Below, piece after piece: positions 1 to 64,000 of a DNA stretch of 64,000 bases (the stretch's first letter is position 1; every line of letters starts with the position of its first letter). The translations under genes and the position numbers were made by a program. Below the pieces are notes generated by a model. The model worked only from the letters and a program-made list of their open reading frames with translations, did no database searches and was not told the DNA's origin. The DNA lies in the NCBI RefSeq assembly GCF_020618415.1, contig NZ_CP085345.1, positions 1,674,001 through 1,738,000 on the forward strand, written 5' to 3'. This stretch comes from Cupriavidus sp. MP-37 (lineage in GTDB: Bacteria; Pseudomonadota; Gammaproteobacteria; Burkholderiales; Burkholderiaceae).

Positions 1-2
1 TG

Positions 3-422
3 TCGCTGATCGTCAATGCGGCGCTGGCGGTGGTCGAGCGCATCTGGGGCCAGTTGTGGACGCAGTCGTGGTTTGCGCCGGTGGCCGAAGCCCTTTCCTC
101 GCTGTTTTCCTTCGCGGTGGTGACCGCGCTGTTCGCCGTGATCTTCAAGATGCTGCCCAATGCGCGCATCGCCTGGCGCGATGTCACCATGGGCGCGGTC
201 ATCACCGCGCTGCTGTTCTCGATCGGCAAGCGGCTGATCGGGCTGTACCTGGGCAACAGCGCGGTGGCCTCATCGTATGGCGCCGCGGGGTCGGTGGTGG
301 CGCTGATGTTGTGGGTGTATTACTCGGCACAGATCTTCTTCTTTGGCGCCGAGCTGACGCGCCAGTACGCCCTGCAGTTCGGCAGCCTGCGCGGCAAGCC
401 GGCGGACAAGCTGGCTGCATAG
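3..422 (+). CDS. YihY/BrkB family inner-membrane protein, C-terminal part
   Basis: The reading frame is open from the window edge, so the N-terminus lies outside; about 139 residues remain. Three hydrophobic segments are visible: one near the LFSFAVVTALFAVIFKML stretch, one at ITALLFSIGKRLIGLYL, and one at VVALMLWVYYSAQIFFFGAEL. The end of the last segment (YYSAQIFFFGAELT) is typical of the YihY/BrkB family, once misnamed ribonuclease BN. These are polytopic inner-membrane proteins of poorly known function. The gene is followed by about 200 bp before prfC, so it is probably a separate unit. Confidence 0.85.
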   Translation, partial: SLIVNAALAVVERIWGQLWTQSWFAPVAEALSSLFSFAVVTALFAVIFKMLPNARIAWRDVTMGAVITALLFSIGKRLIGLYLGNSAVASSYGAAGSVVALMLWVYYSAQIFFFGAELTRQYALQFGSLRGKPADKLAA

Positions 423-628
423 CGGCAGGGCGCGGAGCGGGCATAGCGGGTTGGCGAGCAGCCGGGGGGACAAGGCAAATCCCGTAGCGGCGGCCAAACC
501 GGTAAAATACCGCCCCATTCCCTTCGCGTGCCCGCAGGGCCCGGCCCCGCGGCCGCCCGCGGCGCTGCCGGTCCTGGTTCCGGCCACCGCCGGGCCACCC
601 CATTGTTTCCCAGTCAAACTCCGCTGCC

Positions 629-2230
629 GTGAGCTCGCTCGTTCCTGAAATTGCGCGTCGTCGCACCTTCGCCATCATCTCCCACCCCGACGCGGGCAAG
701 ACCACCCTGACCGAAAAGCTGCTGTGGTTCGGCGGCGCGATCCAGGTCGCGGGCGAAGTGCGGGCGCGCAAGGCCGACCGCCATGCCACCTCGGACTGGA
801 TGGAGCTGGAAAAGCAACGCGGCATTTCGGTGACGTCGTCGGTGATGCAGTTCCCGTACCGCCGCGACAGCGCGGACGGCAAGGGGCAGGAGAACATCGT
901 CAACCTGCTCGATACCCCGGGCCATGAGGACTTCTCCGAAGACACCTACCGCACCCTGACGGCGGTGGACTCGGCGGTGATGGTGATCGACTCGGTCAAC
1001 GGCGTGGAAGCGCAGACCATCAAGCTGCTGAACGTCTGCCGGCTGCGCGACACCCCCATCCTGACCTTCATCAACAAACTCGACCGCGAAGGCCGCTCGC
1101 CGATCGAACTGCTCGATGAAATCGAGGACGTGCTGCAGATCCAGTGCGCGCCGATGACCTGGCCGATCGGCATGGGCAAGGCCTTCCGCGGCGTGTACCA
1201 CCTGATCGACGACAAGGTGCAGCTGTTCGATCCGCATGGCGACAAGGGCACGGCCGCGATCCTGGACGGGCTGGACAATCCGGAGCTGGACCGCATCCTG
1301 GGCAGCCAGGCCGAAGAGCTGCGCATCGAGATCGAGCTGGTGCGCGGGGCTTCGCACACCTTCGACAAGGAAGCCTTCCTCAACGGCAAGCAGACGCCCG
1401 TGTATTTTGGCTCGGCCATCAACAACTTCGGCGTGCAGTCGCTGCTGGACGCCCTGTGCGAGCTGTCGCCGCCGCCGCTGGCGCGCAATACGGATTCGCG
1501 CGTGGTCGAGCCGCAGGAGCCGAAGTTCACCGGCTTCGTGTTCAAGATCCAGGCCAATATGGATCCGCGCCACCGCGACCGCATTGCCTTCGTGCGCGTC
1601 TGCTCGGGCCGCTTCGAGCGCGGCATGAAGCTGCTGCACGTGTCGGCGGGCAAGACCGTGGCGATCAACAACGCCATCACCTTCATGGCGCAGGACCGCA
1701 ACACCACCGAAGAGGCCTACGCCGGCGACATCATCGGCGTGCCCAACCACGGCACCATCCGCCTCGGCGATGTCTTCACCGAGGGCGAGCCGCTCAAGTT
1801 CACCGGCATCCCCTCGTTCGCGCCGGAATTCTTCCGCCGCGCGCGCCTGAACAACCCGCTCAAGGTCAAGCAGCTGCAGAAGGGCCTGCAGCAGCTGGCC
1901 GAAGAGGGCGCCACGCAGATGTTCCGCCCGCTCGCCTCCAACGACCTGGTGCTGGGTGCCGTCGGTATCCTGCAGTTCGATGTGGTGGCGCACCGGCTGG
2001 AGCATGAGTACGGCGTCGACGCCATCTTCGAATCGCATGAATGCGCCACCGCGCGCTGGCTCAAGGGCGCGCCGGCGGAGATCGAGAAGCTGATCGCCAA
2101 GGCCGGGCATAACGTGGCGCTGGACGGTGCCGGCGACCACGTCTACCTGGCGCCGAGCATGGTCAACCTGCGGCTGACGCAGGAGCGGTTCCCGGAGCTG
2201 CAGTTCCTGGAGACGCGCGAGATCGTCTGA
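629..2230 (+). CDS. prfC: Peptide chain release factor 3
   Basis: A 533-residue translational GTPase that recycles RF1/RF2 from the ribosome after termination. The G1 loop HPDAGKTT is at residues 19-26, the G3 motif DTPGH at 95-99 and the G4 motif NKLD at 149-152. The C-terminal half is the usual RF3 domain II/III region. Length is normal for the family. I chose the GTG at 629 because the family begins almost immediately before the [18 protein letters not shown] segment and no in-frame ATG lies just upstream. A perfect inverted repeat follows the stop and serves as terminator. Confidence 0.97.
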
Positions 2231-2250
2231 CGACTTCATCGCGGAAAATG

Positions 2251-2280
2251 CAAAACGGCTCGCCTTGGCGAGCCGTTTTG
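2251..2280. terminator. Bidirectional terminator between prfC and the TonB receptor gene
   Basis: A perfect inverted repeat with 14 bp arms (caaaacggctcgcc at 2251-2264, and its complement at 2267-2280) around a 2-nt centre. Each arm ends in a run of A or T, so it works as a Rho-independent hairpin in both directions. It lies 20 bp after the prfC stop and 20 bp after the convergent receptor gene. Confidence 0.9.
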
Positions 2281-2299
2281 CTTGCTGGTGCCGGCGTGG

Positions 2300-4477
2300 T
2301 CAATACGCCAGCGACGCCTGGATATAGAAGGTCCGCGGCATCCCCACATACTTGCCCGCATTGTTGTCCGTCGAGCGCGTGAAATAGCGCTTGTCGAACA
2401 CGTTCTTCACGCCTACCGCGACCTTCAGGTTCTGCGCCGCCTTGCCGAAGTCATAGCCCACGCGCAGGTTCATCAGCGCATAGCCCGGGATATCGCCGAG
2501 GGCGCCATTGGCGCTTTCGGCGGTCTGGTAAGTGGTCGAAGTGCTCGGGTCGCCCGGCGAATGCTGCTTCGACTGCGCAAAGCCGTCGACATTGAACGAC
2601 CAGCGGTTGCGCGCGTAGCGCATGCCCACCGTGGCCACATGGCGCGAATAGAACGGCAGGTCGCGCCCGGCGAAGTTGCCCTGGTTGTAGGTGGCTTCGG
2701 TGTAGGTGTAGGTGGCGTAGGCCGACAGGCCCATCAGCGACTTGTCGAGCGCGCCGAAATCATAGCGCAGCGACGATTCCACGCCGCGGTGGGTGGTGGC
2801 GCCCAGGTTGGTCCACGCATCGGGTGCGCCGCCGGTGCCGCCGCGCAGCTGCAGTTCGTCGTCGAAGTCGATGTTGAACAGCGTCAGCTCGCCGCCCCAG
2901 CCATTGGCGTTGAAGTGCGTGCCGACCTCGTAGGTCTTGGCCTTCTCCGGCGTCAGGCCATTGGTGGTCTGCGCGATCTGGAAATACTGCAGCGGGCCGA
3001 ACGAGATGCCGGCGTTGGCGAACAGCTTCCACTGATCGCTGACGTGGTACATCACCGCCAGCGACGGCAGCGGTTCGTCGGACGACACGTCGCGGCGCAC
3101 ATTGGTAAAGCGGTCGGTCACGTTGGAGCGGATGAACTCGTAGCGCAGGCCCGGCGTGATGGTCCAGTTGCCCACGTTGATGGTGTCGTCGATATAGACC
3201 GCGTTGGCGGTGGTGCCGCCGGTGCGCCACTGGTAGACCGGCGAGGGCAGCGTGGTGGCATCGACCGAGCCGGGCACGTAGTAGGCGGTACGCGACGCCT
3301 GCTCGTCGCTGGCTTCGCGTAGGTAGCGGTAGCCGACGCTGACCTCATGGCTCATGCTTTCGCCGCGGAACAGCTGCGAATAGCGCGGCTCGATCGCAAA
3401 GGTGTGGTAGTTGCGCGGGGCCGCGGTCAGCCGGCGGCGGCCGGCCTGCGCACCGGAGCCTTCCTGCTCGATATTGCTGCCACGGAAGCTGTCGGTGTAG
3501 TAGGTCAGCACCTCGAACTTGCGGTCGGCGTCGTTGTGGCTGTATTTCAGGCTGAAATCGTGGCGGCGCCCGCTGAAATTGTCAAAGGGGCGCACCGACT
3601 GGAACGGGTCGGCGGCGTACTGTCCGGGCGTCAGGCCGCCGGGCATGCCCGCCGTGCCTTCGTAGTAGTGGAAAGCGGCGCTGATCGAGTCGGTCTTCGA
3701 GATCCGGTACGCGCCCTTGAGCAGCAGGTCGTCGATATTGACGTGGTCGTTGCTGGCGCGATAGCCGTTGCCATGGATGCCCGAGTACAGCAGCGCGCCG
3801 CCCAGGCCCTGCTCGTTGGTGCCGCCGATGAATGCGGTCGGGTTGGTCTTGACGTTGCCGCCGTGGCTGTAGATGTCGGTCGAGATCGAGGCATCGGCAG
3901 CAAAGGTGGTGGGGATCGGGCGCGTCACGAAGTTGATGATGCCGCCCACGTTCTGCGGGCCGTAGCGCACCGAGCCCGCGCCGCGCACCACGTCGATGGT
4001 CTCGAGGTTGCCCAGCGACAGCGGCGCCATCGACAGCTGCGGCTGGCCGTAGGGCGCCACCGCCAGCGGGATGCCATCCATCAGGATGGTCGAGCGCGGC
4101 GACAGCCGCGAGGCCAGCCCGCGCACGCCCACGTTCAGCGAGACATCGCTGCCGCCGGTGCCGTTGTTCTCCTGCACCTGCACGCCGGGAATGCGGCGCA
4201 GCACCTCGCGCACATTGTTGGCGCCCGCTTCCGCGAAGGTCTCGCGGTCGACGATGGTACGCGCGCCCGGATGCTCCAGCACCTTGGCCTCGTTGGCGTT
4301 TTCCAGCCAGTTGCCGACCACGGTGACCGTGTTCAGCGTGGCTTCGGCATTGGCGGTGGAAGTGGCGGCGGAAGTGGCGGAAGCCGGTTCCGCGGCGTTG
4401 GCCGGCAAGGCGGCGAGCTGGGCAAACAGCAGGGCGGCGCCGATGGCACCCCCGGTCAGACGGAATGCGGGTTGCAA
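2300..4477 (-). CDS. TonB-dependent siderophore/ferric-citrate-type outer-membrane receptor
   Basis: A 725-residue TonB-dependent receptor. It has an N-terminal signal peptide (hydrophobic GAIGAALLFAQLAALPANA) and a TonB-box-like TVTVVG near residue 50. A plug domain follows, with the typical VREVLRRIPGVQVQ and VRYGPQNVGGIINFVTRP stretches, then a 22-strand-type barrel ending in the aromatic C-terminus FYIQASLAY. The plug resembles the FecA class (ferric dicitrate and carboxylate siderophores), but no FecI/FecR genes sit beside it. The Fur-box-like sequence upstream suggests iron control. Substrate is not decided by the sequence. The gene is convergent with prfC and divergent from an MFS exporter, a common siderophore arrangement. 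Confidence 0.88.
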   Translation of the reverse strand: MQPAFRLTGGAIGAALLFAQLAALPANAAEPASATSAATSTANAEATLNTVTVVGNWLENANEAKVLEHPGARTIVDRETFAEAGANNVREVLRRIPGVQVQENNGTGGSDVSLNVGVRGLASRLSPRSTILMDGIPLAVAPYGQPQLSMAPLSLGNLETIDVVRGAGSVRYGPQNVGGIINFVTRPIPTTFAADASISTDIYSHGGNVKTNPTAFIGGTNEQGLGGALLYSGIHGNGYRASNDHVNIDDLLLKGAYRISKTDSISAAFHYYEGTAGMPGGLTPGQYAADPFQSVRPFDNFSGRRHDFSLKYSHNDADRKFEVLTYYTDSFRGSNIEQEGSGAQAGRRRLTAAPRNYHTFAIEPRYSQLFRGESMSHEVSVGYRYLREASDEQASRTAYYVPGSVDATTLPSPVYQWRTGGTTANAVYIDDTINVGNWTITPGLRYEFIRSNVTDRFTNVRRDVSSDEPLPSLAVMYHVSDQWKLFANAGISFGPLQYFQIAQTTNGLTPEKAKTYEVGTHFNANGWGGELTLFNIDFDDELQLRGGTGGAPDAWTNLGATTHRGVESSLRYDFGALDKSLMGLSAYATYTYTEATYNQGNFAGRDLPFYSRHVATVGMRYARNRWSFNVDGFAQSKQHSPGDPSTSTTYQTAESANGALGDIPGYALMNLRVGYDFGKAAQNLKVAVGVKNVFDKRYFTRSTDNNAGKYVGMPRTFYIQASLAY

Positions 4478-4558
4478 GGTGGGTTTCCTGGGAGAGCGGC
4501 GCGTCCCGCTGCGCCGGAAGCGGTGGTCCGGACGGTCACGCCAATGGGCGGCGATTAT

Positions 4559-4578
4559 AAATGCGAGTGATTCTCAAA
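4559..4578. promoter_or_regulatory. Candidate Fur box in the receptor promoter
   Basis: The sequence aaatgcgagtgattctcaaa matches the 7-1-7 Fur consensus (tgataatnattatca) at about 10 of 14 positions when read on the minus strand as tgagaatcactcgca. It has the tgcga-n-tgattctca look of beta-proteobacterial Fur sites. It sits about 85 bp upstream of the receptor start, in a locally AT-richer patch, and could also affect the divergent MFS gene. Confidence 0.6.
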
Positions 4579-4628
4579 GGCGAGTAGAGCGGCATCCCGC
4601 TGCACCTGGTGTCGCGCCTCTGCATCGT

Positions 4629-4669
4629 TGTGCGGACAAGAAGGCATAATTCGAGCTTCTTTCCGCACA
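4629..4669 (+). other. Imperfect hairpin in the leader of the MFS gene
   Basis: The arms tgtgcggacaagaag (4629-4643) and cttctttccgcaca (4656-4669) pair almost fully, with one extra base in the left arm, around a loop of about 12 nt. It lies roughly 130 nt before the MFS start codon. No run of T follows, so it is not a simple terminator. It could be an RNA element in the untranslated leader or a protein-binding palindrome. The rest of the 320 bp interval 4478-4797 holds the Fur-like site and short tgcatgca palindromes; I see no gene in it. Confidence 0.45.
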
Positions 4670-4797
4670 TTCCGAGCCTTGCGTGTGCATGCGTCGGCAT
4701 CTGCATGCAGCAATTAAGCGCACGCTTTAGAATCTGCCCTTTGCGCACCGCGAACCCGCTTCCCGTGCGCAAGCCCCGCTCCCTTCCTGCCCCATCC

Positions 4798-6045
4798 ATG
4801 TCTTCCCCTGCCACCGTTCCGGCCACCGAGCCGGACAGCGTTTTCCGTGATGCCGTATTCCGCCGCTACTGGTTCGCGCGTCTGTGCACCACCATCGGCT
4901 ACCAGATCTTCACCGTGGCGGTGGGCTGGCAGATGTACGACCTGACGCGCGACCCGCTGATGCTGGGCATGGTCGGGCTGGTGCAGTTCCTGCCGTCGGT
5001 GGCGCTGATCCTGATGTCGGGCCACGTGGCGGACCGCTTCGACCGGCGCCGCATCGTGCGCACCTGCCAGTCGATCGAGGCGCTGCTGGCGGCCGGCATG
5101 GCCGCCGCCAGCCTGGGCGGCTGGATCGACAGCCACCATATCTTTGTCTTCGTCGCGCTGATCGGCGCCACGCGCGCGTTCGAGAACCCCACGCTGCAGG
5201 CCTTGCTGCCCAGCGTGGTCACGCCGCGCCAGCTGCCGCGCGCGGTGGCGCTGGCCAGCTCGGCGGGGCAGGCCGCCATCATCATCGGCCCGGCCATCGG
5301 CGGCTTCGCCTATGTGGCGGGACCGGGGGTCGTGTACACGCTGAGCGCGACGCTGTTTGCGATCGCGGCCGTGCTGGTGGGCGGCATCACGCTGCGCCAG
5401 GCGGCGCAGCGGCTGACCGCGCCGGTCAGCGTGCGCACCGTCTTTGCCGGTTTTGCCTATATCCGCAGCCGCCCGGTGCTGCTGGGCGCGATTTCGCTGG
5501 ACATGGTCGCGGTACTGCTGGGCGGCGCCGCGGCGCTGCTGCCGATCTACGCGCGCGACATCCTGCATACCGGACCGTGGGGGCTGGGGCTGCTGCGCTC
5601 CTCGCCGGCGATCGGCGCGCTGGCGATGGCGCTGTGGCTGGCGCGCCATCCGCTGAACCGGCGCGCCGGACGCGTCATGTTCGCGGCGGTGGCGGTGTTC
5701 GGCGTCGCCACGGTGGTGTTCGGCGTCTCGACCTGGCTGCCTTTGTCGATGGCGGCGCTGGTGGTGCTGGGCGCCTCGGACATGATCAGCGTGGTGGTGC
5801 GCTCCACGCTGGTCCAGCTGGATACGCCCGACGACATGCGCGGGCGCGTCGGCGCCGTCAATTCGGTGTTTATCGGCGCTTCCAACCAGCTGGGCGAGTT
5901 CGAGTCCGGTGTCACCGCCGCGCTGTTCGGGCCGGTGGGCGCGGTGATCCTCGGGGGTGTCGGCACGCTGCTGGTGGTGGCGGTGTGGATGCGCCTGTTC
6001 CCCGCGCTGGCGGCGCGCGACAAGCTGCATGAACATCCGGCGTGA
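4798..6045 (+). CDS. MFS transporter, EntS-like (MFS_3) exporter
   Basis: A 415-residue major facilitator protein with about 12 hydrophobic segments. The start at 4798 is chosen because the protein then begins with a short cytoplasmic tail followed by FRRYWFARLCTTIGYQIFTVAVGWQMYDL, typical of the EntS/MFS_3 branch. The longer frame upstream codes for an unlikely Cys/Arg-rich tail. The loop DRFDRRRIVRTCQ after TM2 is the usual MFS signature. EntS relatives export siderophores; with the divergent iron-type receptor and Fur-like site this is a plausible siderophore exporter, but no biosynthesis genes are present, so the cargo is inference. Confidence 0.82.
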   Translation: MSSPATVPATEPDSVFRDAVFRRYWFARLCTTIGYQIFTVAVGWQMYDLTRDPLMLGMVGLVQFLPSVALILMSGHVADRFDRRRIVRTCQSIEALLAAGMAAASLGGWIDSHHIFVFVALIGATRAFENPTLQALLPSVVTPRQLPRAVALASSAGQAAIIIGPAIGGFAYVAGPGVVYTLSATLFAIAAVLVGGITLRQAAQRLTAPVSVRTVFAGFAYIRSRPVLLGAISLDMVAVLLGGAAALLPIYARDILHTGPWGLGLLRSSPAIGALAMALWLARHPLNRRAGRVMFAAVAVFGVATVVFGVSTWLPLSMAALVVLGASDMISVVVRSTLVQLDTPDDMRGRVGAVNSVFIGASNQLGEFESGVTAALFGPVGAVILGGVGTLLVVAVWMRLFPALAARDKLHEHPA

Positions 6046-6066
6046 ATCCGGCCCGGCGATGGCCGG

Positions 6067-6087
6067 AGCGTACCCGTTTCTGCGTGC
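6067..6087 (-). repeat. Dispersed ~20 bp repeat, copy 1
   Basis: On the minus strand this reads gcacgcagaaacgggtacgc followed by t, a perfect copy of the family consensus. It lies between the MFS gene stop and the AraC-type regulator. The element is not palindromic; both ends carry the short direct repeat acgc. Confidence 0.8.
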
Positions 6088-6205
6088 CCGGCGGCGGCGC
6101 TGGCGGCGGTATAGTGATGCCTCGCGCGCCAACTTTCGTCGCTGAAAGTCGTGCTGCCGGTTCCTATTTCTGTCCGCGTTCCTGTTCCACCACGCATTGC
6201 ATCCC

Positions 6206-7084
6206 ATGACCTTGCCGACCGACCCGCTCCGGCGCCACGCCGTGTTTGCCGCGCTCAGCGGCTCGCGTGCTTCGCTGGAGCGTGCCACGGCGCTGGGCGA
6301 TGGCCTGGGCGTGGCGCTGTGGCGCAACCGGAACGACAGCACCGGCTATGCCAGGCCGGGCCACCACACCATGTCGGTCTACCTGCAGGGCGGCCACGCC
6401 ACCTACCGGCGCGACCAGCCCGGCAACAAGGGCGCCCCGGGCCGGCTGTGCCTGTTGCCGGCCGACCATGAGTCGCGCTGGCATGTCGGCGGCCCGCAGC
6501 GCTTCCTCCATCTGTACTTCCGCCCCGAAACCCTGGCCTGGCACTGCGTGCGCCTGCTTGACCGCGAGCCACGCGCGCTCGCCTTGCGCGACCTGACCTT
6601 TGCCGACGATCCGCGCCTGCATGGGCTGAGCCAGCGGCTTGCCGCGCTCGACTGGCAGCTGCCCGAAGCCCGCATGGCCGGCAATGCGCTGGCGCACGAG
6701 GCGCTCAGCCACCTGGTGCTGACCCATGCCGCCCGTGCCGCCGAGGCCGACTGGCGCGGTGGCCTGTCGGCGCAGGCGCGGCGGACCGTGCGCGACTGGA
6801 TCGAAAGCCATCCCGAAAGCAACCCGACGCTGGGCGAACTGGCGGCCCTGGCGGGCCTGTCGGAATTCCATTTCGCGCGCATGTTCCGGGTGTCGTTCGG
6901 CATGCCGCCGCATGCGTGGGTGCTGCACACCCGCCTGGAGCGGGCCCGGCACCTGCTGGCCGATCCGCGCCGCCCGCTGCATGAAGTCGCCGCCCGCGCC
7001 GGGTTTGCCTCGGCCAGCCACCTGAGCCGCCGTTTCCTGGCAGCGTTCGGCGTCACCCCCGGCGCCTGGCGCGCCGGCGCGTAG
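6206..7084 (+). CDS. AraC-family transcriptional regulator
   Basis: A 292-residue regulator. The N-terminal ~150 residues look like a cupin-type ligand domain (HTMSVYLQGGHATYRRDQPG, LCLLPADHESRW, FLHLYFRPETL). The C-terminal ~100 residues carry the double helix-turn-helix of the AraC/XylS family (LGELAALAGLSEFHFARMFRVSFGMPPHAWV and LHEVAARAGFASASHLSRRFLAAFGVTPGAWR). I prefer the ATG at 6206; a TTG nine bases earlier is also possible. No gene is clearly paired with it; the MFS exporter upstream is the nearest candidate target. Confidence 0.9.
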   Translation: MTLPTDPLRRHAVFAALSGSRASLERATALGDGLGVALWRNRNDSTGYARPGHHTMSVYLQGGHATYRRDQPGNKGAPGRLCLLPADHESRWHVGGPQRFLHLYFRPETLAWHCVRLLDREPRALALRDLTFADDPRLHGLSQRLAALDWQLPEARMAGNALAHEALSHLVLTHAARAAEADWRGGLSAQARRTVRDWIESHPESNPTLGELAALAGLSEFHFARMFRVSFGMPPHAWVLHTRLERARHLLADPRRPLHEVAARAGFASASHLSRRFLAAFGVTPGAWRAGA

Positions 7085-7402
7085 CCTCGCCTGCGATCGG
7101 CCGGTCGGGCGCCAGCCATTGCAGCGCAAGGCCTGGCGGCCACCCCTCCCGTATCCGGCCTCACGTCGCGGGAACCCCCTCCGGCTTCGTTTGTCCCCTC
7201 TATGTGTCGTGTTTCCGGCTTTGTCGGTGATCGTCTGACATCAAGCATTCAATATGCATTGATCTGTCAAATTCGGTCCTCCGCCCAGCCTCCCGGACCG
7301 TCCGTCCGATAGTGGCCGCGGCACGCAGAAACGGGTACGCATCACCACCCAAGGCCAGCACCGTCGACAACCCTGACAACAACCGCAAACGGAGCCGCTC
7401 CC
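7085..7402. other. 318 bp intergenic region upstream of mscS
   Basis: No credible gene. It contains one copy of the dispersed repeat at 7321-7340 and an AT-richer stretch around 7205-7270 that is the best place for the mscS promoter, although no clear -35/-10 pair stands out. Confidence 0.5.
7321..7340 (+). repeat. Dispersed ~20 bp repeat, copy 2
   Basis: Exact gcacgcagaaacgggtacgc, 62 bp before the mscS start and pointing towards it. The following base is a, not the usual t. Confidence 0.8.
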
Positions 7403-8350
7403 ATGGACTTGAACTTCATCGATGCCAACCAGCTGGAGGCGGGCTGGTCCTACCTGGTCCGGTTCGCCATCAACCAGGGCATGAACTGCCTGGCGGCCAT
7501 CCTGATCCTGATCGTCGGCTGGTGGCTGTCCGGCCGCGTGGCCACCGCGGCGCGGCGCGCGCTCGGCCGCACCCATGTCGATGCCACCATGCGCCCGCTG
7601 CTGGCCAATGCGCTGCAATGGATGGTGCGCGTGCTGACCATCGTGCTGGTGCTGTCGCAGTTCGGCGTGCAGACCGCCAGCATCATCGCCATGCTGGGCG
7701 CCGCCGGCCTGGCGATCGGGCTGGCGCTGCAGGGCACGCTGCAGAATATTGCCGCCGGCATCATGCTGGTGCTGCTGCGCCCGTTCCGCGTCGGCCAGTA
7801 CATCGACGCGCAGGGCGTGGCCGGCACCGTGCGCGAGACCGGGCTCTTCATGACCGAGCTGACCACCTTCGACGGCGTCTGCCTGCGCGTGCCCAACGGC
7901 AAGCTGTGGGGCAGCGCCATCACCAACTACAGCGAGAATGCCACGCGGCGCGCCGACATCGAGGCCACGGTGACCTTCGACAGCGACGTGCAGCGTAGCC
8001 TGGAAGCGCTGCGCGCGATGCTGGCACGCGAGCCGCGGCTGCTGGCCGAGCCCGCGCCCGAAACCATGGTGGTCAACTACACGCAGCAGGGCATTACGCT
8101 CAACGTGCGCTACTGGACCTCGAACGACGATTACTGGAACGTGCGCTTTGCCTTCTACGAGCGCATCAAGCAGGTGCTGGAACAAGCCGGCAGCAAGCTG
8201 GCGGTGCCGATCCAGGAACTGCACGTGCCGGGCGCGTCGTCGGTGCCCGGCGTGGTGAAGGTGGCCGACAGCGCGCCGTCGGCCGCGCCGCGGCCGCCTG
8301 GCACGCCGCCGCACCAGCCGACGCGCCAGCCGGCGCGGCAACCAGGCTAG
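7403..8350 (+). CDS. Small-conductance mechanosensitive channel, MscS family
   Basis: A 315-residue inner-membrane channel of the minimal MscS type, which opens under membrane tension to release solutes during osmotic downshock. Three membrane helices lie in the first ~130 residues. TM3 has the Gly/Ala-rich pore pattern ([35 protein letters not shown]) that defines the family. The cytoplasmic beta domain follows ([38 protein letters not shown]). The last ~40 residues are Pro/Ala/Arg-rich and probably disordered. The sequence ggagc precedes the ATG. The stop codon overlaps the stop of the convergent edd gene. Confidence 0.93.
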
Positions 8351-10194
8351 GCGGGCGCGTCCGACGCCTCCCCCTCATCCGAAAACAGCGTGCAGGCACC
8401 GCTTTCGGCGGTGCTGACCTGGCAGCGAAAGGTCGCGAACAGGTCGCGGCCGACGCCGTGGCGATTGGCGCTGAGGTCCGGGCGCGACGGCGTGCGCGCC
8501 TGCCATTCGTCCTCGGGCACCAGCACGTCGAGCGTGCCCGCGGGCGCGTCCACGCGCAGCATGTCGCCGCTGCGCACGCGTGCGATCGCGCCGCCGCGCA
8601 GCGCTTCGGGGCAGACGTGGATGGCGGCCGGGACCTTGCCCGATGCCCCCGACATGCGTCCGTCGGTCACCAGCGCCACATGGAAGCCGCGGTCCTGCAG
8701 CACCGTCAGCGTGGGCGTGAGCTTGTGCAGCTCCGGCATGCCGCACGACGCCGGACCCTGCCATGGCAGCACCGCTACGAAGTCGCGCTCCAGCTCGCCG
8801 CGCTTGAAGGCGTGCAGCACCTCGTCCTGATGCTCGAACACGATCGCCGGCGCCTCCACCACCTGGTGCTCCGGTTTCACCGCGGAGGTCTTGATCACCG
8901 CGCGGCCGAGCCTGCCGTCGAGCAGCTTGATGCCGCCGTCCGGGGCAAAGGGCGCATCGGCGCCGCGCACGACGCTGTCGTCGAGTGGTGCGGCCGGGCC
9001 GTCGATCCACGTCAGCTTGCCGTCGCGCAGCACCGGCTCGCGCGTGTAGTCCTGCAGGCCGCGGCCGACGATGGTGGTGACGTCGTCGTGCAGCAGCCCC
9101 AGCGCCAGCAGTCCGCGGATCACCACCGGCAGTCCGCCGGCGGCCTGGAACTGGTTCACGTCGGCCTTGCCGTTCGGGTACACGCGCGCCAGCAGCGGCA
9201 CCACCGCCGAGAGGTCATCGAAATCGTCCCAGCTCAGCACGATGCCGGCCACGCGCGCCATCGCGATCAGATGCAGCGTATGGTTGGTGGAGCCGCCGGT
9301 GGCCAGCAGCCCGACGATGCCGTTGACGAAGGCGCGCTCGTCCAGCACCTCCGCCACCGGCGTGTAGCGTTCGCCGCCGTGCACCAGCTTCAGCGCCTGG
9401 CGCGCGGCCTCGCGCGTGAGCGCTTCGCGCAGCGGCGTATTGGGATTGACGAAGGCCGTGCCCGGCAGGTGCAGGCCCATCATTTCCATCAGCATCTGGT
9501 TGGAATTGGCGGTGCCGTAGAAGGTGCAGGTGCCGGGCCCGTGATAGGAACGGGTTTCGGCCTCGAGCAGCTCCTTGCGGCCGATCTTGCCTTCGGCGTA
9601 GAGCTGGCGCGTGTGCGCCTTCTCGTCGTTGCTGATGCCGGTGGTCATCGGCCCGCCGGGTACGAACACCGCGGGCAGATGGCCGAAGGACAGCGCCCCC
9701 ATCACCAGGCCGGGCACGATCTTGTCGCACACGCCCAGGTACAGCGCGCCATCGAACATCTGGTGCGACAGCGCCACCGCCGTGGCCAGCGCGATCACGT
9801 CGCGCGAGAACAGCGACAGGTCCATGCCGTCCTGGCCCTGCGTGACGCCGTCGCACATCGCCGGCGTGCCGCCGGCAAACTGCGCGGTGCCGCCGGCCTC
9901 GAGCGCGGCTTCCTTGAGCCATTGCGGGAACGCCGCCAGCGGCTGGTGCGCCGACAGCATGTCGTTGTAGGCCGAGACGATCGCCAGGTTGGGCCGCTCG
10001 TCGGCCTTCAGCCGGATCTTGGCGGCGTCCGGCATGGCGGCCACCGCGTGCGCGAGGTTGGTACAGGAAAGCTGCGCGCGTTCGACCTTGTGCCCGGCCA
10101 TGGCGCGGGTGCGGTCAAGATACGCCTGGCGCGAGGCGGTGCTGCGGGAGACGATGCGGGCGGTGACCCGCTCGAGCACTGGATGACGTGGCAT
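8347..10194 (-). CDS. edd: Phosphogluconate dehydratase (Entner-Doudoroff)
   Basis: A 615-residue IlvD/Edd-family iron-sulfur dehydratase converting 6-phosphogluconate to 2-keto-3-deoxy-6-phosphogluconate. The family signatures are clear: [17 protein letters not shown], the [23 protein letters not shown] segment, [20 protein letters not shown] and [23 protein letters not shown]. The start at 10194 ([10 protein letters not shown]) is preceded by aggag at a good distance; a longer open frame upstream has no family support. It is divergent from zwf-pgl-glk, which make its substrate. No eda is adjacent. Its stop overlaps that of mscS. Confidence 0.97.
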
Positions 10195-10262
10195 GGGGTT
10201 CTCCTGCGGGGGAGCTTTCAGCCTAGCGCACTTTGCCGGCACCTGCACGCCGCAGGCTGGCC

Positions 10263-10282
10263 CGTGGTCAACGCGGACCACG
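10263..10282. promoter_or_regulatory. Palindrome in the edd/zwf divergent promoter region
   Basis: A perfect inverted repeat cgtggtc-n6-gaccacg between the divergent edd and zwf starts. It is a candidate operator for coordinated control of glucose catabolism. Its right arm runs into copy 3 of the dispersed repeat, so the two elements share three bases. The regulator is unknown. Confidence 0.5.
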
Positions 10283-10298
10283 CAGAAATGGGTACGCT
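10280..10298 (+). repeat. Dispersed ~20 bp repeat, copy 3 (one mismatch)
   Basis: Reads acgcagaaatgggtacgct; one c-to-t change from the consensus. It lies 96 bp upstream of the zwf start in the edd/zwf intergenic region and overlaps the palindrome there. Confidence 0.75.
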
Positions 10299-10394
10299 TG
10301 CCTCGCCAAGCCGTAGCGACTCACGTAAACTGGCCGCAACACGGCCGGCCATCGCGCGCCGGCCGCGACAACTCGAATCCTCAAGGAGCGCAGG

Positions 10395-11858
<1,464 letters not shown>

Positions 11859-11892
11859 GCCATCGGCTCGCACCACTGCAAAGGAAGCCGCC

Positions 11893-12573
<681 letters not shown>

Positions 12574-12617
12574 CCGCCACTTGCCCCACCTTCGCGCGAG
12601 GAACGAGATCCGCTGCC

Positions 12618-13631
12618 ATGTCCACTACCGCATCCTTCTCCGCTGACTTCCCCCGCCTGCTCGGCGACGTAGGCGGCACCAACGTGCGCTTTGCGCTGGA
12701 GACCGCGCCCATGCGGATCGGGCCGGTAACGGCGCTGAAGGTGGTGGATTTCCCGTCGCTGGAGGCCGCGCTGCGCCAGTACCTCGACGGCCTGGCCGCG
12801 TCGGGCCAGCCCACGCCGCGCCACGCGGCGATCGGCCTGGCCAATCCGGTGACCGGCGACCAGGTCCGGCTGACCAACCACAACTGGACCTTCTCCATCG
12901 ACGGCATGCGGCGCGCGCTGGGGCTGCAGACACTGGTGGCCATCAACGACTTCACCGCGCTGGCGCTGGCGCTGCCGCACCTGCCCGCCGACGGCCTGGT
13001 GCAGGTGCGCGCCGGCACTGCGGTGCGCACGGCGCCGCTGGCGCTGGTCGGGCCCGGCACCGGGCTGGGCGTATCGGGACTGGTGCCGGCGCCGGGCGGG
13101 CAGGCCGTGGCGTTGGCCGGCGAAGGCGGCCATATCGAGCTGATGCCCGACACCGACGACGAATGGATCGCCTGGCGCGCGGCCCATCGCAACGTCGGCC
13201 GGGTCTCGGCCGAGCGGCTTTTGAGCGGCAGCGGCCTGTCGCATATCCATGCCGCGCTGGCCGCAGAAACGGGTACGCTTTTGCTTGCGCCGCTGCAGCC
13301 GGCGCAGGTCACCGCCGGCGCCTTCGAGCGCAACGACCCGCTGTGCCAGCGCGCCATGGCGGTGTTTTTCGGGCTGCTGGGCTCGGTCGCCGCCGATATC
13401 GCGCTGGTCATCGGCGCGCGTGGCGGGGTCTATCTGGGCGGCGGCATCCTGCCGCGCTTCGTGCCGGCGCTGCAGGCCTCGGTGTTCGCCGAGCGCTTTG
13501 TCGCCAAGGGCCGCATGCGCGGCTGGCTCGAGGCAGTGCCGGTCCATGTCATCACCGCCAGCCATCCGGCGTTGGCCGGGCTGGCGCAAGCGCTGGCCGA
13601 GCGCCTCGGCGGCGCGGGCGGGAACGCTTAG
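12618..13631 (+). CDS. glk: Glucokinase
   Basis: A 337-residue bacterial-type (Glk family) glucokinase. The phosphate-binding motif GDVGGTNVRFAL begins at residue 16. The adenosine-side motif LVGPGTGLGVSGLV and the EGGHIELMP segment are both present. It is free-standing, unlike the Glk-RpiR fusion common in Burkholderia. An in-frame copy of the dispersed repeat lies at 13263-13279 and encodes AETGTL. The stop is two bases before the response-regulator start, so the two-component genes look translationally linked to the sugar operon. Confidence 0.95.
   Translation: MSTTASFSADFPRLLGDVGGTNVRFALETAPMRIGPVTALKVVDFPSLEAALRQYLDGLAASGQPTPRHAAIGLANPVTGDQVRLTNHNWTFSIDGMRRALGLQTLVAINDFTALALALPHLPADGLVQVRAGTAVRTAPLALVGPGTGLGVSGLVPAPGGQAVALAGEGGHIELMPDTDDEWIAWRAAHRNVGRVSAERLLSGSGLSHIHAALAAETGTLLLAPLQPAQVTAGAFERNDPLCQRAMAVFFGLLGSVAADIALVIGARGGVYLGGGILPRFVPALQASVFAERFVAKGRMRGWLEAVPVHVITASHPALAGLAQALAERLGGAGGNA
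13263..13279 (+). repeat. Dispersed repeat, copy 4, inside glk
   Basis: Exact gcagaaacgggtacgct within the glk coding frame. It is the only copy inside a gene and lacks the acgc start seen at the others, so it may be a partial copy or, less likely, coincidence. Confidence 0.6.
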
Positions 13632-13633
13632 CC

Positions 13634-14347
13634 ATGCGCGTGCTGCTGGTCGAAGACGACGCCATGATCGGCGAGAGCGTCAAGCTCGCGCTGCGCCAGG
13701 AAGGCTTTGCCGTCGATTGGGTGCGCGACGGCGACGCCGGCCTGGCCGCGGCCAGCACCGTGCAGGACGACCAGGCCTGCTACGACCTGATCCTGCTCGA
13801 CCTGGGGCTGCCGCGCCGCCCCGGCCTGGAGGTGCTGCGCGCATTGCGCGCGCGCGGCGTGCCCACGCCGGTGCTGATCCTGACCGCGCGCGACGCGGTC
13901 GCCGACCGTGTCGCCGGCCTCAATGCCGGCGCCGACGATTACCTGGTCAAGCCCTTCGACCTGCAGGAGCTGGCCGCGCGCATGCACGCGCTGGCACGCC
14001 GCGCCGCCGGGCGCGCCGAACCGCTGGTCACCTACGGCGACATCGTGCTCAATCCCGCCACGCGCGAAGCCACCTGCCGCGGCGAGCCGGTGCGGCTGTC
14101 GGCGCGCGAGTTCGCGCTGCTGTCCGCGCTGATGGCGCGCCCCGGCAAGGTGTGGTCGGTGCCGCAGCTGCAGGAGCGGCTCTATGGCTGGGACGACGAA
14201 GTCGGCAGCAATACCGTCGAGGTCTACATCCATGCGCTGCGCAAGAAGTTCGGCGCAGCGCTGATCCGCAATATCCGCGGCGTTGGCTACGTGGTACCGC
14301 GCCTTGACAGCGAAGCGGCGGCGGATGGCGACGGGGAGGGCGGCTGA
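13634..14347 (+). CDS. OmpR-family response regulator
   Basis: A 237-residue regulator. The receiver domain (residues 1-120) has acidic pocket residues D8/D9, the phosphoacceptor Asp56 in LILLDLGLP, and the lysine of DDYLVKPFD. A winged-helix DNA-binding domain follows (LSAREFALLSALMARPGKVWSV; TVEVYIHALRKKFG; IRNIRGVGYVV). It resembles the QseB/TctD group. The gene begins two bases after glk and overlaps the kinase gene by one base (tgatg). The order glk-regulator-sensor recalls glk-gltR-gltS of pseudomonads, so a role in sugar uptake or catabolism is a reasonable inference. Confidence 0.93.
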   Translation: MRVLLVEDDAMIGESVKLALRQEGFAVDWVRDGDAGLAAASTVQDDQACYDLILLDLGLPRRPGLEVLRALRARGVPTPVLILTARDAVADRVAGLNAGADDYLVKPFDLQELAARMHALARRAAGRAEPLVTYGDIVLNPATREATCRGEPVRLSAREFALLSALMARPGKVWSVPQLQERLYGWDDEVGSNTVEVYIHALRKKFGAALIRNIRGVGYVVPRLDSEAAADGDGEGG

Positions 14348-15672
14348 TGCGCTCGATCCAGCGAACGCTGCTGGGATGGCTGGCCGCCGGCCTGGTGGCC
14401 GGCATCGCCATCGCCACCGCGCTGATCTACGGGCAGGCGCGGCAGGAGGCCAATGCGCTGTTTGACTACCAGATGAAGCAGATGGCCGCGGCGCTGCCGA
14501 GCCAGTTCGCCAACCCGGTGGCGCCGCCCTTCCTCGGCGCGCCCGGCGACCTCGCGCATGCCGACGAGGACGTGGTGATCCATATCTGGGACGGCTCCGG
14601 GCGCAGCCTTTACTTGTCGCATTCGCACCCGGCGCTGCCCGCGCGCGCCGAGCTGGGTTTCTCCAACGTGACCACGCAGCAGGGCGAATGGCGCCTGTAC
14701 AGCATGCAGCTCGGGCCCGCCGTGGTGCAGATCGCGCAGCCGATGAGCGCGCGCCGCACGCTGGCCGCGCGCATGGCGCTGCGCACCGTGGCACCGCTGC
14801 TGCTGTTGCTGCCGCTGCTGGGCTGGCTGGTGTGGATGGCGGTGGGCCGCGGCCTGCGGCCGCTGCGCGAGATCGCCACCGAGGTGCGCGCGCGCGACGC
14901 CAACACGCTGGCGCCGCTGGCGGTGCGTCCGATGCCCGACGAGATCGCGCCGCTGAGCGCGGCACTGAACCAGCTGCTGGAGCGGCTCTCGCATGCCATC
15001 GACACCCAGCGCGCCTTCGTCGCCGATGCCGCGCACGCGCTGCGCACGCCGCTGACGGCACTGCAGCTGCAGGCACAGCTGGTCGAGCGCGCCGACGACG
15101 GCGCCGCGCGCGACGAAGCCATCGGCAAGCTGCGCCAGGGACTGGAGCGGCTGACCCACCTGGTCACCCAGCTGCTGACGCTGGCGCGGCAGGAACCGGG
15201 CGCGGCCGTGCCCCCGCACGAACCGGTGGAGCTGCATCAGCTGGCCGCAAGCGTGGTCGCCGACATGGCGCAGGCCGCCCTCGATCGCGACATCGACCTG
15301 GGACTGGACGGCAGCGCCGACGCCGCCCCCGCCGTGGTACGCGGCGATGCCGATGCGTTGCGCATCCTGCTGACCAACCTGCTGGACAACGCGCTGGCAT
15401 ACATCCCCGCCGGCGCACGCGTCGACGTGGCGGTGCGGCGCAGCGCCGACGGGCGCAGCGTGGAACTGGTGGTCAGCGACAACGGACCGGGCATCCCCGC
15501 CGAAGAGCGCGCGCGCGTGTTCGACCGCTTCTATCGCGTGGCCGATGCCCCGACCGGCGGCAGCGGGCTGGGGCTCGCCATCGTCGCCGAGATCGCGCAG
15601 TCGCATGGCGCCAGGGTGGTGCTGGAAGATGCGGGGCCGGGGTTGCGGGTCAGGGTGGTGTTTCCGGTTTAG
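14347..15672 (+). CDS. Sensor histidine kinase (QseC/TctE-like)
   Basis: A 441-residue membrane kinase partnered with the preceding regulator. TM1 is near residues 8-28. A periplasmic segment of ~125 residues follows, then TM2 (VAPLLLLLPLLGWLVWMAVGRGL) and a HAMP-like linker. The H-box AHALRTPLTALQLQAQL carries the phosphoacceptor His230. The N-box (LLTNLLDNALAYIP) and G-boxes (VVSDNGPGIP, GGSGLGLAIVAEIA) complete the ATPase domain. The stop overlaps that of the convergent SLOG-like gene by three bases. Confidence 0.93.
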   Translation: MRSIQRTLLGWLAAGLVAGIAIATALIYGQARQEANALFDYQMKQMAAALPSQFANPVAPPFLGAPGDLAHADEDVVIHIWDGSGRSLYLSHSHPALPARAELGFSNVTTQQGEWRLYSMQLGPAVVQIAQPMSARRTLAARMALRTVAPLLLLLPLLGWLVWMAVGRGLRPLREIATEVRARDANTLAPLAVRPMPDEIAPLSAALNQLLERLSHAIDTQRAFVADAAHALRTPLTALQLQAQLVERADDGAARDEAIGKLRQGLERLTHLVTQLLTLARQEPGAAVPPHEPVELHQLAASVVADMAQAALDRDIDLGLDGSADAAPAVVRGDADALRILLTNLLDNALAYIPAGARVDVAVRRSADGRSVELVVSDNGPGIPAEERARVFDRFYRVADAPTGGSGLGLAIVAEIAQSHGARVVLEDAGPGLRVRVVFPV

Positions 15673-16238
15673 CCCGGGTCTGCAAACATTGCGGCCTGCT
15701 CGTTCCGCAACTGACCGAAACAGGAACGCAAATCCAGTTTTTCTTGTGCCTTGCGCAAGTCCGGCGCGGCCATGAAGGAAAGCAGCCGCTCGAATTGCTC
15801 CACCCCGCGCACGGTGAGGAAGGACTTGGTCGTATTGATAAAAACGACGGAAACCTTTCTGCGCAGCAGCAACGCCATGACGTTGCGGAGCGTACCCGTG
15901 CTGCGAGCGTCCCAGATCATCAGGCCGAATTCTGCTGCCTTCGCCATCTCGACATCCTTCGCGGTGAAATAGGCGCGCGAGCCGGGCACTGCATGCGTGG
16001 CGTCGACACAAACCACTGCCCAGCCGCCGATGTTGTTGCGAGGCTTGGGCCCGCTGCAGTAGACGATGGCCTGCGCCATACCTTTGCCGCTCAGATATGC
16101 CTGGACGGAACTGTCGGCGCCGTTCGCGTCGCCCACGATCACGGTGTGGTCGCCCTCGACAATGCTATCGATGCGTGCTTTGACCCTGGGGTCGAGTTGC
16201 CCGATGCTGATCGAACCCGCAACAAAGATCTTGCTCAT
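15669..16238 (-). CDS. SLOG-like Rossmann-fold protein of unknown function
   Basis: A 189-residue protein that I do not recognise as a named family. The N-terminal strand KIFVAGSISIG, a glycine/acid loop VGDANGADSSVQAYL (residues 35-49) and a late WDARSTGTLRNVMALLLRRKVSVVFI stretch (109-134) match the layout of SLOG/LOG/DprA-type nucleotide-binding folds. In these the GxxxGAD loop and the S/T-G-T loop bind a nucleotide. It is the second gene of a pair with a phosphoribosyltransferase-like gene 10 bp upstream; gaggt precedes the ATG at 16238. A GTG nine bases earlier is an alternative start. Base composition is clearly less GC-rich than the neighbours, suggesting transfer. Confidence 0.72.
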   Translation of the reverse strand: MSKIFVAGSISIGQLDPRVKARIDSIVEGDHTVIVGDANGADSSVQAYLSGKGMAQAIVYCSGPKPRNNIGGWAVVCVDATHAVPGSRAYFTAKDVEMAKAAEFGLMIWDARSTGTLRNVMALLLRRKVSVVFINTTKSFLTVRGVEQFERLLSFMAAPDLRKAQEKLDLRSCFGQLRNEQAAMFADPG

Positions 16239-16248
16239 CCATCGCACC

Positions 16249-16827
16249 TCACCACGTTATGGTCACGACGTAGATGCCAGCAACCTTCGCGTAACCCCTC
16301 AGAACACGGCACGCTTCTTCCAACGATGCGCCCGTGTCGTACCGGTCGTCGATCAGCAACACGTTGCGGCGCGCGAATCCAGGCAACTTGTCATGCAGCG
16401 TGATCTGCCCTGCCAATGCCGCCGCGCGGGACGCTTTCGTTCCCATGTCCTTCAGGACTTGTCCTGTCAGTGCCTTGGACAAGATGCGGGAATGGACTGG
16501 CCGGCACACGATTCTACCAAGGGCAGCCGCGACCTCCAGCACAGGCTGCCGGGCGCGAAGCCGGGAGGCCGGCATCGTCACAATGCAGCCGACGTCGGCA
16601 AAGCGGGGGCAAATGCTCTCGGTGATTTGCATGGCAATGGGTTGCGCCTGGCTCCAGTCCTGTCGGTACTTCAACTGATAGAGTGCCTCGCCGGCCGGGG
16701 AGCGCTTCGTCTCGAACACCGCACGGCCCCATGCATCTTCGCCCAGATAGATGCTGCTGCGGGTGTGCTTGTCCAGAGCAAAGCCAAGATCCCAGTTTCC
16801 GTGGAGCTCCCGCACCTGCACGTCCAT
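16249..16827 (-). CDS. ComF-like phosphoribosyltransferase-domain protein
   Basis: A 192-residue protein. The PRPP-binding motif VLLIDDRYDTGAS is at 156-168. A ComF-type layout precedes it: MPASRLRARQPVLEVAAALG near 85-104, then LKDMGTKASRAAALAG. The first ~70 residues (ALDKHTRSSIYLGEDAWGR; GEALYQLKYR) are not part of classic ComF and may hold a partner or substrate site. The start at 16827 has ggggaa upstream. A longer open frame exists, but its extension is made of non-coding sequence that includes two copies of the dispersed repeat. First gene of the pair with the SLOG-like protein; lower GC than surroundings. Function unknown. Confidence 0.75.
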   Translation of the reverse strand: MDVQVRELHGNWDLGFALDKHTRSSIYLGEDAWGRAVFETKRSPAGEALYQLKYRQDWSQAQPIAMQITESICPRFADVGCIVTMPASRLRARQPVLEVAAALGRIVCRPVHSRILSKALTGQVLKDMGTKASRAAALAGQITLHDKLPGFARRNVLLIDDRYDTGASLEEACRVLRGYAKVAGIYVVTITW

Positions 16828-16998
16828 CTTGTTCCCCGGTTCATCGCGCCCAGGCCATGTTCCGGGGACGGAAGGTTCAGACCCAGGGCCAGAATCTGAA
16901 AACGGGAACGAAACACGCCGGAATCCGAATCGCTTGCTGATGCGTTTCTCAGATGCCGCGACACCGGACTTGCCAAAGGCGACTGCCCATCCATCGTT

Positions 16999-17017
16999 AC
17001 GCAGAAACGGGTACGCT
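16999..17017 (+). repeat. Dispersed ~20 bp repeat, copy 5
   Basis: Exact acgcagaaacgggtacgct, 171 bp upstream of the phosphoribosyltransferase start and in the opposite orientation to that gene. Confidence 0.8.
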
Positions 17018-17131
17018 TTGCACCTCGCAAGCCGAGGAAGCAACGCGATTGGGTGCGCCTGTTCCGCAGGAAAGCCCACCCTTATCCCGGGTCCGAAGGC
17101 GCCGCGGCATGACTTTGCCAGCCCCGCCGCA

Positions 17132-17152
17132 GCACGCAGAAACGGGTACGCT
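17132..17152 (+). repeat. Dispersed ~20 bp repeat, copy 6
   Basis: Exact gcacgcagaaacgggtacgc followed by t. It lies 85 bp upstream of yccF and points towards it; it is a direct repeat of copy 5. Confidence 0.8.
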
Positions 17153-17237
17153 TTCGCGGCGCGCGCCATTTAGCGCCATGCCGGCGCGACGCCATTGCGT
17201 ATCATGCGTGTTGTTCCCTCACTGGTGAAACGACAGC

Positions 17238-17693
17238 ATGCGCGCGATCGGCAACTTCCTCTGGTTCATCCTTGGCGGCGTGGTAATGGGCCTGGCCTGG
17301 TGGCTGGCAGGGCTGCTGGCCTTTGTCTCGATCATCGGCATTCCCTGGGGCAAGGCCTGCTTCGTGATCGGCAGCTTCACCTTCTTTCCGTTCGGCAAGC
17401 AGGCCATCAGCCGGCGCGAGCTGACCGGGCGCGACGATGTCGGCACCGGTGCGCTGGGGCTGGTCGGCAATGTGCTGTGGTTTGTCTTTGCCGGCGTGTG
17501 GCTAGCCATCGGCCACGTCATGGCGGCGGTGGCCAATTTCGTCACCATCATCGGCATCCCGTTCGCGATCCAGCATCTGAAGCTGGCCGGCATTGCGCTG
17601 GCGCCGATCGGCCAGACCGTGGTCAGCAACGAGATGGCCGACGCCGCGCGCCGCGATGGCGCGCGCGCGCAGGTGGACCACCTGCGCCGCTGA
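17238..17693 (+). CDS. yccF: YccF-family inner-membrane protein
   Basis: A 151-residue protein with the duplicated YccF domain. The first repeat is GNFLWFILGGVVMGLAWWLAGLLAFVSIIGIPWGKACF. The second is GNVLWFVFAGVWLAIGHVMAAVANFVTIIGIPFAIQHLKLA. Each has a hydrophobic hairpin ending in the IGIP motif, as in E. coli YccF. Function is not established; relatives often sit near genes of inorganic ion homeostasis. The C-terminus is charged and cytoplasmic-looking. It is monocistronic here, converging on the marR-type gene. Confidence 0.88.
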   Translation: MRAIGNFLWFILGGVVMGLAWWLAGLLAFVSIIGIPWGKACFVIGSFTFFPFGKQAISRRELTGRDDVGTGALGLVGNVLWFVFAGVWLAIGHVMAAVANFVTIIGIPFAIQHLKLAGIALAPIGQTVVSNEMADAARRDGARAQVDHLRR

Positions 17694-17697
17694 GCGC

Positions 17698-18168
17698 TCA
17701 GGCTTCCGCGTCGTCGTCGCCTTCCTCGTCCTGCCGGCCGGCGTGGGCAACCAGCCGGTCGAGCAGGTCGCCCAGCTGCGCCTGTTCGGCTTCGCTCAGG
17801 CAGCCGAAGATCTCTTCATTGCGCCGGGCGATCATGGCGATCGCCTGCCGGTACAGCGGCTTGCCCTGCGCGGTCAGCGACAGCACCACGCCGCGGCCGT
17901 CGGCCGCGCTGGCTTCCTTGCTGACCAGCCCGCGCGCCACCAGCGCCTGCGCCGAGCGGCTGGCCTGGCCCTTGGTCAGGTTGGCGCGCTGCGCCAGCGC
18001 ATTGACCGACAGCGGCGCGAAGGCGCCGATCGCCGCCAGGCAGCGGCCTTCGCTGAGCAGCAGCCCGCATTGCTCCAGGTAGGCGGCGGCACTGTCCTTG
18101 TCGCTGAGCTTGTTGACCTGGTGAAGGCGATAGGTCAGGAACTGTTCGAGGCGTGGCAATGGCTTCAT
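17698..18168 (-). CDS. MarR-family transcriptional regulator
   Basis: A 156-residue winged-helix regulator with helix-turn-helix LSVNALAQRANLTKGQASRSAQALVARGLV and wing DGRGVVLSLT. It is the last gene of the monooxygenase/DUF2783/MarR operon and overlaps the preceding small gene by four bases (atga). It probably controls its own operon through the inverted repeats at 20105-20142, with an aromatic compound as likely effector. The acidic tail (DEEGDDDAEA) is unusual but short. Confidence 0.92.
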   Translation of the reverse strand: MKPLPRLEQFLTYRLHQVNKLSDKDSAAAYLEQCGLLLSEGRCLAAIGAFAPLSVNALAQRANLTKGQASRSAQALVARGLVSKEASAADGRGVVLSLTAQGKPLYRQAIAMIARRNEEIFGCLSEAEQAQLGDLLDRLVAHAGRQDEEGDDDAEA

Positions 18169-18392
18169 GGCGTTTCCGTTTCGGGCGTCGGCATTGTAGA
18201 GCCGCCGGGGCGCTCTTGCCGGCTGCGCGCCTCGGCCTCGTCGATCAGCGCCAGCACCGGCGCCAGCGCTTGCTGCCGGCTCATCAGGCCCAGGCACACC
18301 ATCGCCAGCAGCAGCGGCGCGCGGGCCTCGCCGGTGCGGCCCATGGCTTCGCACAGTCGGGTATAGGCCTGGTCGAGGTCTTCAGCTTGCAT
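18165..18392 (-). CDS. DUF2783-type small protein
   Basis: A 75-residue protein. The segment DLDQAYTRLCEAMGRTGEARAPLLLAMVCLGLMSRQQALAPVLALIDEAE matches my memory of DUF2783, a small helical family found beside FAD-dependent aromatic hydroxylases. Its start codon lies 11 bases inside the end of the monooxygenase gene and its stop overlaps the marR start, so all three are translationally coupled. Role unknown; an accessory subunit or stability factor of the hydroxylase would fit. Confidence 0.7.
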   Translation of the reverse strand: MQAEDLDQAYTRLCEAMGRTGEARAPLLLAMVCLGLMSRQQALAPVLALIDEAEARSRQERPGGSTMPTPETETP

Positions 18393-20070
18393 GGCGGACT
18401 CCGGTTTGCAGCAGGGGGGCGAGGGTGGCGCGCACGGCGTCCCATGACGGTTCGCGCCAGCGCGCCAGCACATAGCCATCGGGACGGATCAGGTAGAGCG
18501 TGCCGGGCTTTGCACCATAGCGCGCGTGGGCCTGGCCGTCGATGTCGGCCAGCGCGGTGGCGCCTGCCGGGGCGCCCGAGACCACCTCGTACGCATGCAG
18601 GGCCTGCGCATGCGCCTGCGCGAGCGCGGCCAGCGGCTCGGGCAGCGCAGAGGGGCCGGCGCCATCCCGGAACCAGAGCAGGGTCAAGCGCTGCCCGAAG
18701 CATTGCGTGAGATGCCGGATGCCGTCCGGGCCGTCCACGCGCATCTCCGGCGCCGGCACGCCCGGGGCCGCGCCCGGGCAATCGGCGCCGAAGTCGCTGG
18801 GACCGTTCAGCGCCGAATCGGCATAGGCAACCGGTGCCGACTGCCGCGGATTGATCAGCGAACGCACCGCCGGCTCGGCCGGCGCCAGCCGCAGCGTGGC
18901 CTCGCGCATCAGCTTGAAGGCGAAGTCGGGCGGCGCCATGAACTCGGTGCTCTTGGCGCCGTAGGCAAGGTTCTGGCGCGTTGCGTGCACGCGTTCGGCG
19001 GAATAGGTATCGAGCAGGCTGTCGCCGGCCTGGCCGCGCAGCACCCAGGCCAGCTTCCACGCCAGGTTGCCGGCATCGTCCAGCCCCGAATTGAGCCCGC
19101 GCACGCCGAAGATCGGCACCAGGTGCGCGGCGTCGCCGGCGAACAGGACGCGGCCGTGGCGGTAATCCTGCAGGGTCAGGCACTTGGCGTTGTACATCGA
19201 GATCCACAGCGGCCGCCACGGCTCGGTCTCGCCGATCATGTCCAGATGGCTCTGCACGCGCGGCAGCACGTTCTCGGGCTTGACCGCCTCGTCTGCGTCT
19301 TCGTCGTCGCGGATCTGGTAGTCGATGCGCCAGACGTCGTCGGGCTGGCGGTGCATCAGCAGGGTCGATCCGGGATTGGAGGGCGGGTCGAACCAGGCTA
19401 GCCGCTCCACCTCGCGCCGGGTCTTCTGCACGATATCGACGATCACGTAGCGGCCTTCGTACTGCGTGCCTTCCATGCGCAGGCCCAGTTGCTCGCGCAC
19501 CGTGCTGCGTCCGCCGTCGCACGCCACCAGCCATTGCGCATCGACCTGCACCGCGCCGTCGCCGGTCTCGATCTCGGCCACCACGCCGCCGGCGTGCTGG
19601 CGCAGTGTCCGCAGCCGCGCGCCGAAGCGCACCTCGGCAGGCACCGCGCCGCGCAGCGCGGCATCGTGGGCGAAGGCCTCCAGGTAGTACTGCTGGATAT
19701 TGACCATCGGCGCAAAACGCTCGCCCGGCTCGCTCGGCATGCGGAAGTGCAGCACCTGGGTATCGCGATAGTAGCTGCGCCCGCCGACCCAGGGCAGGCC
19801 GGTTTCGACGGTGGCCCGGTCGGCGCCCGCCCAGCCGAGGATCTCCAGCGAGCGCCGTGCCATGCAGATCGCGCGGCTGCCGGCGCAGTAGCCGTGGTCG
19901 GCTTCCACCACCAGCGCGGCAATGCCCTGGCGCGCCAGCAGCGCGGCCAGGGTCAGGCCGACCGGGCCGCCGCCGGCGATCAGCACCGGTACGTGCGTCG
20001 GCCAGGGACGGGATGAATCAGGCGGTGGTGCGGGCGGCACCGGCAGGTGAGGTGCGTCGAGGTCTGTCAT
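18382..20070 (-). CDS. FAD-dependent aromatic monooxygenase (MhpA/PheA-TfdB-like)
   Basis: A 562-residue class A flavoprotein hydroxylase. The dinucleotide-binding motif VLIAGGGPVGLTLAALLARQG is near residue 30. The central DG motif WLVACDGGRSTVREQLGL and the second FAD motif RVLFAGDAAHLVPIFGVRGLNSGLDDAGNLAWKLA are also present. A thioredoxin-like C-terminal domain follows (LYLIRPDGYVLARW), as in MhpA and phenol hydroxylases. The family ring-hydroxylates phenolic acids using NAD(P)H and O2. The aromatic substrate cannot be read from sequence, and no ring-cleavage genes are adjacent. First gene of the operon with DUF2783 and MarR. Confidence 0.88.
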   Translation of the reverse strand: MTDLDAPHLPVPPAPPPDSSRPWPTHVPVLIAGGGPVGLTLAALLARQGIAALVVEADHGYCAGSRAICMARRSLEILGWAGADRATVETGLPWVGGRSYYRDTQVLHFRMPSEPGERFAPMVNIQQYYLEAFAHDAALRGAVPAEVRFGARLRTLRQHAGGVVAEIETGDGAVQVDAQWLVACDGGRSTVREQLGLRMEGTQYEGRYVIVDIVQKTRREVERLAWFDPPSNPGSTLLMHRQPDDVWRIDYQIRDDEDADEAVKPENVLPRVQSHLDMIGETEPWRPLWISMYNAKCLTLQDYRHGRVLFAGDAAHLVPIFGVRGLNSGLDDAGNLAWKLAWVLRGQAGDSLLDTYSAERVHATRQNLAYGAKSTEFMAPPDFAFKLMREATLRLAPAEPAVRSLINPRQSAPVAYADSALNGPSDFGADCPGAAPGVPAPEMRVDGPDGIRHLTQCFGQRLTLLWFRDGAGPSALPEPLAALAQAHAQALHAYEVVSGAPAGATALADIDGQAHARYGAKPGTLYLIRPDGYVLARWREPSWDAVRATLAPLLQTGVRHAS

Positions 20071-20104
20071 GACGGTCTATGGGCTGAGGCATGTGGTTGT
20101 GGGC

Positions 20105-20142
20105 GCAACTATATCGGCAATGTAGTTGCGCACGAAACTAGT
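20105..20142. promoter_or_regulatory. Candidate MarR operator cluster upstream of the monooxygenase
   Basis: Inverted repeat gcaacta (20105-20111) / tagttgc (20123-20129). The right arm also forms a second dyad, tagttgcgcacgaaacta (20123-20140), of the MarR-type tagttgc/caacta pattern, and actagt closes the cluster. It lies 35-72 bp before the monooxygenase start, where a repressor would act. Confidence 0.65.
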
Positions 20143-20260
20143 GTAAACCCCTCCGGCCAACGCCGGCACTGCGGCAGCGCAAACCCGCCGCAGCCGCGGC
20201 GGCCCGGCCCTTCGCCTATGCTTCGCAGCAGGCACACTGTTCTGCTGAAGGCGCCGCGCC

Positions 20261-22042
20261 ATGCCCGTCCTGCCCTCCGATGCCGCGCCGCGCGCGGCCT
20301 GGCTGCCATCGCCGGGCAGCTGGCAATACCACCTGATGCTGGGCGCGGCCGGCATGCTGGTGCTGGGGCCGCTGGGTGGCGTCGCCGCGGCGTACATGAA
20401 TTTCTCGCTGGGCTTCTTTGTCGGCGGGCAGGTGCTGGCGGGCATCCTCGGCTCGGTGGTGACGGCCGGCTATGGCGCGTCCGGCCGCCATGGCGCCAAC
20501 TACATCCAGACCGCGGCGGCGTCGGTGGCGGGCATGGGCGGCATGGCCGTGGTCTTGCAGGCGATGGCGTGGCTGGGCATGGCGCAGCCGCCACTGTGGC
20601 AACTGGTGCTGTACCTGCTGTGCATCGGCATGTTCGGGGTGGGCGTGGGCATGCTGTACACGCCGCTGCTGGTGGACCGCATGCAGCTGACCTTTCCCTC
20701 GGGGCTGGCAGTGGCCAACATCCTGCGCGCGCTGACCGATCCGGCGCTGCTGCGGCGCTCGGTGGCGCGGCTCGGCGGCGGCATGGCGCTGGGCCTGGCC
20801 AGCGGGCTGGGGGCCGGGCGCGTGCCGGGGCTGGCCGCGCTGGACCTGTCCGCGGCCACCTTCGGCGCGGGCATGATCGTCGGCGCGCGCGTGGGCGTGG
20901 CGGCGCTGGTGGGCGGGCTGGCCGGCTGGGCCATGACGCCGTGGTTCGTCGACGCCGGCTGGCTCGCGCCGGGCGAGCCCTACCGCAAGGCCACGTTCCT
21001 GGTGGCACTGGGCATGATCATGGGCGCGGCCGTAGTCGACCTGGCGCAGTTGCTGGTGCAGGCCTGGCGGCGCTGGCGGACCGGGCGCCCGCCACAACAG
21101 ACCGCGCCGCGGCGCGGGCCGGGCATGGGCTGGGTGGCGGCCTGGGCGCTGCTGTGGGGCGCGGCCACGGTGGCGGCGGGGATGGCGTGGTTCGGGCAGC
21201 CGCTGGCATTCCAGTTGATCGCGGTGCTGCTGGCGCTGGTGTTCGCGCTGGTCAACGGCATCTCGGTCGGCATGGTCGACCAGAACCCGATTTCGTCGGC
21301 GTTCGTGCTGTCGGTGATCCTGATGGCTGCTGCCGGCCTGCGTGCGCCGCAGGTCGGCCTGATCGCCGCCACCGTGCTGCTGGTGGCCACCGCCGAAGCC
21401 AGCGACATGCAGCAGGACCGCTCCACCGGCTGGCGCCTGGGCAGCGACCGCATGGTGCAGTTCGGCTACCAGGTGGCGGGGATCGTGGTCGGCGCACTGG
21501 TCGCGGTGGCGATGGCGCGGCTGTTCCTGCAGGCGTACCCGGTGCTGGCGCTGGACCAGACCAGCCTGCCGGCCGACCAGCAGCCGGCGCGCTGGACGTC
21601 GGCCATGACCTACAAGATCGTGGGCGTGCTCCACGGCCTGTCGCAGGACCGTGCCGGCCAGTACCTGGCGGTGGCGGCGGGGCTGGGGCTCGGGCTGGCC
21701 ACGGCGCTGTTGCGCCGTGCCATCCTGGGCCATCCTGCCTGGCAGCGCTTTGCGCAATCCAGCCGCGGCGGCCAGGCGGCGGATTTCGTGCTCGATGCGG
21801 TGATCCTGCCTTCGCCCTATGCGTCGTCGTTCGGCGGCTTCGTCAACCTGGCGGCGGCGGCATGGATGGCCGCGGGCGGCGTGCTGGCCAGCGTCGGGGC
21901 GGCGCTCGGTGCCTACGGGGCTCGCCGGCAAGGCCTGCCGCCGGACATGAACACCGCGTCGCTGCTGGGCGGGGGGCTGATTGCGGGCGACGCGTTGGCG
22001 GCGCTGGCCATCGGCAGCGCCGGCTTGCTGGCCGTCACCTGA
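20261..22042 (+). CDS. OPT-family transporter
   Basis: A 593-residue polytopic membrane protein with about 14-16 hydrophobic segments. The stretch LTFPSGLAVANILRALTDPALLRRSVARLGGG, with the following GARVGVAALVGGLAGWAMTPW, and the later VNGISVGMVDQNPISSAFVLSV segment are typical of bacterial OPT (oligopeptide/YSL-like) transporters. The family moves peptides or metal chelates by proton symport. The start at 20261 has tgaagg upstream. No peptidase or metal gene is beside it, so substrate is open. Confidence 0.83.
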   Translation: MPVLPSDAAPRAAWLPSPGSWQYHLMLGAAGMLVLGPLGGVAAAYMNFSLGFFVGGQVLAGILGSVVTAGYGASGRHGANYIQTAAASVAGMGGMAVVLQAMAWLGMAQPPLWQLVLYLLCIGMFGVGVGMLYTPLLVDRMQLTFPSGLAVANILRALTDPALLRRSVARLGGGMALGLASGLGAGRVPGLAALDLSAATFGAGMIVGARVGVAALVGGLAGWAMTPWFVDAGWLAPGEPYRKATFLVALGMIMGAAVVDLAQLLVQAWRRWRTGRPPQQTAPRRGPGMGWVAAWALLWGAATVAAGMAWFGQPLAFQLIAVLLALVFALVNGISVGMVDQNPISSAFVLSVILMAAAGLRAPQVGLIAATVLLVATAEASDMQQDRSTGWRLGSDRMVQFGYQVAGIVVGALVAVAMARLFLQAYPVLALDQTSLPADQQPARWTSAMTYKIVGVLHGLSQDRAGQYLAVAAGLGLGLATALLRRAILGHPAWQRFAQSSRGGQAADFVLDAVILPSPYASSFGGFVNLAAAAWMAAGGVLASVGAALGAYGARRQGLPPDMNTASLLGGGLIAGDALAALAIGSAGLLAVT

Positions 22043-22055
22043 AGGGTGGGGCGGC

Positions 22056-22108
22056 GGATTGTCAAATTTTTCTGACGCTTCTGTCCAAGATCCAATGGAT
22101 TGTCAAAT
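22056..22108. repeat. Pair of 12 bp direct repeats upstream of the acyl-CoA dehydrogenase
   Basis: ggattgtcaaat occurs exactly at 22056-22067 and 22097-22108, 41 bp apart (about four helical turns) and on the same face. The second copy is 62 bp before the dehydrogenase start. This is an AT-richer interval; the copies could be tandem operator half-sites for an unlinked regulator. Confidence 0.5.
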
Positions 22109-22169
22109 CGCGCCACCGGCGTACCATAGGCGGCCAGACTGACGTACTGGCTTGACCCGGAGAATCACC

Positions 22170-23327
22170 ATGGCCCTAGACCAAGAATCCTTTGCCCTGC
22201 TGCGCGCCTCGGTGCAGCGCTTCATCGACGAACGCCTGAAGCCCGCCGAAGACACGCTGGAGGAAACCGACGACGTGCCCGCCGACATCGTCGCCGACAT
22301 GAAGGAGATGGGGCTGTTCGGCATCTCCATCCCCGAGAGCTACGGCGGCATCGGCCTGTCGATGGCGCAGGAATGCGATGTGGTCTACGACCTCGGCCAT
22401 ACCGCGTTTGCCTTCCGCTCGGTGTTCGGCACCAACGTCGGCATCGGTTCGCAGGGCATCCTGATGGACGGCACCGAGGAACAGAAGCAGCAGTACCTGC
22501 CGCGCATCGCCAGCGGCGAGATGATCATCTCGTTCGCGCTGACCGAGCCCAACGCCGGCTCCGATGCGGCCTCGCTGCAGACCAGGGCGGAACTGGACGG
22601 CGACCACTACGTCATCAACGGCACCAAGCGCTTCATCACCAACGCGCCGCGCGCGGGCGCCTTCACGCTGATGGCGCGCACCGGCGGCCCGGGCGCCGCG
22701 GGCATCTCGTCGTTCATCGTGCCGGCCGACACCCCGGGCATCTCGCTGGGCAAGCCCGACAAGAAGATGGGCCAGCGCGGCACCAAGACCTGCGACGTGG
22801 TGCTGGAGAACGTGCGCGTGCCGGCCGCCAATATCATCGGCGGCGTGCCGGGGGTGGGCTTCAAGACCGCCATGAAGGTGCTCGACCGCGGCCGCCTGCA
22901 CCTGTCGGCGCTGGCCTGCGGCATGGCGCACCGGCTGATCACCGATGCCGTGGCATATGCCAAGGAACGCAAGCAGTTCGGCCGCCCGATCGGCGACTTC
23001 CAGCTGATCCAGGCGATGCTGGCCGACAGCCAGGCCGAGCTTTACGCGGGCCTGTCGATGGTGCGCGACTGCGCCCAGCGCTACGACGCCAAGCCCGCCG
23101 GCAAGAGCGATCCGGAAGTCAGCATGCTGGCTTCGTGCACCAAGATGTTCTGTACCGAGATGGTCGGCCGCGTCGCCGACCGCGCGGTGCAGATCCACGG
23201 CGGCGCCGGCTATATCGCCGAATACAAGGCCGAACGCTTCTACCGCGATGTGCGCCTGCTGCGCCTGTACGAAGGCACCACGCAGATCCAGCAGATGATC
23301 ATCGCCAAGCACCTGCTGCGCGACTGA
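22170..23327 (+). CDS. Acyl-CoA dehydrogenase
   Basis: A 385-residue FAD enzyme of the short/medium-chain acyl-CoA dehydrogenase fold. Signatures are FALTEPNAGSDAASLQTRAE, GTKRFITNAPRAGAF, the QIHGGAGYIAEYKAERFYRDVR region and LYEGTTQIQQMIIAKHLL, in which Glu368 is in the usual catalytic-base position. ggag lies seven bases before the ATG at 22170. It stands alone rather than in a beta-oxidation operon, so acyl preference is not given. It may be co-transcribed with the unknown gene that begins 30 bp downstream. Confidence 0.94.
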   Translation: MALDQESFALLRASVQRFIDERLKPAEDTLEETDDVPADIVADMKEMGLFGISIPESYGGIGLSMAQECDVVYDLGHTAFAFRSVFGTNVGIGSQGILMDGTEEQKQQYLPRIASGEMIISFALTEPNAGSDAASLQTRAELDGDHYVINGTKRFITNAPRAGAFTLMARTGGPGAAGISSFIVPADTPGISLGKPDKKMGQRGTKTCDVVLENVRVPAANIIGGVPGVGFKTAMKVLDRGRLHLSALACGMAHRLITDAVAYAKERKQFGRPIGDFQLIQAMLADSQAELYAGLSMVRDCAQRYDAKPAGKSDPEVSMLASCTKMFCTEMVGRVADRAVQIHGGAGYIAEYKAERFYRDVRLLRLYEGTTQIQQMIIAKHLLRD

Positions 23328-23357
23328 CCCCCAACGGCCCGCGTGGCAGGAGTCGAC

Positions 23358-23930
23358 ATGGACACGATGCAGTTCCGCAGGCGCGACGCTGCGCCGCAGG
23401 CAGGACAGGATGACGGCGCGACGCACCGGCTGCGCGCGGTGGTGGCGACTTATCGCCCTACGCTGCAGGCGTACACGCTGGCGGTATCGCCGGCCGAGCT
23501 GATGGCGCTCTGCGCGCTGCCGGCACAGATGGCGGCCAGCGTTGGCGCCGCCCCGGACCCGCGCGCGCAGACGCACCTGGCGCGGCTGCGCGCCGAGGTG
23601 CAGGGCAGCGGCATCGCCTTGCCCGGCGCCATCGTGGTGGCGGTCAGCGGCGGCCGCATGCAGTGCGACTGCGACCACCTGTTCACGCTCACGCTGCAGC
23701 CGCGCCATGGCGACCGGCTGATCGTGATCGATGGCTACGAGCGCCTGCTGGCGCTGGCGCATGGCGAGCGCCGCCAGTGCAAGACGCTGGTGTCGGCGGT
23801 GCTGTGGCGCACCGCGCTGGAGGCCTCCGCGGCGGCACCGGCCAAGGATGCCGCCAACGACGTCATCGACGCGCCGGTGGCACAGTCATGCGCCGCGCGC
23901 TGGGCCAACGCGACGCGGGTCTGGCATTGA
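23358..23930 (+). CDS. Unknown protein with a DGQHR-like segment
   Basis: A 190-residue protein, not recognised. The region LPGAIVVAVSGGRMQC ... DRLIVIDGYERLLALAHGERRQCKTLVSAVLW has the order of a DGQHR/DndB-like domain (hydrophobic strand, then a DGQHRL-type motif, then a strand). The key residues are altered: DGYERL replaces DGQHRL. That assignment is inference. The start at 23358 follows aggag by five bases; a GTG at 23343 is the alternative. It lies 30 bp after the acyl-CoA dehydrogenase gene and ends in a tandem-repeat tract and terminator. No signal peptide or membrane segment. Confidence 0.6.
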   Translation: MDTMQFRRRDAAPQAGQDDGATHRLRAVVATYRPTLQAYTLAVSPAELMALCALPAQMAASVGAAPDPRAQTHLARLRAEVQGSGIALPGAIVVAVSGGRMQCDCDHLFTLTLQPRHGDRLIVIDGYERLLALAHGERRQCKTLVSAVLWRTALEASAAAPAKDAANDVIDAPVAQSCAARWANATRVWH

Positions 23931-23935
23931 TCCGC

Positions 23936-23981
23936 GTGACTGGCGTGACCGGTGTGACCGGCGCAATGTGACCGGCGCAAC
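23936..23981. repeat. Short tandem repeat tract after the unknown gene
   Basis: Four near-identical units beginning gtgac(c/t)gg(c/t) run in tandem. The last two extend to a 14 bp unit, gtgaccggcgcaa plus t or c (23954-23967 and 23968-23981). The tract probably arose by slippage; no protein is encoded. Confidence 0.6.
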
Positions 23982-23987
23982 GTAACG

Positions 23988-24014
23988 GAAGCCGCCTGCA
24001 GGGCGGCTTCTTTA
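23988..24014 (+). terminator. Rho-independent terminator
   Basis: Stem gaagccgcc (23988-23996) / ggcggcttc (24002-24010) with a 5-nt loop, followed by ttta and ctttct. It ends the plus-strand transcript carrying the acyl-CoA dehydrogenase and the unknown gene. Confidence 0.82.
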
Positions 24015-24046
24015 CTTTCTGGTGAACGCAGGCGCGTTTACGCCGC

Positions 24047-24074
24047 TTATTGCGGCCACTTTATTGCGGCCACA
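24047..24074. repeat. 14 bp tandem duplication at the 3' end of the LexA-box gene
   Basis: ttattgcggccac(t/a) occurs twice head to tail, at 24047-24060 and 24061-24074. The second copy contains the stop codon of the minus-strand gene; the first lies just beyond it. Confidence 0.65.
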
Positions 24075-24435
24075 CGCCATCGACCTCGCGCAGCAGGTGG
24101 CCGGCGAGAATATAGTCCCCGAGCCGCGTGGCCTTGGCTTCGAGGTCGAGCAGTTCATGGTCCGCCAGCGTGCCGAGATCGAACTGGCAATAAAGATTGC
24201 GTTGACGGAATGTGGCCTTGGGTTTGGCCAGCCCTTCGATCAGGGCTTCGCGGGAACGGACGGCGATGCTTTCTTGTCCGCGATACTGCACCTTGATACC
24301 GCGCTTTTCTCCGAGCCTGCCGAGTTCGACGGCGTCCTGCCATCCGGTCTCGTAGTCCAGCTCAAGCGCCAGCACGCCTTCCGAGGCCAGAAGCCTGAGC
24401 GCTTCTGCCTTGCTGCCAGCTCGCACGATTGACAT
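24061..24435 (-). CDS. Unknown small protein under a LexA box
   Basis: A 124-residue protein, not recognised. It is soluble-looking, with an alpha-beta pattern (KAEALRLLASEGVLALELDY; GIKVQYRGQESIAVRSREALIEGLAKPKATF), and has neither a signal peptide nor a membrane segment. The ATG at 24435 follows aagagg by five bases; a GTG two codons earlier overlaps that site. A consensus SOS box lies 24-41 bp upstream, so expression should rise on DNA damage. It is less GC-rich than its neighbours. It could be an SOS accessory, a toxin or an inhibitor; the sequence does not say which. Confidence 0.65.
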   Translation of the reverse strand: MSIVRAGSKAEALRLLASEGVLALELDYETGWQDAVELGRLGEKRGIKVQYRGQESIAVRSREALIEGLAKPKATFRQRNLYCQFDLGTLADHELLDLEAKATRLGDYILAGHLLREVDGVWPQ

Positions 24436-24458
24436 CCACACCTCTTATATCGACTTAT

Positions 24459-24476
24459 ACTGTACGAATATACAGT
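24459..24476 (-). promoter_or_regulatory. LexA (SOS) box
   Basis: On the minus strand actgtatattcgtacagt contains ctgt-n8-acag with an AT-rich core, the enterobacterial/beta-proteobacterial LexA consensus with no mismatch in the conserved bases. A -35-like ttgact overlaps its left end and tataag follows it, so a bound repressor would cover the promoter of the small gene at 24061-24435. Confidence 0.85.
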
Positions 24477-24572
24477 CAACCCGGGGTCGGGGCAAGGCCT
24501 GGCGCTGCGTTGCCCGCCCGCGGATGGCGCCACGCCCGGCGAGTATGGTTGCCGATCCATGTCAGGCGCATG

Positions 24573-27416
24573 TCAGAGGCGCGCAGGTGGCGTTTCGCCG
24601 GCTTCGTTGCCGCCGGCGGTCGAACCGGTCGCGGTGCTGGCGGGCGTGCCCGCTGCCTGGCCGGCTGCACCGCCCTGCGCCGCCGCGCCGGCGAAGTCGC
24701 CGGCATAGGCGCGCGACAGCATGCCCGGCTGCATATAGCGGCGGATGGCGGCATTGACGGCTTCCGGGGTAGCCTCCCGCAGGCGTTGTTCGAGTTCCGC
24801 GGTAAAGGCCATGGTGCGGCCCAGGTAGAGCTGGCTGGCCAGCGCGCCCGCCAGCGCGGCGTCGTTGCTGCGGCTGACCATGCCCTGCTGCAGCAGGCCG
24901 CTGACGGCCTCGGCCAGTTCCTGCGCGGTAATGCCGTCGCGCACCAGCCGCTCCAGTTCTTCGTTCACCGCGCGCTGCACGCGCGCCAGGCTCTGCGGCG
25001 CATACTGCGCGCGCACGCCGAAGCGGCCGGCCCGGTCGAGCGCGCCCACCTGCACCCAGCTGCTTGCGCCATAGCTCACACCGTCGCGCTGGCGCAACCG
25101 GTCCGCCAGCCGGCTGCGCAGGCTGGCGCCGCCCAGCACGCGGTTGGCAATCATCATCAGCGCATAGTCGGGCGCATCGTTGGTCAGGTCGATCGGGGCG
25201 GTGGCCAGGTACACGGCGTTGGCCTTGCCCGGCGTGGGCAGCGTGAACTCGGCGGGCGGGATCGGCACGAACGGCCGCTCGACGCGCGCATACGGCTGCG
25301 GCGCGGTCCAGTCGCCAAACAACGCTGCCGCCTGCGCTGCCGCGGCGGGGCCATCGAAGTCGCCGACCAGGCTCAGCTGCGCATGGCCGGTGCCGTAGAA
25401 GCGGGTGTGGAAATCGCGCACCTGCGCCAGCGTGGCCGCCCGCAGGTCGGCAACATTCTCGGCGATGGTGCGCGCATGGCGCGGGTCGCCCGCGGGGTAG
25501 GGGTCGCCGTGCCGGCCCAGCGCATTGGAGGCCAGCACGCCGGGTTCGCGCTGCACGCTTTCGAGCTCGGCGATGCTGGTCTGGCGCAGCGTTTCGAATT
25601 CGGCCTCGGGGAAGGTCGGCGCGCGCAGCAGGTCGCGCAACAGCGCCAGCAGCTCGGGCAGATGCGCGCGGCGCGTCTCGAAACTGACCGTCACCTGCTC
25701 GGAGCCGCCCGCGATGCCGACGCGCGCGCGCAGGGCCTCGATGCGGTCGGCGATCTGCTGGCGGTCCATGCCGGCGCTGCCGCGCCGGAGCATGGCGGCG
25801 GTGAGCGCGCCTACCGTGGTCAGGCCCTGCAGGCTCTGCGCGTCGCCCATGCGCAGCACCAGCACGCCGTGCACCACTTCACCGCGCGCGGGCTTGGGCA
25901 GCAACGCCAGCTGCATGCCGTTGGCGAGCGTCTGGCGGGTGGTATGGGCTTCGATATTGGCGGGGCTGGGATCGAATGCCGGCACCGCGGCCAACGCCGG
26001 CCGGCCCTGGTAGCCATTGACCATCGCCGCGATGTCGGGCACTGCCGGCACCTGCGTGCGCTGCGGCTGTTCGGCCGGCAGGAAGATGCCCAGGGTGCGG
26101 TTCGAGGCCTGGAAGTAGTTCAGCGCCACGCGCTGCACGTCGGCCAGCGTGGTGGTTTCGATGCGGTCGCGCGCCAGGAAGAACAGGCGCCAGTCGCCCT
26201 TGGCGATGGCCTCGGACAGCGCAATCCCCAGCGCGCCGGGATCGTTCATGTACTGCTCGTAGGCGTTGCGCATGCGCACGCGCGCGCGCTCCAGCTCGGC
26301 CTCGGTCACGGGCGCTTCGGCAAAGCCCTCGATCTGCGTGATCAGGCCCGCGCGCGCGGCGGCGAGCGACTGGTCTTTCGAGGCCTGCGCCATGAACAGC
26401 AGCGCGCCGGGATCCTTCATCGCATAGAAGGCGCTGCCGATCGACGCGGCCTGGCCGCGCTCCACCAGCGCCTTGTACAGCCGGCCGCCGGGGGTATCGC
26501 CCAGGATGATGGTCAGCAGCGACAGCGCGGTGGTGTCGGGATGCGCGCCGGGGCTGACATGGTATTGCGCGGCCACCAGGCGGGTGTCGCCCGGGCGCAT
26601 CACCACCAGTTCGCGTGCGCCTTCCTGCGCGGGCTCGACCGTGGGCTCCGGCGGCAGCACGCGCTGCGGGCGCGGAATCGGCCCGAAATAGCGCGCGATG
26701 CGCGCCAGCGTGGCGGCGGGATCGAACTTGCCCGCCACCACCAGCACCGCGTTGTCGGGCTGGTAGTAGCGGCGGTAGAAGGCGCGCAGGTTGTCGATGC
26801 TGACGTTCTCCACGTCGCTGCGCGCGCCGATCGGGGCCTTGCCGTAGTTGTGCCAGCGATAGGCGGCGGCCATGGTCTGCTGCATCAGCATGCGCCCGGG
26901 GCTGTTCTCGCCCATCTCCATCTCGTTGCGCACCACCGTCATCTCGCTGTCGAGGTCGGCGCGCGCGATCACGCTGTTGACCATGCGGTCGGCCTCCATG
27001 CGCAGCGCCCAGTCCAGGTTGTCGTCGCTGGCGGTGAAGGTCTCGAAGTAGTTGGTGCGGTCCTGCGCGGTGGTGCCGTTCACGCTCATGCCGCGCCGTG
27101 CGAACTCGCTCGGGATGGTCTTGCCCGGCAGCGACGGCGTGCCCTTGAACAGCAGGTGCTCGAGCAGGTGCGCCATGCCGGTCTCGCCGTAATTCTCGTG
27201 GCGGCTGCCGACCAGGTAGGTGATGTTGACGGTGGTGGTGGCCTTGGCGGCGTCGGGGGCCAGCACGATGCGCAGGCCGTTGGGCAGGCGGTGTTCGGTA
27301 ATCCCTTCGACCGACGCCACCTGCGTCGCCTGCACGGGCGCTGTCGAAGGCTGCGCCAGCGCCAGGGGGCAGGCCAGCGAGCCAAGCAGTGACAGGTGCA
27401 GGGCGGTGCGGCGCAT
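24573..27416 (-). CDS. M16 (pitrilysin/insulinase) family zinc peptidase
   Basis: A 947-residue two-domain peptidase with a signal peptide (MRRTALHLSLLGSLACPLALA), so probably periplasmic. The inverted zinc motif HLLEH is at 83-87 in GMAHLLEHLLFKGT. The downstream acidic helix (SEMTVVRNEMEMGENSPG) supplies the third ligand. The C-terminal half is the catalytically inactive M16 domain typical of PqqL-like fused proteins. The start at 27416 has ggaga upstream. The last ~35 residues are low-complexity Gly/Ala/Thr. Monocistronic and divergent from the Ada-AlkA gene. Confidence 0.92.
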   Translation of the reverse strand: MRRTALHLSLLGSLACPLALAQPSTAPVQATQVASVEGITEHRLPNGLRIVLAPDAAKATTTVNITYLVGSRHENYGETGMAHLLEHLLFKGTPSLPGKTIPSEFARRGMSVNGTTAQDRTNYFETFTASDDNLDWALRMEADRMVNSVIARADLDSEMTVVRNEMEMGENSPGRMLMQQTMAAAYRWHNYGKAPIGARSDVENVSIDNLRAFYRRYYQPDNAVLVVAGKFDPAATLARIARYFGPIPRPQRVLPPEPTVEPAQEGARELVVMRPGDTRLVAAQYHVSPGAHPDTTALSLLTIILGDTPGGRLYKALVERGQAASIGSAFYAMKDPGALLFMAQASKDQSLAAARAGLITQIEGFAEAPVTEAELERARVRMRNAYEQYMNDPGALGIALSEAIAKGDWRLFFLARDRIETTTLADVQRVALNYFQASNRTLGIFLPAEQPQRTQVPAVPDIAAMVNGYQGRPALAAVPAFDPSPANIEAHTTRQTLANGMQLALLPKPARGEVVHGVLVLRMGDAQSLQGLTTVGALTAAMLRRGSAGMDRQQIADRIEALRARVGIAGGSEQVTVSFETRRAHLPELLALLRDLLRAPTFPEAEFETLRQTSIAELESVQREPGVLASNALGRHGDPYPAGDPRHARTIAENVADLRAATLAQVRDFHTRFYGTGHAQLSLVGDFDGPAAAAQAAALFGDWTAPQPYARVERPFVPIPPAEFTLPTPGKANAVYLATAPIDLTNDAPDYALMMIANRVLGGASLRSRLADRLRQRDGVSYGASSWVQVGALDRAGRFGVRAQYAPQSLARVQRAVNEELERLVRDGITAQELAEAVSGLLQQGMVSRSNDAALAGALASQLYLGRTMAFTAELEQRLREATPEAVNAAIRRYMQPGMLSRAYAGDFAGAAAQGGAAGQAAGTPASTATGSTAGGNEAGETPPARL

Positions 27417-27535
27417 GTAGTCTCCGGTGGCAAGGATGAGGGCAGGGCAACTGTGCCCCAAGCCATCCCGGCGCGCCAGAGGGAAATGTCCGAAACCAGC
27501 CGATGCGCTGCGGCATCTGGCGGTAGCATGCCGTC

Positions 27536-29017
27536 ATGAACCTGGATCCCGATACCTGCTACAAGGCCGTGGCCTCGCACGACCGCCGCTTCGACGGACG
27601 CTTCTTCGTGGGCGTCTCGTCGACCGGCGTGTACTGCCGGCCCGTGTGCGCGGTACGCACCCCCAAGCGCGAGAACTGCTCGTTCTATGAAAGCGCCGCC
27701 GCGGCCGAGAAACACGGCTTCCGCCCGTGCCTGCGCTGCCGCCCGGAGCTGGCGCCTGGGCATGGCCTGGCCGATATTTCCGGCCGGCTGGCGCAGGCCG
27801 CCGCCACGCTGATCGACGAAGGCTTCATGGCCGACGGCAGCGTGGCCGCGCTGGCAGCGCGCATCGGCGTGACCGAGCGCCACCTGCGGCGGCTGTTCGA
27901 CGCCCAGTTCGGCGTGTCGGTGCTGGAATACGCGCAGACCCAGCGCCTGCTGCTGGCCAAGCGGCTGCTGGCCGATACCGCGCTGCCGGTGACGGACGTG
28001 GCGCTGGCGGCGGGCTTCGGCAGCGTGCGCCGCTTCAACGATGTGCTGAAGACCCGCTACGGCCTGACGCCGCTGGCGTTGCGCCGGCGTGCCGCCGACG
28101 GCGTGGCCGACCGGCTGGTGTTCGAGCTCGGCTACCGCCCGCCGTTCGCCTGGGAGGCGTGGCTGCGCTTCCTCGCCACGCGCGCGGTCGACGGCATCGA
28201 GGCCATCCGCGACGGCGCCTACCTGCGCACGCTACGGGTCGAAGCCGGCGGCAGCGCCCACCTTGGCTGGGTGCGCATCGAGCATGTGCCGCGCCGGCTG
28301 GTGCTGCGCGTGACGCTGTCGGCATCGCTCGCGCGCGTGATCCCGCAAGCGCTGGGCAAGGTGCGCCGGCTATGCGACCTGGGCTGCCGCCCCGACGTGG
28401 TCGACCGGCACCTGGGCGAACTGGCCGCGGCGATGCCTGGCGTGCGCCTGCCGGGCTGCGTCGATGGCTTCGAGATCGCGGTGCGCGCGGTGGTGGGGCA
28501 GGTGATTTCCGTGGTGCATGCGCGGCGCATCCTGGCCGCACTGGCGCAGCGCGCGGGGCAGGCGCTGGACGGCGCGCCGCCGGACGGCCTGCGCTACACG
28601 TTTCCGAGCGCAGCGGCGCTGGTCGCGCTGCCGGAGGCTGCGCTGCGCGAGGCCGGGGTGTCGCCGGGCAAGCTGCGCACGCTGCAGGCCCTGTCCCGCC
28701 GCGTGGCCGACGGCGCGCTGGTGCTCGACCCGCATGCGGCGCCGGAGCAGGCGGTAGCGGCATTGCGCGAGATCGACGGCATCGGCGACTGGACCGCGCA
28801 GTATGTCGCCATGCGCGCGCTGGGCTGGCCCGATGCCTTCCCCGGCACCGACTATGCGCTGCGCAAGGCGCTGGGCGTCAGCACCGTGCGCGCGATGCAG
28901 GAACGCACCGCGCACTGGGCGCCGTGGCGCGCCTACGCCGCGATCCACCTGTGGCATCGCTACGAAGCGATGAAGGACGCGCCGCCGGCTGCGGCGCAAC
29001 CGGAGACCATCCCATGA
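27536..29017 (+). CDS. Ada-AlkA fusion: methyl-sensing regulator and 3-methyladenine glycosylase
   Basis: A 493-residue three-part protein. Residues 1-75 are the Ada zinc domain with Cys34, Cys38, Cys65 and Cys68 (YCRPVCA; CLRCRPE). Residues ~85-185 are an AraC-type double helix-turn-helix (VAALAARIGVTERHLRRLF; VTDVALAAGFGSVRRFNDVLK). The rest is AlkA: an N-terminal beta part, then the helix-hairpin-helix GIGDWTAQYVAMRALGW and catalytic Asp439 in FPGTDYAL. The fusion joins alkylation sensing to base excision repair. The stop overlaps the ogt start by four bases, so the repair genes are coupled. Confidence 0.93.
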   Translation: MNLDPDTCYKAVASHDRRFDGRFFVGVSSTGVYCRPVCAVRTPKRENCSFYESAAAAEKHGFRPCLRCRPELAPGHGLADISGRLAQAAATLIDEGFMADGSVAALAARIGVTERHLRRLFDAQFGVSVLEYAQTQRLLLAKRLLADTALPVTDVALAAGFGSVRRFNDVLKTRYGLTPLALRRRAADGVADRLVFELGYRPPFAWEAWLRFLATRAVDGIEAIRDGAYLRTLRVEAGGSAHLGWVRIEHVPRRLVLRVTLSASLARVIPQALGKVRRLCDLGCRPDVVDRHLGELAAAMPGVRLPGCVDGFEIAVRAVVGQVISVVHARRILAALAQRAGQALDGAPPDGLRYTFPSAAALVALPEAALREAGVSPGKLRTLQALSRRVADGALVLDPHAAPEQAVAALREIDGIGDWTAQYVAMRALGWPDAFPGTDYALRKALGVSTVRAMQERTAHWAPWRAYAAIHLWHRYEAMKDAPPAAAQPETIP

Positions 29018-29514
29018 CCAGCTATCGCCATATCGACAGCCCGCTGGGCACCGTGCTGCTGCGCGCGCGCGACGGGCACCTGACCGGCCTCTTCTTCGCC
29101 GGCCAGAAGTACCATCCGGCCGGCATTGCCGACAGCCGCGACGTGCCGGCGGCCGACGCCGCGGTGCTGGACCGCGCCGCCGCCGAGCTGGCCGAGTATT
29201 TCGCCGGCCGCCGCGACACCTTTACCGTGCCGGTGCGTTTTGCCGGCAGCCCGTTCCAGCAGCGCGTGTGGCAGGCGCTGCTGGAGATCCCGTGCGGTGC
29301 CACGGCATCCTACGGCGAACTGGCGCGCACGCTGGGGCTGCCGCCCACGCATGCGCGCGCGGTGGGCGGCGCGGTCGGCCGCAACCCGCTGTCGGTGATC
29401 GTGCCGTGCCATCGCGTGCTCGGCAGCGCCGGCGCGCTGACCGGCTATGCCGGCGGCATCGAGCGCAAGCGTGCCCTGCTGCGGCGCGAGGGCATCGCCG
29501 CGACGATGGGCTGA
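29014..29514 (+). CDS. ogt: Methylated-DNA--protein-cysteine methyltransferase
   Basis: A 166-residue suicide repair protein removing O6-methylguanine. The active-site motif VPCHRV carries Cys132. The preceding TPFQ-like SPFQQRVWQALLEIPCGATASYGELA and ARAVGGAVGRNPL segments form the DNA-binding helix-turn-helix. The start overlaps the Ada-AlkA stop (atga). Both genes repair alkylated bases and probably share a transcript. Confidence 0.95.
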   Translation: MTSYRHIDSPLGTVLLRARDGHLTGLFFAGQKYHPAGIADSRDVPAADAAVLDRAAAELAEYFAGRRDTFTVPVRFAGSPFQQRVWQALLEIPCGATASYGELARTLGLPPTHARAVGGAVGRNPLSVIVPCHRVLGSAGALTGYAGGIERKRALLRREGIAATMG

Positions 29515-29530
29515 GGCCGGCCGCGTAGCG

Positions 29531-30121
29531 ATGGCACGCCTGTTCATCGCGGTGGAAGTACCGCCGGCACAGGCGGCAGGACTGCTGTCCACGCTGCCTG
29601 CCGCACCCGGCGTGCGCGCCGCGACGCCCGCGCAGGTCCACCTGACCCTGCACTTCCTCGGCGCAGACCTGGGTGAAGCCGCGCAGGCCGCCGACAAGCT
29701 CGGCGCCGCGCTCGCGGCATTGCGCACCCCCGCGTTCACGCTGCAGGCGTATGGCACCGGGCGCTTCCGCAGCGGTCCCGGCTCGGTGCTGTGGGCCGGA
29801 CTGGCGCCCGGTCCGGGCCTGGACGCACTGCGCGCCTTGCACGCCGAGGTGGGGCAGGCACTGGCCGACGCGGCCGGCTTCCTGCCGGAGCGGCGGCGCT
29901 ACCATCCTCACGTGACCCTGGCGCGCTGCAAGCCGGCCGTGCCCGAGAGCGCGCTGCGTGCCTGGCTGGATGCGCAGCGCACGCTGGCCAGTGCGCCGTG
30001 GCGCGTCGCACGGCTGGTGTTGTTCGAGAGCCAGCTGGGCCCGCAGGGCCCGCAACACCTGCTGCGCCAGGCCTGGCCGCTGGCCGCGCCGGGTCCTGCG
30101 AGCCCTACGCCAGGTTGCTGA
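29531..30121 (+). CDS. thpR: RNA 2',3'-cyclic phosphodiesterase (2H / LigT family)
   Basis: A 196-residue 2H phosphoesterase. The two catalytic H-x-T motifs are HLTLHFLG (His37, Thr39) and HPHVTLARC (His127, Thr129), arranged as in ThpR/LigT, which opens 2',3'-cyclic phosphate ends. The ATG at 29531 lies 16 bp after ogt, so it may be in the same transcript. The 3' end overlaps the convergent LysE-type gene by 17 bases. Confidence 0.92.
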   Translation: MARLFIAVEVPPAQAAGLLSTLPAAPGVRAATPAQVHLTLHFLGADLGEAAQAADKLGAALAALRTPAFTLQAYGTGRFRSGPGSVLWAGLAPGPGLDALRALHAEVGQALADAAGFLPERRRYHPHVTLARCKPAVPESALRAWLDAQRTLASAPWRVARLVLFESQLGPQGPQHLLRQAWPLAAPGPASPTPGC

Positions 30122-30728
30122 AACCCAGCGCCACACCCAGTCCGCACAAGGCCGAGCCGATGGCGCGGTCCAGCAGCCGCTGCCGCCGCAGCATGGCGGC
30201 GCGCAGCGCCGGCGCGGTGAACACCCGGGCGACCACGCTGAACCATGCCAGGTGCGCCACCGACATGAACCCGCCATAGGCCCACTGCGCCGGTGCCGGC
30301 GTGTGGGCATTGACCACCTGGGTGTAGGTGCTGACGACGAACAGCGTGGTCTTCGGGTTCAACGCATTGGTCAGCAAGCCCATGCGCAACGCCGCCAGCG
30401 GAGCCAGCGCGCGGCCCCCGTGCAGGTCCACCGTCAGCGCGTCCCGCCTGCGCAGCGTCTGCAGGCCGATCCACACCAGGTAGACCGCACCCAGTGCCTT
30501 GACCACCGTCAGCACGCCCTGCGCGTGCGCCATCAGCAGCGACACCCCGAACATCGTATAGAGCACATGCACTTGCACGCCCAGGGCGATGCCGAGCGCA
30601 CTGAGCAAGCCCGCGCGGCGGCCGTACAGGTAGCTGTTGCGGGTGACCATGGCGAAGTCCGGGCCGGGACTGATCACGGCCAGCACGGTCACGGTGGCGA
30701 CCGCCAGGGATTCGGCGAGGGCAGGCAT
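30105..30728 (-). CDS. LysE/RhtB-family amino-acid exporter
   Basis: A 207-residue inner-membrane protein with about six hydrophobic segments. The family signature is at the N-terminus: VISPGPDFAMVTRNSYLYGRRAGLLSALGIALG. NPKTTLFVVS after the third segment is also typical. The family exports amino acids such as threonine, homoserine or lysine. It is divergent from a LysR-type regulator gene that probably controls it. It overlaps the end of thpR. Confidence 0.92.
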   Translation of the reverse strand: MPALAESLAVATVTVLAVISPGPDFAMVTRNSYLYGRRAGLLSALGIALGVQVHVLYTMFGVSLLMAHAQGVLTVVKALGAVYLVWIGLQTLRRRDALTVDLHGGRALAPLAALRMGLLTNALNPKTTLFVVSTYTQVVNAHTPAPAQWAYGGFMSVAHLAWFSVVARVFTAPALRAAMLRRQRLLDRAIGSALCGLGVALGFSNLA

Positions 30729-30782
30729 ATTGCGTCAGGATATGTTGTGTTTTTGGGGCCGATCGCCAGGTTGGGCGATCAA

Positions 30783-30803
30783 AGCGTACCCAATTCTGCG
30801 TGC
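30783..30803 (-). repeat. Dispersed ~20 bp repeat, copy 7 (two mismatches)
   Basis: On the minus strand it reads gcacgcagaattgggtacgc followed by t. It lies 54 bp upstream of the LysE-type gene, pointing to it, inside the divergent LysE/LysR promoter region. It is the last copy in the window. Confidence 0.65.
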
Positions 30804-30861
30804 CGGAAAGCGCCGCCACAACCGATATATACTCGCCCGATTCCGTGAGAAAAACTGACTG

Positions 30862-31752
30862 ATGCACTGGCTGGGATGGATCCGATTTTTCGAGGCGGCG
30901 GCGCGCCACGAGAGCTTTGCGCGCGCGGCGGAGGAGCTGCACCTGACCCATGGCGCGGTCAGCCGGCAGATCCGCCAGCTGGAGGACACGCTCGGCGTGG
31001 CGCTGTTCGAGCGGCGCAACCGCGGCGTTTTCCTGACCGAGGCGGGGCGTTCGCTGTTTGCGGCGGCGACGCAATCGATGGAGGGACTGGCCGCCGCGGC
31101 CGCGCGCATCCGCACGCAACCGCCGGGGCGCGCCCTGGTGCTGTCGTGCGAGCCGACCATCGCTATGCGCTGGCTGATCCCGCGGCTGCCGCGTTTTGCC
31201 GCGCGCCATCCCGACATTCCGCTGCACCTGATGGCCGCGGGCGGGCCGATCGACTTTGCGCGCAGCGGCGCCGACCTGGCGCTGCGGCGCAACGACTTTG
31301 CCTTCGATGCGCGCTGGCATGCGCGCGAGGTGGTGCAGGAACGCGTCGGTCCGGTGTGCCGGCCCGAGCCTGCGCAGGGCGCCGCGGCGACCGCGGTGGC
31401 GCCGGTGCGGTTGCACACGCGCACGCGGTCCGAGGCCTGGCAGCGCTGGCAGGCGGCGTGCCCCGATGACGCGGCCCGCCTGCGCCTGGACGGCGACGCC
31501 TGGTACGAGCACTTCTATCTGAGCCTGCAAGCGGCGGCGGCGGGCCTGGGCTGGGCCATGGCGTCGCAGTTGATGGCCGCCGACGAGATCGCCGACGGCC
31601 GGCTGGCCGCGCCGTTCGGCTTTGCGGCCGACGGCTCGGCCTACCACCTGCTGTCGCCCGCGCCGTTCGAGCACGATACGCGCCGGCAGGCCTTGCTTGC
31701 ATGGCTGCGGGAATGCGCCGAGGCCACGCTCGCGCAGCCACCGCAGGCCTGA
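30862..31752 (+). CDS. LysR-family regulator, GcvA-like
   Basis: A 296-residue regulator. The N-terminal winged helix is FFEAAARHESFARAAEELHLTHGAVSRQIRQLEDTLGVALFERRNRGVFLTEAG. The effector domain is of the GcvA/AmpR subgroup (LVLSCEPTIAMRWLIPRLPRFAARHPDIPL). The divergent LysE/RhtB exporter is the obvious target, with an amino acid as likely coinducer. The N-terminus begins directly with the helix-turn-helix, as usual. Confidence 0.93.
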   Translation: MHWLGWIRFFEAAARHESFARAAEELHLTHGAVSRQIRQLEDTLGVALFERRNRGVFLTEAGRSLFAAATQSMEGLAAAAARIRTQPPGRALVLSCEPTIAMRWLIPRLPRFAARHPDIPLHLMAAGGPIDFARSGADLALRRNDFAFDARWHAREVVQERVGPVCRPEPAQGAAATAVAPVRLHTRTRSEAWQRWQAACPDDAARLRLDGDAWYEHFYLSLQAAAAGLGWAMASQLMAADEIADGRLAAPFGFAADGSAYHLLSPAPFEHDTRRQALLAWLRECAEATLAQPPQA

Positions 31753-31786
31753 AAGCCACGCATGCGCTACCCCCCGGAAGTCTGTG

Positions 31787-31815
31787 CTCAAGTTCTGCCA
31801 CAGATTTGCCGAAGT
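31787..31815 (+). promoter_or_regulatory. Candidate sigma-28 (FliA) promoter of the YcgR gene
   Basis: ctcaagtt at 31787-31794 and gccgaagt at 31808-31815 are spaced so that caag is 15 bases before gccg, matching the FliA pattern (caag/taaa-n15-gccgataa). A flagellar sigma factor fits the YcgR-type gene about 145 bp downstream. The tail of the -10 element (aagt for ataa) is imperfect. Confidence 0.55.
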
Positions 31816-31959
31816 GAGATCATCGGTCTTGCCGGCCAATGGTGCAGGCGCTTAACATGCGGCGCGCAGCCGGCAGGCCGGTGCCGCCGACGGGCTCCGG
31901 CTGGTCCGCGGCAGCCCCATCGCCGTCGCTCCCAGCCCCTCCAGATGTTGCGTGAACCT

Positions 31960-32724
31960 ATGAACCAGCACGACGCCCACGGGCCAGCCGATCCTGAATC
32001 CGAGGCCGAAGCCCACGCCGAACCGGCGGACGATCGCTATCGGCTGACCCACAACTCGCAGATCGGCACGGTGCTGCGCGACCTGGCGTGGCAGAAGTGC
32101 ATGCTGAGCGTGCGCACCCGCACCGCGCACCAGTTCGTTACCTCGATCCTGCATGTCGACCCGGTCAACCGCACCTTCGTGTTCGACTGGTGCAATGCCG
32201 AGCCCGAGCGGATGTCGCTGATGACTTCCGAAGAGAACGCGTTCTCCGGGCTGTTGCGCGGCGTGCCGGTCAATTTCGTGGTCGGCCAGCCGGCGGCGAC
32301 GCGCTATGAAGACGGCCCCGCCTTTGTCGTCGACTTTCCGGAAAAGCTCTATCACTTCCAGCGCCGCCGCCATTTCCGCGCGCGCACGCTGGTGACCAAG
32401 GGCTACCGCTGCGAGATGCCGATGCCGGACAAGACCGTGCTCGGCCTCGATATCGCCGACCTGTCGCTGTCGGGCGCAGGCCTGCGCTCCAGGACCGTCA
32501 CCGCCGAGCAGCTGCCGGTGGGCACCACGGTGGCGAAGTGCCGACTGGACTTTCGCGAGCTGGGCAAGCTGGAGCTGGACATGCAGGTGGTCGGCCACTG
32601 GCTGGTGGGCCACGACGACAGCGCCATCCACCACTTCGGCTGTGCCTTCGTCAATCCGGACGGACGCATCGAGAACTTCCTGCAGCGGCTGGTGTTCGCG
32701 CTCGAACTGGCGCATCGCGGCTGA
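31960..32724 (+). CDS. YcgR-like flagellar brake protein (PilZ domain)
   Basis: A 254-residue protein. After a ~25-residue acidic N-terminus comes the YcgR N-terminal domain (IGTVLRDLAWQKCMLSVRTR). The PilZ domain follows, with the c-di-GMP switch motif RRRHFRAR (Arg136, Arg140) and the DLSLSGAGL motif. YcgR with bound c-di-GMP slows the flagellar motor. Start choice is uncertain: an ATG at 31945 is in frame, and neither has a strong ribosome site. The sigma-28-like promoter upstream supports the assignment. Confidence 0.9.
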   Translation: MNQHDAHGPADPESEAEAHAEPADDRYRLTHNSQIGTVLRDLAWQKCMLSVRTRTAHQFVTSILHVDPVNRTFVFDWCNAEPERMSLMTSEENAFSGLLRGVPVNFVVGQPAATRYEDGPAFVVDFPEKLYHFQRRRHFRARTLVTKGYRCEMPMPDKTVLGLDIADLSLSGAGLRSRTVTAEQLPVGTTVAKCRLDFRELGKLELDMQVVGHWLVGHDDSAIHHFGCAFVNPDGRIENFLQRLVFALELAHRG

Positions 32725-32790
32725 GACGCCGCCCCGGACCGTGCGCGGTGCCCGCCCGGTTTACGCTACATTGCCCGCCAGTTCGCATGA

Positions 32791-33984
<1,194 letters not shown>

Positions 33985-34017
33985 GGCGGCTTGCCTGAAA
34001 ACCGGAAAGCGGCAGGA

Positions 34018-34866
34018 TCAGGACCCGACCATCCGGCCGATCGCGGCGGCGGCTTCGCGCATCGGGGCCAGCAGCCGCGTGATCATGTCAGCCTCGGAGA
34101 CGCGCGCGGCGCGCACGCTTACGCTCAGCCCGGCCAGCACGATGCCCGAGGCCGAGCGCACCGGCACCGCCATGGCGCGCAGGCCCGGCTCCAGCTCTTC
34201 ATCGACGATCACATAGTCCACTTCGCGGGCGCGCTCGAAGCAGGCTTCCAGCTCTTGCCGCGAGACCTTGGTCTGCAGCGTGCGCGGGCGCAGCTCGGCA
34301 TGCTCGAAGAAGCCGTCCAGCACCGTGGCGGGCTGGTGCGCCAGCAGCAGCCGGCCGTTGGAAGTGCAATAGGCCGGCAGGCGGCTGCCCATGCCGAGCG
34401 AATAGTTCAGCACGCGCTGCACTTCCGAGCGCACCAGGTAGAGGATGTCGGTGCCGTCCAGTATCGCCAGCGTGCAGGTCTCGTGGATGCGCGCGCTCAG
34501 GTTGTCCAGGATCGGCTGCGCCAGCGACACCAGCGAGGTCGACGAGAAATACGCGTGGCCCAGGTGTAGCACGCGCGGGCGCAGCGCGAACTGCCCGTCC
34601 TGCTGGCTGACATAGCCCAGCTGCTCCAGCGTGTACAGGCAGCGCCGCACCGATGCCCGCGAGAGCTGGGTCCGCTGTGCCACCTGCGAGATCGTCAGCG
34701 GGCGCTTGCGTTCGGAAAACGCTTCCAGCACGGTCAGCCCGCGCGCCAGCGACAGCATGAAGTTGGGATCGCCGGCAAAGCTGGCGAGCAGGTCGGCCTG
34801 GGGCCGGGCAACGCGGACGGTGTCGGCCTGGGCATGGCCAAGACCGATGGGGCGGAGGACATCCAT
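34018..34866 (-). CDS. IclR-family regulator, PcaR/PobR type
   Basis: A 282-residue regulator with N-terminal helix-turn-helix (LTISQVAQRTQLSRASVRRCLYTLEQLGYV) and an IclR effector domain (HETCTLAILDGTDILYLVRSEVQRVL; GSRLPAYCTSNGRLLLA; LEPGLRAMAVPVRSASGIVLAGLSVSV). The effector part resembles PcaR/PobR/PcaU, regulators of protocatechuate and 4-hydroxybenzoate degradation. A PcaR-box-like sequence upstream agrees. No pca or pob structural gene is in this window, so the targets must be elsewhere. The start at 34866 is chosen by homology; an open extension upstream runs through the operator. Confidence 0.88.
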   Translation of the reverse strand: MDVLRPIGLGHAQADTVRVARPQADLLASFAGDPNFMLSLARGLTVLEAFSERKRPLTISQVAQRTQLSRASVRRCLYTLEQLGYVSQQDGQFALRPRVLHLGHAYFSSTSLVSLAQPILDNLSARIHETCTLAILDGTDILYLVRSEVQRVLNYSLGMGSRLPAYCTSNGRLLLAHQPATVLDGFFEHAELRPRTLQTKVSRQELEACFERAREVDYVIVDEELEPGLRAMAVPVRSASGIVLAGLSVSVRAARVSEADMITRLLAPMREAAAAIGRMVGS

Positions 34867-34890
34867 GGGAGGCGGGGGTGGTCTACGGTC

Positions 34891-34968
34891 GTTCGATAAT
34901 CGCGCAATGTTAAACCGGTCTGGCGCCGCGGGCCAGTACTGGTTGCATGCTGCGCTGCGCAATTATCG
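34891..34968. promoter_or_regulatory. Two inverted PcaR-box-like sites upstream of the IclR gene
   Basis: gttcgataatcgcgc at 34891-34905 differs by one base from the PcaR box gttcgataatcgcac as I remember it. An inverted copy, tgcgcaattatcg at 34956-34968, matches cgataatcgcgca at 12 of 13 positions. Both lie 25-102 bp before the regulator start and suggest autoregulation. Confidence 0.6.
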
Positions 34969-35014
34969 GCGCCGGCGCCGTTCAGGGTCTCGGCCACCTC
35001 GAACCGCGCGCCCA

Positions 35015-35044
35015 TAAAAAAGTCGCCGCTGGGGAAGCGGCGAC
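35015..35044 (-). terminator. Rho-independent terminator of the patatin gene
   Basis: Read on the minus strand, gtcgccgct (35044-35036) and agcggcgac (35030-35022) form a 9 bp stem with a 5-nt loop, followed directly by six T. It lies 117 bp after the patatin stop. The 294 bp gap 34867-35160 holds nothing else besides the regulator's operator. Confidence 0.85.
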
Positions 35045-35160
35045 CGGGGAAGGTTGTCATTCAAGAGGGGGTCTTGGTGACAGGAAAAGTATAGACATTT
35101 GAATTAAGACATTACATACAACTTTGGTGGGGTACGGCAGACGCACATTGCCGCGCCGCG

Positions 35161-37458
35161 TCAGAAGGGTTTGCCCAGGTACAGGTAGAAGCTGAACACG
35201 CCGGCCGCCGCGCGGCCATAGGCCAGGTACAGCGGCCCGAGCGGGCTGTCGAGCGCGAGGAACAGCGAGCCGGACTTGAGCAGCCCGGTGGGGCTGCCCG
35301 GCACCAGCGGATCCCCCACGCGGCCCGCCTCCAGTGAGAAGCCGGCGTAGATGCCCTGCAGCAGGGTTTGCCGGGCCAGCTTGTTGTAGTACACCAGCCG
35401 CGCAAACTGCAGGTTGCCGCCCATCAGCTGCCCGGTGGCGTAGCCGGATTGCTGCAGGAAGCCGCCCCACTGGAACTGGTCGTAGTTCGGCAGCGGCTTG
35501 CCGCCGGGATTGCCGCCGACCTTGAAGCCGAACGACAGGGTGTGGTCGCCGAACGAGTGGGCATAGGTGCCGTCGGCCTGTGCCTTGACATAGGAGCGGT
35601 CGGCGCCGAGCCCGGGTTGCGAGGCGTAGATCCGCAGCCCGCCCGCATAGCCGAAGCGCGGGAAGTCCACGCTGTCGAGCTGGTCGAAGAAGAGCCGGCC
35701 GGTGATGGCCCCGCGCCGGATACTGCCCGGACCCGGCGACAGCGACGCCGGGCCGGTGCTCAGCGTGGCATGCTCCGAGCCGGTCTGCACCCCGATGCGC
35801 AACTCGCCGTACTTGGTGAACTGGCTGCCGACGTCGAGGGCCAGGTCAAAGCGGCGCACGTCGTAGGTGGCGATGCGTGTGCTGCCCTGGAACACATTGA
35901 CCGGGCGCCGCTCGAGCTCGATGCGCGGCGCGATAAAGAAGAACTGGCGCGTATCCAGCGGCTGGTAGAACTCGCTGCTTAGCGCCGAGGTCTGGCCCAC
36001 CTGCGCGTCGGTGCGCCATTCGGCCCCCAAGGCGTTGAGCCAGGTGCGCCGGTAGCTGCCGACCAGGTTGAAGTACGCGTCGCCGCGGAAGTCAGAACTC
36101 AGGCCCAGCCCGAAACGCAGATAGTCTGGGCCCCACGATTTTTCCACCGCATTGACCGTCAGCACGCGCCGGCCCGGCTCTTCCAGGATGCCGTAGTTGA
36201 CGTGCTCGAAGTCGCCGGTGCCGAACAGGCGGCGCATGTCCTGGTCCAGCGCGGCCTGGTCGATCGGCTCGCCCGGCCGGGTCTGCATCACCGCGGTCGC
36301 ATAGTCCGGATTGACGCGATGCAGCGGTGCCAGCCGGATCTCGTCGACCGGCCTGGTGTCGGGCGGCTGCACCGCCTGCTGGGCCGCGCGCAACTCGGCA
36401 TACTGCGCCGGCGGCAGCGCCAGCGGCGCGAGGCGGTCGGCGACCTTGCGCGCGGCGGCCTCGCCGATCGGGATGGTGGTGGGCAGGTGGTCGAAGTCGG
36501 TCGCGGAGAAGTCGCCCAGCGCGGGCTCGATCAGCACGTCGGTGGGCCGCAGCGAGGCCAGCGACGCGCGCACGTTCTGCTCGGTCAGGATGTTGAGCAT
36601 CTGGCCGGTCACGCCGATGACCGAGGTCAGCGCCTCGCGCTTCATCAGCGGCGTGCCCAGGTTCACCGCGATGACGATATCGGCGCCCATGCTGCGCGCC
36701 ACGCCGACCGGCAGGTTGTCGGTCAGCCCGCCGTCGACCAGCAGCCGGCCCTCGTATTCCGCCGGCGCCACCGCGCCCGGCACCGACATGCTGGCGCGCA
36801 TCACGTTGGCCAGCTCGCCCTGGCTGAAGACCACCGGCGTGCCCGCCACCAGGTCCGTCGCCACGGCGCGGTAGGGGATCGGCAAGCGGTCGAAATCGCG
36901 GAAGCCCGGCGTCCTGGCCAGCTGGCGCAGCACCGTCTCGAGCTGCACCCCGGAAACCGCGCCCTTGGGCAACAGCAGGCCGCTCGCCTGCACGCCGATC
37001 TCGGGCGTGATCAGGTTGGTGTAGTCATCCTGCTTGCGGCGGATGGCCAGGTCCTGGCGCGGCGGCCGTTCCTTGAAGAGCTTGTCGGTGCTGAGGCCGG
37101 CGACCAGCCGTTCCATCTCCGCGGGCCCCATGCCGGTGGCATAGGCGCCGCCGACCAGCGACCCCATGCTGGTGCCGGCGATGCAGTCGACCGGAATGCG
37201 CATCGCCTCCAGCACCTTGAGCACGCCGATATGCGCGGCGCCGCGCGCGCCGCCGCCCGACAGCACCAGGCAGATGCGTGGGCGGCCCGCCGCGACAGGC
37301 TGGGCCTGGGCGGGGTCTGCCGGGCTCGCGGCGGCGCCGGCGTCCCGGCCGGGCGCCGGGCGCTCCGCGGCCGTCGCGGCGCCGGCAGCCAGCGCGATGG
37401 CGGCAAGCAGGCGCTTCGTGCTGGCGTGGCGCCGGCGTTGGTGTGGGGCTGCCTTCAT
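35161..37458 (-). CDS. PlpD-type patatin phospholipase / type Vd autotransporter
   Basis: A 765-residue secreted lipase. A positively charged N-terminus and hydrophobic stretch (RLLAAIALAAGAATA) act as signal peptide. The patatin domain (~60-330) has the oxyanion loop GGGARG at 68-73, the nucleophile Ser97 in GTSMG and Asp242 in DGGLTDNLP. A POTRA-like linker follows (VDEIRLAPLHRVNPDYATAVMQTRPGEPID). The C-terminal ~330 residues are a BamA/TpsB-like 16-strand barrel ending in FSFYLYLGKPF. This order (lipase-POTRA-barrel) is that of PlpD and FplA, which export their own lipase domain. Followed by its own terminator. Confidence 0.9.
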   Translation of the reverse strand: MKAAPHQRRRHASTKRLLAAIALAAGAATAAERPAPGRDAGAAASPADPAQAQPVAAGRPRICLVLSGGGARGAAHIGVLKVLEAMRIPVDCIAGTSMGSLVGGAYATGMGPAEMERLVAGLSTDKLFKERPPRQDLAIRRKQDDYTNLITPEIGVQASGLLLPKGAVSGVQLETVLRQLARTPGFRDFDRLPIPYRAVATDLVAGTPVVFSQGELANVMRASMSVPGAVAPAEYEGRLLVDGGLTDNLPVGVARSMGADIVIAVNLGTPLMKREALTSVIGVTGQMLNILTEQNVRASLASLRPTDVLIEPALGDFSATDFDHLPTTIPIGEAAARKVADRLAPLALPPAQYAELRAAQQAVQPPDTRPVDEIRLAPLHRVNPDYATAVMQTRPGEPIDQAALDQDMRRLFGTGDFEHVNYGILEEPGRRVLTVNAVEKSWGPDYLRFGLGLSSDFRGDAYFNLVGSYRRTWLNALGAEWRTDAQVGQTSALSSEFYQPLDTRQFFFIAPRIELERRPVNVFQGSTRIATYDVRRFDLALDVGSQFTKYGELRIGVQTGSEHATLSTGPASLSPGPGSIRRGAITGRLFFDQLDSVDFPRFGYAGGLRIYASQPGLGADRSYVKAQADGTYAHSFGDHTLSFGFKVGGNPGGKPLPNYDQFQWGGFLQQSGYATGQLMGGNLQFARLVYYNKLARQTLLQGIYAGFSLEAGRVGDPLVPGSPTGLLKSGSLFLALDSPLGPLYLAYGRAAAGVFSFYLYLGKPF

Positions 37459-37695
37459 GGCTCGATCGGGGTCGCAGTCCGCTGCGCGGCCGGTTGCCGG
37501 GGCGGGAAGTCCGGCTATCTTCCGGCAAAACGTGGCGTGCAGGCCCCTGTGCGCGCCGCCCCCCGAAACAATTCAACACGCGGCTCGGAAGCGTTCAGAT
37601 CGGCTTTTGGCGCTGCAAGGGCCGCGGGGCAGCGCCGGGCGCGCCGGAATATACTGGGGGCTGGTCCGCCATGGCGCCGCGCGCGCGATCCGCAA

Positions 37696-37920
37696 GTGTC
37701 TCAAGTGTCCCCCGTAGTCCCCCTCGCCAGTGCCTCGATTCCCGCTGACGATCCCCGCCCGGAGCCGCCGGAGCGGCCCGCCGACGGCGAGTGTTGCGGC
37801 TCCGGCTGCGATCCCTGCATCTTCGATTACTACTACCAGGAGATGGACCGCTACCGCGAGGCGCTGCGCGCATGGGAGGCACGCCAGGCCGCGCGCCATG
37901 CCGAGGATCCGGCCAGTTGA
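37696..37920 (+). CDS. Small cysteine-rich oxidoreductase-like protein
   Basis: A 74-residue protein with the segment CCGSGCDPCIFDYYYQEMDRYREALRAWEAR. This matches the oxidoreductase-like N-terminal domain (PF09791-type) found alone in many beta-proteobacteria; function is unknown and the cysteines may bind metal. The start is one of two GTG codons (37696 or 37705); there is no in-frame ATG close by. Its stop overlaps the TTG start of the sirtuin gene (ttga), so the two are translationally coupled. Confidence 0.8.
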   Translation: MSQVSPVVPLASASIPADDPRPEPPERPADGECCGSGCDPCIFDYYYQEMDRYREALRAWEARQAARHAEDPAS

Positions 37921-38795
37921 GCGCCCTGACGTTGCCGCCGTCGCATCCCTCGCCGGCAGCCGCGGCGGCGCTGTTCGATTTCGTGCAGCGTCACCCGCGC
38001 CTGTTCGTGCTGACCGGCGCCGGCATCAGCACCGATTCCGGCATTCCCGGCTACCGCGACGCGCGCGGCCAGTGGCAGCGCTCGCCGCCGATCACGCTGC
38101 AGGCCTTTCTCGGCTCGCACGCCGGGCGCCAGCGCTACTGGGCGCGCAGCATGCTGGGCTGGCCGATGGCATGGCAGGCGCGGCCCAACGATGCCCACCA
38201 TGCGCTGGCGCGGCTGGGCGCGCAGGGCCGGCTGGCGGCGCTGGTCACGCAGAATGTCGACGGCCTGCACCAGCGCGCCGGCAGCGAGGGCGTGATCGAG
38301 CTGCACGGCAGCCTGGCCAGCGCCATCTGCCTGGACTGCGGCGCCAGCCATGACCGCGCCGGCCTGCAGGACTGGCTGATGTCCCGCAATGCCGCGCTGC
38401 GCGACGTGATCGCGCCGCCCGCCGCCGACGGCGACGTGCATTTCGAATCGCCGCTGTTCGCGCAGTTCCAGGTGCCCGATTGCGGCCATTGCGGCGGCAT
38501 CCTCAAGCCTGACGTGGTGTTCTTCGGCGAATCCGTGCCGCGCACGCGTGTCGACGCCGCGCGCGCGGCGCTGGCGGCCGCGGATGCGATGCTGGTGGTG
38601 GGATCGTCGCTGATGGTCTATTCCGGCTACCGCTTCTGTGTCTGGGCCGGGCAGATGGGCAAGCCGGTGGCCGCGCTCAACCTGGGTACCACGCGTGCCG
38701 ACGCCATGCTGGCGCTGAAGGTCGAGGCCGGCTGTGCGCCGGCGCTGCAGGCACTGGTGTCGCGGCTGGAGCAGGACGACACAGGATCCCGTTGA
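37917..38795 (+). CDS. NAD-dependent deacetylase, Sir2 family
   Basis: A 292-residue sirtuin. The NAD-binding motif TGAGISTDSGIPGYRD is near residues 33-48, TQNVDGLHQRAG at 111-122, the catalytic His130 in ELHGS, and a zinc site of Cys138, Cys141, Cys189 and Cys192. It removes acyl groups from lysines using NAD. The start is a TTG overlapping the stop of the small Cys-rich gene; the homologous region begins soon after and no ATG fits. No acetyl-CoA synthetase or acetyltransferase gene is adjacent. Confidence 0.93.
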   Translation: MSALTLPPSHPSPAAAAALFDFVQRHPRLFVLTGAGISTDSGIPGYRDARGQWQRSPPITLQAFLGSHAGRQRYWARSMLGWPMAWQARPNDAHHALARLGAQGRLAALVTQNVDGLHQRAGSEGVIELHGSLASAICLDCGASHDRAGLQDWLMSRNAALRDVIAPPAADGDVHFESPLFAQFQVPDCGHCGGILKPDVVFFGESVPRTRVDAARAALAAADAMLVVGSSLMVYSGYRFCVWAGQMGKPVAALNLGTTRADAMLALKVEAGCAPALQALVSRLEQDDTGSR

Positions 38796-39176
38796 CGCCA
38801 GCGCCGGGCGGGCATAGCATCGCCACACCAGTTGATCGACGCCTGTCGATATTCTTCGATACTCCCATTCCCACCATGACCGCAGACCGCCAACGCCCCG
38901 TCAACGCCGCGCCCCCGGGCCGCGCGCTGCCGTGCCCGCGTCGCCAGCCTGCGTTCACATCTGTCGCGCCGCCGCCGCCGTTCTCGGGCGGTGCACACCC
39001 GCCGCCGCCGCCGCGCGGCTGACGGGCACGCGCCCAGCCCTTCTCGTCTCCGGTAATCCCGCCTTCGTGCGCCCGCGCGCACGGCAGCCGCACGCCCGTG
39101 CGTGCTGCCGCCGCGTCGTGGCCGCATGCCGATGCGCGTCGCCGGAGCCCGCCAAGCTGACGACAGATGACAAGCC
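38796..39176. other. 381 bp region between the sirtuin and EamA genes
   Basis: No convincing gene. A short open frame from an ATG at 38877 to 39022 would give a Pro-rich 48-residue peptide and could be a leader, but its composition is what CCG-rich DNA gives by chance. Several strong GC hairpins are possible around 38970-39020. I recognise no riboswitch class. Confidence 0.4.
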
Positions 39177-40097
39177 ATGACCAACAACGAAGACTGCGCG
39201 GCCCGTTTCGGCGCCGCGCGCGACACACTCGCCACGCGCACCACATCCACCGCCCTGTGGGCCACGCCGCTGTTCGTGCTGCTATGGAGCAGCGGCGCCA
39301 TCGCCGCCCGGCTGGCGCTTGACCACGCCACCCCGTTCGCGCTGCTGACGCTGCGCTTTGCGCTGGTCTGCGCCGTGCTGGGCGCGATCGGCCTGGCGCG
39401 CAAGCGCCTGCTGCCGCCGCGCGGCGAGCGCCTGCATACGGCCTGCACGGGCCTGCTGCTGATCGGCGGCTACGCCGTCTTTTACTTTCTCGCCCTGGAC
39501 CATGGCATGACGCCCGGCGTGCTGGCCACGGTGCTCGGCGCGCAGCCGATGCTGACACTGCTGCTGACCGAGCGCCGCGCCAGTGCCGCGCGCCTGGGCG
39601 GCCTGGCGCTGGCGTTCGCGGGGCTGGCCATGGTCGTCTTCGACAGCCTGCTGCTGACCAGGCTGTCGCCGGCGGGCGTACTGTGCGCGCTGGCCTCGCT
39701 GGCCAGCATGACGGTCGGCGCCATCCTGCAGAAGCGCAGCCCGCGCGCGCCGGCCGAAGTGCTGCCGCTGCAGTACGGCGCGAGCCTCGTAGCCTGCCTG
39801 CTGTGCCTGCCGTTCCAGCCCTTCGCCTTCGAAGCATCGCTGGCGTTCGCCGCGCCGCTGCTGTGGCTGGCGTTGGGAATTTCGATCGGCGCGACGCTGC
39901 TGTTCTACCGCCTGATCCAGGCCGGCAACCTGGTCAACGTGACCAGCCTGTTCTACCTGGTGCCGGCGGGCACGGCGGCGCTCGATTACCTGCTGCTGGG
40001 CAACCGCATGACGGCGCTGGCGCTGGCGGGGATGGGGGCGGTGCTGGCGGGGTTGGGGTTGGTGTTCAGGGGAGGGCGAAATCAGATGCGCGGTTGA
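39177..40097 (+). CDS. EamA/DMT-family transporter
   Basis: A 306-residue inner-membrane protein with ten predicted helices in two EamA repeats. The first is TPLFVLLWSSGAIAARLALDHATPFALLTLRFALVC; the second begins near LSPAGVLCALASLASMTVGAIL and contains the VTSLFYLVPAGTAALDYLLLG signature. The family exports metabolites and amino acids. Substrate is unknown. The coding start follows a long untranslated or leader region. Confidence 0.88.
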   Translation: MTNNEDCAARFGAARDTLATRTTSTALWATPLFVLLWSSGAIAARLALDHATPFALLTLRFALVCAVLGAIGLARKRLLPPRGERLHTACTGLLLIGGYAVFYFLALDHGMTPGVLATVLGAQPMLTLLLTERRASAARLGGLALAFAGLAMVVFDSLLLTRLSPAGVLCALASLASMTVGAILQKRSPRAPAEVLPLQYGASLVACLLCLPFQPFAFEASLAFAAPLLWLALGISIGATLLFYRLIQAGNLVNVTSLFYLVPAGTAALDYLLLGNRMTALALAGMGAVLAGLGLVFRGGRNQMRG

Positions 40098-40111
40098 TCT
40101 GAAATTTCGCC
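40075..40111 (+). terminator. Weak terminator-like hairpin after EamA
   Basis: ggcgaaatcaga (40075-40086) can pair with tctgaaatttcgcc (40098-40111) with a 2-nt bulge. It spans the EamA stop codon and has no T run, so termination is uncertain. Confidence 0.35.
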
Positions 40112-40231
40112 AGAATCGTCCAGCAAGTTCCGAAATGCACTGCGGAAAGGTCAGGATCTCGCGCATGCGACGGCCGGGGCAGCGATCGCGCCCTATGCTG
40201 ACCCGTTTCGACAACGCGTTCCTTCGTACCC

Positions 40232-41476
40232 ATGCAAAGGCTGGCCGCCGTCCCCGGATACAAGCCGCTGCTCGCCGCCAGGATTGTCAGCGCCTTGATG
40301 ATGTGGCTCGACGCCACCGTGATCTTTTCGCTGCTCGCCTTCCACTGGGGCGCAGATGCACCTGCGGCGGGCGTTGCTGCCTCGCTGTTCGTCTTGCCGG
40401 TCCTGGTCGGCGGGCCTTTCTTCGGCTGGCTGGCTGACAGGGGCAACCCTGGTGCCATGCTGTTTGCGAGTTACAGCGCACGCGGCATTACATCGTTGCT
40501 GCTGCTCATGGCGCCAGACCTGAACGTGTTCGTGCTCCTGGTCATGCTCAAGGCGCTGGCCAACGCCAGCGCCTTGCCGCCGGAACAGGTCATGGTCCGA
40601 TCCATGCTCAGCCATGCACAGCTTGCCGCTAATGCCGGCTTGATGACGGCGGCCGACCAGATCACCAAGGTGTGCGCGCCACTGATCGCGGCCGGCGCGA
40701 CCGCGCTGTACGGGCCAATGTCGGGACTCTGGCTTTCGGGCGGCCTGTCGTTGCTCGCAATCGGTTGCCTGGTGCCGCTGCGCGACAGGGCGCGCCCGGT
40801 CGCAGCGCAAGGCACGCCAGCACGAAGCGCGTTGCAGCTCGGGCCACTGATGGCGCTGCTGCGCGGCAGTCATGCCGTGCGCGTGTCGTTCAGCTGCGTG
40901 TTCATGCTGACTGTGACGTTTGGACTCTACGATCCCCTGCTGGCGCTGTTCATCAAGTCGCAGGGGTTGCCGCCATCGGCGTTTGGCATGCTGGTGAGCG
41001 GCACTGCCGCGGGCGCCGTGTGTGGCGCGCTGGCGTTCCCGCGCCTGTTCCGGCGGTATGGCATCCGCCTGGCGCCGCCGGGTCTCGCTGTGGTCGGGCT
41101 GACCGTGCTGATCCCCGGCGTGCTGGCCGGCAGCGGCAGCGGCATGCCCGAGATGATGTGGCCCGGGCTATGGGTGGTGAACGGCTGTGCCTATTGTCTG
41201 GCGTGCCTGAGCCAGGCCGTGGCGATCCAGCAGCAATGCCCGCGCTATTGTCTGGGCAGCGTCAGCGCCACCGCCAGGAGCGTGCAACTGGTAGCGCTGG
41301 TGCTTGCGCCGCTGCTGGGCGGCGTGCTTGGGCGCAAGATCGGGATTCCGCTGGTGTTCGCTCTGAGCGGCGGCCTTGCTATTGCCTGTGGCTGGTTCTG
41401 GGCCCGGTGCGCGCAACGCGGCCACGCCGCGCGGCAGGCTGAGCAATCACCAGACCCGGAACACGGCGGCCCATAG
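40232..41476 (+). CDS. MFS transporter
   Basis: A 414-residue major facilitator protein with about 12 hydrophobic segments. The DRGNPGAMLFASYSARG loop after TM2 replaces the classic DRxGRR, and the C-terminal half is poorly conserved. The layout recalls MFS efflux proteins of the siderophore/macrolide type, but I cannot place it in a subfamily. It appears somewhat less GC-biased than its neighbours. The C-terminus is a short polar tail ending two bases before the end of the convergent DUF1439 gene. Confidence 0.78.
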   Translation: MQRLAAVPGYKPLLAARIVSALMMWLDATVIFSLLAFHWGADAPAAGVAASLFVLPVLVGGPFFGWLADRGNPGAMLFASYSARGITSLLLLMAPDLNVFVLLVMLKALANASALPPEQVMVRSMLSHAQLAANAGLMTAADQITKVCAPLIAAGATALYGPMSGLWLSGGLSLLAIGCLVPLRDRARPVAAQGTPARSALQLGPLMALLRGSHAVRVSFSCVFMLTVTFGLYDPLLALFIKSQGLPPSAFGMLVSGTAAGAVCGALAFPRLFRRYGIRLAPPGLAVVGLTVLIPGVLAGSGSGMPEMMWPGLWVVNGCAYCLACLSQAVAIQQQCPRYCLGSVSATARSVQLVALVLAPLLGGVLGRKIGIPLVFALSGGLAIACGWFWARCAQRGHAARQAEQSPDPEHGGP

Positions 41477-41477
41477 C

Positions 41478-42026
41478 CTACCGCTGCTTCACCTCCACTC
41501 GCACCTCATCCTTGCCCACCGTGATCGCCCCCGGTTCCACCTCCTTGCCGCCCACGCGCAGCTCTTCCGGCTTGAAGGTATAGATCGGGTAGTCCTTCAG
41601 CAGCTGCTGCGCGACCACGGCGCCGATGGCGCTGAGCTGTTCGCGATAGAGTCCCATGCCTGCGACTTCCACCTGTTGCACGGTCGGATTGTCGAGCAGC
41701 ACGGCGCGCTTGGCCGGGTCGTAGCGCACGCCGCTGTTGAGCGCCAGCTTGCCGTCGACCGGAGGCGACGGCAGCAGGGCATTGGTCAGGCGGGCGTCGA
41801 CGTGGGTGGTGATGCGGTTGCTGGCTTCGTCCAGCACCAGCCGCGGGTGGCTGAGCTGGACGCTGACGACTTCGGCGTAGCGCAGCGTCGCGGGAAAGCG
41901 CTTGTCCAGTTCGGTCTGCAGTTCCTGGCGGGTCAGGGAATATTCGCCGGTCCAGATGTTGTAGCCGGCAACGGCCGGGGCGGCGATGCAGGCGGCGGCA
42001 AGCAGCAGGGAGAGTTTCAGGCGCAT
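41478..42026 (-). CDS. DUF1439 periplasmic protein
   Basis: A 182-residue exported protein with a signal peptide (MRLKLSLLLAAACIAAPAVAG). The mature part (YSLTRQELQTELDKRFPATLRYAEVVSVQLSHPRLVLDEASNRI, then ALNSGVRYDPAKRAVLLDNPTVQQVEV) matches DUF1439/YceB, putative periplasmic lipid-binding-like proteins. No lipobox cysteine is present, unlike E. coli YceB, so it should be soluble. An ATG seven codons upstream is an alternative start. Confidence 0.8.
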   Translation of the reverse strand: MRLKLSLLLAAACIAAPAVAGYNIWTGEYSLTRQELQTELDKRFPATLRYAEVVSVQLSHPRLVLDEASNRITTHVDARLTNALLPSPPVDGKLALNSGVRYDPAKRAVLLDNPTVQQVEVAGMGLYREQLSAIGAVVAQQLLKDYPIYTFKPEELRVGGKEVEPGAITVGKDEVRVEVKQR

Positions 42027-42148
42027 GTGGCGGATCGGGCGCGCCATGGAATGGCGCGGTCAGTGGGATCAGCCTGTCAGACTGCCGCGGCAGCGGCGGC
42101 GTTCCGTCACATCGGCACGGGGCATGCCGGGGGGCTGGGCCGTTCGGC

Positions 42149-42352
42149 TCAGTAGTGCGGCGGGATTTCCTGCAACGGGTCGGCTTCGGCCGCGGTGGTG
42201 GCGGCGCTGCGCACCTGCTGGTACAGCGCGCGGAACTGCTCCTGCAGCAGGTCGATCTGCTGCTGCTGGCGTGCCACGGTGCTGTTCAGGGTATCGAGCA
42301 GGTCTTCCTGGAAGGCGAGCTTGATTTCGAGTTCGTTGATGCGATCGTCCAT
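42149..42352 (-). CDS. slyX: SlyX-family protein
   Basis: A 67-residue coiled-coil protein (MDDRINELEIKLAFQEDLLDTLN, then QQQQIDLLQEQFRALYQQVR) ending in the typical PPHY. That C-terminal PPHY is a SlyX hallmark. Function is unknown. The start at 42352 gives the normal length. Confidence 0.93.
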   Translation of the reverse strand: MDDRINELEIKLAFQEDLLDTLNSTVARQQQQIDLLQEQFRALYQQVRSAATTAAEADPLQEIPPHY

Positions 42353-42447
42353 GGCTAGGTTTCTCCGGCGGGCGGCGCGCATTGTAAACCCATCGCCGGG
42401 CCCATCGCCCAGCGGGCGCGCCGCGATCGGGAAACCGCGTCCCTGGC

Positions 42448-42873
42448 TTACTTGGGCGCCGTCAGCAGCATCCACATGATGCCGAAACGGTCGGCGACCA
42501 TGCCGAACTGTTCGGCAAAGAAGGTCTTGTCGAGCGGCATCAGCACCTGGCCGCCTTCCTTCAGGCCGTTGAAGGCCTTTTCGACCCCGGCCTTGTCGGG
42601 AAAGGTGATCGCCAGGCCGAAACCCTGGAACGCGGGTTGATTGGAACACTGCCCGTCGGAAGCCAGGATGATGCTGTCGCCGACCTGGAATTCCAGGTGC
42701 ATGACCTTGTCCTGGGCGCCCGCGCCGGGCTGGCAGCCTTCGCCGCCCTTGCCGGCGTCGGGATTGTCGGCGAAGGTCATGCGGGCGTTGACCTTGGCGC
42801 CAAGGGTCTGCTTGTAGAACTCGACCGCTTCATCGCAACGGCCTTCGAAAAACAGATAGGGCTGGACTTGCAT
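42448..42873 (-). CDS. VOC-family (PhnB-like) protein
   Basis: A 141-residue vicinal-oxygen-chelate fold protein of the PhnB type: PYLFFEGRCDEAVEFYKQTLGAK at the start, VMHLEFQVGDSIILASD in the middle, and a C-terminal FGMVADRFGIMWML. Members are related to glyoxalase; most PhnB-like proteins have no proven activity. It is divergent from a LysR-type gene, with a pair of palindromes between. Confidence 0.9.
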   Translation of the reverse strand: MQVQPYLFFEGRCDEAVEFYKQTLGAKVNARMTFADNPDAGKGGEGCQPGAGAQDKVMHLEFQVGDSIILASDGQCSNQPAFQGFGLAITFPDKAGVEKAFNGLKEGGQVLMPLDKTFFAEQFGMVADRFGIMWMLLTAPK

Positions 42874-42986
42874 GACAACTCCTGTGAAGGGGCGGCCCGT
42901 GGGCCGCGGGATCTCGGCATGGGCGCCGTCTGCAAGCCAGGAAACTCAGGCCGCCAACCGGCGCGGTGGCAATGGCGCGCACCATT

Positions 42987-43034
42987 TGTGTACGCCGTCC
43001 ACAATACCTTAGCAAAGAAAATGGACGGCGTCCA
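42987..43034. promoter_or_regulatory. Two palindromic operator-like sites
   Basis: TGTGTACgccGTCCACA (42987-43003, one mismatch) and TGGACggcGTCCA (43022-43034, perfect) share the half-site GTCCA and have centres 33 bp apart, about three helical turns. They lie between the VOC gene and the LysR gene in a 299 bp gap that otherwise holds no gene. A dimeric regulator binding both on one face would fit; which one is unknown. Confidence 0.6.
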
Positions 43035-43172
43035 CATCGAATGCGAAAGGAGCGGCGGGTGCGGCCGCCGGCAAGCACGTGGCGGTGCACTAGAATGGCC
43101 CGCTACATCGCCGCCGCCACACCGCCGCCCATCGCCAACCGTTTCGACTGCCGCGGCCCAAATGGAGTTGCC

Positions 43173-44120
43173 TTGCGTTACGAACTGACCGACCTGCGCC
43201 TGTTCCAGGCCATCGCCGATGCGCAAAGCCTGTCTGGCGGCGCATCGGCCACCCACATCACCGCGTCGGCGGCGAGCTACCGGCTGAAGAACCTGGAGCA
43301 CGCCATGGGCACGCCGTTGTTCGTGCGCAGCGCGCGCGGCATGGAGCTGACGCCGGCCGGCGAAACCCTGCTGGTCCATGTGCGCGAACTGCTGCTGGGC
43401 GTGGAGCGCATGCACGGCGAGGTCGGGCGCTTCTCCGCCGGGCTGAAGGGCAATATCCGGCTGCTAGCCAACAGCAGCTCGCTCAACGGCTTCATCATTC
43501 CCAGCGTGAGCCGCTTCCTGCTGGCCAATCCGGACGTGAACATCGACCTGGAGGAGCGCGCCAGCCAGGCGATCCTGGCCGCGGTGGCGGCGCACGAGGC
43601 CGATGTCGGCATCCTGGCGGGAGATTTCCATACCGGCGACGATGCGGCCGGCGTGCGCTCGGTGCGCTACGCGCGCGACGAATTGATCCTGGTGATGGCG
43701 GCGGACCATCCGCTCGCGCGCGAGCCCGAGGTGCGCTTTGGCGCGGCGCTGGCGTTCGATTTTGTCTGCATGAGCCGCACCAGCAGCAATTTCCTGTTCC
43801 TGCGCGAGATGGCGCAGCGCGCGGGCAAGGGCCCCAACGTGCGCCTGCATGCGCACAGCTTCGATGCGGTGCTGTCGCTGGCCGAGGCCGGCGTCGGCGT
43901 GGCGCTGGTGCCGCGCAGCGTGGCGGCGCAGGCGCTGCGCGAAGCGCGCGTGGCCGGGGTGCGGCTGGCCGAGCCGTGGGCCTTGCGCGAACTGAACCTG
44001 ATCGTGCGCGCCGACGGCAAGCTGCCCGCTTTTGCCGAGGCCTTCGCGCAGTTCCTGCTCAACGATCCGCGTGTGGTGGCCACGCGCGAAGGCGGCGCCG
44101 TGGCCGCCACGGCGCCGTAA
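43173..44120 (+). CDS. LysR-family regulator
   Basis: A 315-residue regulator. Its helix-turn-helix is slightly unusual (LRLFQAIADAQSLSGGASATHITASAASYRLKNLEHAMGTPLFVRSARGMELTPAG), and a substrate-binding-like effector domain follows. The start is a TTG at 43173, with ggag five bases before it; no ATG fits the family N-terminus. It converges on the enoyl-CoA hydratase/Bug/CoA-transferase operon, so regulation of that operon is possible but the usual divergent layout is missing. Confidence 0.9.
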   Translation: MRYELTDLRLFQAIADAQSLSGGASATHITASAASYRLKNLEHAMGTPLFVRSARGMELTPAGETLLVHVRELLLGVERMHGEVGRFSAGLKGNIRLLANSSSLNGFIIPSVSRFLLANPDVNIDLEERASQAILAAVAAHEADVGILAGDFHTGDDAAGVRSVRYARDELILVMAADHPLAREPEVRFGAALAFDFVCMSRTSSNFLFLREMAQRAGKGPNVRLHAHSFDAVLSLAEAGVGVALVPRSVAAQALREARVAGVRLAEPWALRELNLIVRADGKLPAFAEAFAQFLLNDPRVVATREGGAVAATAP

Positions 44121-44147
44121 CTGCCCGTCAGCGTGCCCGTCCGCGCT

Positions 44148-44924
44148 TCAGCGCTTGCGGTTCAGGAAGGTGGCCATGTGCTGCTGCGGCTCGCCGGTGT
44201 CGAAGGCGCTGCCGAACTCGGTCACGCTGTTGCCGATCGAGACCTCCAGCGGCGCGTCTTCCCACTCGCGCAGCAGGCGCTTCTGCTGGCGCACCGCGAC
44301 CGGGCCAAAGCCGGCCAGCAGCGCGGCCACGCGCTCGACTTCCTGGTCCAGCCCGGCCAGCGGCACCACGCGGCTGAGCAGGCCCCACTGCAGCGCCTCG
44401 GCGGCATCGGAGATCTCGCCCGTCAGCAGCATCCAGGCGGTGCGCGCATTGCCGATCAGGCGCGGCATCAGCGCGGCATGGATCACCGACGGGATGCCGA
44501 CCTTCACTTCCGGCATGCCCAGCTGCGCCGTGTCGGCGGCAATGCGGATGTCGCACGCCAGCGCCAGCTCGAGCCCGCCGCCCAGGCACCAGCCCGGCAT
44601 GCGCGCGATCACCGGCACCGGCAGGTGGCGCACGGCATCGCACAGGCGGCGCAGGCCGCTGATGAAGGCCTCGGCGCTGGCGCGGTCGAGCGCGGCCATT
44701 TCCTTGATGTCGGCACCGCCGATAAAGCCCTTGTCGCCGGTGCCGCGCAGCACCAGCACGCGCACCGCGTCCTGCGCGGCCAGCGCTTCGATCGCGCGTG
44801 TGAGCGAGGCGATCACCGGCGAGCTCAGGATATTGAGCGAGCCCGCCTCGCGGATGGTGACGGTGGCAATGCCGCGCGCGTCGATCTCGACGCCGGCGTG
44901 CGGTTCCTGCTGAAGTGCGCTCAT
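44148..44924 (-). CDS. Enoyl-CoA hydratase/isomerase family protein
   Basis: A 258-residue crotonase-fold protein. The oxyanion-hole segments are FIGGADIKEM and MPGWCLGGGLELALACDIRIA, and the LGMPEVKVGIPS segment follows. The second catalytic Glu position of true hydratases is not clearly conserved by eye, so another crotonase reaction is possible. It is the last gene of a minus-strand operon with a Bug receptor and a CaiB-type CoA-transferase, suggesting uptake and CoA activation of an organic acid. Confidence 0.9.
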   Translation of the reverse strand: MSALQQEPHAGVEIDARGIATVTIREAGSLNILSSPVIASLTRAIEALAAQDAVRVLVLRGTGDKGFIGGADIKEMAALDRASAEAFISGLRRLCDAVRHLPVPVIARMPGWCLGGGLELALACDIRIAADTAQLGMPEVKVGIPSVIHAALMPRLIGNARTAWMLLTGEISDAAEALQWGLLSRVVPLAGLDQEVERVAALLAGFGPVAVRQQKRLLREWEDAPLEVSIGNSVTEFGSAFDTGEPQQHMATFLNRKR

Positions 44925-44939
44925 GTCGGTCCTCGTGGC

Positions 44940-45899
44940 TTACTGGAGCTTGGTGAAGTGGATCGCCTCGACCACCTGTTTCCAGTGGGCGTTCTGCCCG
45001 CGGATCAGGTCGCCGAAGGCCTTGCGCGAGGTCGGTGCCGGGATCGCGCCCTGTTTCTCGATGGCGGCAATCACCTCCGGCTCGGCCAGCACCTGGCGCA
45101 CGGCGTCGTTGAGCTGGTCGAGGATGGCGGCGGGCGTGCCCGCGGGGGCGCCCAGGCCGAACCACGACGGGTTGTTCATTGCCGGCAGGCCGGCCTCGGC
45201 ATAGGTGGGGACGTTGGGCAGCACCTTCAGGCGCTGTTTGGCGGCCACCGCCAGCGGCTTGAGGCGGTCGCCCTGGATCAGCCCGGACGACGACGGGATA
45301 TTGTCGAACACCACCTGGATCTGCCCGGCGACCGCATCGTTGAGCGCCGGGCCCAGGCCCTTGTACGGCACGTGCAGCATGCGCGTGCCGGTGGCGTTCA
45401 TGAAGAGCTCGCCGTTCATGTGGCTGAGGCCGCCGTTGCCGGACGAGCCGAACGAGTACTTGCCGGGACTGGCCTTGAGCTGCTTGATGAACGACGCCAG
45501 GTCCGTGGCCGGGAAAGCCGGATTGACCACCAGCACGTTGGGCACGTCGGCCAGGTTGCTGATCGGCGCGAAGTCCTTGACCGGGTCATACGCGGTCTTC
45601 AGGTAGACGTTGGGGTTGACCGCGTGCGAGCTTTCCACCTCCATCACCAGCGTGTAGCCGTCGGCCGGCTGCTTGGCCGCGTAGGCGCTGCCGACCGCGC
45701 CGCCGGCGCCGGGGCGGTTCTCGATCACCACCGGCTGGCCCAGCACCGGGCCCAGGCGCGTGCCGACGATGCGGGCAATGATGTCGGTGGTGCCGCCGGC
45801 CGCGTAGGGCACGATCAGCTTGATCGGCCGCTCGGGGTAGGCGGCGTGCGCGCTGCTGGCGATGCCGAGCAGGGCGATGGCAAAGAGGGCTGGCTTCAT
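44940..45899 (-). CDS. Bug/TctC-family periplasmic solute receptor
   Basis: A 319-residue binding protein with signal peptide (MKPALFAIALLGIASSAHA). The family signatures are YPERPIKLIVPYAAGGTTDIIARIVG, VVIENRPGAGGAVGSAYAAKQPADGYT, VPYKGLGPALNDAVAGQIQVVFDNIP and the C-terminal GLGAPAGTPAAILDQLN. Bug receptors bind carboxylates; the TctAB membrane partners are absent here, as is common in Burkholderiales. It sits between the CoA-transferase and the hydratase genes, which hints that its ligand is their substrate. Confidence 0.93.
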   Translation of the reverse strand: MKPALFAIALLGIASSAHAAYPERPIKLIVPYAAGGTTDIIARIVGTRLGPVLGQPVVIENRPGAGGAVGSAYAAKQPADGYTLVMEVESSHAVNPNVYLKTAYDPVKDFAPISNLADVPNVLVVNPAFPATDLASFIKQLKASPGKYSFGSSGNGGLSHMNGELFMNATGTRMLHVPYKGLGPALNDAVAGQIQVVFDNIPSSSGLIQGDRLKPLAVAAKQRLKVLPNVPTYAEAGLPAMNNPSWFGLGAPAGTPAAILDQLNDAVRQVLAEPEVIAAIEKQGAIPAPTSRKAFGDLIRGQNAHWKQVVEAIHFTKLQ

Positions 45900-45943
45900 C
45901 GAAGTGTCTCCGGGTCAGGGTTATGGGTGTCGTGGCAGGGCGC

Positions 45944-47107
45944 TCAGCGCGGCGAACTGTGTTCGCCCAGCAGCGGCGGCGGTGCCGGCGGGGCGTCGTG
46001 GCCGGCCAGCATCGGGTTGCGCACCATCGGCACGCGGCCCATCACGGGGTGCTCGGCCACCTGCATCAGCCGGCGGTGCTGGACCTGCGGATGGGCGAAG
46101 ACTTCGTCCATGGTGTGGATCGGTCCCCAGGGCACGCCGGCGGCGTCGAAGGCCTCGGTCCAGGCGGCGCGGGTGCGGGTGGGGAAGAGTTCGGTCAGCC
46201 GCGCGCGCAAGGCGTCGAGGTGTTCGATGCGCGCGGAATTGGTGGCGTAGCGCGGATCCTGCGCCAGCGCCGGGATGCCGGCCACGGCGCAGAAGCGCGC
46301 GAACTGGCTGTCGTTGCCGATCGCCAGGATCAGGTGGCCGTCGGCGCAGCGGAACACTTCGTACGGCGCGCAGTTGGGATGGGCGTTGCCGCTGCGCTGT
46401 GGGTTCTGGCCCGAGACCAGGTAGTTGGCGGCCTGGTTGGCGTTCATCGCCACGGCCACGTCGAGCAGGGCGATGTCCAGGTGCGCGCCCACGCCGCTCG
46501 CCTGGCGCTGGTACAGCGCGGCCAGTACCGCGGAGGTGGCATACATGCCGGTGCTCAGGTCGACCACCGCGACGCCGGTGCGCAGCGGGCCGGCGCCGGG
46601 CGCGCCGTCGGGCTGGCCGGTGTAGCTCATCAGCCCGCCCATGCCCTGGAACACGTAGTCGTAGCCCGGCTTGTCCGCCATTGGCCCGCTCTGGCCGAAG
46701 CCGGTGATCGACAGGTAGACCAGGCGCGGGTTGATCGCCTTGAGGGTGTCGTAGTCCAGCCCGTAGCGGCGCAGCGTGCCGACCTTGTAGTTCTCGACCA
46801 GCACGTCGGCCTCGCGCGCCAGTTCGCGCACCTGCGCCGCGCCTTCGGGCGTGCCGTAGTCGATCGCGACCGAACGCTTGCCGCGGTTGCAGCAGATGAA
46901 ATAGCCGGACAGGCGCGGATCGCCTTCGGTGCCGGCCGGGGCGTCGAGGTAGGGCGGCCCCCACCCGCGGGTATCGTCGCCGCGTTCGGGGTGCTCGACC
47001 TTGGTCACCTCGGCGCCCAGGTCGGCCAGGTTCTGGGTACACCAGGGACCGGCCAGGATGCGCGACAAATCCAGGACCCGGACGCCTTCCAGGGCGCGAT
47101 GCAGCAT
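45944..47107 (-). CDS. CaiB/BaiF-family (type III) CoA-transferase
   Basis: A 387-residue family III CoA-transferase: ALEGVRVLDLSRILAGPWCTQNLADLGAEVTKVEHPERGDDTRGWGPPY at the start, FICCNRGKRSVAIDYGTPEG, and VVDLSTGMYATSAVLAAL. The family aspartate follows in the region around HLDIALLDVAVAMNANQAAN. It transfers CoA between organic acids. First gene of the operon with Bug and the crotonase. Substrate not shown by the sequence. Confidence 0.93.
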   Translation of the reverse strand: MLHRALEGVRVLDLSRILAGPWCTQNLADLGAEVTKVEHPERGDDTRGWGPPYLDAPAGTEGDPRLSGYFICCNRGKRSVAIDYGTPEGAAQVRELAREADVLVENYKVGTLRRYGLDYDTLKAINPRLVYLSITGFGQSGPMADKPGYDYVFQGMGGLMSYTGQPDGAPGAGPLRTGVAVVDLSTGMYATSAVLAALYQRQASGVGAHLDIALLDVAVAMNANQAANYLVSGQNPQRSGNAHPNCAPYEVFRCADGHLILAIGNDSQFARFCAVAGIPALAQDPRYATNSARIEHLDALRARLTELFPTRTRAAWTEAFDAAGVPWGPIHTMDEVFAHPQVQHRRLMQVAEHPVMGRVPMVRNPMLAGHDAPPAPPPLLGEHSSPR

Positions 47108-48734
<1,627 letters not shown>

Positions 48735-48760
48735 GATCGTCCAGGCTTGCTGACAGCAAA

Positions 48761-48793
48761 AAACCGGCACTTTCGGGTGCCGGTTTTTTTTTT
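48761..48793 (+). terminator. argG terminator
   Basis: A 10 bp stem aaaccggcac (48761-48770) / gtgccggttt (48777-48786), 6-nt loop, followed by a run of T to 48793. An A run before the left arm lets it also work for the convergent oxidoreductase operon. Confidence 0.92.
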
Positions 48794-48828
48794 GGGCCGC
48801 GCGTGACCTTGGCTTCGAGCGGCTGCCG

Positions 48829-49959
48829 CTATGCCGTGGATGCCGTGCCGGTTTCGCGCATGGCCAGCTCGGCGTCCTTGATATTGCCGAGCGGAGCAAG
48901 CACGGCCGCGTCGAACTGCCTTGGTGGCTGCTGGTTGCGCACCCGCACGGGCCAGTCCGGATTGGCCAGCGCGCCGCGCCCGAGCGCGACCAGGGTCGCG
49001 CCAAGGGCGAGCATCCCGGCGGCCCGCGCCGGCTCATGCAGGCCGCCGTTGGCTACGATCGCGAGCCCGGGCGCCGCACGGCGGGCATGCTGCACCAGCG
49101 ACGCATCGCCGTCGGCGAAGGCCGGCTGCCAGGCTTCGTGCTCGGTCACATGCAGGTAGTCGACGCCGCTTTCCGCGATGGCCGCAAATACCGCGGCAGC
49201 GCCATCCGCGCCTTCGGGCCACCGGTAGGTGAAGTCATTGACCTTCGCCTGCGAGATGCGCACGCCGACGATGACATCGCTCCCCACCGCGGCGCGCACC
49301 GCACGGATCGTCTCCAGCATCATGCGCATGCGCTGCGCGATGCCACCGCCCCACGCGTCCTGGCGCTGGTTGGTATGGCCGTTGAGGAACTGGTCGAGCA
49401 GGTAGCCGTTGGCGCCGTGGATTTCCACGCCGTCAAAGCCCGTCTCGCGCGCTAGCCGCGCCGCTTGCGCAAAGCCTTCGATGGCCTGCAGGATCTCTGC
49501 CTCGTCCATCGCGCACGGCATCCGGAATGCGCCCGTGCCGCCATACGCGGTCAGCTGCCGGCCCCTGGGCTGCACGGCCGAAGGCCCCACCGTATCGTCG
49601 CGGAAGCGGTTGGCCTGCGACAGCGCGCCCGCATGCATCAGCTGCGCGACCATGCGCCCGCCGGCCTGGTGCACCGTATCGACGACCCGGCGCCAACCCT
49701 GTGCCTGTTGCGTGTCGGTCAGACCCGGCTGGCCAGGATAGCCTTGCGCATAGGCGCGGTCGGTATAGATGCCCTCGCTGACGATCAGGCCAAAGCCGCC
49801 GCGGGCAAAGCCCGCGTAGTAGCGGCGCATGGCCTCGGTAGGGACGCCGGTGTCGGTGGCGCTGATGCGCGTCATCGGCGCCACCACCAGGCGGTTGCGC
49901 AGCGGCACGCCGTTCAGCGCCGGCGTATCGAACAACGAAGGCGCGGCGGGCGCGGTCAT
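48829..49959 (-). CDS. Old Yellow Enzyme-family NADH:flavin oxidoreductase
   Basis: A 376-residue FMN-binding TIM barrel. LRNRLVVAPMTRISATDTGVPTEAMRRYYAGFARGGFGLIVSEG is at the start. The substrate/FMN residues are in MVAQLMHAGALSQ, in FDGVEIHGANGYLLDQFLNGHTNQR (the H-x-x-N pair of the family) and in IVANGGLHEPARAAGMLALGATLVALGRGALANPDWP at the end. It reduces activated C=C bonds. Its ATG overlaps the stop of the upstream RidA gene by four bases. A divergent LysR gene probably controls both. Confidence 0.92.
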   Translation of the reverse strand: MTAPAAPSLFDTPALNGVPLRNRLVVAPMTRISATDTGVPTEAMRRYYAGFARGGFGLIVSEGIYTDRAYAQGYPGQPGLTDTQQAQGWRRVVDTVHQAGGRMVAQLMHAGALSQANRFRDDTVGPSAVQPRGRQLTAYGGTGAFRMPCAMDEAEILQAIEGFAQAARLARETGFDGVEIHGANGYLLDQFLNGHTNQRQDAWGGGIAQRMRMMLETIRAVRAAVGSDVIVGVRISQAKVNDFTYRWPEGADGAAAVFAAIAESGVDYLHVTEHEAWQPAFADGDASLVQHARRAAPGLAIVANGGLHEPARAAGMLALGATLVALGRGALANPDWPVRVRNQQPPRQFDAAVLAPLGNIKDAELAMRETGTASTA

Positions 49960-50354
49960 TGCGCGCCCTCCGTGGCCAGCGCGATGGCTTCGATCTCGAT
50001 CATCGCGTCCGGCGAATACAGGGCCGAGACTTCGACGATGGTATCGGCCGGATAGGGGGCGGAAAACCACTTGCGCCGCAGCGCGACGATCTTCGGAAAG
50101 TATTCCATCGACGTCAGGAAGATCGTCACCTTGGCCACGCGGTCCAGCCCCGAGCCGCCCGCCTGCAGCGCGCGGCTGAGGTTGCGGAATGCCTGCTCGG
50201 CCTGCGCGTCGAAGTCGCCGCGGCCGACGATGGCGCCATCGTCGCCGACCCCGGCCTGGCCGGAAACGAACAGCAGGTTGCCGGCCCGGATGGCCTGCGA
50301 CAGCAGGTAGGGGGCATAGGGATCGGGCTGGGTGTGGACTTGTTGCAGGTGCAT
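49956..50354 (-). CDS. RidA/YjgF-family protein
   Basis: A 132-residue Rid protein (YLLSQAIRAGNLLFVSGQAGVGDDGAIVGRGDFDAQAEQAFRNLSRALQAGGS, then VTIFLTSMEYFPKIVALRRKWF, then TIVEVSALYSPDAMIEIEAIA). The Arg of archetypal RidA, which binds the imine substrate, is not at its usual place near the C-terminus (ALYSPDAMIEIE), so it may be of another Rid subgroup. The start at 50354 is preceded by ggag. First gene of a two-gene operon with the flavin oxidoreductase. Confidence 0.88.
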   Translation of the reverse strand: MHLQQVHTQPDPYAPYLLSQAIRAGNLLFVSGQAGVGDDGAIVGRGDFDAQAEQAFRNLSRALQAGGSGLDRVAKVTIFLTSMEYFPKIVALRRKWFSAPYPADTIVEVSALYSPDAMIEIEAIALATEGAQ

Positions 50355-50467
50355 CGCTGACTCCGGTAATGATTCAGTAAAATTCATCTTTTCATCGCTG
50401 GTTGTCTTGCTGGCCAGCCGACATGCCAAGTATCGAAGCGGGTAACGCCCACGACAAATGGTCGATT

Positions 50468-50484
50468 CTCAGTCGATGCATGAG
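50468..50484. promoter_or_regulatory. Possible LysR-type operator
   Basis: ctca-n9-tgag between the RidA and LysR genes, 24 bp before the LysR start. Short, so weak evidence on its own; the divergent arrangement supports it. Confidence 0.35.
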
Positions 50485-50507
50485 GTAAACTTATCCATGG
50501 AGCCACC

Positions 50508-51395
50508 TTGCGCAAACTGCCGCCCCTCGGCGCCCTGCGCGCCTTCGAAGCCGCCGCCCGCCGCGCCAGCTTCAAGCACGCCGCCGATGAACTGCACGTC
50601 ACGCCGACAGCCATCAGCCACCAGATCCGCGCGCTGGAAGACGGCCTGGGCGTGAAGCTGTTCGAACGGCAGACCCGCAAGGTGCGCCTGACGGCGGCCG
50701 GGCATCAGCTGTTTCCCGCGGTGCGGGACGGCCTCGATGGCATGGAGCGCGCCGTGCTGGCGGTGCAGCGCAGCAGCCGCCCGCATGTGGCCACGCTGAC
50801 GTCGACGGTGGCGTTCATGGCCAGGCGGCTCGCGCCGCTCGCCGGCCAGTTCCGCGCCGCGCATCCGGACTGGACCCTGCGCCTGGATGCGTCGGACCAG
50901 ATCGTCGACCTGGACCACGATGCGGACGCGGCGATCCGCTACGGCAGCGGCAGCTATCCTGGCCTGCTGGTCGAGCCGTTGTTCCGTGACCGCTTCGCGC
51001 CGGTCTGCAGCCCCGCCCTGAAACTGGCCACGCTGCAAGACCTGAGACACGCCACGCTGATCCACTTCGAATGGGGCTCTGCCGCGCGCGATGACGCGCG
51101 CGCACCGGTCTGGCGCCACTGGCTGGCGCAGGCCGGCGTCGAAGTGGCCGATCCGCAGGCCGGCCTGCGCTTTACCGACGAGATCCACGCGGTGCAGGCC
51201 ACCATCGCCGGACAGGGCGTGGGCCTGCTCAGCCTGACGCTGGTGGCGGAAGAACTGGCTTCCGGCGCGCTGGTGCAGCCCTTTGAACTGGCGCTGGAAA
51301 GTTTTCGCTATGACCTGGTTTACAGCGAGCGGGCGGCGGAGCGTCCGGCTACGCGGTTGTTGCGGGATTGGGTGATGGGGGTGTTTGCAGGGTAG
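50508..51395 (+). CDS. LysR-family regulator, GcvA-like
   Basis: A 295-residue regulator (LGALRAFEAAARRASFKHAADELHVTPTAISHQIRALEDGLGVKLFERQTRKVRLTAAG), with the GcvA-type effector domain (FMARRLAPLAGQFRAAHPDWTLRLDASDQIVDLDHDADAAIRYGSG). The start is a TTG at 50508 with ggag five bases before it; the first coded residues RKLPPLGALRAFE match the family. It is divergent from RidA/Old Yellow Enzyme and probably controls them. Confidence 0.92.
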   Translation: MRKLPPLGALRAFEAAARRASFKHAADELHVTPTAISHQIRALEDGLGVKLFERQTRKVRLTAAGHQLFPAVRDGLDGMERAVLAVQRSSRPHVATLTSTVAFMARRLAPLAGQFRAAHPDWTLRLDASDQIVDLDHDADAAIRYGSGSYPGLLVEPLFRDRFAPVCSPALKLATLQDLRHATLIHFEWGSAARDDARAPVWRHWLAQAGVEVADPQAGLRFTDEIHAVQATIAGQGVGLLSLTLVAEELASGALVQPFELALESFRYDLVYSERAAERPATRLLRDWVMGVFAG

Positions 51396-52418
<1,023 letters not shown>

Positions 52419-52475
52419 CCGGCGCCGAAGCTCGCCGAGGCATACGCCACACGTTCACCACCACCGGAGACCACG

Positions 52476-53129
52476 ATGGAGCTGTACGCGCACCCGTTTT
52501 CGTCCTATTGCCAGAAGGTTCTCGTGGCGTTGTACGAGAACGCGATTCCCTTCGAATTCCGCATGCTGTCGCCGGACCACGCGCAGCACATGGACGAACT
52601 CGGCGTGCGCTGGCCGCTGCGGCGCATGCCGCTGCTGGTCGATGATGGCCGCTCGGTGTTCGAGTCCAGCATCATCATCGAATACCTGGACCAGCATCAC
52701 CGCGGCCCGGTGCGCTGGCTGCCGGAGTCGCCCGATGCCGCGCTGAAGGTGCGCCTGCTCGACCGCTTCTTCGACCAGTACGTGATGACGCCGATGCAGC
52801 GCATCGTGGCCGACTACCTGCGTCCCGCGGCGAACCGCGATCCCTATGGCGTGGCCGAGCACCGCAAGCTGCTGGAGTCGGCCTACGCCTGGCTCGAGAC
52901 CGAGCTGGCGGCACGGCAATGGGCGGCGGGCGATGCCTTCACGCTGGCGGACTGCGCCGCCGCGCCGTCGCTGTTCTATGCGGACTGGGTGCAGCCGATT
53001 CCCGCGGCCTGCGGCAACGTGCGCGCCTATCGCAACCGGCTGCTGGCGCGGCCGTCGTTTGCGCGCGCGGTGGACGAGGCGCGGCCCTATCGCCCGCTGT
53101 TCCCGCCGGGAGCGCCGGAGCGGGACTGA
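52476..53129 (+). CDS. Glutathione S-transferase
   Basis: A 217-residue GST. The thioredoxin-like N-domain (ELYAHPFSSYCQKVLVALYENAIPFEFRML) has SSYC at the active-site position. The GSH-binding segment is RRMPLLVDDGRSVFESSIIIEYLDQHH. The helical C-domain carries the N-capping motif LADCAAAPSLFYAD. It starts 57 bp after pip and may be co-transcribed. Its end overlaps the convergent SGNH hydrolase gene by 43 bases. Confidence 0.93.
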   Translation: MELYAHPFSSYCQKVLVALYENAIPFEFRMLSPDHAQHMDELGVRWPLRRMPLLVDDGRSVFESSIIIEYLDQHHRGPVRWLPESPDAALKVRLLDRFFDQYVMTPMQRIVADYLRPAANRDPYGVAEHRKLLESAYAWLETELAARQWAAGDAFTLADCAAAPSLFYADWVQPIPAACGNVRAYRNRLLARPSFARAVDEARPYRPLFPPGAPERD

Positions 53130-54394
53130 CCGGCAAGGGCGGGCAGGGCCGGGTCGAACCGCGCCGCCATGGCGCGATAGCCGGCATCGCCCGGATGCAG
53201 GTGGTCGCCGCTGTCGAATGCCGGCAGCAGCGCCTGCGGGCGCGCGGGGTCACGCACGGCCGCGTCGAAATCCACCACCGCATCGAACGCGCCGCCATGA
53301 CGGATCCAGTCATTGACCGCCAGCCGCACGGCTTCCTTGCCCGGGCCGTCATAGCCGCGGATCGGCGTATCGCGCAACGCCCCGGCAAACGGCGTGATGG
53401 TGGCGCCGATCACGCGCACGCCGCGCGCATGCGCCGCCGCAATCAAACGACGGTAGCCCTCGATCAGTTCCGCGGGCTGCGGCACGGCATCGGCTGGCGC
53501 AAAGGTCGAGCCCGGCCACGCGATATCGTTGATGCCGATGGCCGCGATCACGGCGCGCACATGCGGCTGGCTCAGCACGTCGCGATCGAGGCGCGCCAGC
53601 GCGGACACGCCCATGCCGTCGCGCAGCAGCCGGCCGCCGGAGATGCCGGCGTTGAGCACGGCCACGCCATCGGCGGCCAGACGCTGCGCCAGCAGGTCCG
53701 GCCAGCGCCGGTTGGTGTCGGGGGTAGAACCGTTGCCTTCGGTGATCGAATCGCCGATCGCCACCACCGCGCCTGCGCCCGCCGGCGCTTCGACCTGCAC
53801 CTCGCTCAGCAGGACGCGCGCACTGAACACCTGCGGCGCCGCCAGCACGGCCTGCGCGGTCGCGTTGCCCGCAGCCAGCCATGCAGTCTGGCGGCCATCC
53901 CAATGGAAGGACTCGATCTTGGTCTGCCGCGGCAGGTAGAGGCTGAGCGCGAGCTCACCCAGTGCCGGCGCCTCGAGGACGATCGCATCGCTTGCCACGG
54001 ACTGGCCCGCCGGGATGGTGACCGTTGCACTGCCGCCGAAAGTCACGGCGCGGCTGCCGACGGGGTCGATGCGACCACCGCCGGCGTGAGGTGCGAGTTG
54101 CGCCGCGCCGACTACGAGCGGTTGCCGGCCATAGGGGTTCGACAACACCACGCGCAGCCTTTTGCCGCCCACGCTCAGTCGCACCACCTGGCGCACCGTC
54201 TGGTCCGCCAGCTCCGCCGGCACGCCGGTCGGCAGCGGCAGGGCATCGGGCTGCCACACCGGCTGCTGGCTGGCCATCCAGCTGGTCAGCCAGGCCTGGT
54301 CCTGCAACGGGCTGGCGAGTGCCGCGCTGCTGGTGATAGCGGCGGCGAGGGTCAGCGCCGTGACGCGGCGCAGGAAACGTAGAGTGCAAATCAT
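53087..54394 (-). CDS. SGNH/GDSL-family secreted hydrolase
   Basis: A 435-residue esterase-type protein with a signal peptide (RRVTALTLAAAITSSAALA). An N-terminal beta-rich region (~residues 30-200) precedes the SGNH domain. That domain has nucleophile Ser216 in GDSIT, a Gly in ISGG, Asn in GIND and the catalytic pair Asp397/His400 in DHLHPGDAGY. Targets could be acetylated polysaccharides or lipids. It is divergent from a LysR regulator with a clear T-n11-A operator between them. Confidence 0.9.
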   Translation of the reverse strand: MICTLRFLRRVTALTLAAAITSSAALASPLQDQAWLTSWMASQQPVWQPDALPLPTGVPAELADQTVRQVVRLSVGGKRLRVVLSNPYGRQPLVVGAAQLAPHAGGGRIDPVGSRAVTFGGSATVTIPAGQSVASDAIVLEAPALGELALSLYLPRQTKIESFHWDGRQTAWLAAGNATAQAVLAAPQVFSARVLLSEVQVEAPAGAGAVVAIGDSITEGNGSTPDTNRRWPDLLAQRLAADGVAVLNAGISGGRLLRDGMGVSALARLDRDVLSQPHVRAVIAAIGINDIAWPGSTFAPADAVPQPAELIEGYRRLIAAAHARGVRVIGATITPFAGALRDTPIRGYDGPGKEAVRLAVNDWIRHGGAFDAVVDFDAAVRDPARPQALLPAFDSGDHLHPGDAGYRAMAARFDPALPALAGQSRSGAPGGNSGR

Positions 54395-54493
54395 GGGTGG
54401 GTCCGGTCAGGTGGACCGGCAACATCGCCGGCATGGGGCCAAAATTAGGCTATTCCACTCATGCCAGGTAGCAGGCAAAATGGCATATTGCTC

Positions 54494-54508
54494 ATTCCAA
54501 TCCGGAAT
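54494..54508. promoter_or_regulatory. LysR-type operator (attcc-n5-ggaat)
   Basis: A perfect dyad attcc-n5-ggaat containing the T-n11-A core, in the 133 bp gap between the SGNH hydrolase and LysR genes, 20 bp before the LysR start. This is the standard place for autoregulation and control of the divergent gene. Confidence 0.65.
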
Positions 54509-54527
54509 GGAGGAAAACAGGAGCGGC

Positions 54528-55433
54528 ATGGACACGATCCGGGCAATGCAGGTCTTCGTGCGCGCGGTCGAGCTGGGCAGCCTGTCGGCGGTGGCGCGCG
54601 AGCAGCAGTCGACGCAGCCGACCATCAGCAAGATCGTGGCCGCGCTGGAGCGCGACCTGGGCGTGCGCCTGCTGGCGCGCAGCACCACCAGCCTGTCGCC
54701 GACCGAGGCCGGGCGGCGCTTCTACGAACGTGCGCGGCGCGTGCTGGACGAATACGGCGAGGCTGTCAGCGATGCGCGCGGCGTAACGGGCCAGCCTTCG
54801 GGCCGCGTGCGCGTGAGCGCGCCAGCCAGCTTCGGCGTGCTGAGGCTCAACGCGCTGGTGCTGGCGTTCCAGCAGCGCTATCCGGAAGTCGAGGTGGAAT
54901 TGCTGTTCGACGACCGTTTCGTCGACCTGGTCGAAGCCGGGGTCGACGTCGCGGTGCGCCTCGGCGCCACGCTGCCGCCGCATGTGGTGGCGCGCCGCAT
55001 CGCGGTGTCGCAGCGCGTGCTGGTGGCGGCGCCGGACTACCTGGCGCGGCACCCGAAGATCCGGCAGCCGGCGGACCTGGCGCGCCACCAGATCCTGCGC
55101 TTCACGTGGCTCGCCAGCGGCGACGACATCATGCTGGAAGGTCCGGGCGGGCAGGCGCTGGTGAGCGCGCCGTGCCGCTACCGCGTCAACAACTCGCTGG
55201 CGATGCGCGAGAGCTTCCTTGCCGGCGCCGGCTTTGGCATGACGCCGGCGTGGCTGGTGCAGGACCTGCTCGACAGCGGCGCGCTGAAGCGGGTGCTGCC
55301 GCGCTGGCAGGGCCCGGCGCAGGAAGCCTTCCTGGTCTGTCCGTCGCGGCGCTACCAGCCGGTGAGGGTGCGGGTGCTGATGGAGTTCCTGGCCAGCGAG
55401 ATCGCGGCGCTGCCAGGCTTCACGGCGGCCTGA
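54528..55433 (+). CDS. LysR-family regulator
   Basis: A 301-residue regulator of the DsdC/AaeR-like group (MQVFVRAVELGSLSAVAREQQSTQPTISKIVAALERDLGVRLLARSTTSLSPTEAG). Its effector domain starts VRVSAPASFGVLRLNALVLAFQQRYPEVEVELLFDDRFVDLVEAGVDVAVRLG. aggag lies four bases before the ATG at 54528; another ATG at 54507 is inside the operator and less likely. The divergent SGNH hydrolase is the likely target. Confidence 0.93.
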   Translation: MDTIRAMQVFVRAVELGSLSAVAREQQSTQPTISKIVAALERDLGVRLLARSTTSLSPTEAGRRFYERARRVLDEYGEAVSDARGVTGQPSGRVRVSAPASFGVLRLNALVLAFQQRYPEVEVELLFDDRFVDLVEAGVDVAVRLGATLPPHVVARRIAVSQRVLVAAPDYLARHPKIRQPADLARHQILRFTWLASGDDIMLEGPGGQALVSAPCRYRVNNSLAMRESFLAGAGFGMTPAWLVQDLLDSGALKRVLPRWQGPAQEAFLVCPSRRYQPVRVRVLMEFLASEIAALPGFTAA

Positions 55434-55440
55434 TCGCGCG

Positions 55441-56172
55441 TCAGCCGAACATCCCGCCGTTGACCGAGATCACCTGGCGCGTGATATAGCCAGCGTCCGG
55501 CGACAGCAGGAAGGCCACGGTGGCGGCGACTTCGTCGGGCGTGCCCATGCGGCGCGCCGGGATCAGGCGCAGCGCTTCGTCGCGCACGTGCGGCTCGACC
55601 ATGTCGGTGTCGATCAGGCCCGGCGCGACGCAGTTGACGGTGATCGCGCGCTTGGCCAGTTCGATCGCCAGCGCCTTGGTGGCGCCGATGATGCCGGCCT
55701 TGGCCGCGCTGTAGTTGGCCTGGCCGCGGTTGCCCACCAGCCCCGACACCGACGACAACGTGACGATGCGGCCCGGCTGGCGGCGCTGCACCATCGGCAT
55801 CACCACCGGGTTGAGCACGTTGTAGAAGGCATCGAGGTTGGTGTGCACCACCTCGTCCCATTCGTTGCCCGTCATGGCCGGGAAGGCGGCGTCGCGCGCC
55901 AGGCCGGCGTTGCAGACCACGCCGTAGTAGCAGCCATGCGCGGCAATGTCGGTCAGCAGCGCGCTGGCGGCGTCTTCGCGGCGGGCCACGTCGAAGCACA
56001 GCACGCGCGACTTGCGCCCGCACGCGCGCACCGCGTCGGCGACCGAATCCGCCTCGTCGCGGCGCGCGCGGCAGTGCACCACCACGTCATAGCCGTCGCG
56101 GGCCAGCCGCAGGGCAATGGCGCGGCCAATGCCGCGCGACGAACCCGTGACCAGCACGGTCGGATGAGTCAT
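55441..56172 (-). CDS. 3-oxoacyl-ACP reductase-type SDR (FabG family)
   Basis: A 243-residue short-chain dehydrogenase. The cofactor motif TGSSRGIG is near residue 9, NAG at 88-90, and the catalytic Ser140/141, Tyr154 and Lys158 (YSAAK). The C-terminus VISVNGGMFG is typical of FabG. The variant resembles the FabG2 of aryl-polyene gene clusters. It lies 95 bp after a halogenase-like FAD oxidoreductase, also an aryl-polyene-cluster type gene, but the ketosynthase, dehydratase and carrier-protein genes of such a cluster are absent here. Confidence 0.88.
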   Translation of the reverse strand: MTHPTVLVTGSSRGIGRAIALRLARDGYDVVVHCRARRDEADSVADAVRACGRKSRVLCFDVARREDAASALLTDIAAHGCYYGVVCNAGLARDAAFPAMTGNEWDEVVHTNLDAFYNVLNPVVMPMVQRRQPGRIVTLSSVSGLVGNRGQANYSAAKAGIIGATKALAIELAKRAITVNCVAPGLIDTDMVEPHVRDEALRLIPARRMGTPDEVAATVAFLLSPDAGYITRQVISVNGGMFG

Positions 56173-56266
56173 GGCTGTTGTCCTTGCAGAACCGCCTGAG
56201 CCACGGCAGGCTGGCATGCGGTGAAGTTGGCGCGATACCCGCGCGCGTACGAGGTGGCGCGGCGCA

Positions 56267-57496
56267 TCAGACCCTGCAGAATTCTTCGAGCACCGCCAGC
56301 CGCCGGCGCGGCTCGGTGACGAAGGGGTTGTCGCGGTCCCACGCGTAGCCGGCCAGGATCGCCGAGATCATGTCGCGGATTTCCGAGGTGGCGTTGGGAT
56401 GGAAGATCAGCTTCTGGAAGCGGCCTTCATACCAGGCTTCGACAAAGACGCGGAAACAATCGACGCCGGCCTTGAGCGGCCGTGCGAAGTCGTGCTCCCA
56501 GTCCACCGTCTCGCCGCGCAGTTGGCGCACCAGGCACTGCGCCGCCAGGCTGGCCGACTTGAAGGCGATGGTCACGCCGGACGAGAACACCGGGTCAAGG
56601 AACTCGCCGGCATTGCCGAGCAGCGCGTAGCCGTTGCCCCACAGCGACTTTACGTTGGCCGAGTAGCCCGCGATCTGGCGTGCCGGAGTGTCCCATTGCG
56701 CGTCGGCCAGCAGCGCTGCCAGGCCCGGCTCTTCGGCCACCAGCGCCTGCAGGCGTTCGGTCTCGGTGCCGGCGTAGCGGTCCAGGAACGCCTTCTCGGC
56801 CACCACGCCCTGCGAGCAGCGCCCGTCGGAAAACGGGATGGTCCAGTACCAGACGTCCTGGTGTTGCGGATGCACGCTGATCAGGATCTTGTTGCGGTCG
56901 AACGCGCCGGTCGGGATGCGGTCCTGCACGTGCGTGAAGATCGCGCTGCGCACCGGAAACCCCGACGGCGTTTCCAGCTGCAGCAGGCGCGGCAGGATGC
57001 GGCCGAAGCCGGAGGCATCGAGCAGGAATTTCGCGCGCACCGTGTACCGGCTGCCGTCCGGCGCGCGCACCGTGACTTCGGGCTGCGCGCCGCTGACATC
57101 GACGTTCTCCACCACATGCGAGAAACGCACCTCGGCGCCCTGGCGCTCGGCCTCGCGAATCAGCACGTGGTCGAACTGCGCGCGCTGCACCTGGTAGGTG
57201 GTGCCCCAGCCGGGCGAGTACTTCTGGCGGAAGTCGAAGGCGGTGCGCTGCGTGCCGCGCGCAAACGCGGCGCCGTTCTTGTACTGGAAGCCGGCTTCCA
57301 CCACCGCGCGCAGCATGCCCGCTTCCTCGATATAAGCCATGCTCTGCGGCAGCAGGCTTTCGCCGATGGAGAAGCGCGGGAAGATTTCTTTCTCGATCAC
57401 CAGCACCGGAATCCCGTGCTTGCGCAGCAAGCCGGCGGCGACCGAGCCCGCAGGCCCTGCGCCGATGATGACGACGTCCGTGGTTTCCGTTTTCAT
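56267..57496 (-). CDS. Halogenase-like NAD(P)/FAD-dependent oxidoreductase
   Basis: A 409-residue flavoprotein of the tryptophan-halogenase/geranylgeranyl-reductase-like group. The FAD motif GAGPAGSVAAGLL begins at residue 12. FPRFSIGESLLPQSMAYIEEAG is a halogenase-group signature; FLLDASGFGRILPRLL and GNAGEFLDPVFSSGVTIAFKSASLAA are the later FAD contacts. The W-x-W-x-I-P motif of true halogenases reads YWTIPF, without the first Trp, so chlorination is doubtful and oxidation of an acyl-ACP or polyene is more likely. The start at 57496 is by homology. Operon with fabG. Confidence 0.85.
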   Translation of the reverse strand: MKTETTDVVIIGAGPAGSVAAGLLRKHGIPVLVIEKEIFPRFSIGESLLPQSMAYIEEAGMLRAVVEAGFQYKNGAAFARGTQRTAFDFRQKYSPGWGTTYQVQRAQFDHVLIREAERQGAEVRFSHVVENVDVSGAQPEVTVRAPDGSRYTVRAKFLLDASGFGRILPRLLQLETPSGFPVRSAIFTHVQDRIPTGAFDRNKILISVHPQHQDVWYWTIPFSDGRCSQGVVAEKAFLDRYAGTETERLQALVAEEPGLAALLADAQWDTPARQIAGYSANVKSLWGNGYALLGNAGEFLDPVFSSGVTIAFKSASLAAQCLVRQLRGETVDWEHDFARPLKAGVDCFRVFVEAWYEGRFQKLIFHPNATSEIRDMISAILAGYAWDRDNPFVTEPRRRLAVLEEFCRV

Positions 57497-57640
57497 AAGC
57501 TTCGGTTCCGGAATCACATCCGGAACGACGGGATTTTGGCGGGCGTCAATTGTACTCAGAACGCTGCCGGGCGCCGGCAAAACCGGCCCCGGCGGCTTTC
57601 GCGACCCACGGCGACAACTGCGCGGGCGCGGCGCGCCCCC

Positions 57641-58957
57641 TCAGACATGCGTCCCCAGCGCCCGGTTGATCCGCAGCGCCAGCAGCGTGCAGGCGACGCC
57701 CGAAAGCAGGTAGCCGCTCACCGCCACCAGTCCGAATTCCGCCGACAGCCCCAGCGCCACCAGCGGCGCGAAGCCGGCGCCGAACAGCCAGGCCATGTCG
57801 GTGGTCAGCGCCGCGCCGGTGTAGCGGAAGCGCCGCTCGAAGTTCGAGGTCACGGCGCCCGCGGCCTGCCCGTAGGACAAGCCCAGCAGGCCGAAGCCGA
57901 CCAGGATGAAGAGGTCCTGCGCCACCGGGCCGCCGCCCATCAGCCAGGGGGCGAACAGGCTGAAGATGCCGATCAGGATCGCCATCAGCGCCAGCGTGGT
58001 GCGCCGCCCGATGCGGTCGGCGATCATGCCCGAGGCAATGGTGCCGAGGATGCCGAGGAAGGCGCCGGCGATCTGCACCGCCAGCACGTCGGTGACCGGC
58101 TGCGAGCCGTTGAGCGCGACCCACGACAGCGGAAACACCGTCACCAGGTGGAACAGCGCAAAGCTGGCCAGCGCGGCGAACGCGCCCAGCAGCAGGTTGT
58201 AGCCCTGCTTCCTGACGATCTCGGTGGTGCTGATGGGCTCGAGCTCGTCCTCGTCCAGCAGCTGCGTGTATTCGTGCGTCACCACCAGGCGCAGGCGCGC
58301 GAACAGCGCCACCACGTTGATGGCGAAGGCGACATAGAACGGATAGCGCCAGCCCCACGCCAGGAACTCGTGCGGCTCGAGGCTGAGGTTGAGGAACAGG
58401 AACAGCGCACCGGCGACGATAAAGCCGGTGGGCGCCCCCAGCTGCCCCAGCATCGCGTACCAGCCGCGCCGCTGCGCGGGCGCGTTCAGTGCCAGCAGCG
58501 AAGGCAGCCCGTCCCACGAGCCGCCGAAGGCCACGCCCTGCAGCGTGCGAAACACCGCCAGCAGGACGATGGCGGCCGGGCCGAGCGAGGCATAGCCGGG
58601 CAGGAAGGCGATGCCGACGGTGGCGGTGCCCAGCAGGAACAGCGACACGGTCAGCTTGACGCCCCGGCCCCAGCGGCGCTGGATGCGCATGAACAGCGCG
58701 GTGCCGAAGGGCCGGCCGATAAAGGCCAGCGCGAAGATGGCGAAGGCGTAGAGCAGCGCGTCGAGCCGGTCGGCGAACGGAAAGTAGACCGCCGGGAACA
58801 CCAGCACCGAGGCGATGCCGTAGACGAAGAAATCGAAGTACTCGGAGGCGCGGCCGATCACCACGCCGGTGGCGATTTCCGCGGGCGCGACATGCGCGGC
58901 GCCGGGTGCGGGAGGTGCTGTAGGAGACGCCCGGTGCTGGTGGGTCGCGGTGGTCAT
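57641..58957 (-). CDS. MHS-family MFS transporter
   Basis: A 438-residue metabolite:H+ symporter-type MFS protein with 12 hydrophobic segments. The family start is ATGVVIGRASEYFDFFVYGIASVLVFPAVYFPF, then FIGRPFGTALFMRIQRRWGRG and VFRTLQGVAFGGSWDGLPSLLAL. MHS proteins take up organic acids or osmolytes. The ATG at 58957 is six bases after ggaggt; the one at 58963 is too close to it. It may be co-transcribed with the downstream oxidoreductase and fabG. Divergent from cyoA. Confidence 0.9.
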   Translation of the reverse strand: MTTATHQHRASPTAPPAPGAAHVAPAEIATGVVIGRASEYFDFFVYGIASVLVFPAVYFPFADRLDALLYAFAIFALAFIGRPFGTALFMRIQRRWGRGVKLTVSLFLLGTATVGIAFLPGYASLGPAAIVLLAVFRTLQGVAFGGSWDGLPSLLALNAPAQRRGWYAMLGQLGAPTGFIVAGALFLFLNLSLEPHEFLAWGWRYPFYVAFAINVVALFARLRLVVTHEYTQLLDEDELEPISTTEIVRKQGYNLLLGAFAALASFALFHLVTVFPLSWVALNGSQPVTDVLAVQIAGAFLGILGTIASGMIADRIGRRTTLALMAILIGIFSLFAPWLMGGGPVAQDLFILVGFGLLGLSYGQAAGAVTSNFERRFRYTGAALTTDMAWLFGAGFAPLVALGLSAEFGLVAVSGYLLSGVACTLLALRINRALGTHV

Positions 58958-59127
58958 CGGCATACCTCCCCTGTCTGTGAGCGAGGGCGCTGCAAATTGC
59001 ACCATGAAGAATGGCACTTGAGCGCCTACACTGCCATAGTTGCTCAGACCAGTCTAAGTCACTTGCGCCGCGGCGTACAAATGGCGCGGGCCCGAAAGCT
59101 ATGCAATCTTCCGGTCAGACTATGTCC

Positions 59128-60126
59128 ATGCACCGCCCGATCCGCTGGTTGCTGCTGCCAGTCCTGCTGTTTCTGGGAGGCTGCAACGCCGTGCTGCTGT
59201 CGCCGGCCGGCGATCTCGCGGTCCGGCAACGTGACCTGATCATCATTTCCACCGGCCTGATGCTGCTGATCATCGTGCCGGTGATCGTGCTGACGCTGGT
59301 GTTCGCGTGGCGCTACCGCGCCGCCAACAAGGACGCGCACTACAACCCCGACTGGGACCATTCCACGGTGCTGGAGCTGCTGATCTGGTCGGCGCCGCTG
59401 CTGATCATCATCGCGCTCGGGGCCATCACCTGGGTCAGCACCCACAAGCTCGATCCCTACCAGCCGCTGACCCGGCTCGACGACAGCCGCCCGCTACCGC
59501 CGGGCACGCAGCCGCTGACCGTGGAGGTGGTAGCGCTGGACTGGAAGTGGTTGTTCGTCTACCCGGAGCAGGGCATCGCCACCGTCAACGAGCTGGCCGC
59601 GCCGGTCGACCGGCCGATCCGCTTCAAGATCACCTCCACCACCATGATGAATTCGTTCTTCATCCCCGCGCTGGCCGGCCAGGTCTATGCCATGCCGGGC
59701 ATGGAAACGCGCCTGCATGCGGTGGTCAACCGGCCGGGCGTGTACGAGGGCTTCTCGGCCAACTACAGCGGTGCGGGTTTTTCGCACATGCGCTTCCGCT
59801 TCCATGGCATGAGCGACGATGACTTCGGCCGCTGGGTGCAGGCGGTGCGGGCCGGCGGCGCGCCGCTGAGCCGGGCCACCTACACGCAGCTGGCGCAGCC
59901 CAGCGAGCGCGAGCCGGTGCGGCGCTACGGCAGCGTCGACGCCAGCCTGTTCGATGCCATCGTGAACCGTTGCGTGCAGGCCGGGCAGGTCTGCCAGAAA
60001 GACCTGATGGCCCGCGATGCGCAACGCGCCGCGGGCCTGGGCGCCGCCGTCTGCACCGCCAGCAACTCGCTGGGCGAGCCTCCGTTCGAGGTTGGCGCCG
60101 CCGGTGCCGGCAAGCTGCTGCGGTAG
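59128..60126 (+). CDS. cyoA: Cytochrome o ubiquinol oxidase subunit II
   Basis: A ~332-residue lipoprotein subunit. The lipobox LFLGGC gives lipidation at the first Cys after the signal helix. Two membrane helices follow (LMLLIIVPVIVLTLVFAW; LLIWSAPLLIIIALGAITWV), then a periplasmic cupredoxin fold (VVALDWKWLFVYPEQGIATVNE; SFFIPALAGQVYAMPGMETRL). The CuA cysteines of cytochrome c oxidases are absent, as expected for a quinol oxidase. Start choice is uncertain: ATGs at 59101, 59122 and 59128 are in frame without a strong ribosome site; the last gives the most compact signal peptide. Confidence 0.94.
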   Translation: MHRPIRWLLLPVLLFLGGCNAVLLSPAGDLAVRQRDLIIISTGLMLLIIVPVIVLTLVFAWRYRAANKDAHYNPDWDHSTVLELLIWSAPLLIIIALGAITWVSTHKLDPYQPLTRLDDSRPLPPGTQPLTVEVVALDWKWLFVYPEQGIATVNELAAPVDRPIRFKITSTTMMNSFFIPALAGQVYAMPGMETRLHAVVNRPGVYEGFSANYSGAGFSHMRFRFHGMSDDDFGRWVQAVRAGGAPLSRATYTQLAQPSEREPVRRYGSVDASLFDAIVNRCVQAGQVCQKDLMARDAQRAAGLGAAVCTASNSLGEPPFEVGAAGAGKLLR

Positions 60127-60197
60127 CGTGCCCGCGTACGCGCACGGCCTTGCGAAAGACCGTGACCTAGAACGCCGTTGTTGTCCTGGAGAACCAC

Positions 60198-62201
60198 ATG
60201 CCGGAGCGATCCGAACTCGCCACGCAACTCTTCGGCCGCCTGAGCTGGGAGGCCATCCCGCTGCATGAACCCATCCTGATCGCCACCTTCGCGGTGGTGG
60301 CGCTCGGCGGGCTGGCGCTGGCCGGCGCGGTCACGTACTACGGCAAGTGGGGCTACCTGTGGCGCGAGTGGTTCACCAGCATCGACCACAAGCGCATCGG
60401 CATCATGTACATGATCCTCGGCATCATCATGCTGCTGCGCGGCTTTGCCGATGCCATCATGATGCGGATCCAGCAGGCCATTGCCTTTGGCGACAACCTG
60501 GGCTACCTGCCGCCGCACCACTATGACCAGATCTTCACCGCGCACGGCGTGATCATGATCTTCTTCGTCGCCATGCCGCTGGTCACCGGCCTGATGAACT
60601 TTGTCGTGCCGCTGCAGATCGGCGCGCGCGACGTGGCCTTTCCGTTCCTGAACAACTTCAGCTTCTGGATGACGGTGGGCGGCGCGGTGCTGGTGATGAT
60701 GTCGTTGTTCGTCGGCGAATTCGCGCGCACGGGATGGCTGGCCTATCCGCCGCTGTCCGGCATCCTGCAGAGCCCGGACGTGGGCGTGGACTACTACCTG
60801 TGGTCGTTGCAGGTGGCGGGGGTGGGCACGCTGCTGTCCGGCATCAACCTGCTGGTGACCATCGTCAAGATGCGCGCGCCCGGCATGACGCTGATGCGCA
60901 TGCCGATCTTCACCTGGACCGCGCTGTGCACCAATGTGCTGATCATCGCCGCGTTCCCGGTGCTGACCGCGGCGCTGGCGATGCTGGCGGTCGACCGCTA
61001 CCTGGGCATGAACTTCTTCACCAGCGACCTTGGCGGCAGCGCCATGATGTACGTGAACCTGATCTGGATCTGGGGCCACCCCGAGGTCTACATCCTGATC
61101 CTGCCGGTGTTCGGCGTGTTCTCCGAGGTGGTGGCGACCTTCTGCCGCAAGCGCCTGTTCGGCTACGCCTCGATGGTGTATGCCACGGTGGTGATCACGG
61201 TGCTGTCGTACCTGGTGTGGCTGCATCACTTCTTCACGATGGGCTCGGGCGCCAGCGTGAACTCGTTCTTCGGCATCACCACCATGATCATCTCGATCCC
61301 CACCGGCGCCAAGCTGTTCAACTGGCTCTTCACCATGTACCACGGGCGCATCCGCTTCGAGGTGCCGATGCTGTGGACCGTGGGCTTCATGGTGACGTTC
61401 GTGATCGGCGGCATGACCGGCGTGCTGCTGGCGGTGCCGCCGGCGGATTTCTCGCTGCACAACAGCCTGTTCCTGGTCGCGCATTTCCATAACGTGATCA
61501 TCGGCGGGGTGCTGTTCGGGCTGATGGCCGGCATTACCTACTGGTTCCCCAAGGCCTTCGGCTACCAGCTGGACCCGTTCTGGGGCAAATGCTCGTTCTG
61601 GTTCTGGCTGGTCGGCTTCTACGTGGCGTTCATGCCGCTCTACGTGCTCGGGCTGATGGGAGTGACCCGGCGCGTCAGCCATTTCGAGGACGCCTCGCTG
61701 CAGATCTGGTTCCAGCTGGCGGGGGTGGGCGCGCTGCTGATCGCGCTCGGCATCGGCTGCTTCCTGGTGCAGCTGGTGGTGAGCTACCTGCGCCGCGACT
61801 CGCTGCGCGACGTCACCGGCGATCCCTGGGACGGCCGCACGCTGGAGTGGTCGACCGCGTCGCCGCCGCCGCCGTACAACTTTGCCTTCACGCCGCTGGT
61901 GCATGACACCGACGCCTGGTGGCAGATGAAGCAGCATGGCTACCAGCGCCCAGCGCACGGCTTCATCCCGATCCACATGCCCAGGAACACCGGCGCCGGC
62001 ATCATCCTGGCCGGCCTGAGCACGCTGTGCGGCTTCGCGCTGATCTGGCATATCTGGTGGCTGGCGGCGCTGGCCTTCGCCGCCACGCTGGTCACGGCGA
62101 TCGGCCATACCTTCAACTACCAGCGCGATTTCTACATCCCGGCCGACACGGTCCACCGCACGGAGGCAGAGCGCAGCGCGCTGCTGGCCAGCCATGGCTG
62201 A
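60198..62201 (+). CDS. cyoB: Cytochrome o ubiquinol oxidase subunit I
   Basis: A 667-residue catalytic haem-copper subunit. The ligands are all present: His116 and His431 for the low-spin haem, His429 for the high-spin haem, and His294, His343 and His344 for CuB. Tyr298 in HPEVY is at the cross-linked position. These numbers are E. coli CyoB plus ten, a perfect match in spacing. It reduces O2 to water with ubiquinol and pumps protons. The end overlaps cyoC by eight bases. Confidence 0.97.
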
Positions 62202-62868
62202 TACCTACGTCCCCTTTACTGCCGAGGGCGCGCGCACGCACGAGTCCCTGCCGCCGCGCGCGCCCGCGCAGCCGGCCGAGCTGCGCTTCTACCTGACCGA
62301 GGAATACCACGTGCCCAACGGCACGCTGCTCGGTTTCTGGCTCTACCTGATGAGCGACTGCCTGATCTTTGCGTGCCTGTTCGCCGCCTACGGCGTGCTG
62401 GGCCGCAACTACGCGGGCGGGCCTTCCGGCGCCGAGCTGTTCGACCTGCCGCTGGTGGCGCTGAATACGTCGTTCCTGCTGCTGTCGTCGATCACCTATG
62501 GCTTCGCCATGCTGGAGACGCAGCGCGGCCGGCTGGGGCCGACGCAGGGCTGGCTCGCCGTGACCGGCCTGCTGGGGGCCGCCTTCCTCGCCGTCGAGAT
62601 CTACGAGTTCGCGCATCTGGTCGGCGAGGGCGCCGGCCCGCAGCGCAGCGGCTTTTTGACTTCGTTCTTCGCGCTGGTCGGCACCCACGGACTGCATGTG
62701 ACCTTCGGCATCGTGTGGCTGGTCACGCTGGTGGCCCAGCTGCGCCGCCACGGGCTGATCCCGGAGAACAAGCGCCGCCTGATGTGCCTGTCGATGTTCT
62801 GGCACTTCCTGGACGTGGTCTGGATCGGCGTCTTTACCTTTGTCTACCTGATGGGAGTGCTGCCATGA
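62194..62868 (+). CDS. cyoC: Cytochrome o ubiquinol oxidase subunit III
   Basis: A 224-residue subunit with five membrane helices. [24 protein letters not shown], the [25 protein letters not shown] helix with the conserved His, and [22 protein letters not shown] at the end are typical. A longer N-terminal cytoplasmic segment (~40 residues) precedes TM1. It overlaps cyoB (8 bases) and cyoD (4 bases), so it is translationally coupled to both. Confidence 0.95.
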
Positions 62869-63266
62869 GCGCGCATGACGACACGCTGCCGGCCCATGGA
62901 CATGGACACGCCGGCGACCATGGCCACGGCGACAGCGAGATCCATATCTCGCTGGGCGGCTACGTGACCGGCTTCGTGCTGTCGGTGATCCTGACCGCGA
63001 TCCCGTTCTGGCTGGTGATGGGCAAGGTGTTCGCGCAGTCCAGCACCACCGCGATGGTGCTGCTGGCGCTGGGCGCGGTGCAGATCGTGGTGCACATGAT
63101 CTACTTCCTGCACCTGAACGCCAGGTCCGAGGGCGGCTGGAACATGCTGGCGCTGATCTTCACGCTGGTGCTGGTGGTGATCACGCTGACCGGTACGCTG
63201 TGGGTGATGTTCCACCTGAATTCCAATATGATGCCGGGCATGCATACCACCAAGACCTTGCCTTGA
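62865..63266 (+). CDS. cyoD: Cytochrome o ubiquinol oxidase subunit IV
   Basis: A 133-residue subunit with three membrane helices (GYVTGFVLSVILTAIPFWLVM; AMVLLALGAVQIVVHMIYFLHL; MLALIFTLVLVVITLTGTLWVMFHL). The first ~25 residues are His/Gly-rich (HGHGHAGDHGHGD), which could bind metal. The last residues MMPGMHTTKTLP are Met-rich. The stop overlaps the TTG start of the SURF1 gene (ttga). Confidence 0.94.
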   Translation: MSAHDDTLPAHGHGHAGDHGHGDSEIHISLGGYVTGFVLSVILTAIPFWLVMGKVFAQSSTTAMVLLALGAVQIVVHMIYFLHLNARSEGGWNMLALIFTLVLVVITLTGTLWVMFHLNSNMMPGMHTTKTLP

Positions 63267-64000
63267 CCGGTTCCACCGACGACCGCGCGCCGGTCGAAAA
63301 ATTGCGCACCGCCCACGCCAACCAGGGCGCCCCCGAATCCCCGCGCCCGCTGTCGACAGTCTGGCTGACCGCACTGGCCCTGTTCGCCGCGGCGGCCATC
63401 GCCGGCCTGGTGGCGCTGGGCAACTGGCAGGTCGAGCGCCGTGCCTGGAAGCTCGGCCTGATCGCCCAGGTGGCCGAGCGCGTCCATGCGCCGCCGGTGG
63501 CGGCGCCCGCGCCCGCGCAGTGGGCGGCGCTGACCAAGGCCAATGCCGAGTACCGGCGCGTCCGCGCCAGCGGCACCTTCCTCGACGACCGCCAGACCCT
63601 GGTGCAGGCCGTGACCGAGCAGGGCGGCGGCTACTGGGTGATGACGCCGCTGCGGCTGGCCGACGGCAGCACCGTGCTGGTCAACCGCGGCTTCGTCGCC
63701 GAGCCCTTTCGCGCGCGCGTGGTCCCGGCCGGCGGCGGCAGCAGCGAAGTGGTCGGCCTGCTGCGCATGAGCGAGCCGGGCACCGGCCTGCTGCGCCACA
63801 ATGACGCGGCGCGCGAGCAGTGGTTCTCGCGCGACGTCGCGGCGATCGCCGCGCACCGCGGCCTGGGTCCGGGCCCGGTCGCGCCGTATTTCATCGATGC
63901 CGCGGCGGTGCCGCCGCCGGCCGGGGCGGACCCCAAGGCCTGGCCCGTGGGCGGGCTGACGGTGACGGCCTTTACCAACAACCACCTCGGCTATGCGCTG
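63263..64000 (+). CDS. SURF1-family oxidase assembly protein, truncated at the window end
   Basis: The first 246 codons are inside the window. The SURF1 signatures are an N-terminal helix (LTALALFAAAAIAGLVALGNWQVERRAWK), the GNWQ/RR-WK pattern right after it, EYRRVRASGTF, GGYWVMTPLRLADGSTVLVNRGFV, and the final NNHLGYAL that normally precedes the second helix. SURF1 proteins insert haem into haem-copper oxidases; a copy in the cyo operon is likely dedicated to this quinol oxidase. The start is a TTG overlapping the cyoD stop; no ATG is available near it. Confidence 0.92.
   Translation, partial: MTGSTDDRAPVEKLRTAHANQGAPESPRPLSTVWLTALALFAAAAIAGLVALGNWQVERRAWKLGLIAQVAERVHAPPVAAPAPAQWAALTKANAEYRRVRASGTFLDDRQTLVQAVTEQGGGYWVMTPLRLADGSTVLVNRGFVAEPFRARVVPAGGGSSEVVGLLRMSEPGTGLLRHNDAAREQWFSRDVAAIAAHRGLGPGPVAPYFIDAAAVPPPAGADPKAWPVGGLTVTAFTNNHLGYAL

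Follow-up and report, generated by a model that had tools for sequence, protein, structure and literature searches.

A phosphoribosyltransferase–SLOG gene pair of Cupriavidus as a probable toxin–antitoxin-type module akin to ShosTA and PsyrTA

Described systems and the Cupriavidus locus

The pairing of a phosphoribosyltransferase (PRTase) with a DprA/SLOG protein is already known from two systems, ShosTA and PsyrTA, as described in the accessible parts of the respective papers (PMC9122126, PMC11878078). In the portion available of the work of Rousset et al. (PMC9122126), a DprA–PRTase pair carried by P2 is reported to confer protection from both T7 and lambda, and DprA homologues are cited as antitoxins in shosTA, syrTA and rqlHI. 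According to the excerpts at hand of a review (PMC12593503), ShosT acts as both phosphoribosyltransferase and pyrophosphatase and disturbs purine metabolism, ShosA is a DNA-binding antitoxin, and T7 Gp0.7 is a trigger. For PsyrTA, the available part of one study (PMC12409345) describes impaired growth, without any protection being detectable. An earlier note, made from sequence alone, had regarded the locus considered here as a candidate for an undescribed system; in view of ShosTA and PsyrTA, which already join these two kinds of protein, that wording is too strong. No paper naming the present pair was found in the literature covered, subscription journals being mostly outside this coverage. 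We consider it probable that the two genes form a module of the toxin–antitoxin type, in which the PRTase would be the toxin and the SLOG protein the antidote and probable sensor, and which would probably confer protection of the abortive-infection type.

In the window, i.e. the whole stretch of 64,000 nucleotides of Cupriavidus sp. MP-37 that was analysed, the two genes are adjacent on the minus strand, with the PRTase gene (PRT; 16249..16827) upstream and the SLOG gene (15669..16238) directly downstream, across an intergenic gap of 10 bp on the same strand (16239..16248). The former encodes a ComF-like protein of 192 aa, the putative toxin, with the PRPP-binding loop VLLIDDRYDTGAS (16323..16361, minus strand), and the latter a minimal SLOG protein of 189 aa with the DprA/YpsA/ShosA fold, the putative antitoxin and sensor, with the phosphate-type loop GDANGAD (16111..16131, minus strand). 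Two neighbouring co-directional genes are a trait of toxin–antitoxin modules. The stop codon of SLOG overlaps that of a sensor kinase gene on the plus strand (14347..15672), which is the conserved landmark of the site; the opposite landmark of this variable site is a YccF-like gene, named by eye (17238..17693, plus strand). No promoter or terminator pattern was found at the locus. The GC content of the PRT and SLOG genes is 0.620 and 0.601, and their GC3 is 0.755 and 0.767, respectively; both measures lie 2.15 to 2.69 SD under those of 51 gene proxies of the window. Thus, the layout given in the earlier note (two minus-strand genes spaced by 10 bp, an intact PRPP loop, a SLOG protein and its overlap with the kinase stop) holds, as does its claim of low GC content. 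The best named relatives in homologue searches are Cupriavidus taiwanensis and C. phytorum.

Folds, conserved residues and fused domains

Among family profiles, the window PRT (P0001) matches TIGR00201 comF at 4.2e-7 (30.1 bits, with a cut-off of 233.55), PADLOC PsyrT at 1.5e-7 (model positions 528-681 of 689), PF00156 at 1.9e-4, which is under the Pfam cut-off, DpdF at 7.5e-4 and PADLOC ShosT at about 0.0035. When 24 aligned PRT members were compared at E <= 0.1, the PsyrT model matched all 24 (best 4.3e-13) and the ShosT model 23 (best 1.8e-9). Only PRTase matches, and no helicase, were found by family profiles in the 192 aa of the window protein. Its fold was predicted at high confidence and is closest to ComF, then to ShosT, with the ShosT structures 8zvc, 8zvd and 8zvb among the Foldseek PDB matches; ComF is also the nearest profile among those compared, and a profile-profile comparison matched the PRT family to ShosT at 1.4e-5. 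Sequence searches of PDB chains gave matches confined to the PRPP-loop region.

Residues D160, D161, G166 and A167 of the loop, together with R91 and Q94, are invariant across 64 aligned PRTs (the two alignments covered 24 and 64 of 121 PRTs). The strict PRPP loop pattern is present in 38 of 41 distinct pairs, the remaining three having DD with SG or TG. Residues 1-70 contain no Cys, so the zinc-finger cysteines of ComF are absent. In the PRT tree, 22 paired PRTs form a group of their own (94/91), 3 ShosTs a separate one (100/99) and 17 ComFs a third (91/98), the deep order being unsure because of long branches. This sample consisted of 14 of the 121 PRT proteins, 8 divergent PRTs from loci, 3 of 6 extracted ShosTs, and 17 of 23 extracted ComFs, the rest having been left out for a length of at least 300 aa or for lack of a CxxC within the first 90 residues.

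The window SLOG (P0002) has no Pfam or NCBIfam match at E <= 1; it matches phrog_289 at 3.1e-6 and gives a single weak PADLOC match, to PDC-S02 (0.025). Its fold, again predicted at high confidence, resembles those of YpsA, DprA and ShosA, so that both folds proposed in the earlier note are supported by the structure predictions. The top Foldseek PDB match is ShosA 8zva, to whose residues 130-290 window residues 1-148 align, as the protein starts at the first Rossmann strand, and the SLOG family matches ShosA at 3.2e-7 in the profile-profile comparison. Among 22 aligned SLOG members, at E <= 0.1, the ShosA model matched 2 (best 4.4e-4; the window SLOG is not among them) and the PsyrA model 1, fewer than either of two Argonaute-associated (Aga) SIR2 models, which matched 4 members each; PF02481 (DNA_processg_A) and PF10686 were matched by one member apiece, at 0.002 and 0.067. 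Searches with the window SLOG gave no useful match among PDB-chain sequences and none in phage records.

Across 70 aligned SLOGs (the alignments took in 22 and 70 of 120), G36, D37, G40 and D42 of the phosphate-type loop are invariant, as are P66, R67, N69 and W73. An invariant Asn (N119) directly follows the STGTL motif. LOG hydrolases carry a catalytic Glu at the matching position, and the Asn in its place suggests, without proving it, that the SLOG pocket serves for binding rather than cleavage.

Some relatives of the window SLOG are longer: at least 100 residues lie beyond the SLOG part in 13 of 53 proteins, and the seven of these that were scanned all have a helix-turn-helix (HTH) match above curated cut-offs. 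Four of them (L046, L047, L007, L002) match TIGR02684/PF21716, 'addiction module antidote protein', and three (L040, L042, L052) match PF13744 HTH_37, while at L041 a separate HTH gene follows. Type II antitoxins usually carry a DNA-binding domain; the window SLOG itself has no HTH domain in the Pfam/NCBIfam scan. Fusion of two different antitoxin-type domains to the same partner argues that SLOG would be the antitoxin of the pair.

Distribution, pairing and loss

Among 40 genomes of the genus, 38 have the kinase landmark, and the content of the site was compared at 16 kinase loci, including that of the window. The space between the kinase and the YccF-like gene is short at seven loci (L011, L012, L014, L018, L019, L021, L022). 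At seven others (L013, L015, L017, L020, L023, L024, L025) it is occupied by a gene that was named by eye as a 2-hydroxyacid dehydrogenase, and at L016 its content differs from that of the other loci. Only one of 35 other same-genus genomes gave a SLOG match, which is 46% identical, lies at a different site and has no PRT match within 1.5 kb. At L014, where the kinase is 95% identical, a remnant of SLOG comprising its last 29 residues is retained at the same site (alignment score 86 against a maximum of 44 over 50 shuffles). A trace at the expected place in L011 is not significant (35 against 44), and no remnant was found in the remaining 13 relatives aligned at the site. A purely recent arrival of the pair is unsupported, as L014 retains this remnant. 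Together, the remnant and the single SLOG match indicate that the pair is accessory in the genus and has been lost at least once; its presence is patchy, in keeping with the expectation of the earlier note that not all relatives would have it.

A survey of 398 genomes of the phylum, the window's own included, gave SLOG matches in eight, of which seven were near-full-length (at least 154 of 185 positions) and one was a 50-residue fragment. PRT matches at E <= 1.1e-34 occurred in seven genomes, which are the same seven that have near-full-length SLOGs, and in each of them the genes are adjacent with PRT upstream. The next PRT match had an E of 4.5e-15, and the lower ones, partial among the matches listed, are as expected for ComF. 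Thus, the homologues do not appear as single housekeeping genes. Given the resemblance to ComF and DprA, one could suppose that the two genes serve competence or nucleotide salvage as ordinary housekeeping functions. This is very improbable: such a pair would hardly be so sporadic (7/398 genomes), the window genome contains a second PRT match, as expected for its own ComF, and the PRTs lack the zinc-finger cysteines and stand apart from the 17 ComFs. We rejected this reading on the grounds of sporadic presence and the separate PRT group.

Re-searching of 58 loci (L008 and L086 are one locus, that of the window) found both genes at 45, on the same strand and with PRT first in every case, and with 5-53 nt between the two matches. 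Distances among PRTs and among SLOGs are strongly correlated over 41 distinct pairs (Mantel r 0.88; 0/2000 permutations as high). PRT and SLOG are a near-obligate pair. Elsewhere in this set, a broken PRT accompanies SLOG at three loci and SLOG stands alone at five (L056, at a contig end, among them); an incomplete SLOG without PRT is found at L051, L076 and L093, both genes are damaged at L134, and L136 has a truncated PRT and no SLOG. L056 and L076, counted in the 58, start at or near contig ends, and the absence of PRT there is no evidence. A full PRT without SLOG was seen at 0 of the 58 loci, most of which had been gathered through SLOG matches.

For this reason a search of plasmids that starts from PRT is the fairer test. 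PRT matches turned up on 62 plasmid records. Of the 60 listed, 51 have an intact PRT, which means a match in one piece over no less than 80% of the query, and 9 have a broken one. SLOG is present in all 51 records with an intact PRT among these 60 of 62, as established by matching accessions by eye against SLOG records that cover 60 of 98 in one tabulation and some of the others in a second, with CP048525 (L133) and CP119140 (L135) confirmed by profile. In the nine records with a broken PRT, SLOG is full in seven, damaged in one and absent from one. The seven are four Agrobacterium/Allorhizobium records with PRT in two pieces and three Enterobacter records with PRT matched in two places, one of which, when read, has an IS3-family insertion. 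In Rhizobium LR606149, SLOG is damaged or diverged (E 4e-51; positions 30-138). In Citrobacter braakii CP126331, which also has a second PRT place, PRT breaks off around residue 145-153, ahead of the PRPP loop, with an IS1 transposase beside it, and no SLOG was found in the 10 kb read; the only Citrobacter records in the plasmid SLOG tally are two of C. freundii. SLOG itself is present on 98 plasmid records, about 40 of them without a PRT match. Loss was counted by record, and the records are partly clonal near-copies. Persistence of the antitoxin alone, with no intact toxin seen without it, is a further trait of toxin–antitoxin modules, found here over 60 of the 62 records and with clonal records among them; such one-sided loss is what one would expect of a toxin and its antidote, with the reservation that near-copies are numerous among the records.

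The earlier note had proposed that one protein makes a ligand that the other senses. In a Thoeris-like arrangement of this kind, PRT would make a nucleotide signal and SLOG would sense or process it, with no toxin–antidote relation between them. Either gene should then be lost alike, whereas a broken PRT with SLOG was seen and an intact PRT without SLOG was not; moreover, SLOG bears antitoxin-type HTH domains in some relatives, and no constant third gene that might act as effector was seen in the neighbourhoods read. We therefore hold this explanation to be rather unlikely and prefer that of toxin and antidote, because one-sided loss and HTH fusions fit it better. Overall, the genomes give good evidence that the two genes stand in a toxin–antitoxin relation.

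Mobile context, proposed mechanism and relation to known systems

More than half of the plasmid records with SLOG (55 of 98) are conjugative. In 15 plasmid neighbourhoods (L040-L054), which were chosen and not random, clear defence genes occur at four: nucleotidyltransferase–HNH–SIR2 at L040, restriction–modification at L043 and its near-copy L053, and a DncV-like nucleotidyltransferase with patatin at L046. Viral contigs contain 22 SLOG loci and 9 PRT loci. Ten neighbours on these contigs, scanned with Pfam, comprise five phage integrases (at four loci), one P2 gpA-type replication protein, one AIPR protein, one group II intron reverse transcriptase (RT) and two without a match; with PADLOC, one matches PDC-S06 (8e-266), one PDC-S42 (5e-10) and seven nothing. 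The PADLOC RT-model match of one neighbour is that of the group II intron RT. In E. coli, copies occur in 8 of 5,426 genomes and are chromosomal in seven; the three chromosomal copies that were read are all carried by P2-like prophages, with a gpD-type gene (annotated as VgrG/Pvc8 family) on one side and ogr on the other. A single-sequence scan of genome contigs gave seven distant loci, and no plasmid DNA similar to window positions 15600-17240 was found. Thus, the mobility proposed in the earlier note holds for the family, on conjugative plasmids and in prophages, and a likely role in conflict is supported; defence itself we infer from evidence that is circumstantial.

It may be that the pair is a toxin–antitoxin module serving maintenance of plasmids and prophages alone, with no anti-phage role, an explanation that overlaps with ours in everything except the defence step. 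Copies adjoining repA, parA/parG and parDE (L045), repA (L044) or prophage integrases speak for it, as does PsyrTA, for which the accessible part of one study gives no detectable protection (PMC12409345). On the other hand, some copies have defence-type neighbours (SIR2, restriction–modification, DncV-like/patatin, AIPR, PDC-S06), and, in the available portion of the source (PMC9122126), T7 and lambda are both countered by the DprA–PRTase pair of P2. We regard maintenance alone as somewhat unlikely, while giving it more weight than the ligand–sensor explanation.

In the preferred toxin–antidote mechanism, by analogy with ShosT, PRT would be a PRPP-dependent toxin, which, when free, would most likely upset the PRPP/purine nucleotide pool and stop growth. 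SLOG would be its antidote and probably a sensor, restraining PRT, presumably by direct contact, or countering its effect. An invading phage or plasmid might alter the ligand or DNA read in the SLOG pocket and so lift the restraint. Such a module would aid the persistence of mobile elements and probably give protection of the abortive-infection type. A more specific version, which we offer only tentatively, is that the pair represents a third, unnamed PRTase–SLOG toxin–antitoxin defence family, in which the minimal SLOG would read the nucleotide that PRT makes or uses, a phage-induced shift of the PRPP/purine pool would free the toxin, and antitoxin DNA-binding domains would have been gained twice.

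If the proposed mechanism is true, the small class of nucleotide-pool toxins gains a compact family, for which 636 homologues of SLOG and 328 of PRT were counted at E <= 0.001. Chromosomes, P2-like prophages and conjugative plasmids all carry copies, and the small SLOG would offer a simpler system than the DprA-like ShosA for questions of PRTase restraint and sensing. The copies are mostly annotated just as 'ComF family protein' and 'hypothetical protein'; a 'ComF' label on a mobile element need not imply competence.

Several described systems share features with the pair. The DNA-binding domain of HI1420-type and HigA-like antitoxins is fused to SLOG in some relatives, but the window protein lacks that domain and its partner is a PRTase. 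The window SLOG differs from DprA/Smf, YpsA and LOG proteins in matching no Pfam family (E <= 1), PF02481 included. PRT has ComF/ComFC as its nearest fold and profile among those compared, and differs from them in its missing zinc-finger cysteines, its score (30.1 bits against 233.55) and its separate tree group. With PsyrTA and RqlHI the likeness is that PRT matches the PsyrT model in its C-terminal region; PsyrT has a RecQ-like helicase and the 192-aa PRT has none, which rules out membership in PsyrTA.

The likeness to ShosTA is in the two genes, a PRTase and a SLOG/DprA fold, in the PRPP-loop component at the level of fold and loop, and in carriage by P2-like prophages, a P2 hotspot pair being described in the accessible part of the source (PMC9122126). 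The ShosT family was searched for in 200 genomes of the phylum, where neither these (at E <= 1e-20) nor the controls gave a match, and in 247 genomes of another family, where nine were found at E <= 1e-12 and a match also came from 1 of 14 control genomes. ShosA precedes ShosT at the five loci read of nine (L125, L127-L130), whereas PRT comes first here (45/45); the ShosAs of these loci have 296-335 aa and a part before the Rossmann domain, whereas the window SLOG has 189 aa and no such part; and the PRTs fall outside the ShosT group of the tree. Gene order, SLOG size and PRT group thus rule out strict membership in ShosTA. Our best reading of these comparisons is that the pair is probably a compact, reverse-order, ComF-like cousin of ShosTA and PsyrTA.

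A variable interval between the kinase and the YccF-like gene

The interval separating the sensor kinase gene from the YccF-like gene (window 15672-17238), when compared with the kinase loci of 15 relatives of the same genus, proved to be variable within the genus. It holds a 2-hydroxyacid dehydrogenase gene (named by eye) in 7 of the 15 and a LysR-type gene in one (L016), and is nearly empty in the remaining relatives.

The window also contains five copies, counting either strand, of the 13-mer GAAACGGGTACGC, at positions 6068, 7328, 13266, 17004 and 17139, and two of them fall between the start of the PRT gene and the YccF-like gene. Peptides of a similar repeat are found in intergenic ORFs of relatives, and the 13-mer is probably an interspersed extragenic repeat.

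SLOG genes lacking an intact PRT partner

A divergent SLOG gene (46% identical) stands alone in another genome of the genus (L009, 1501-2040, minus strand), where it adjoins a GlxA/AraC-like regulator gene and has no PRT match within 1.5 kb. Another solitary SLOG gene, on a Mesorhizobium plasmid (L050, 4001-4537), adjoins a RES–Xre toxin–antitoxin pair; among the plasmid records searched, 18 from Mesorhizobium gave a SLOG match. A further case is probable in C. taiwanensis (P0003 and P0129): one PRT there is 145 aa long and matches 46% of the query at 88% identity. The longest contig given for it, 2,672,317 in length, equals the one given for an intact SLOG (90% identical), and it is probably a broken PRT lying next to that SLOG.

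The SLOG profile also matched, with an E value of 4e-51, a plasmid-encoded product (L134, 3332-4183) annotated as 'TonB-dependent siderophore receptor', an annotation that looks wrong.

The SGxAxGxD loop in ShosA-like proteins

At three loci (L128-L130) of ShosTA, a known system of a PRTase toxin and a DprA-like antitoxin, the ShosA-like proteins adjoining ShosT have lost the usual SGxAxGxD loop.
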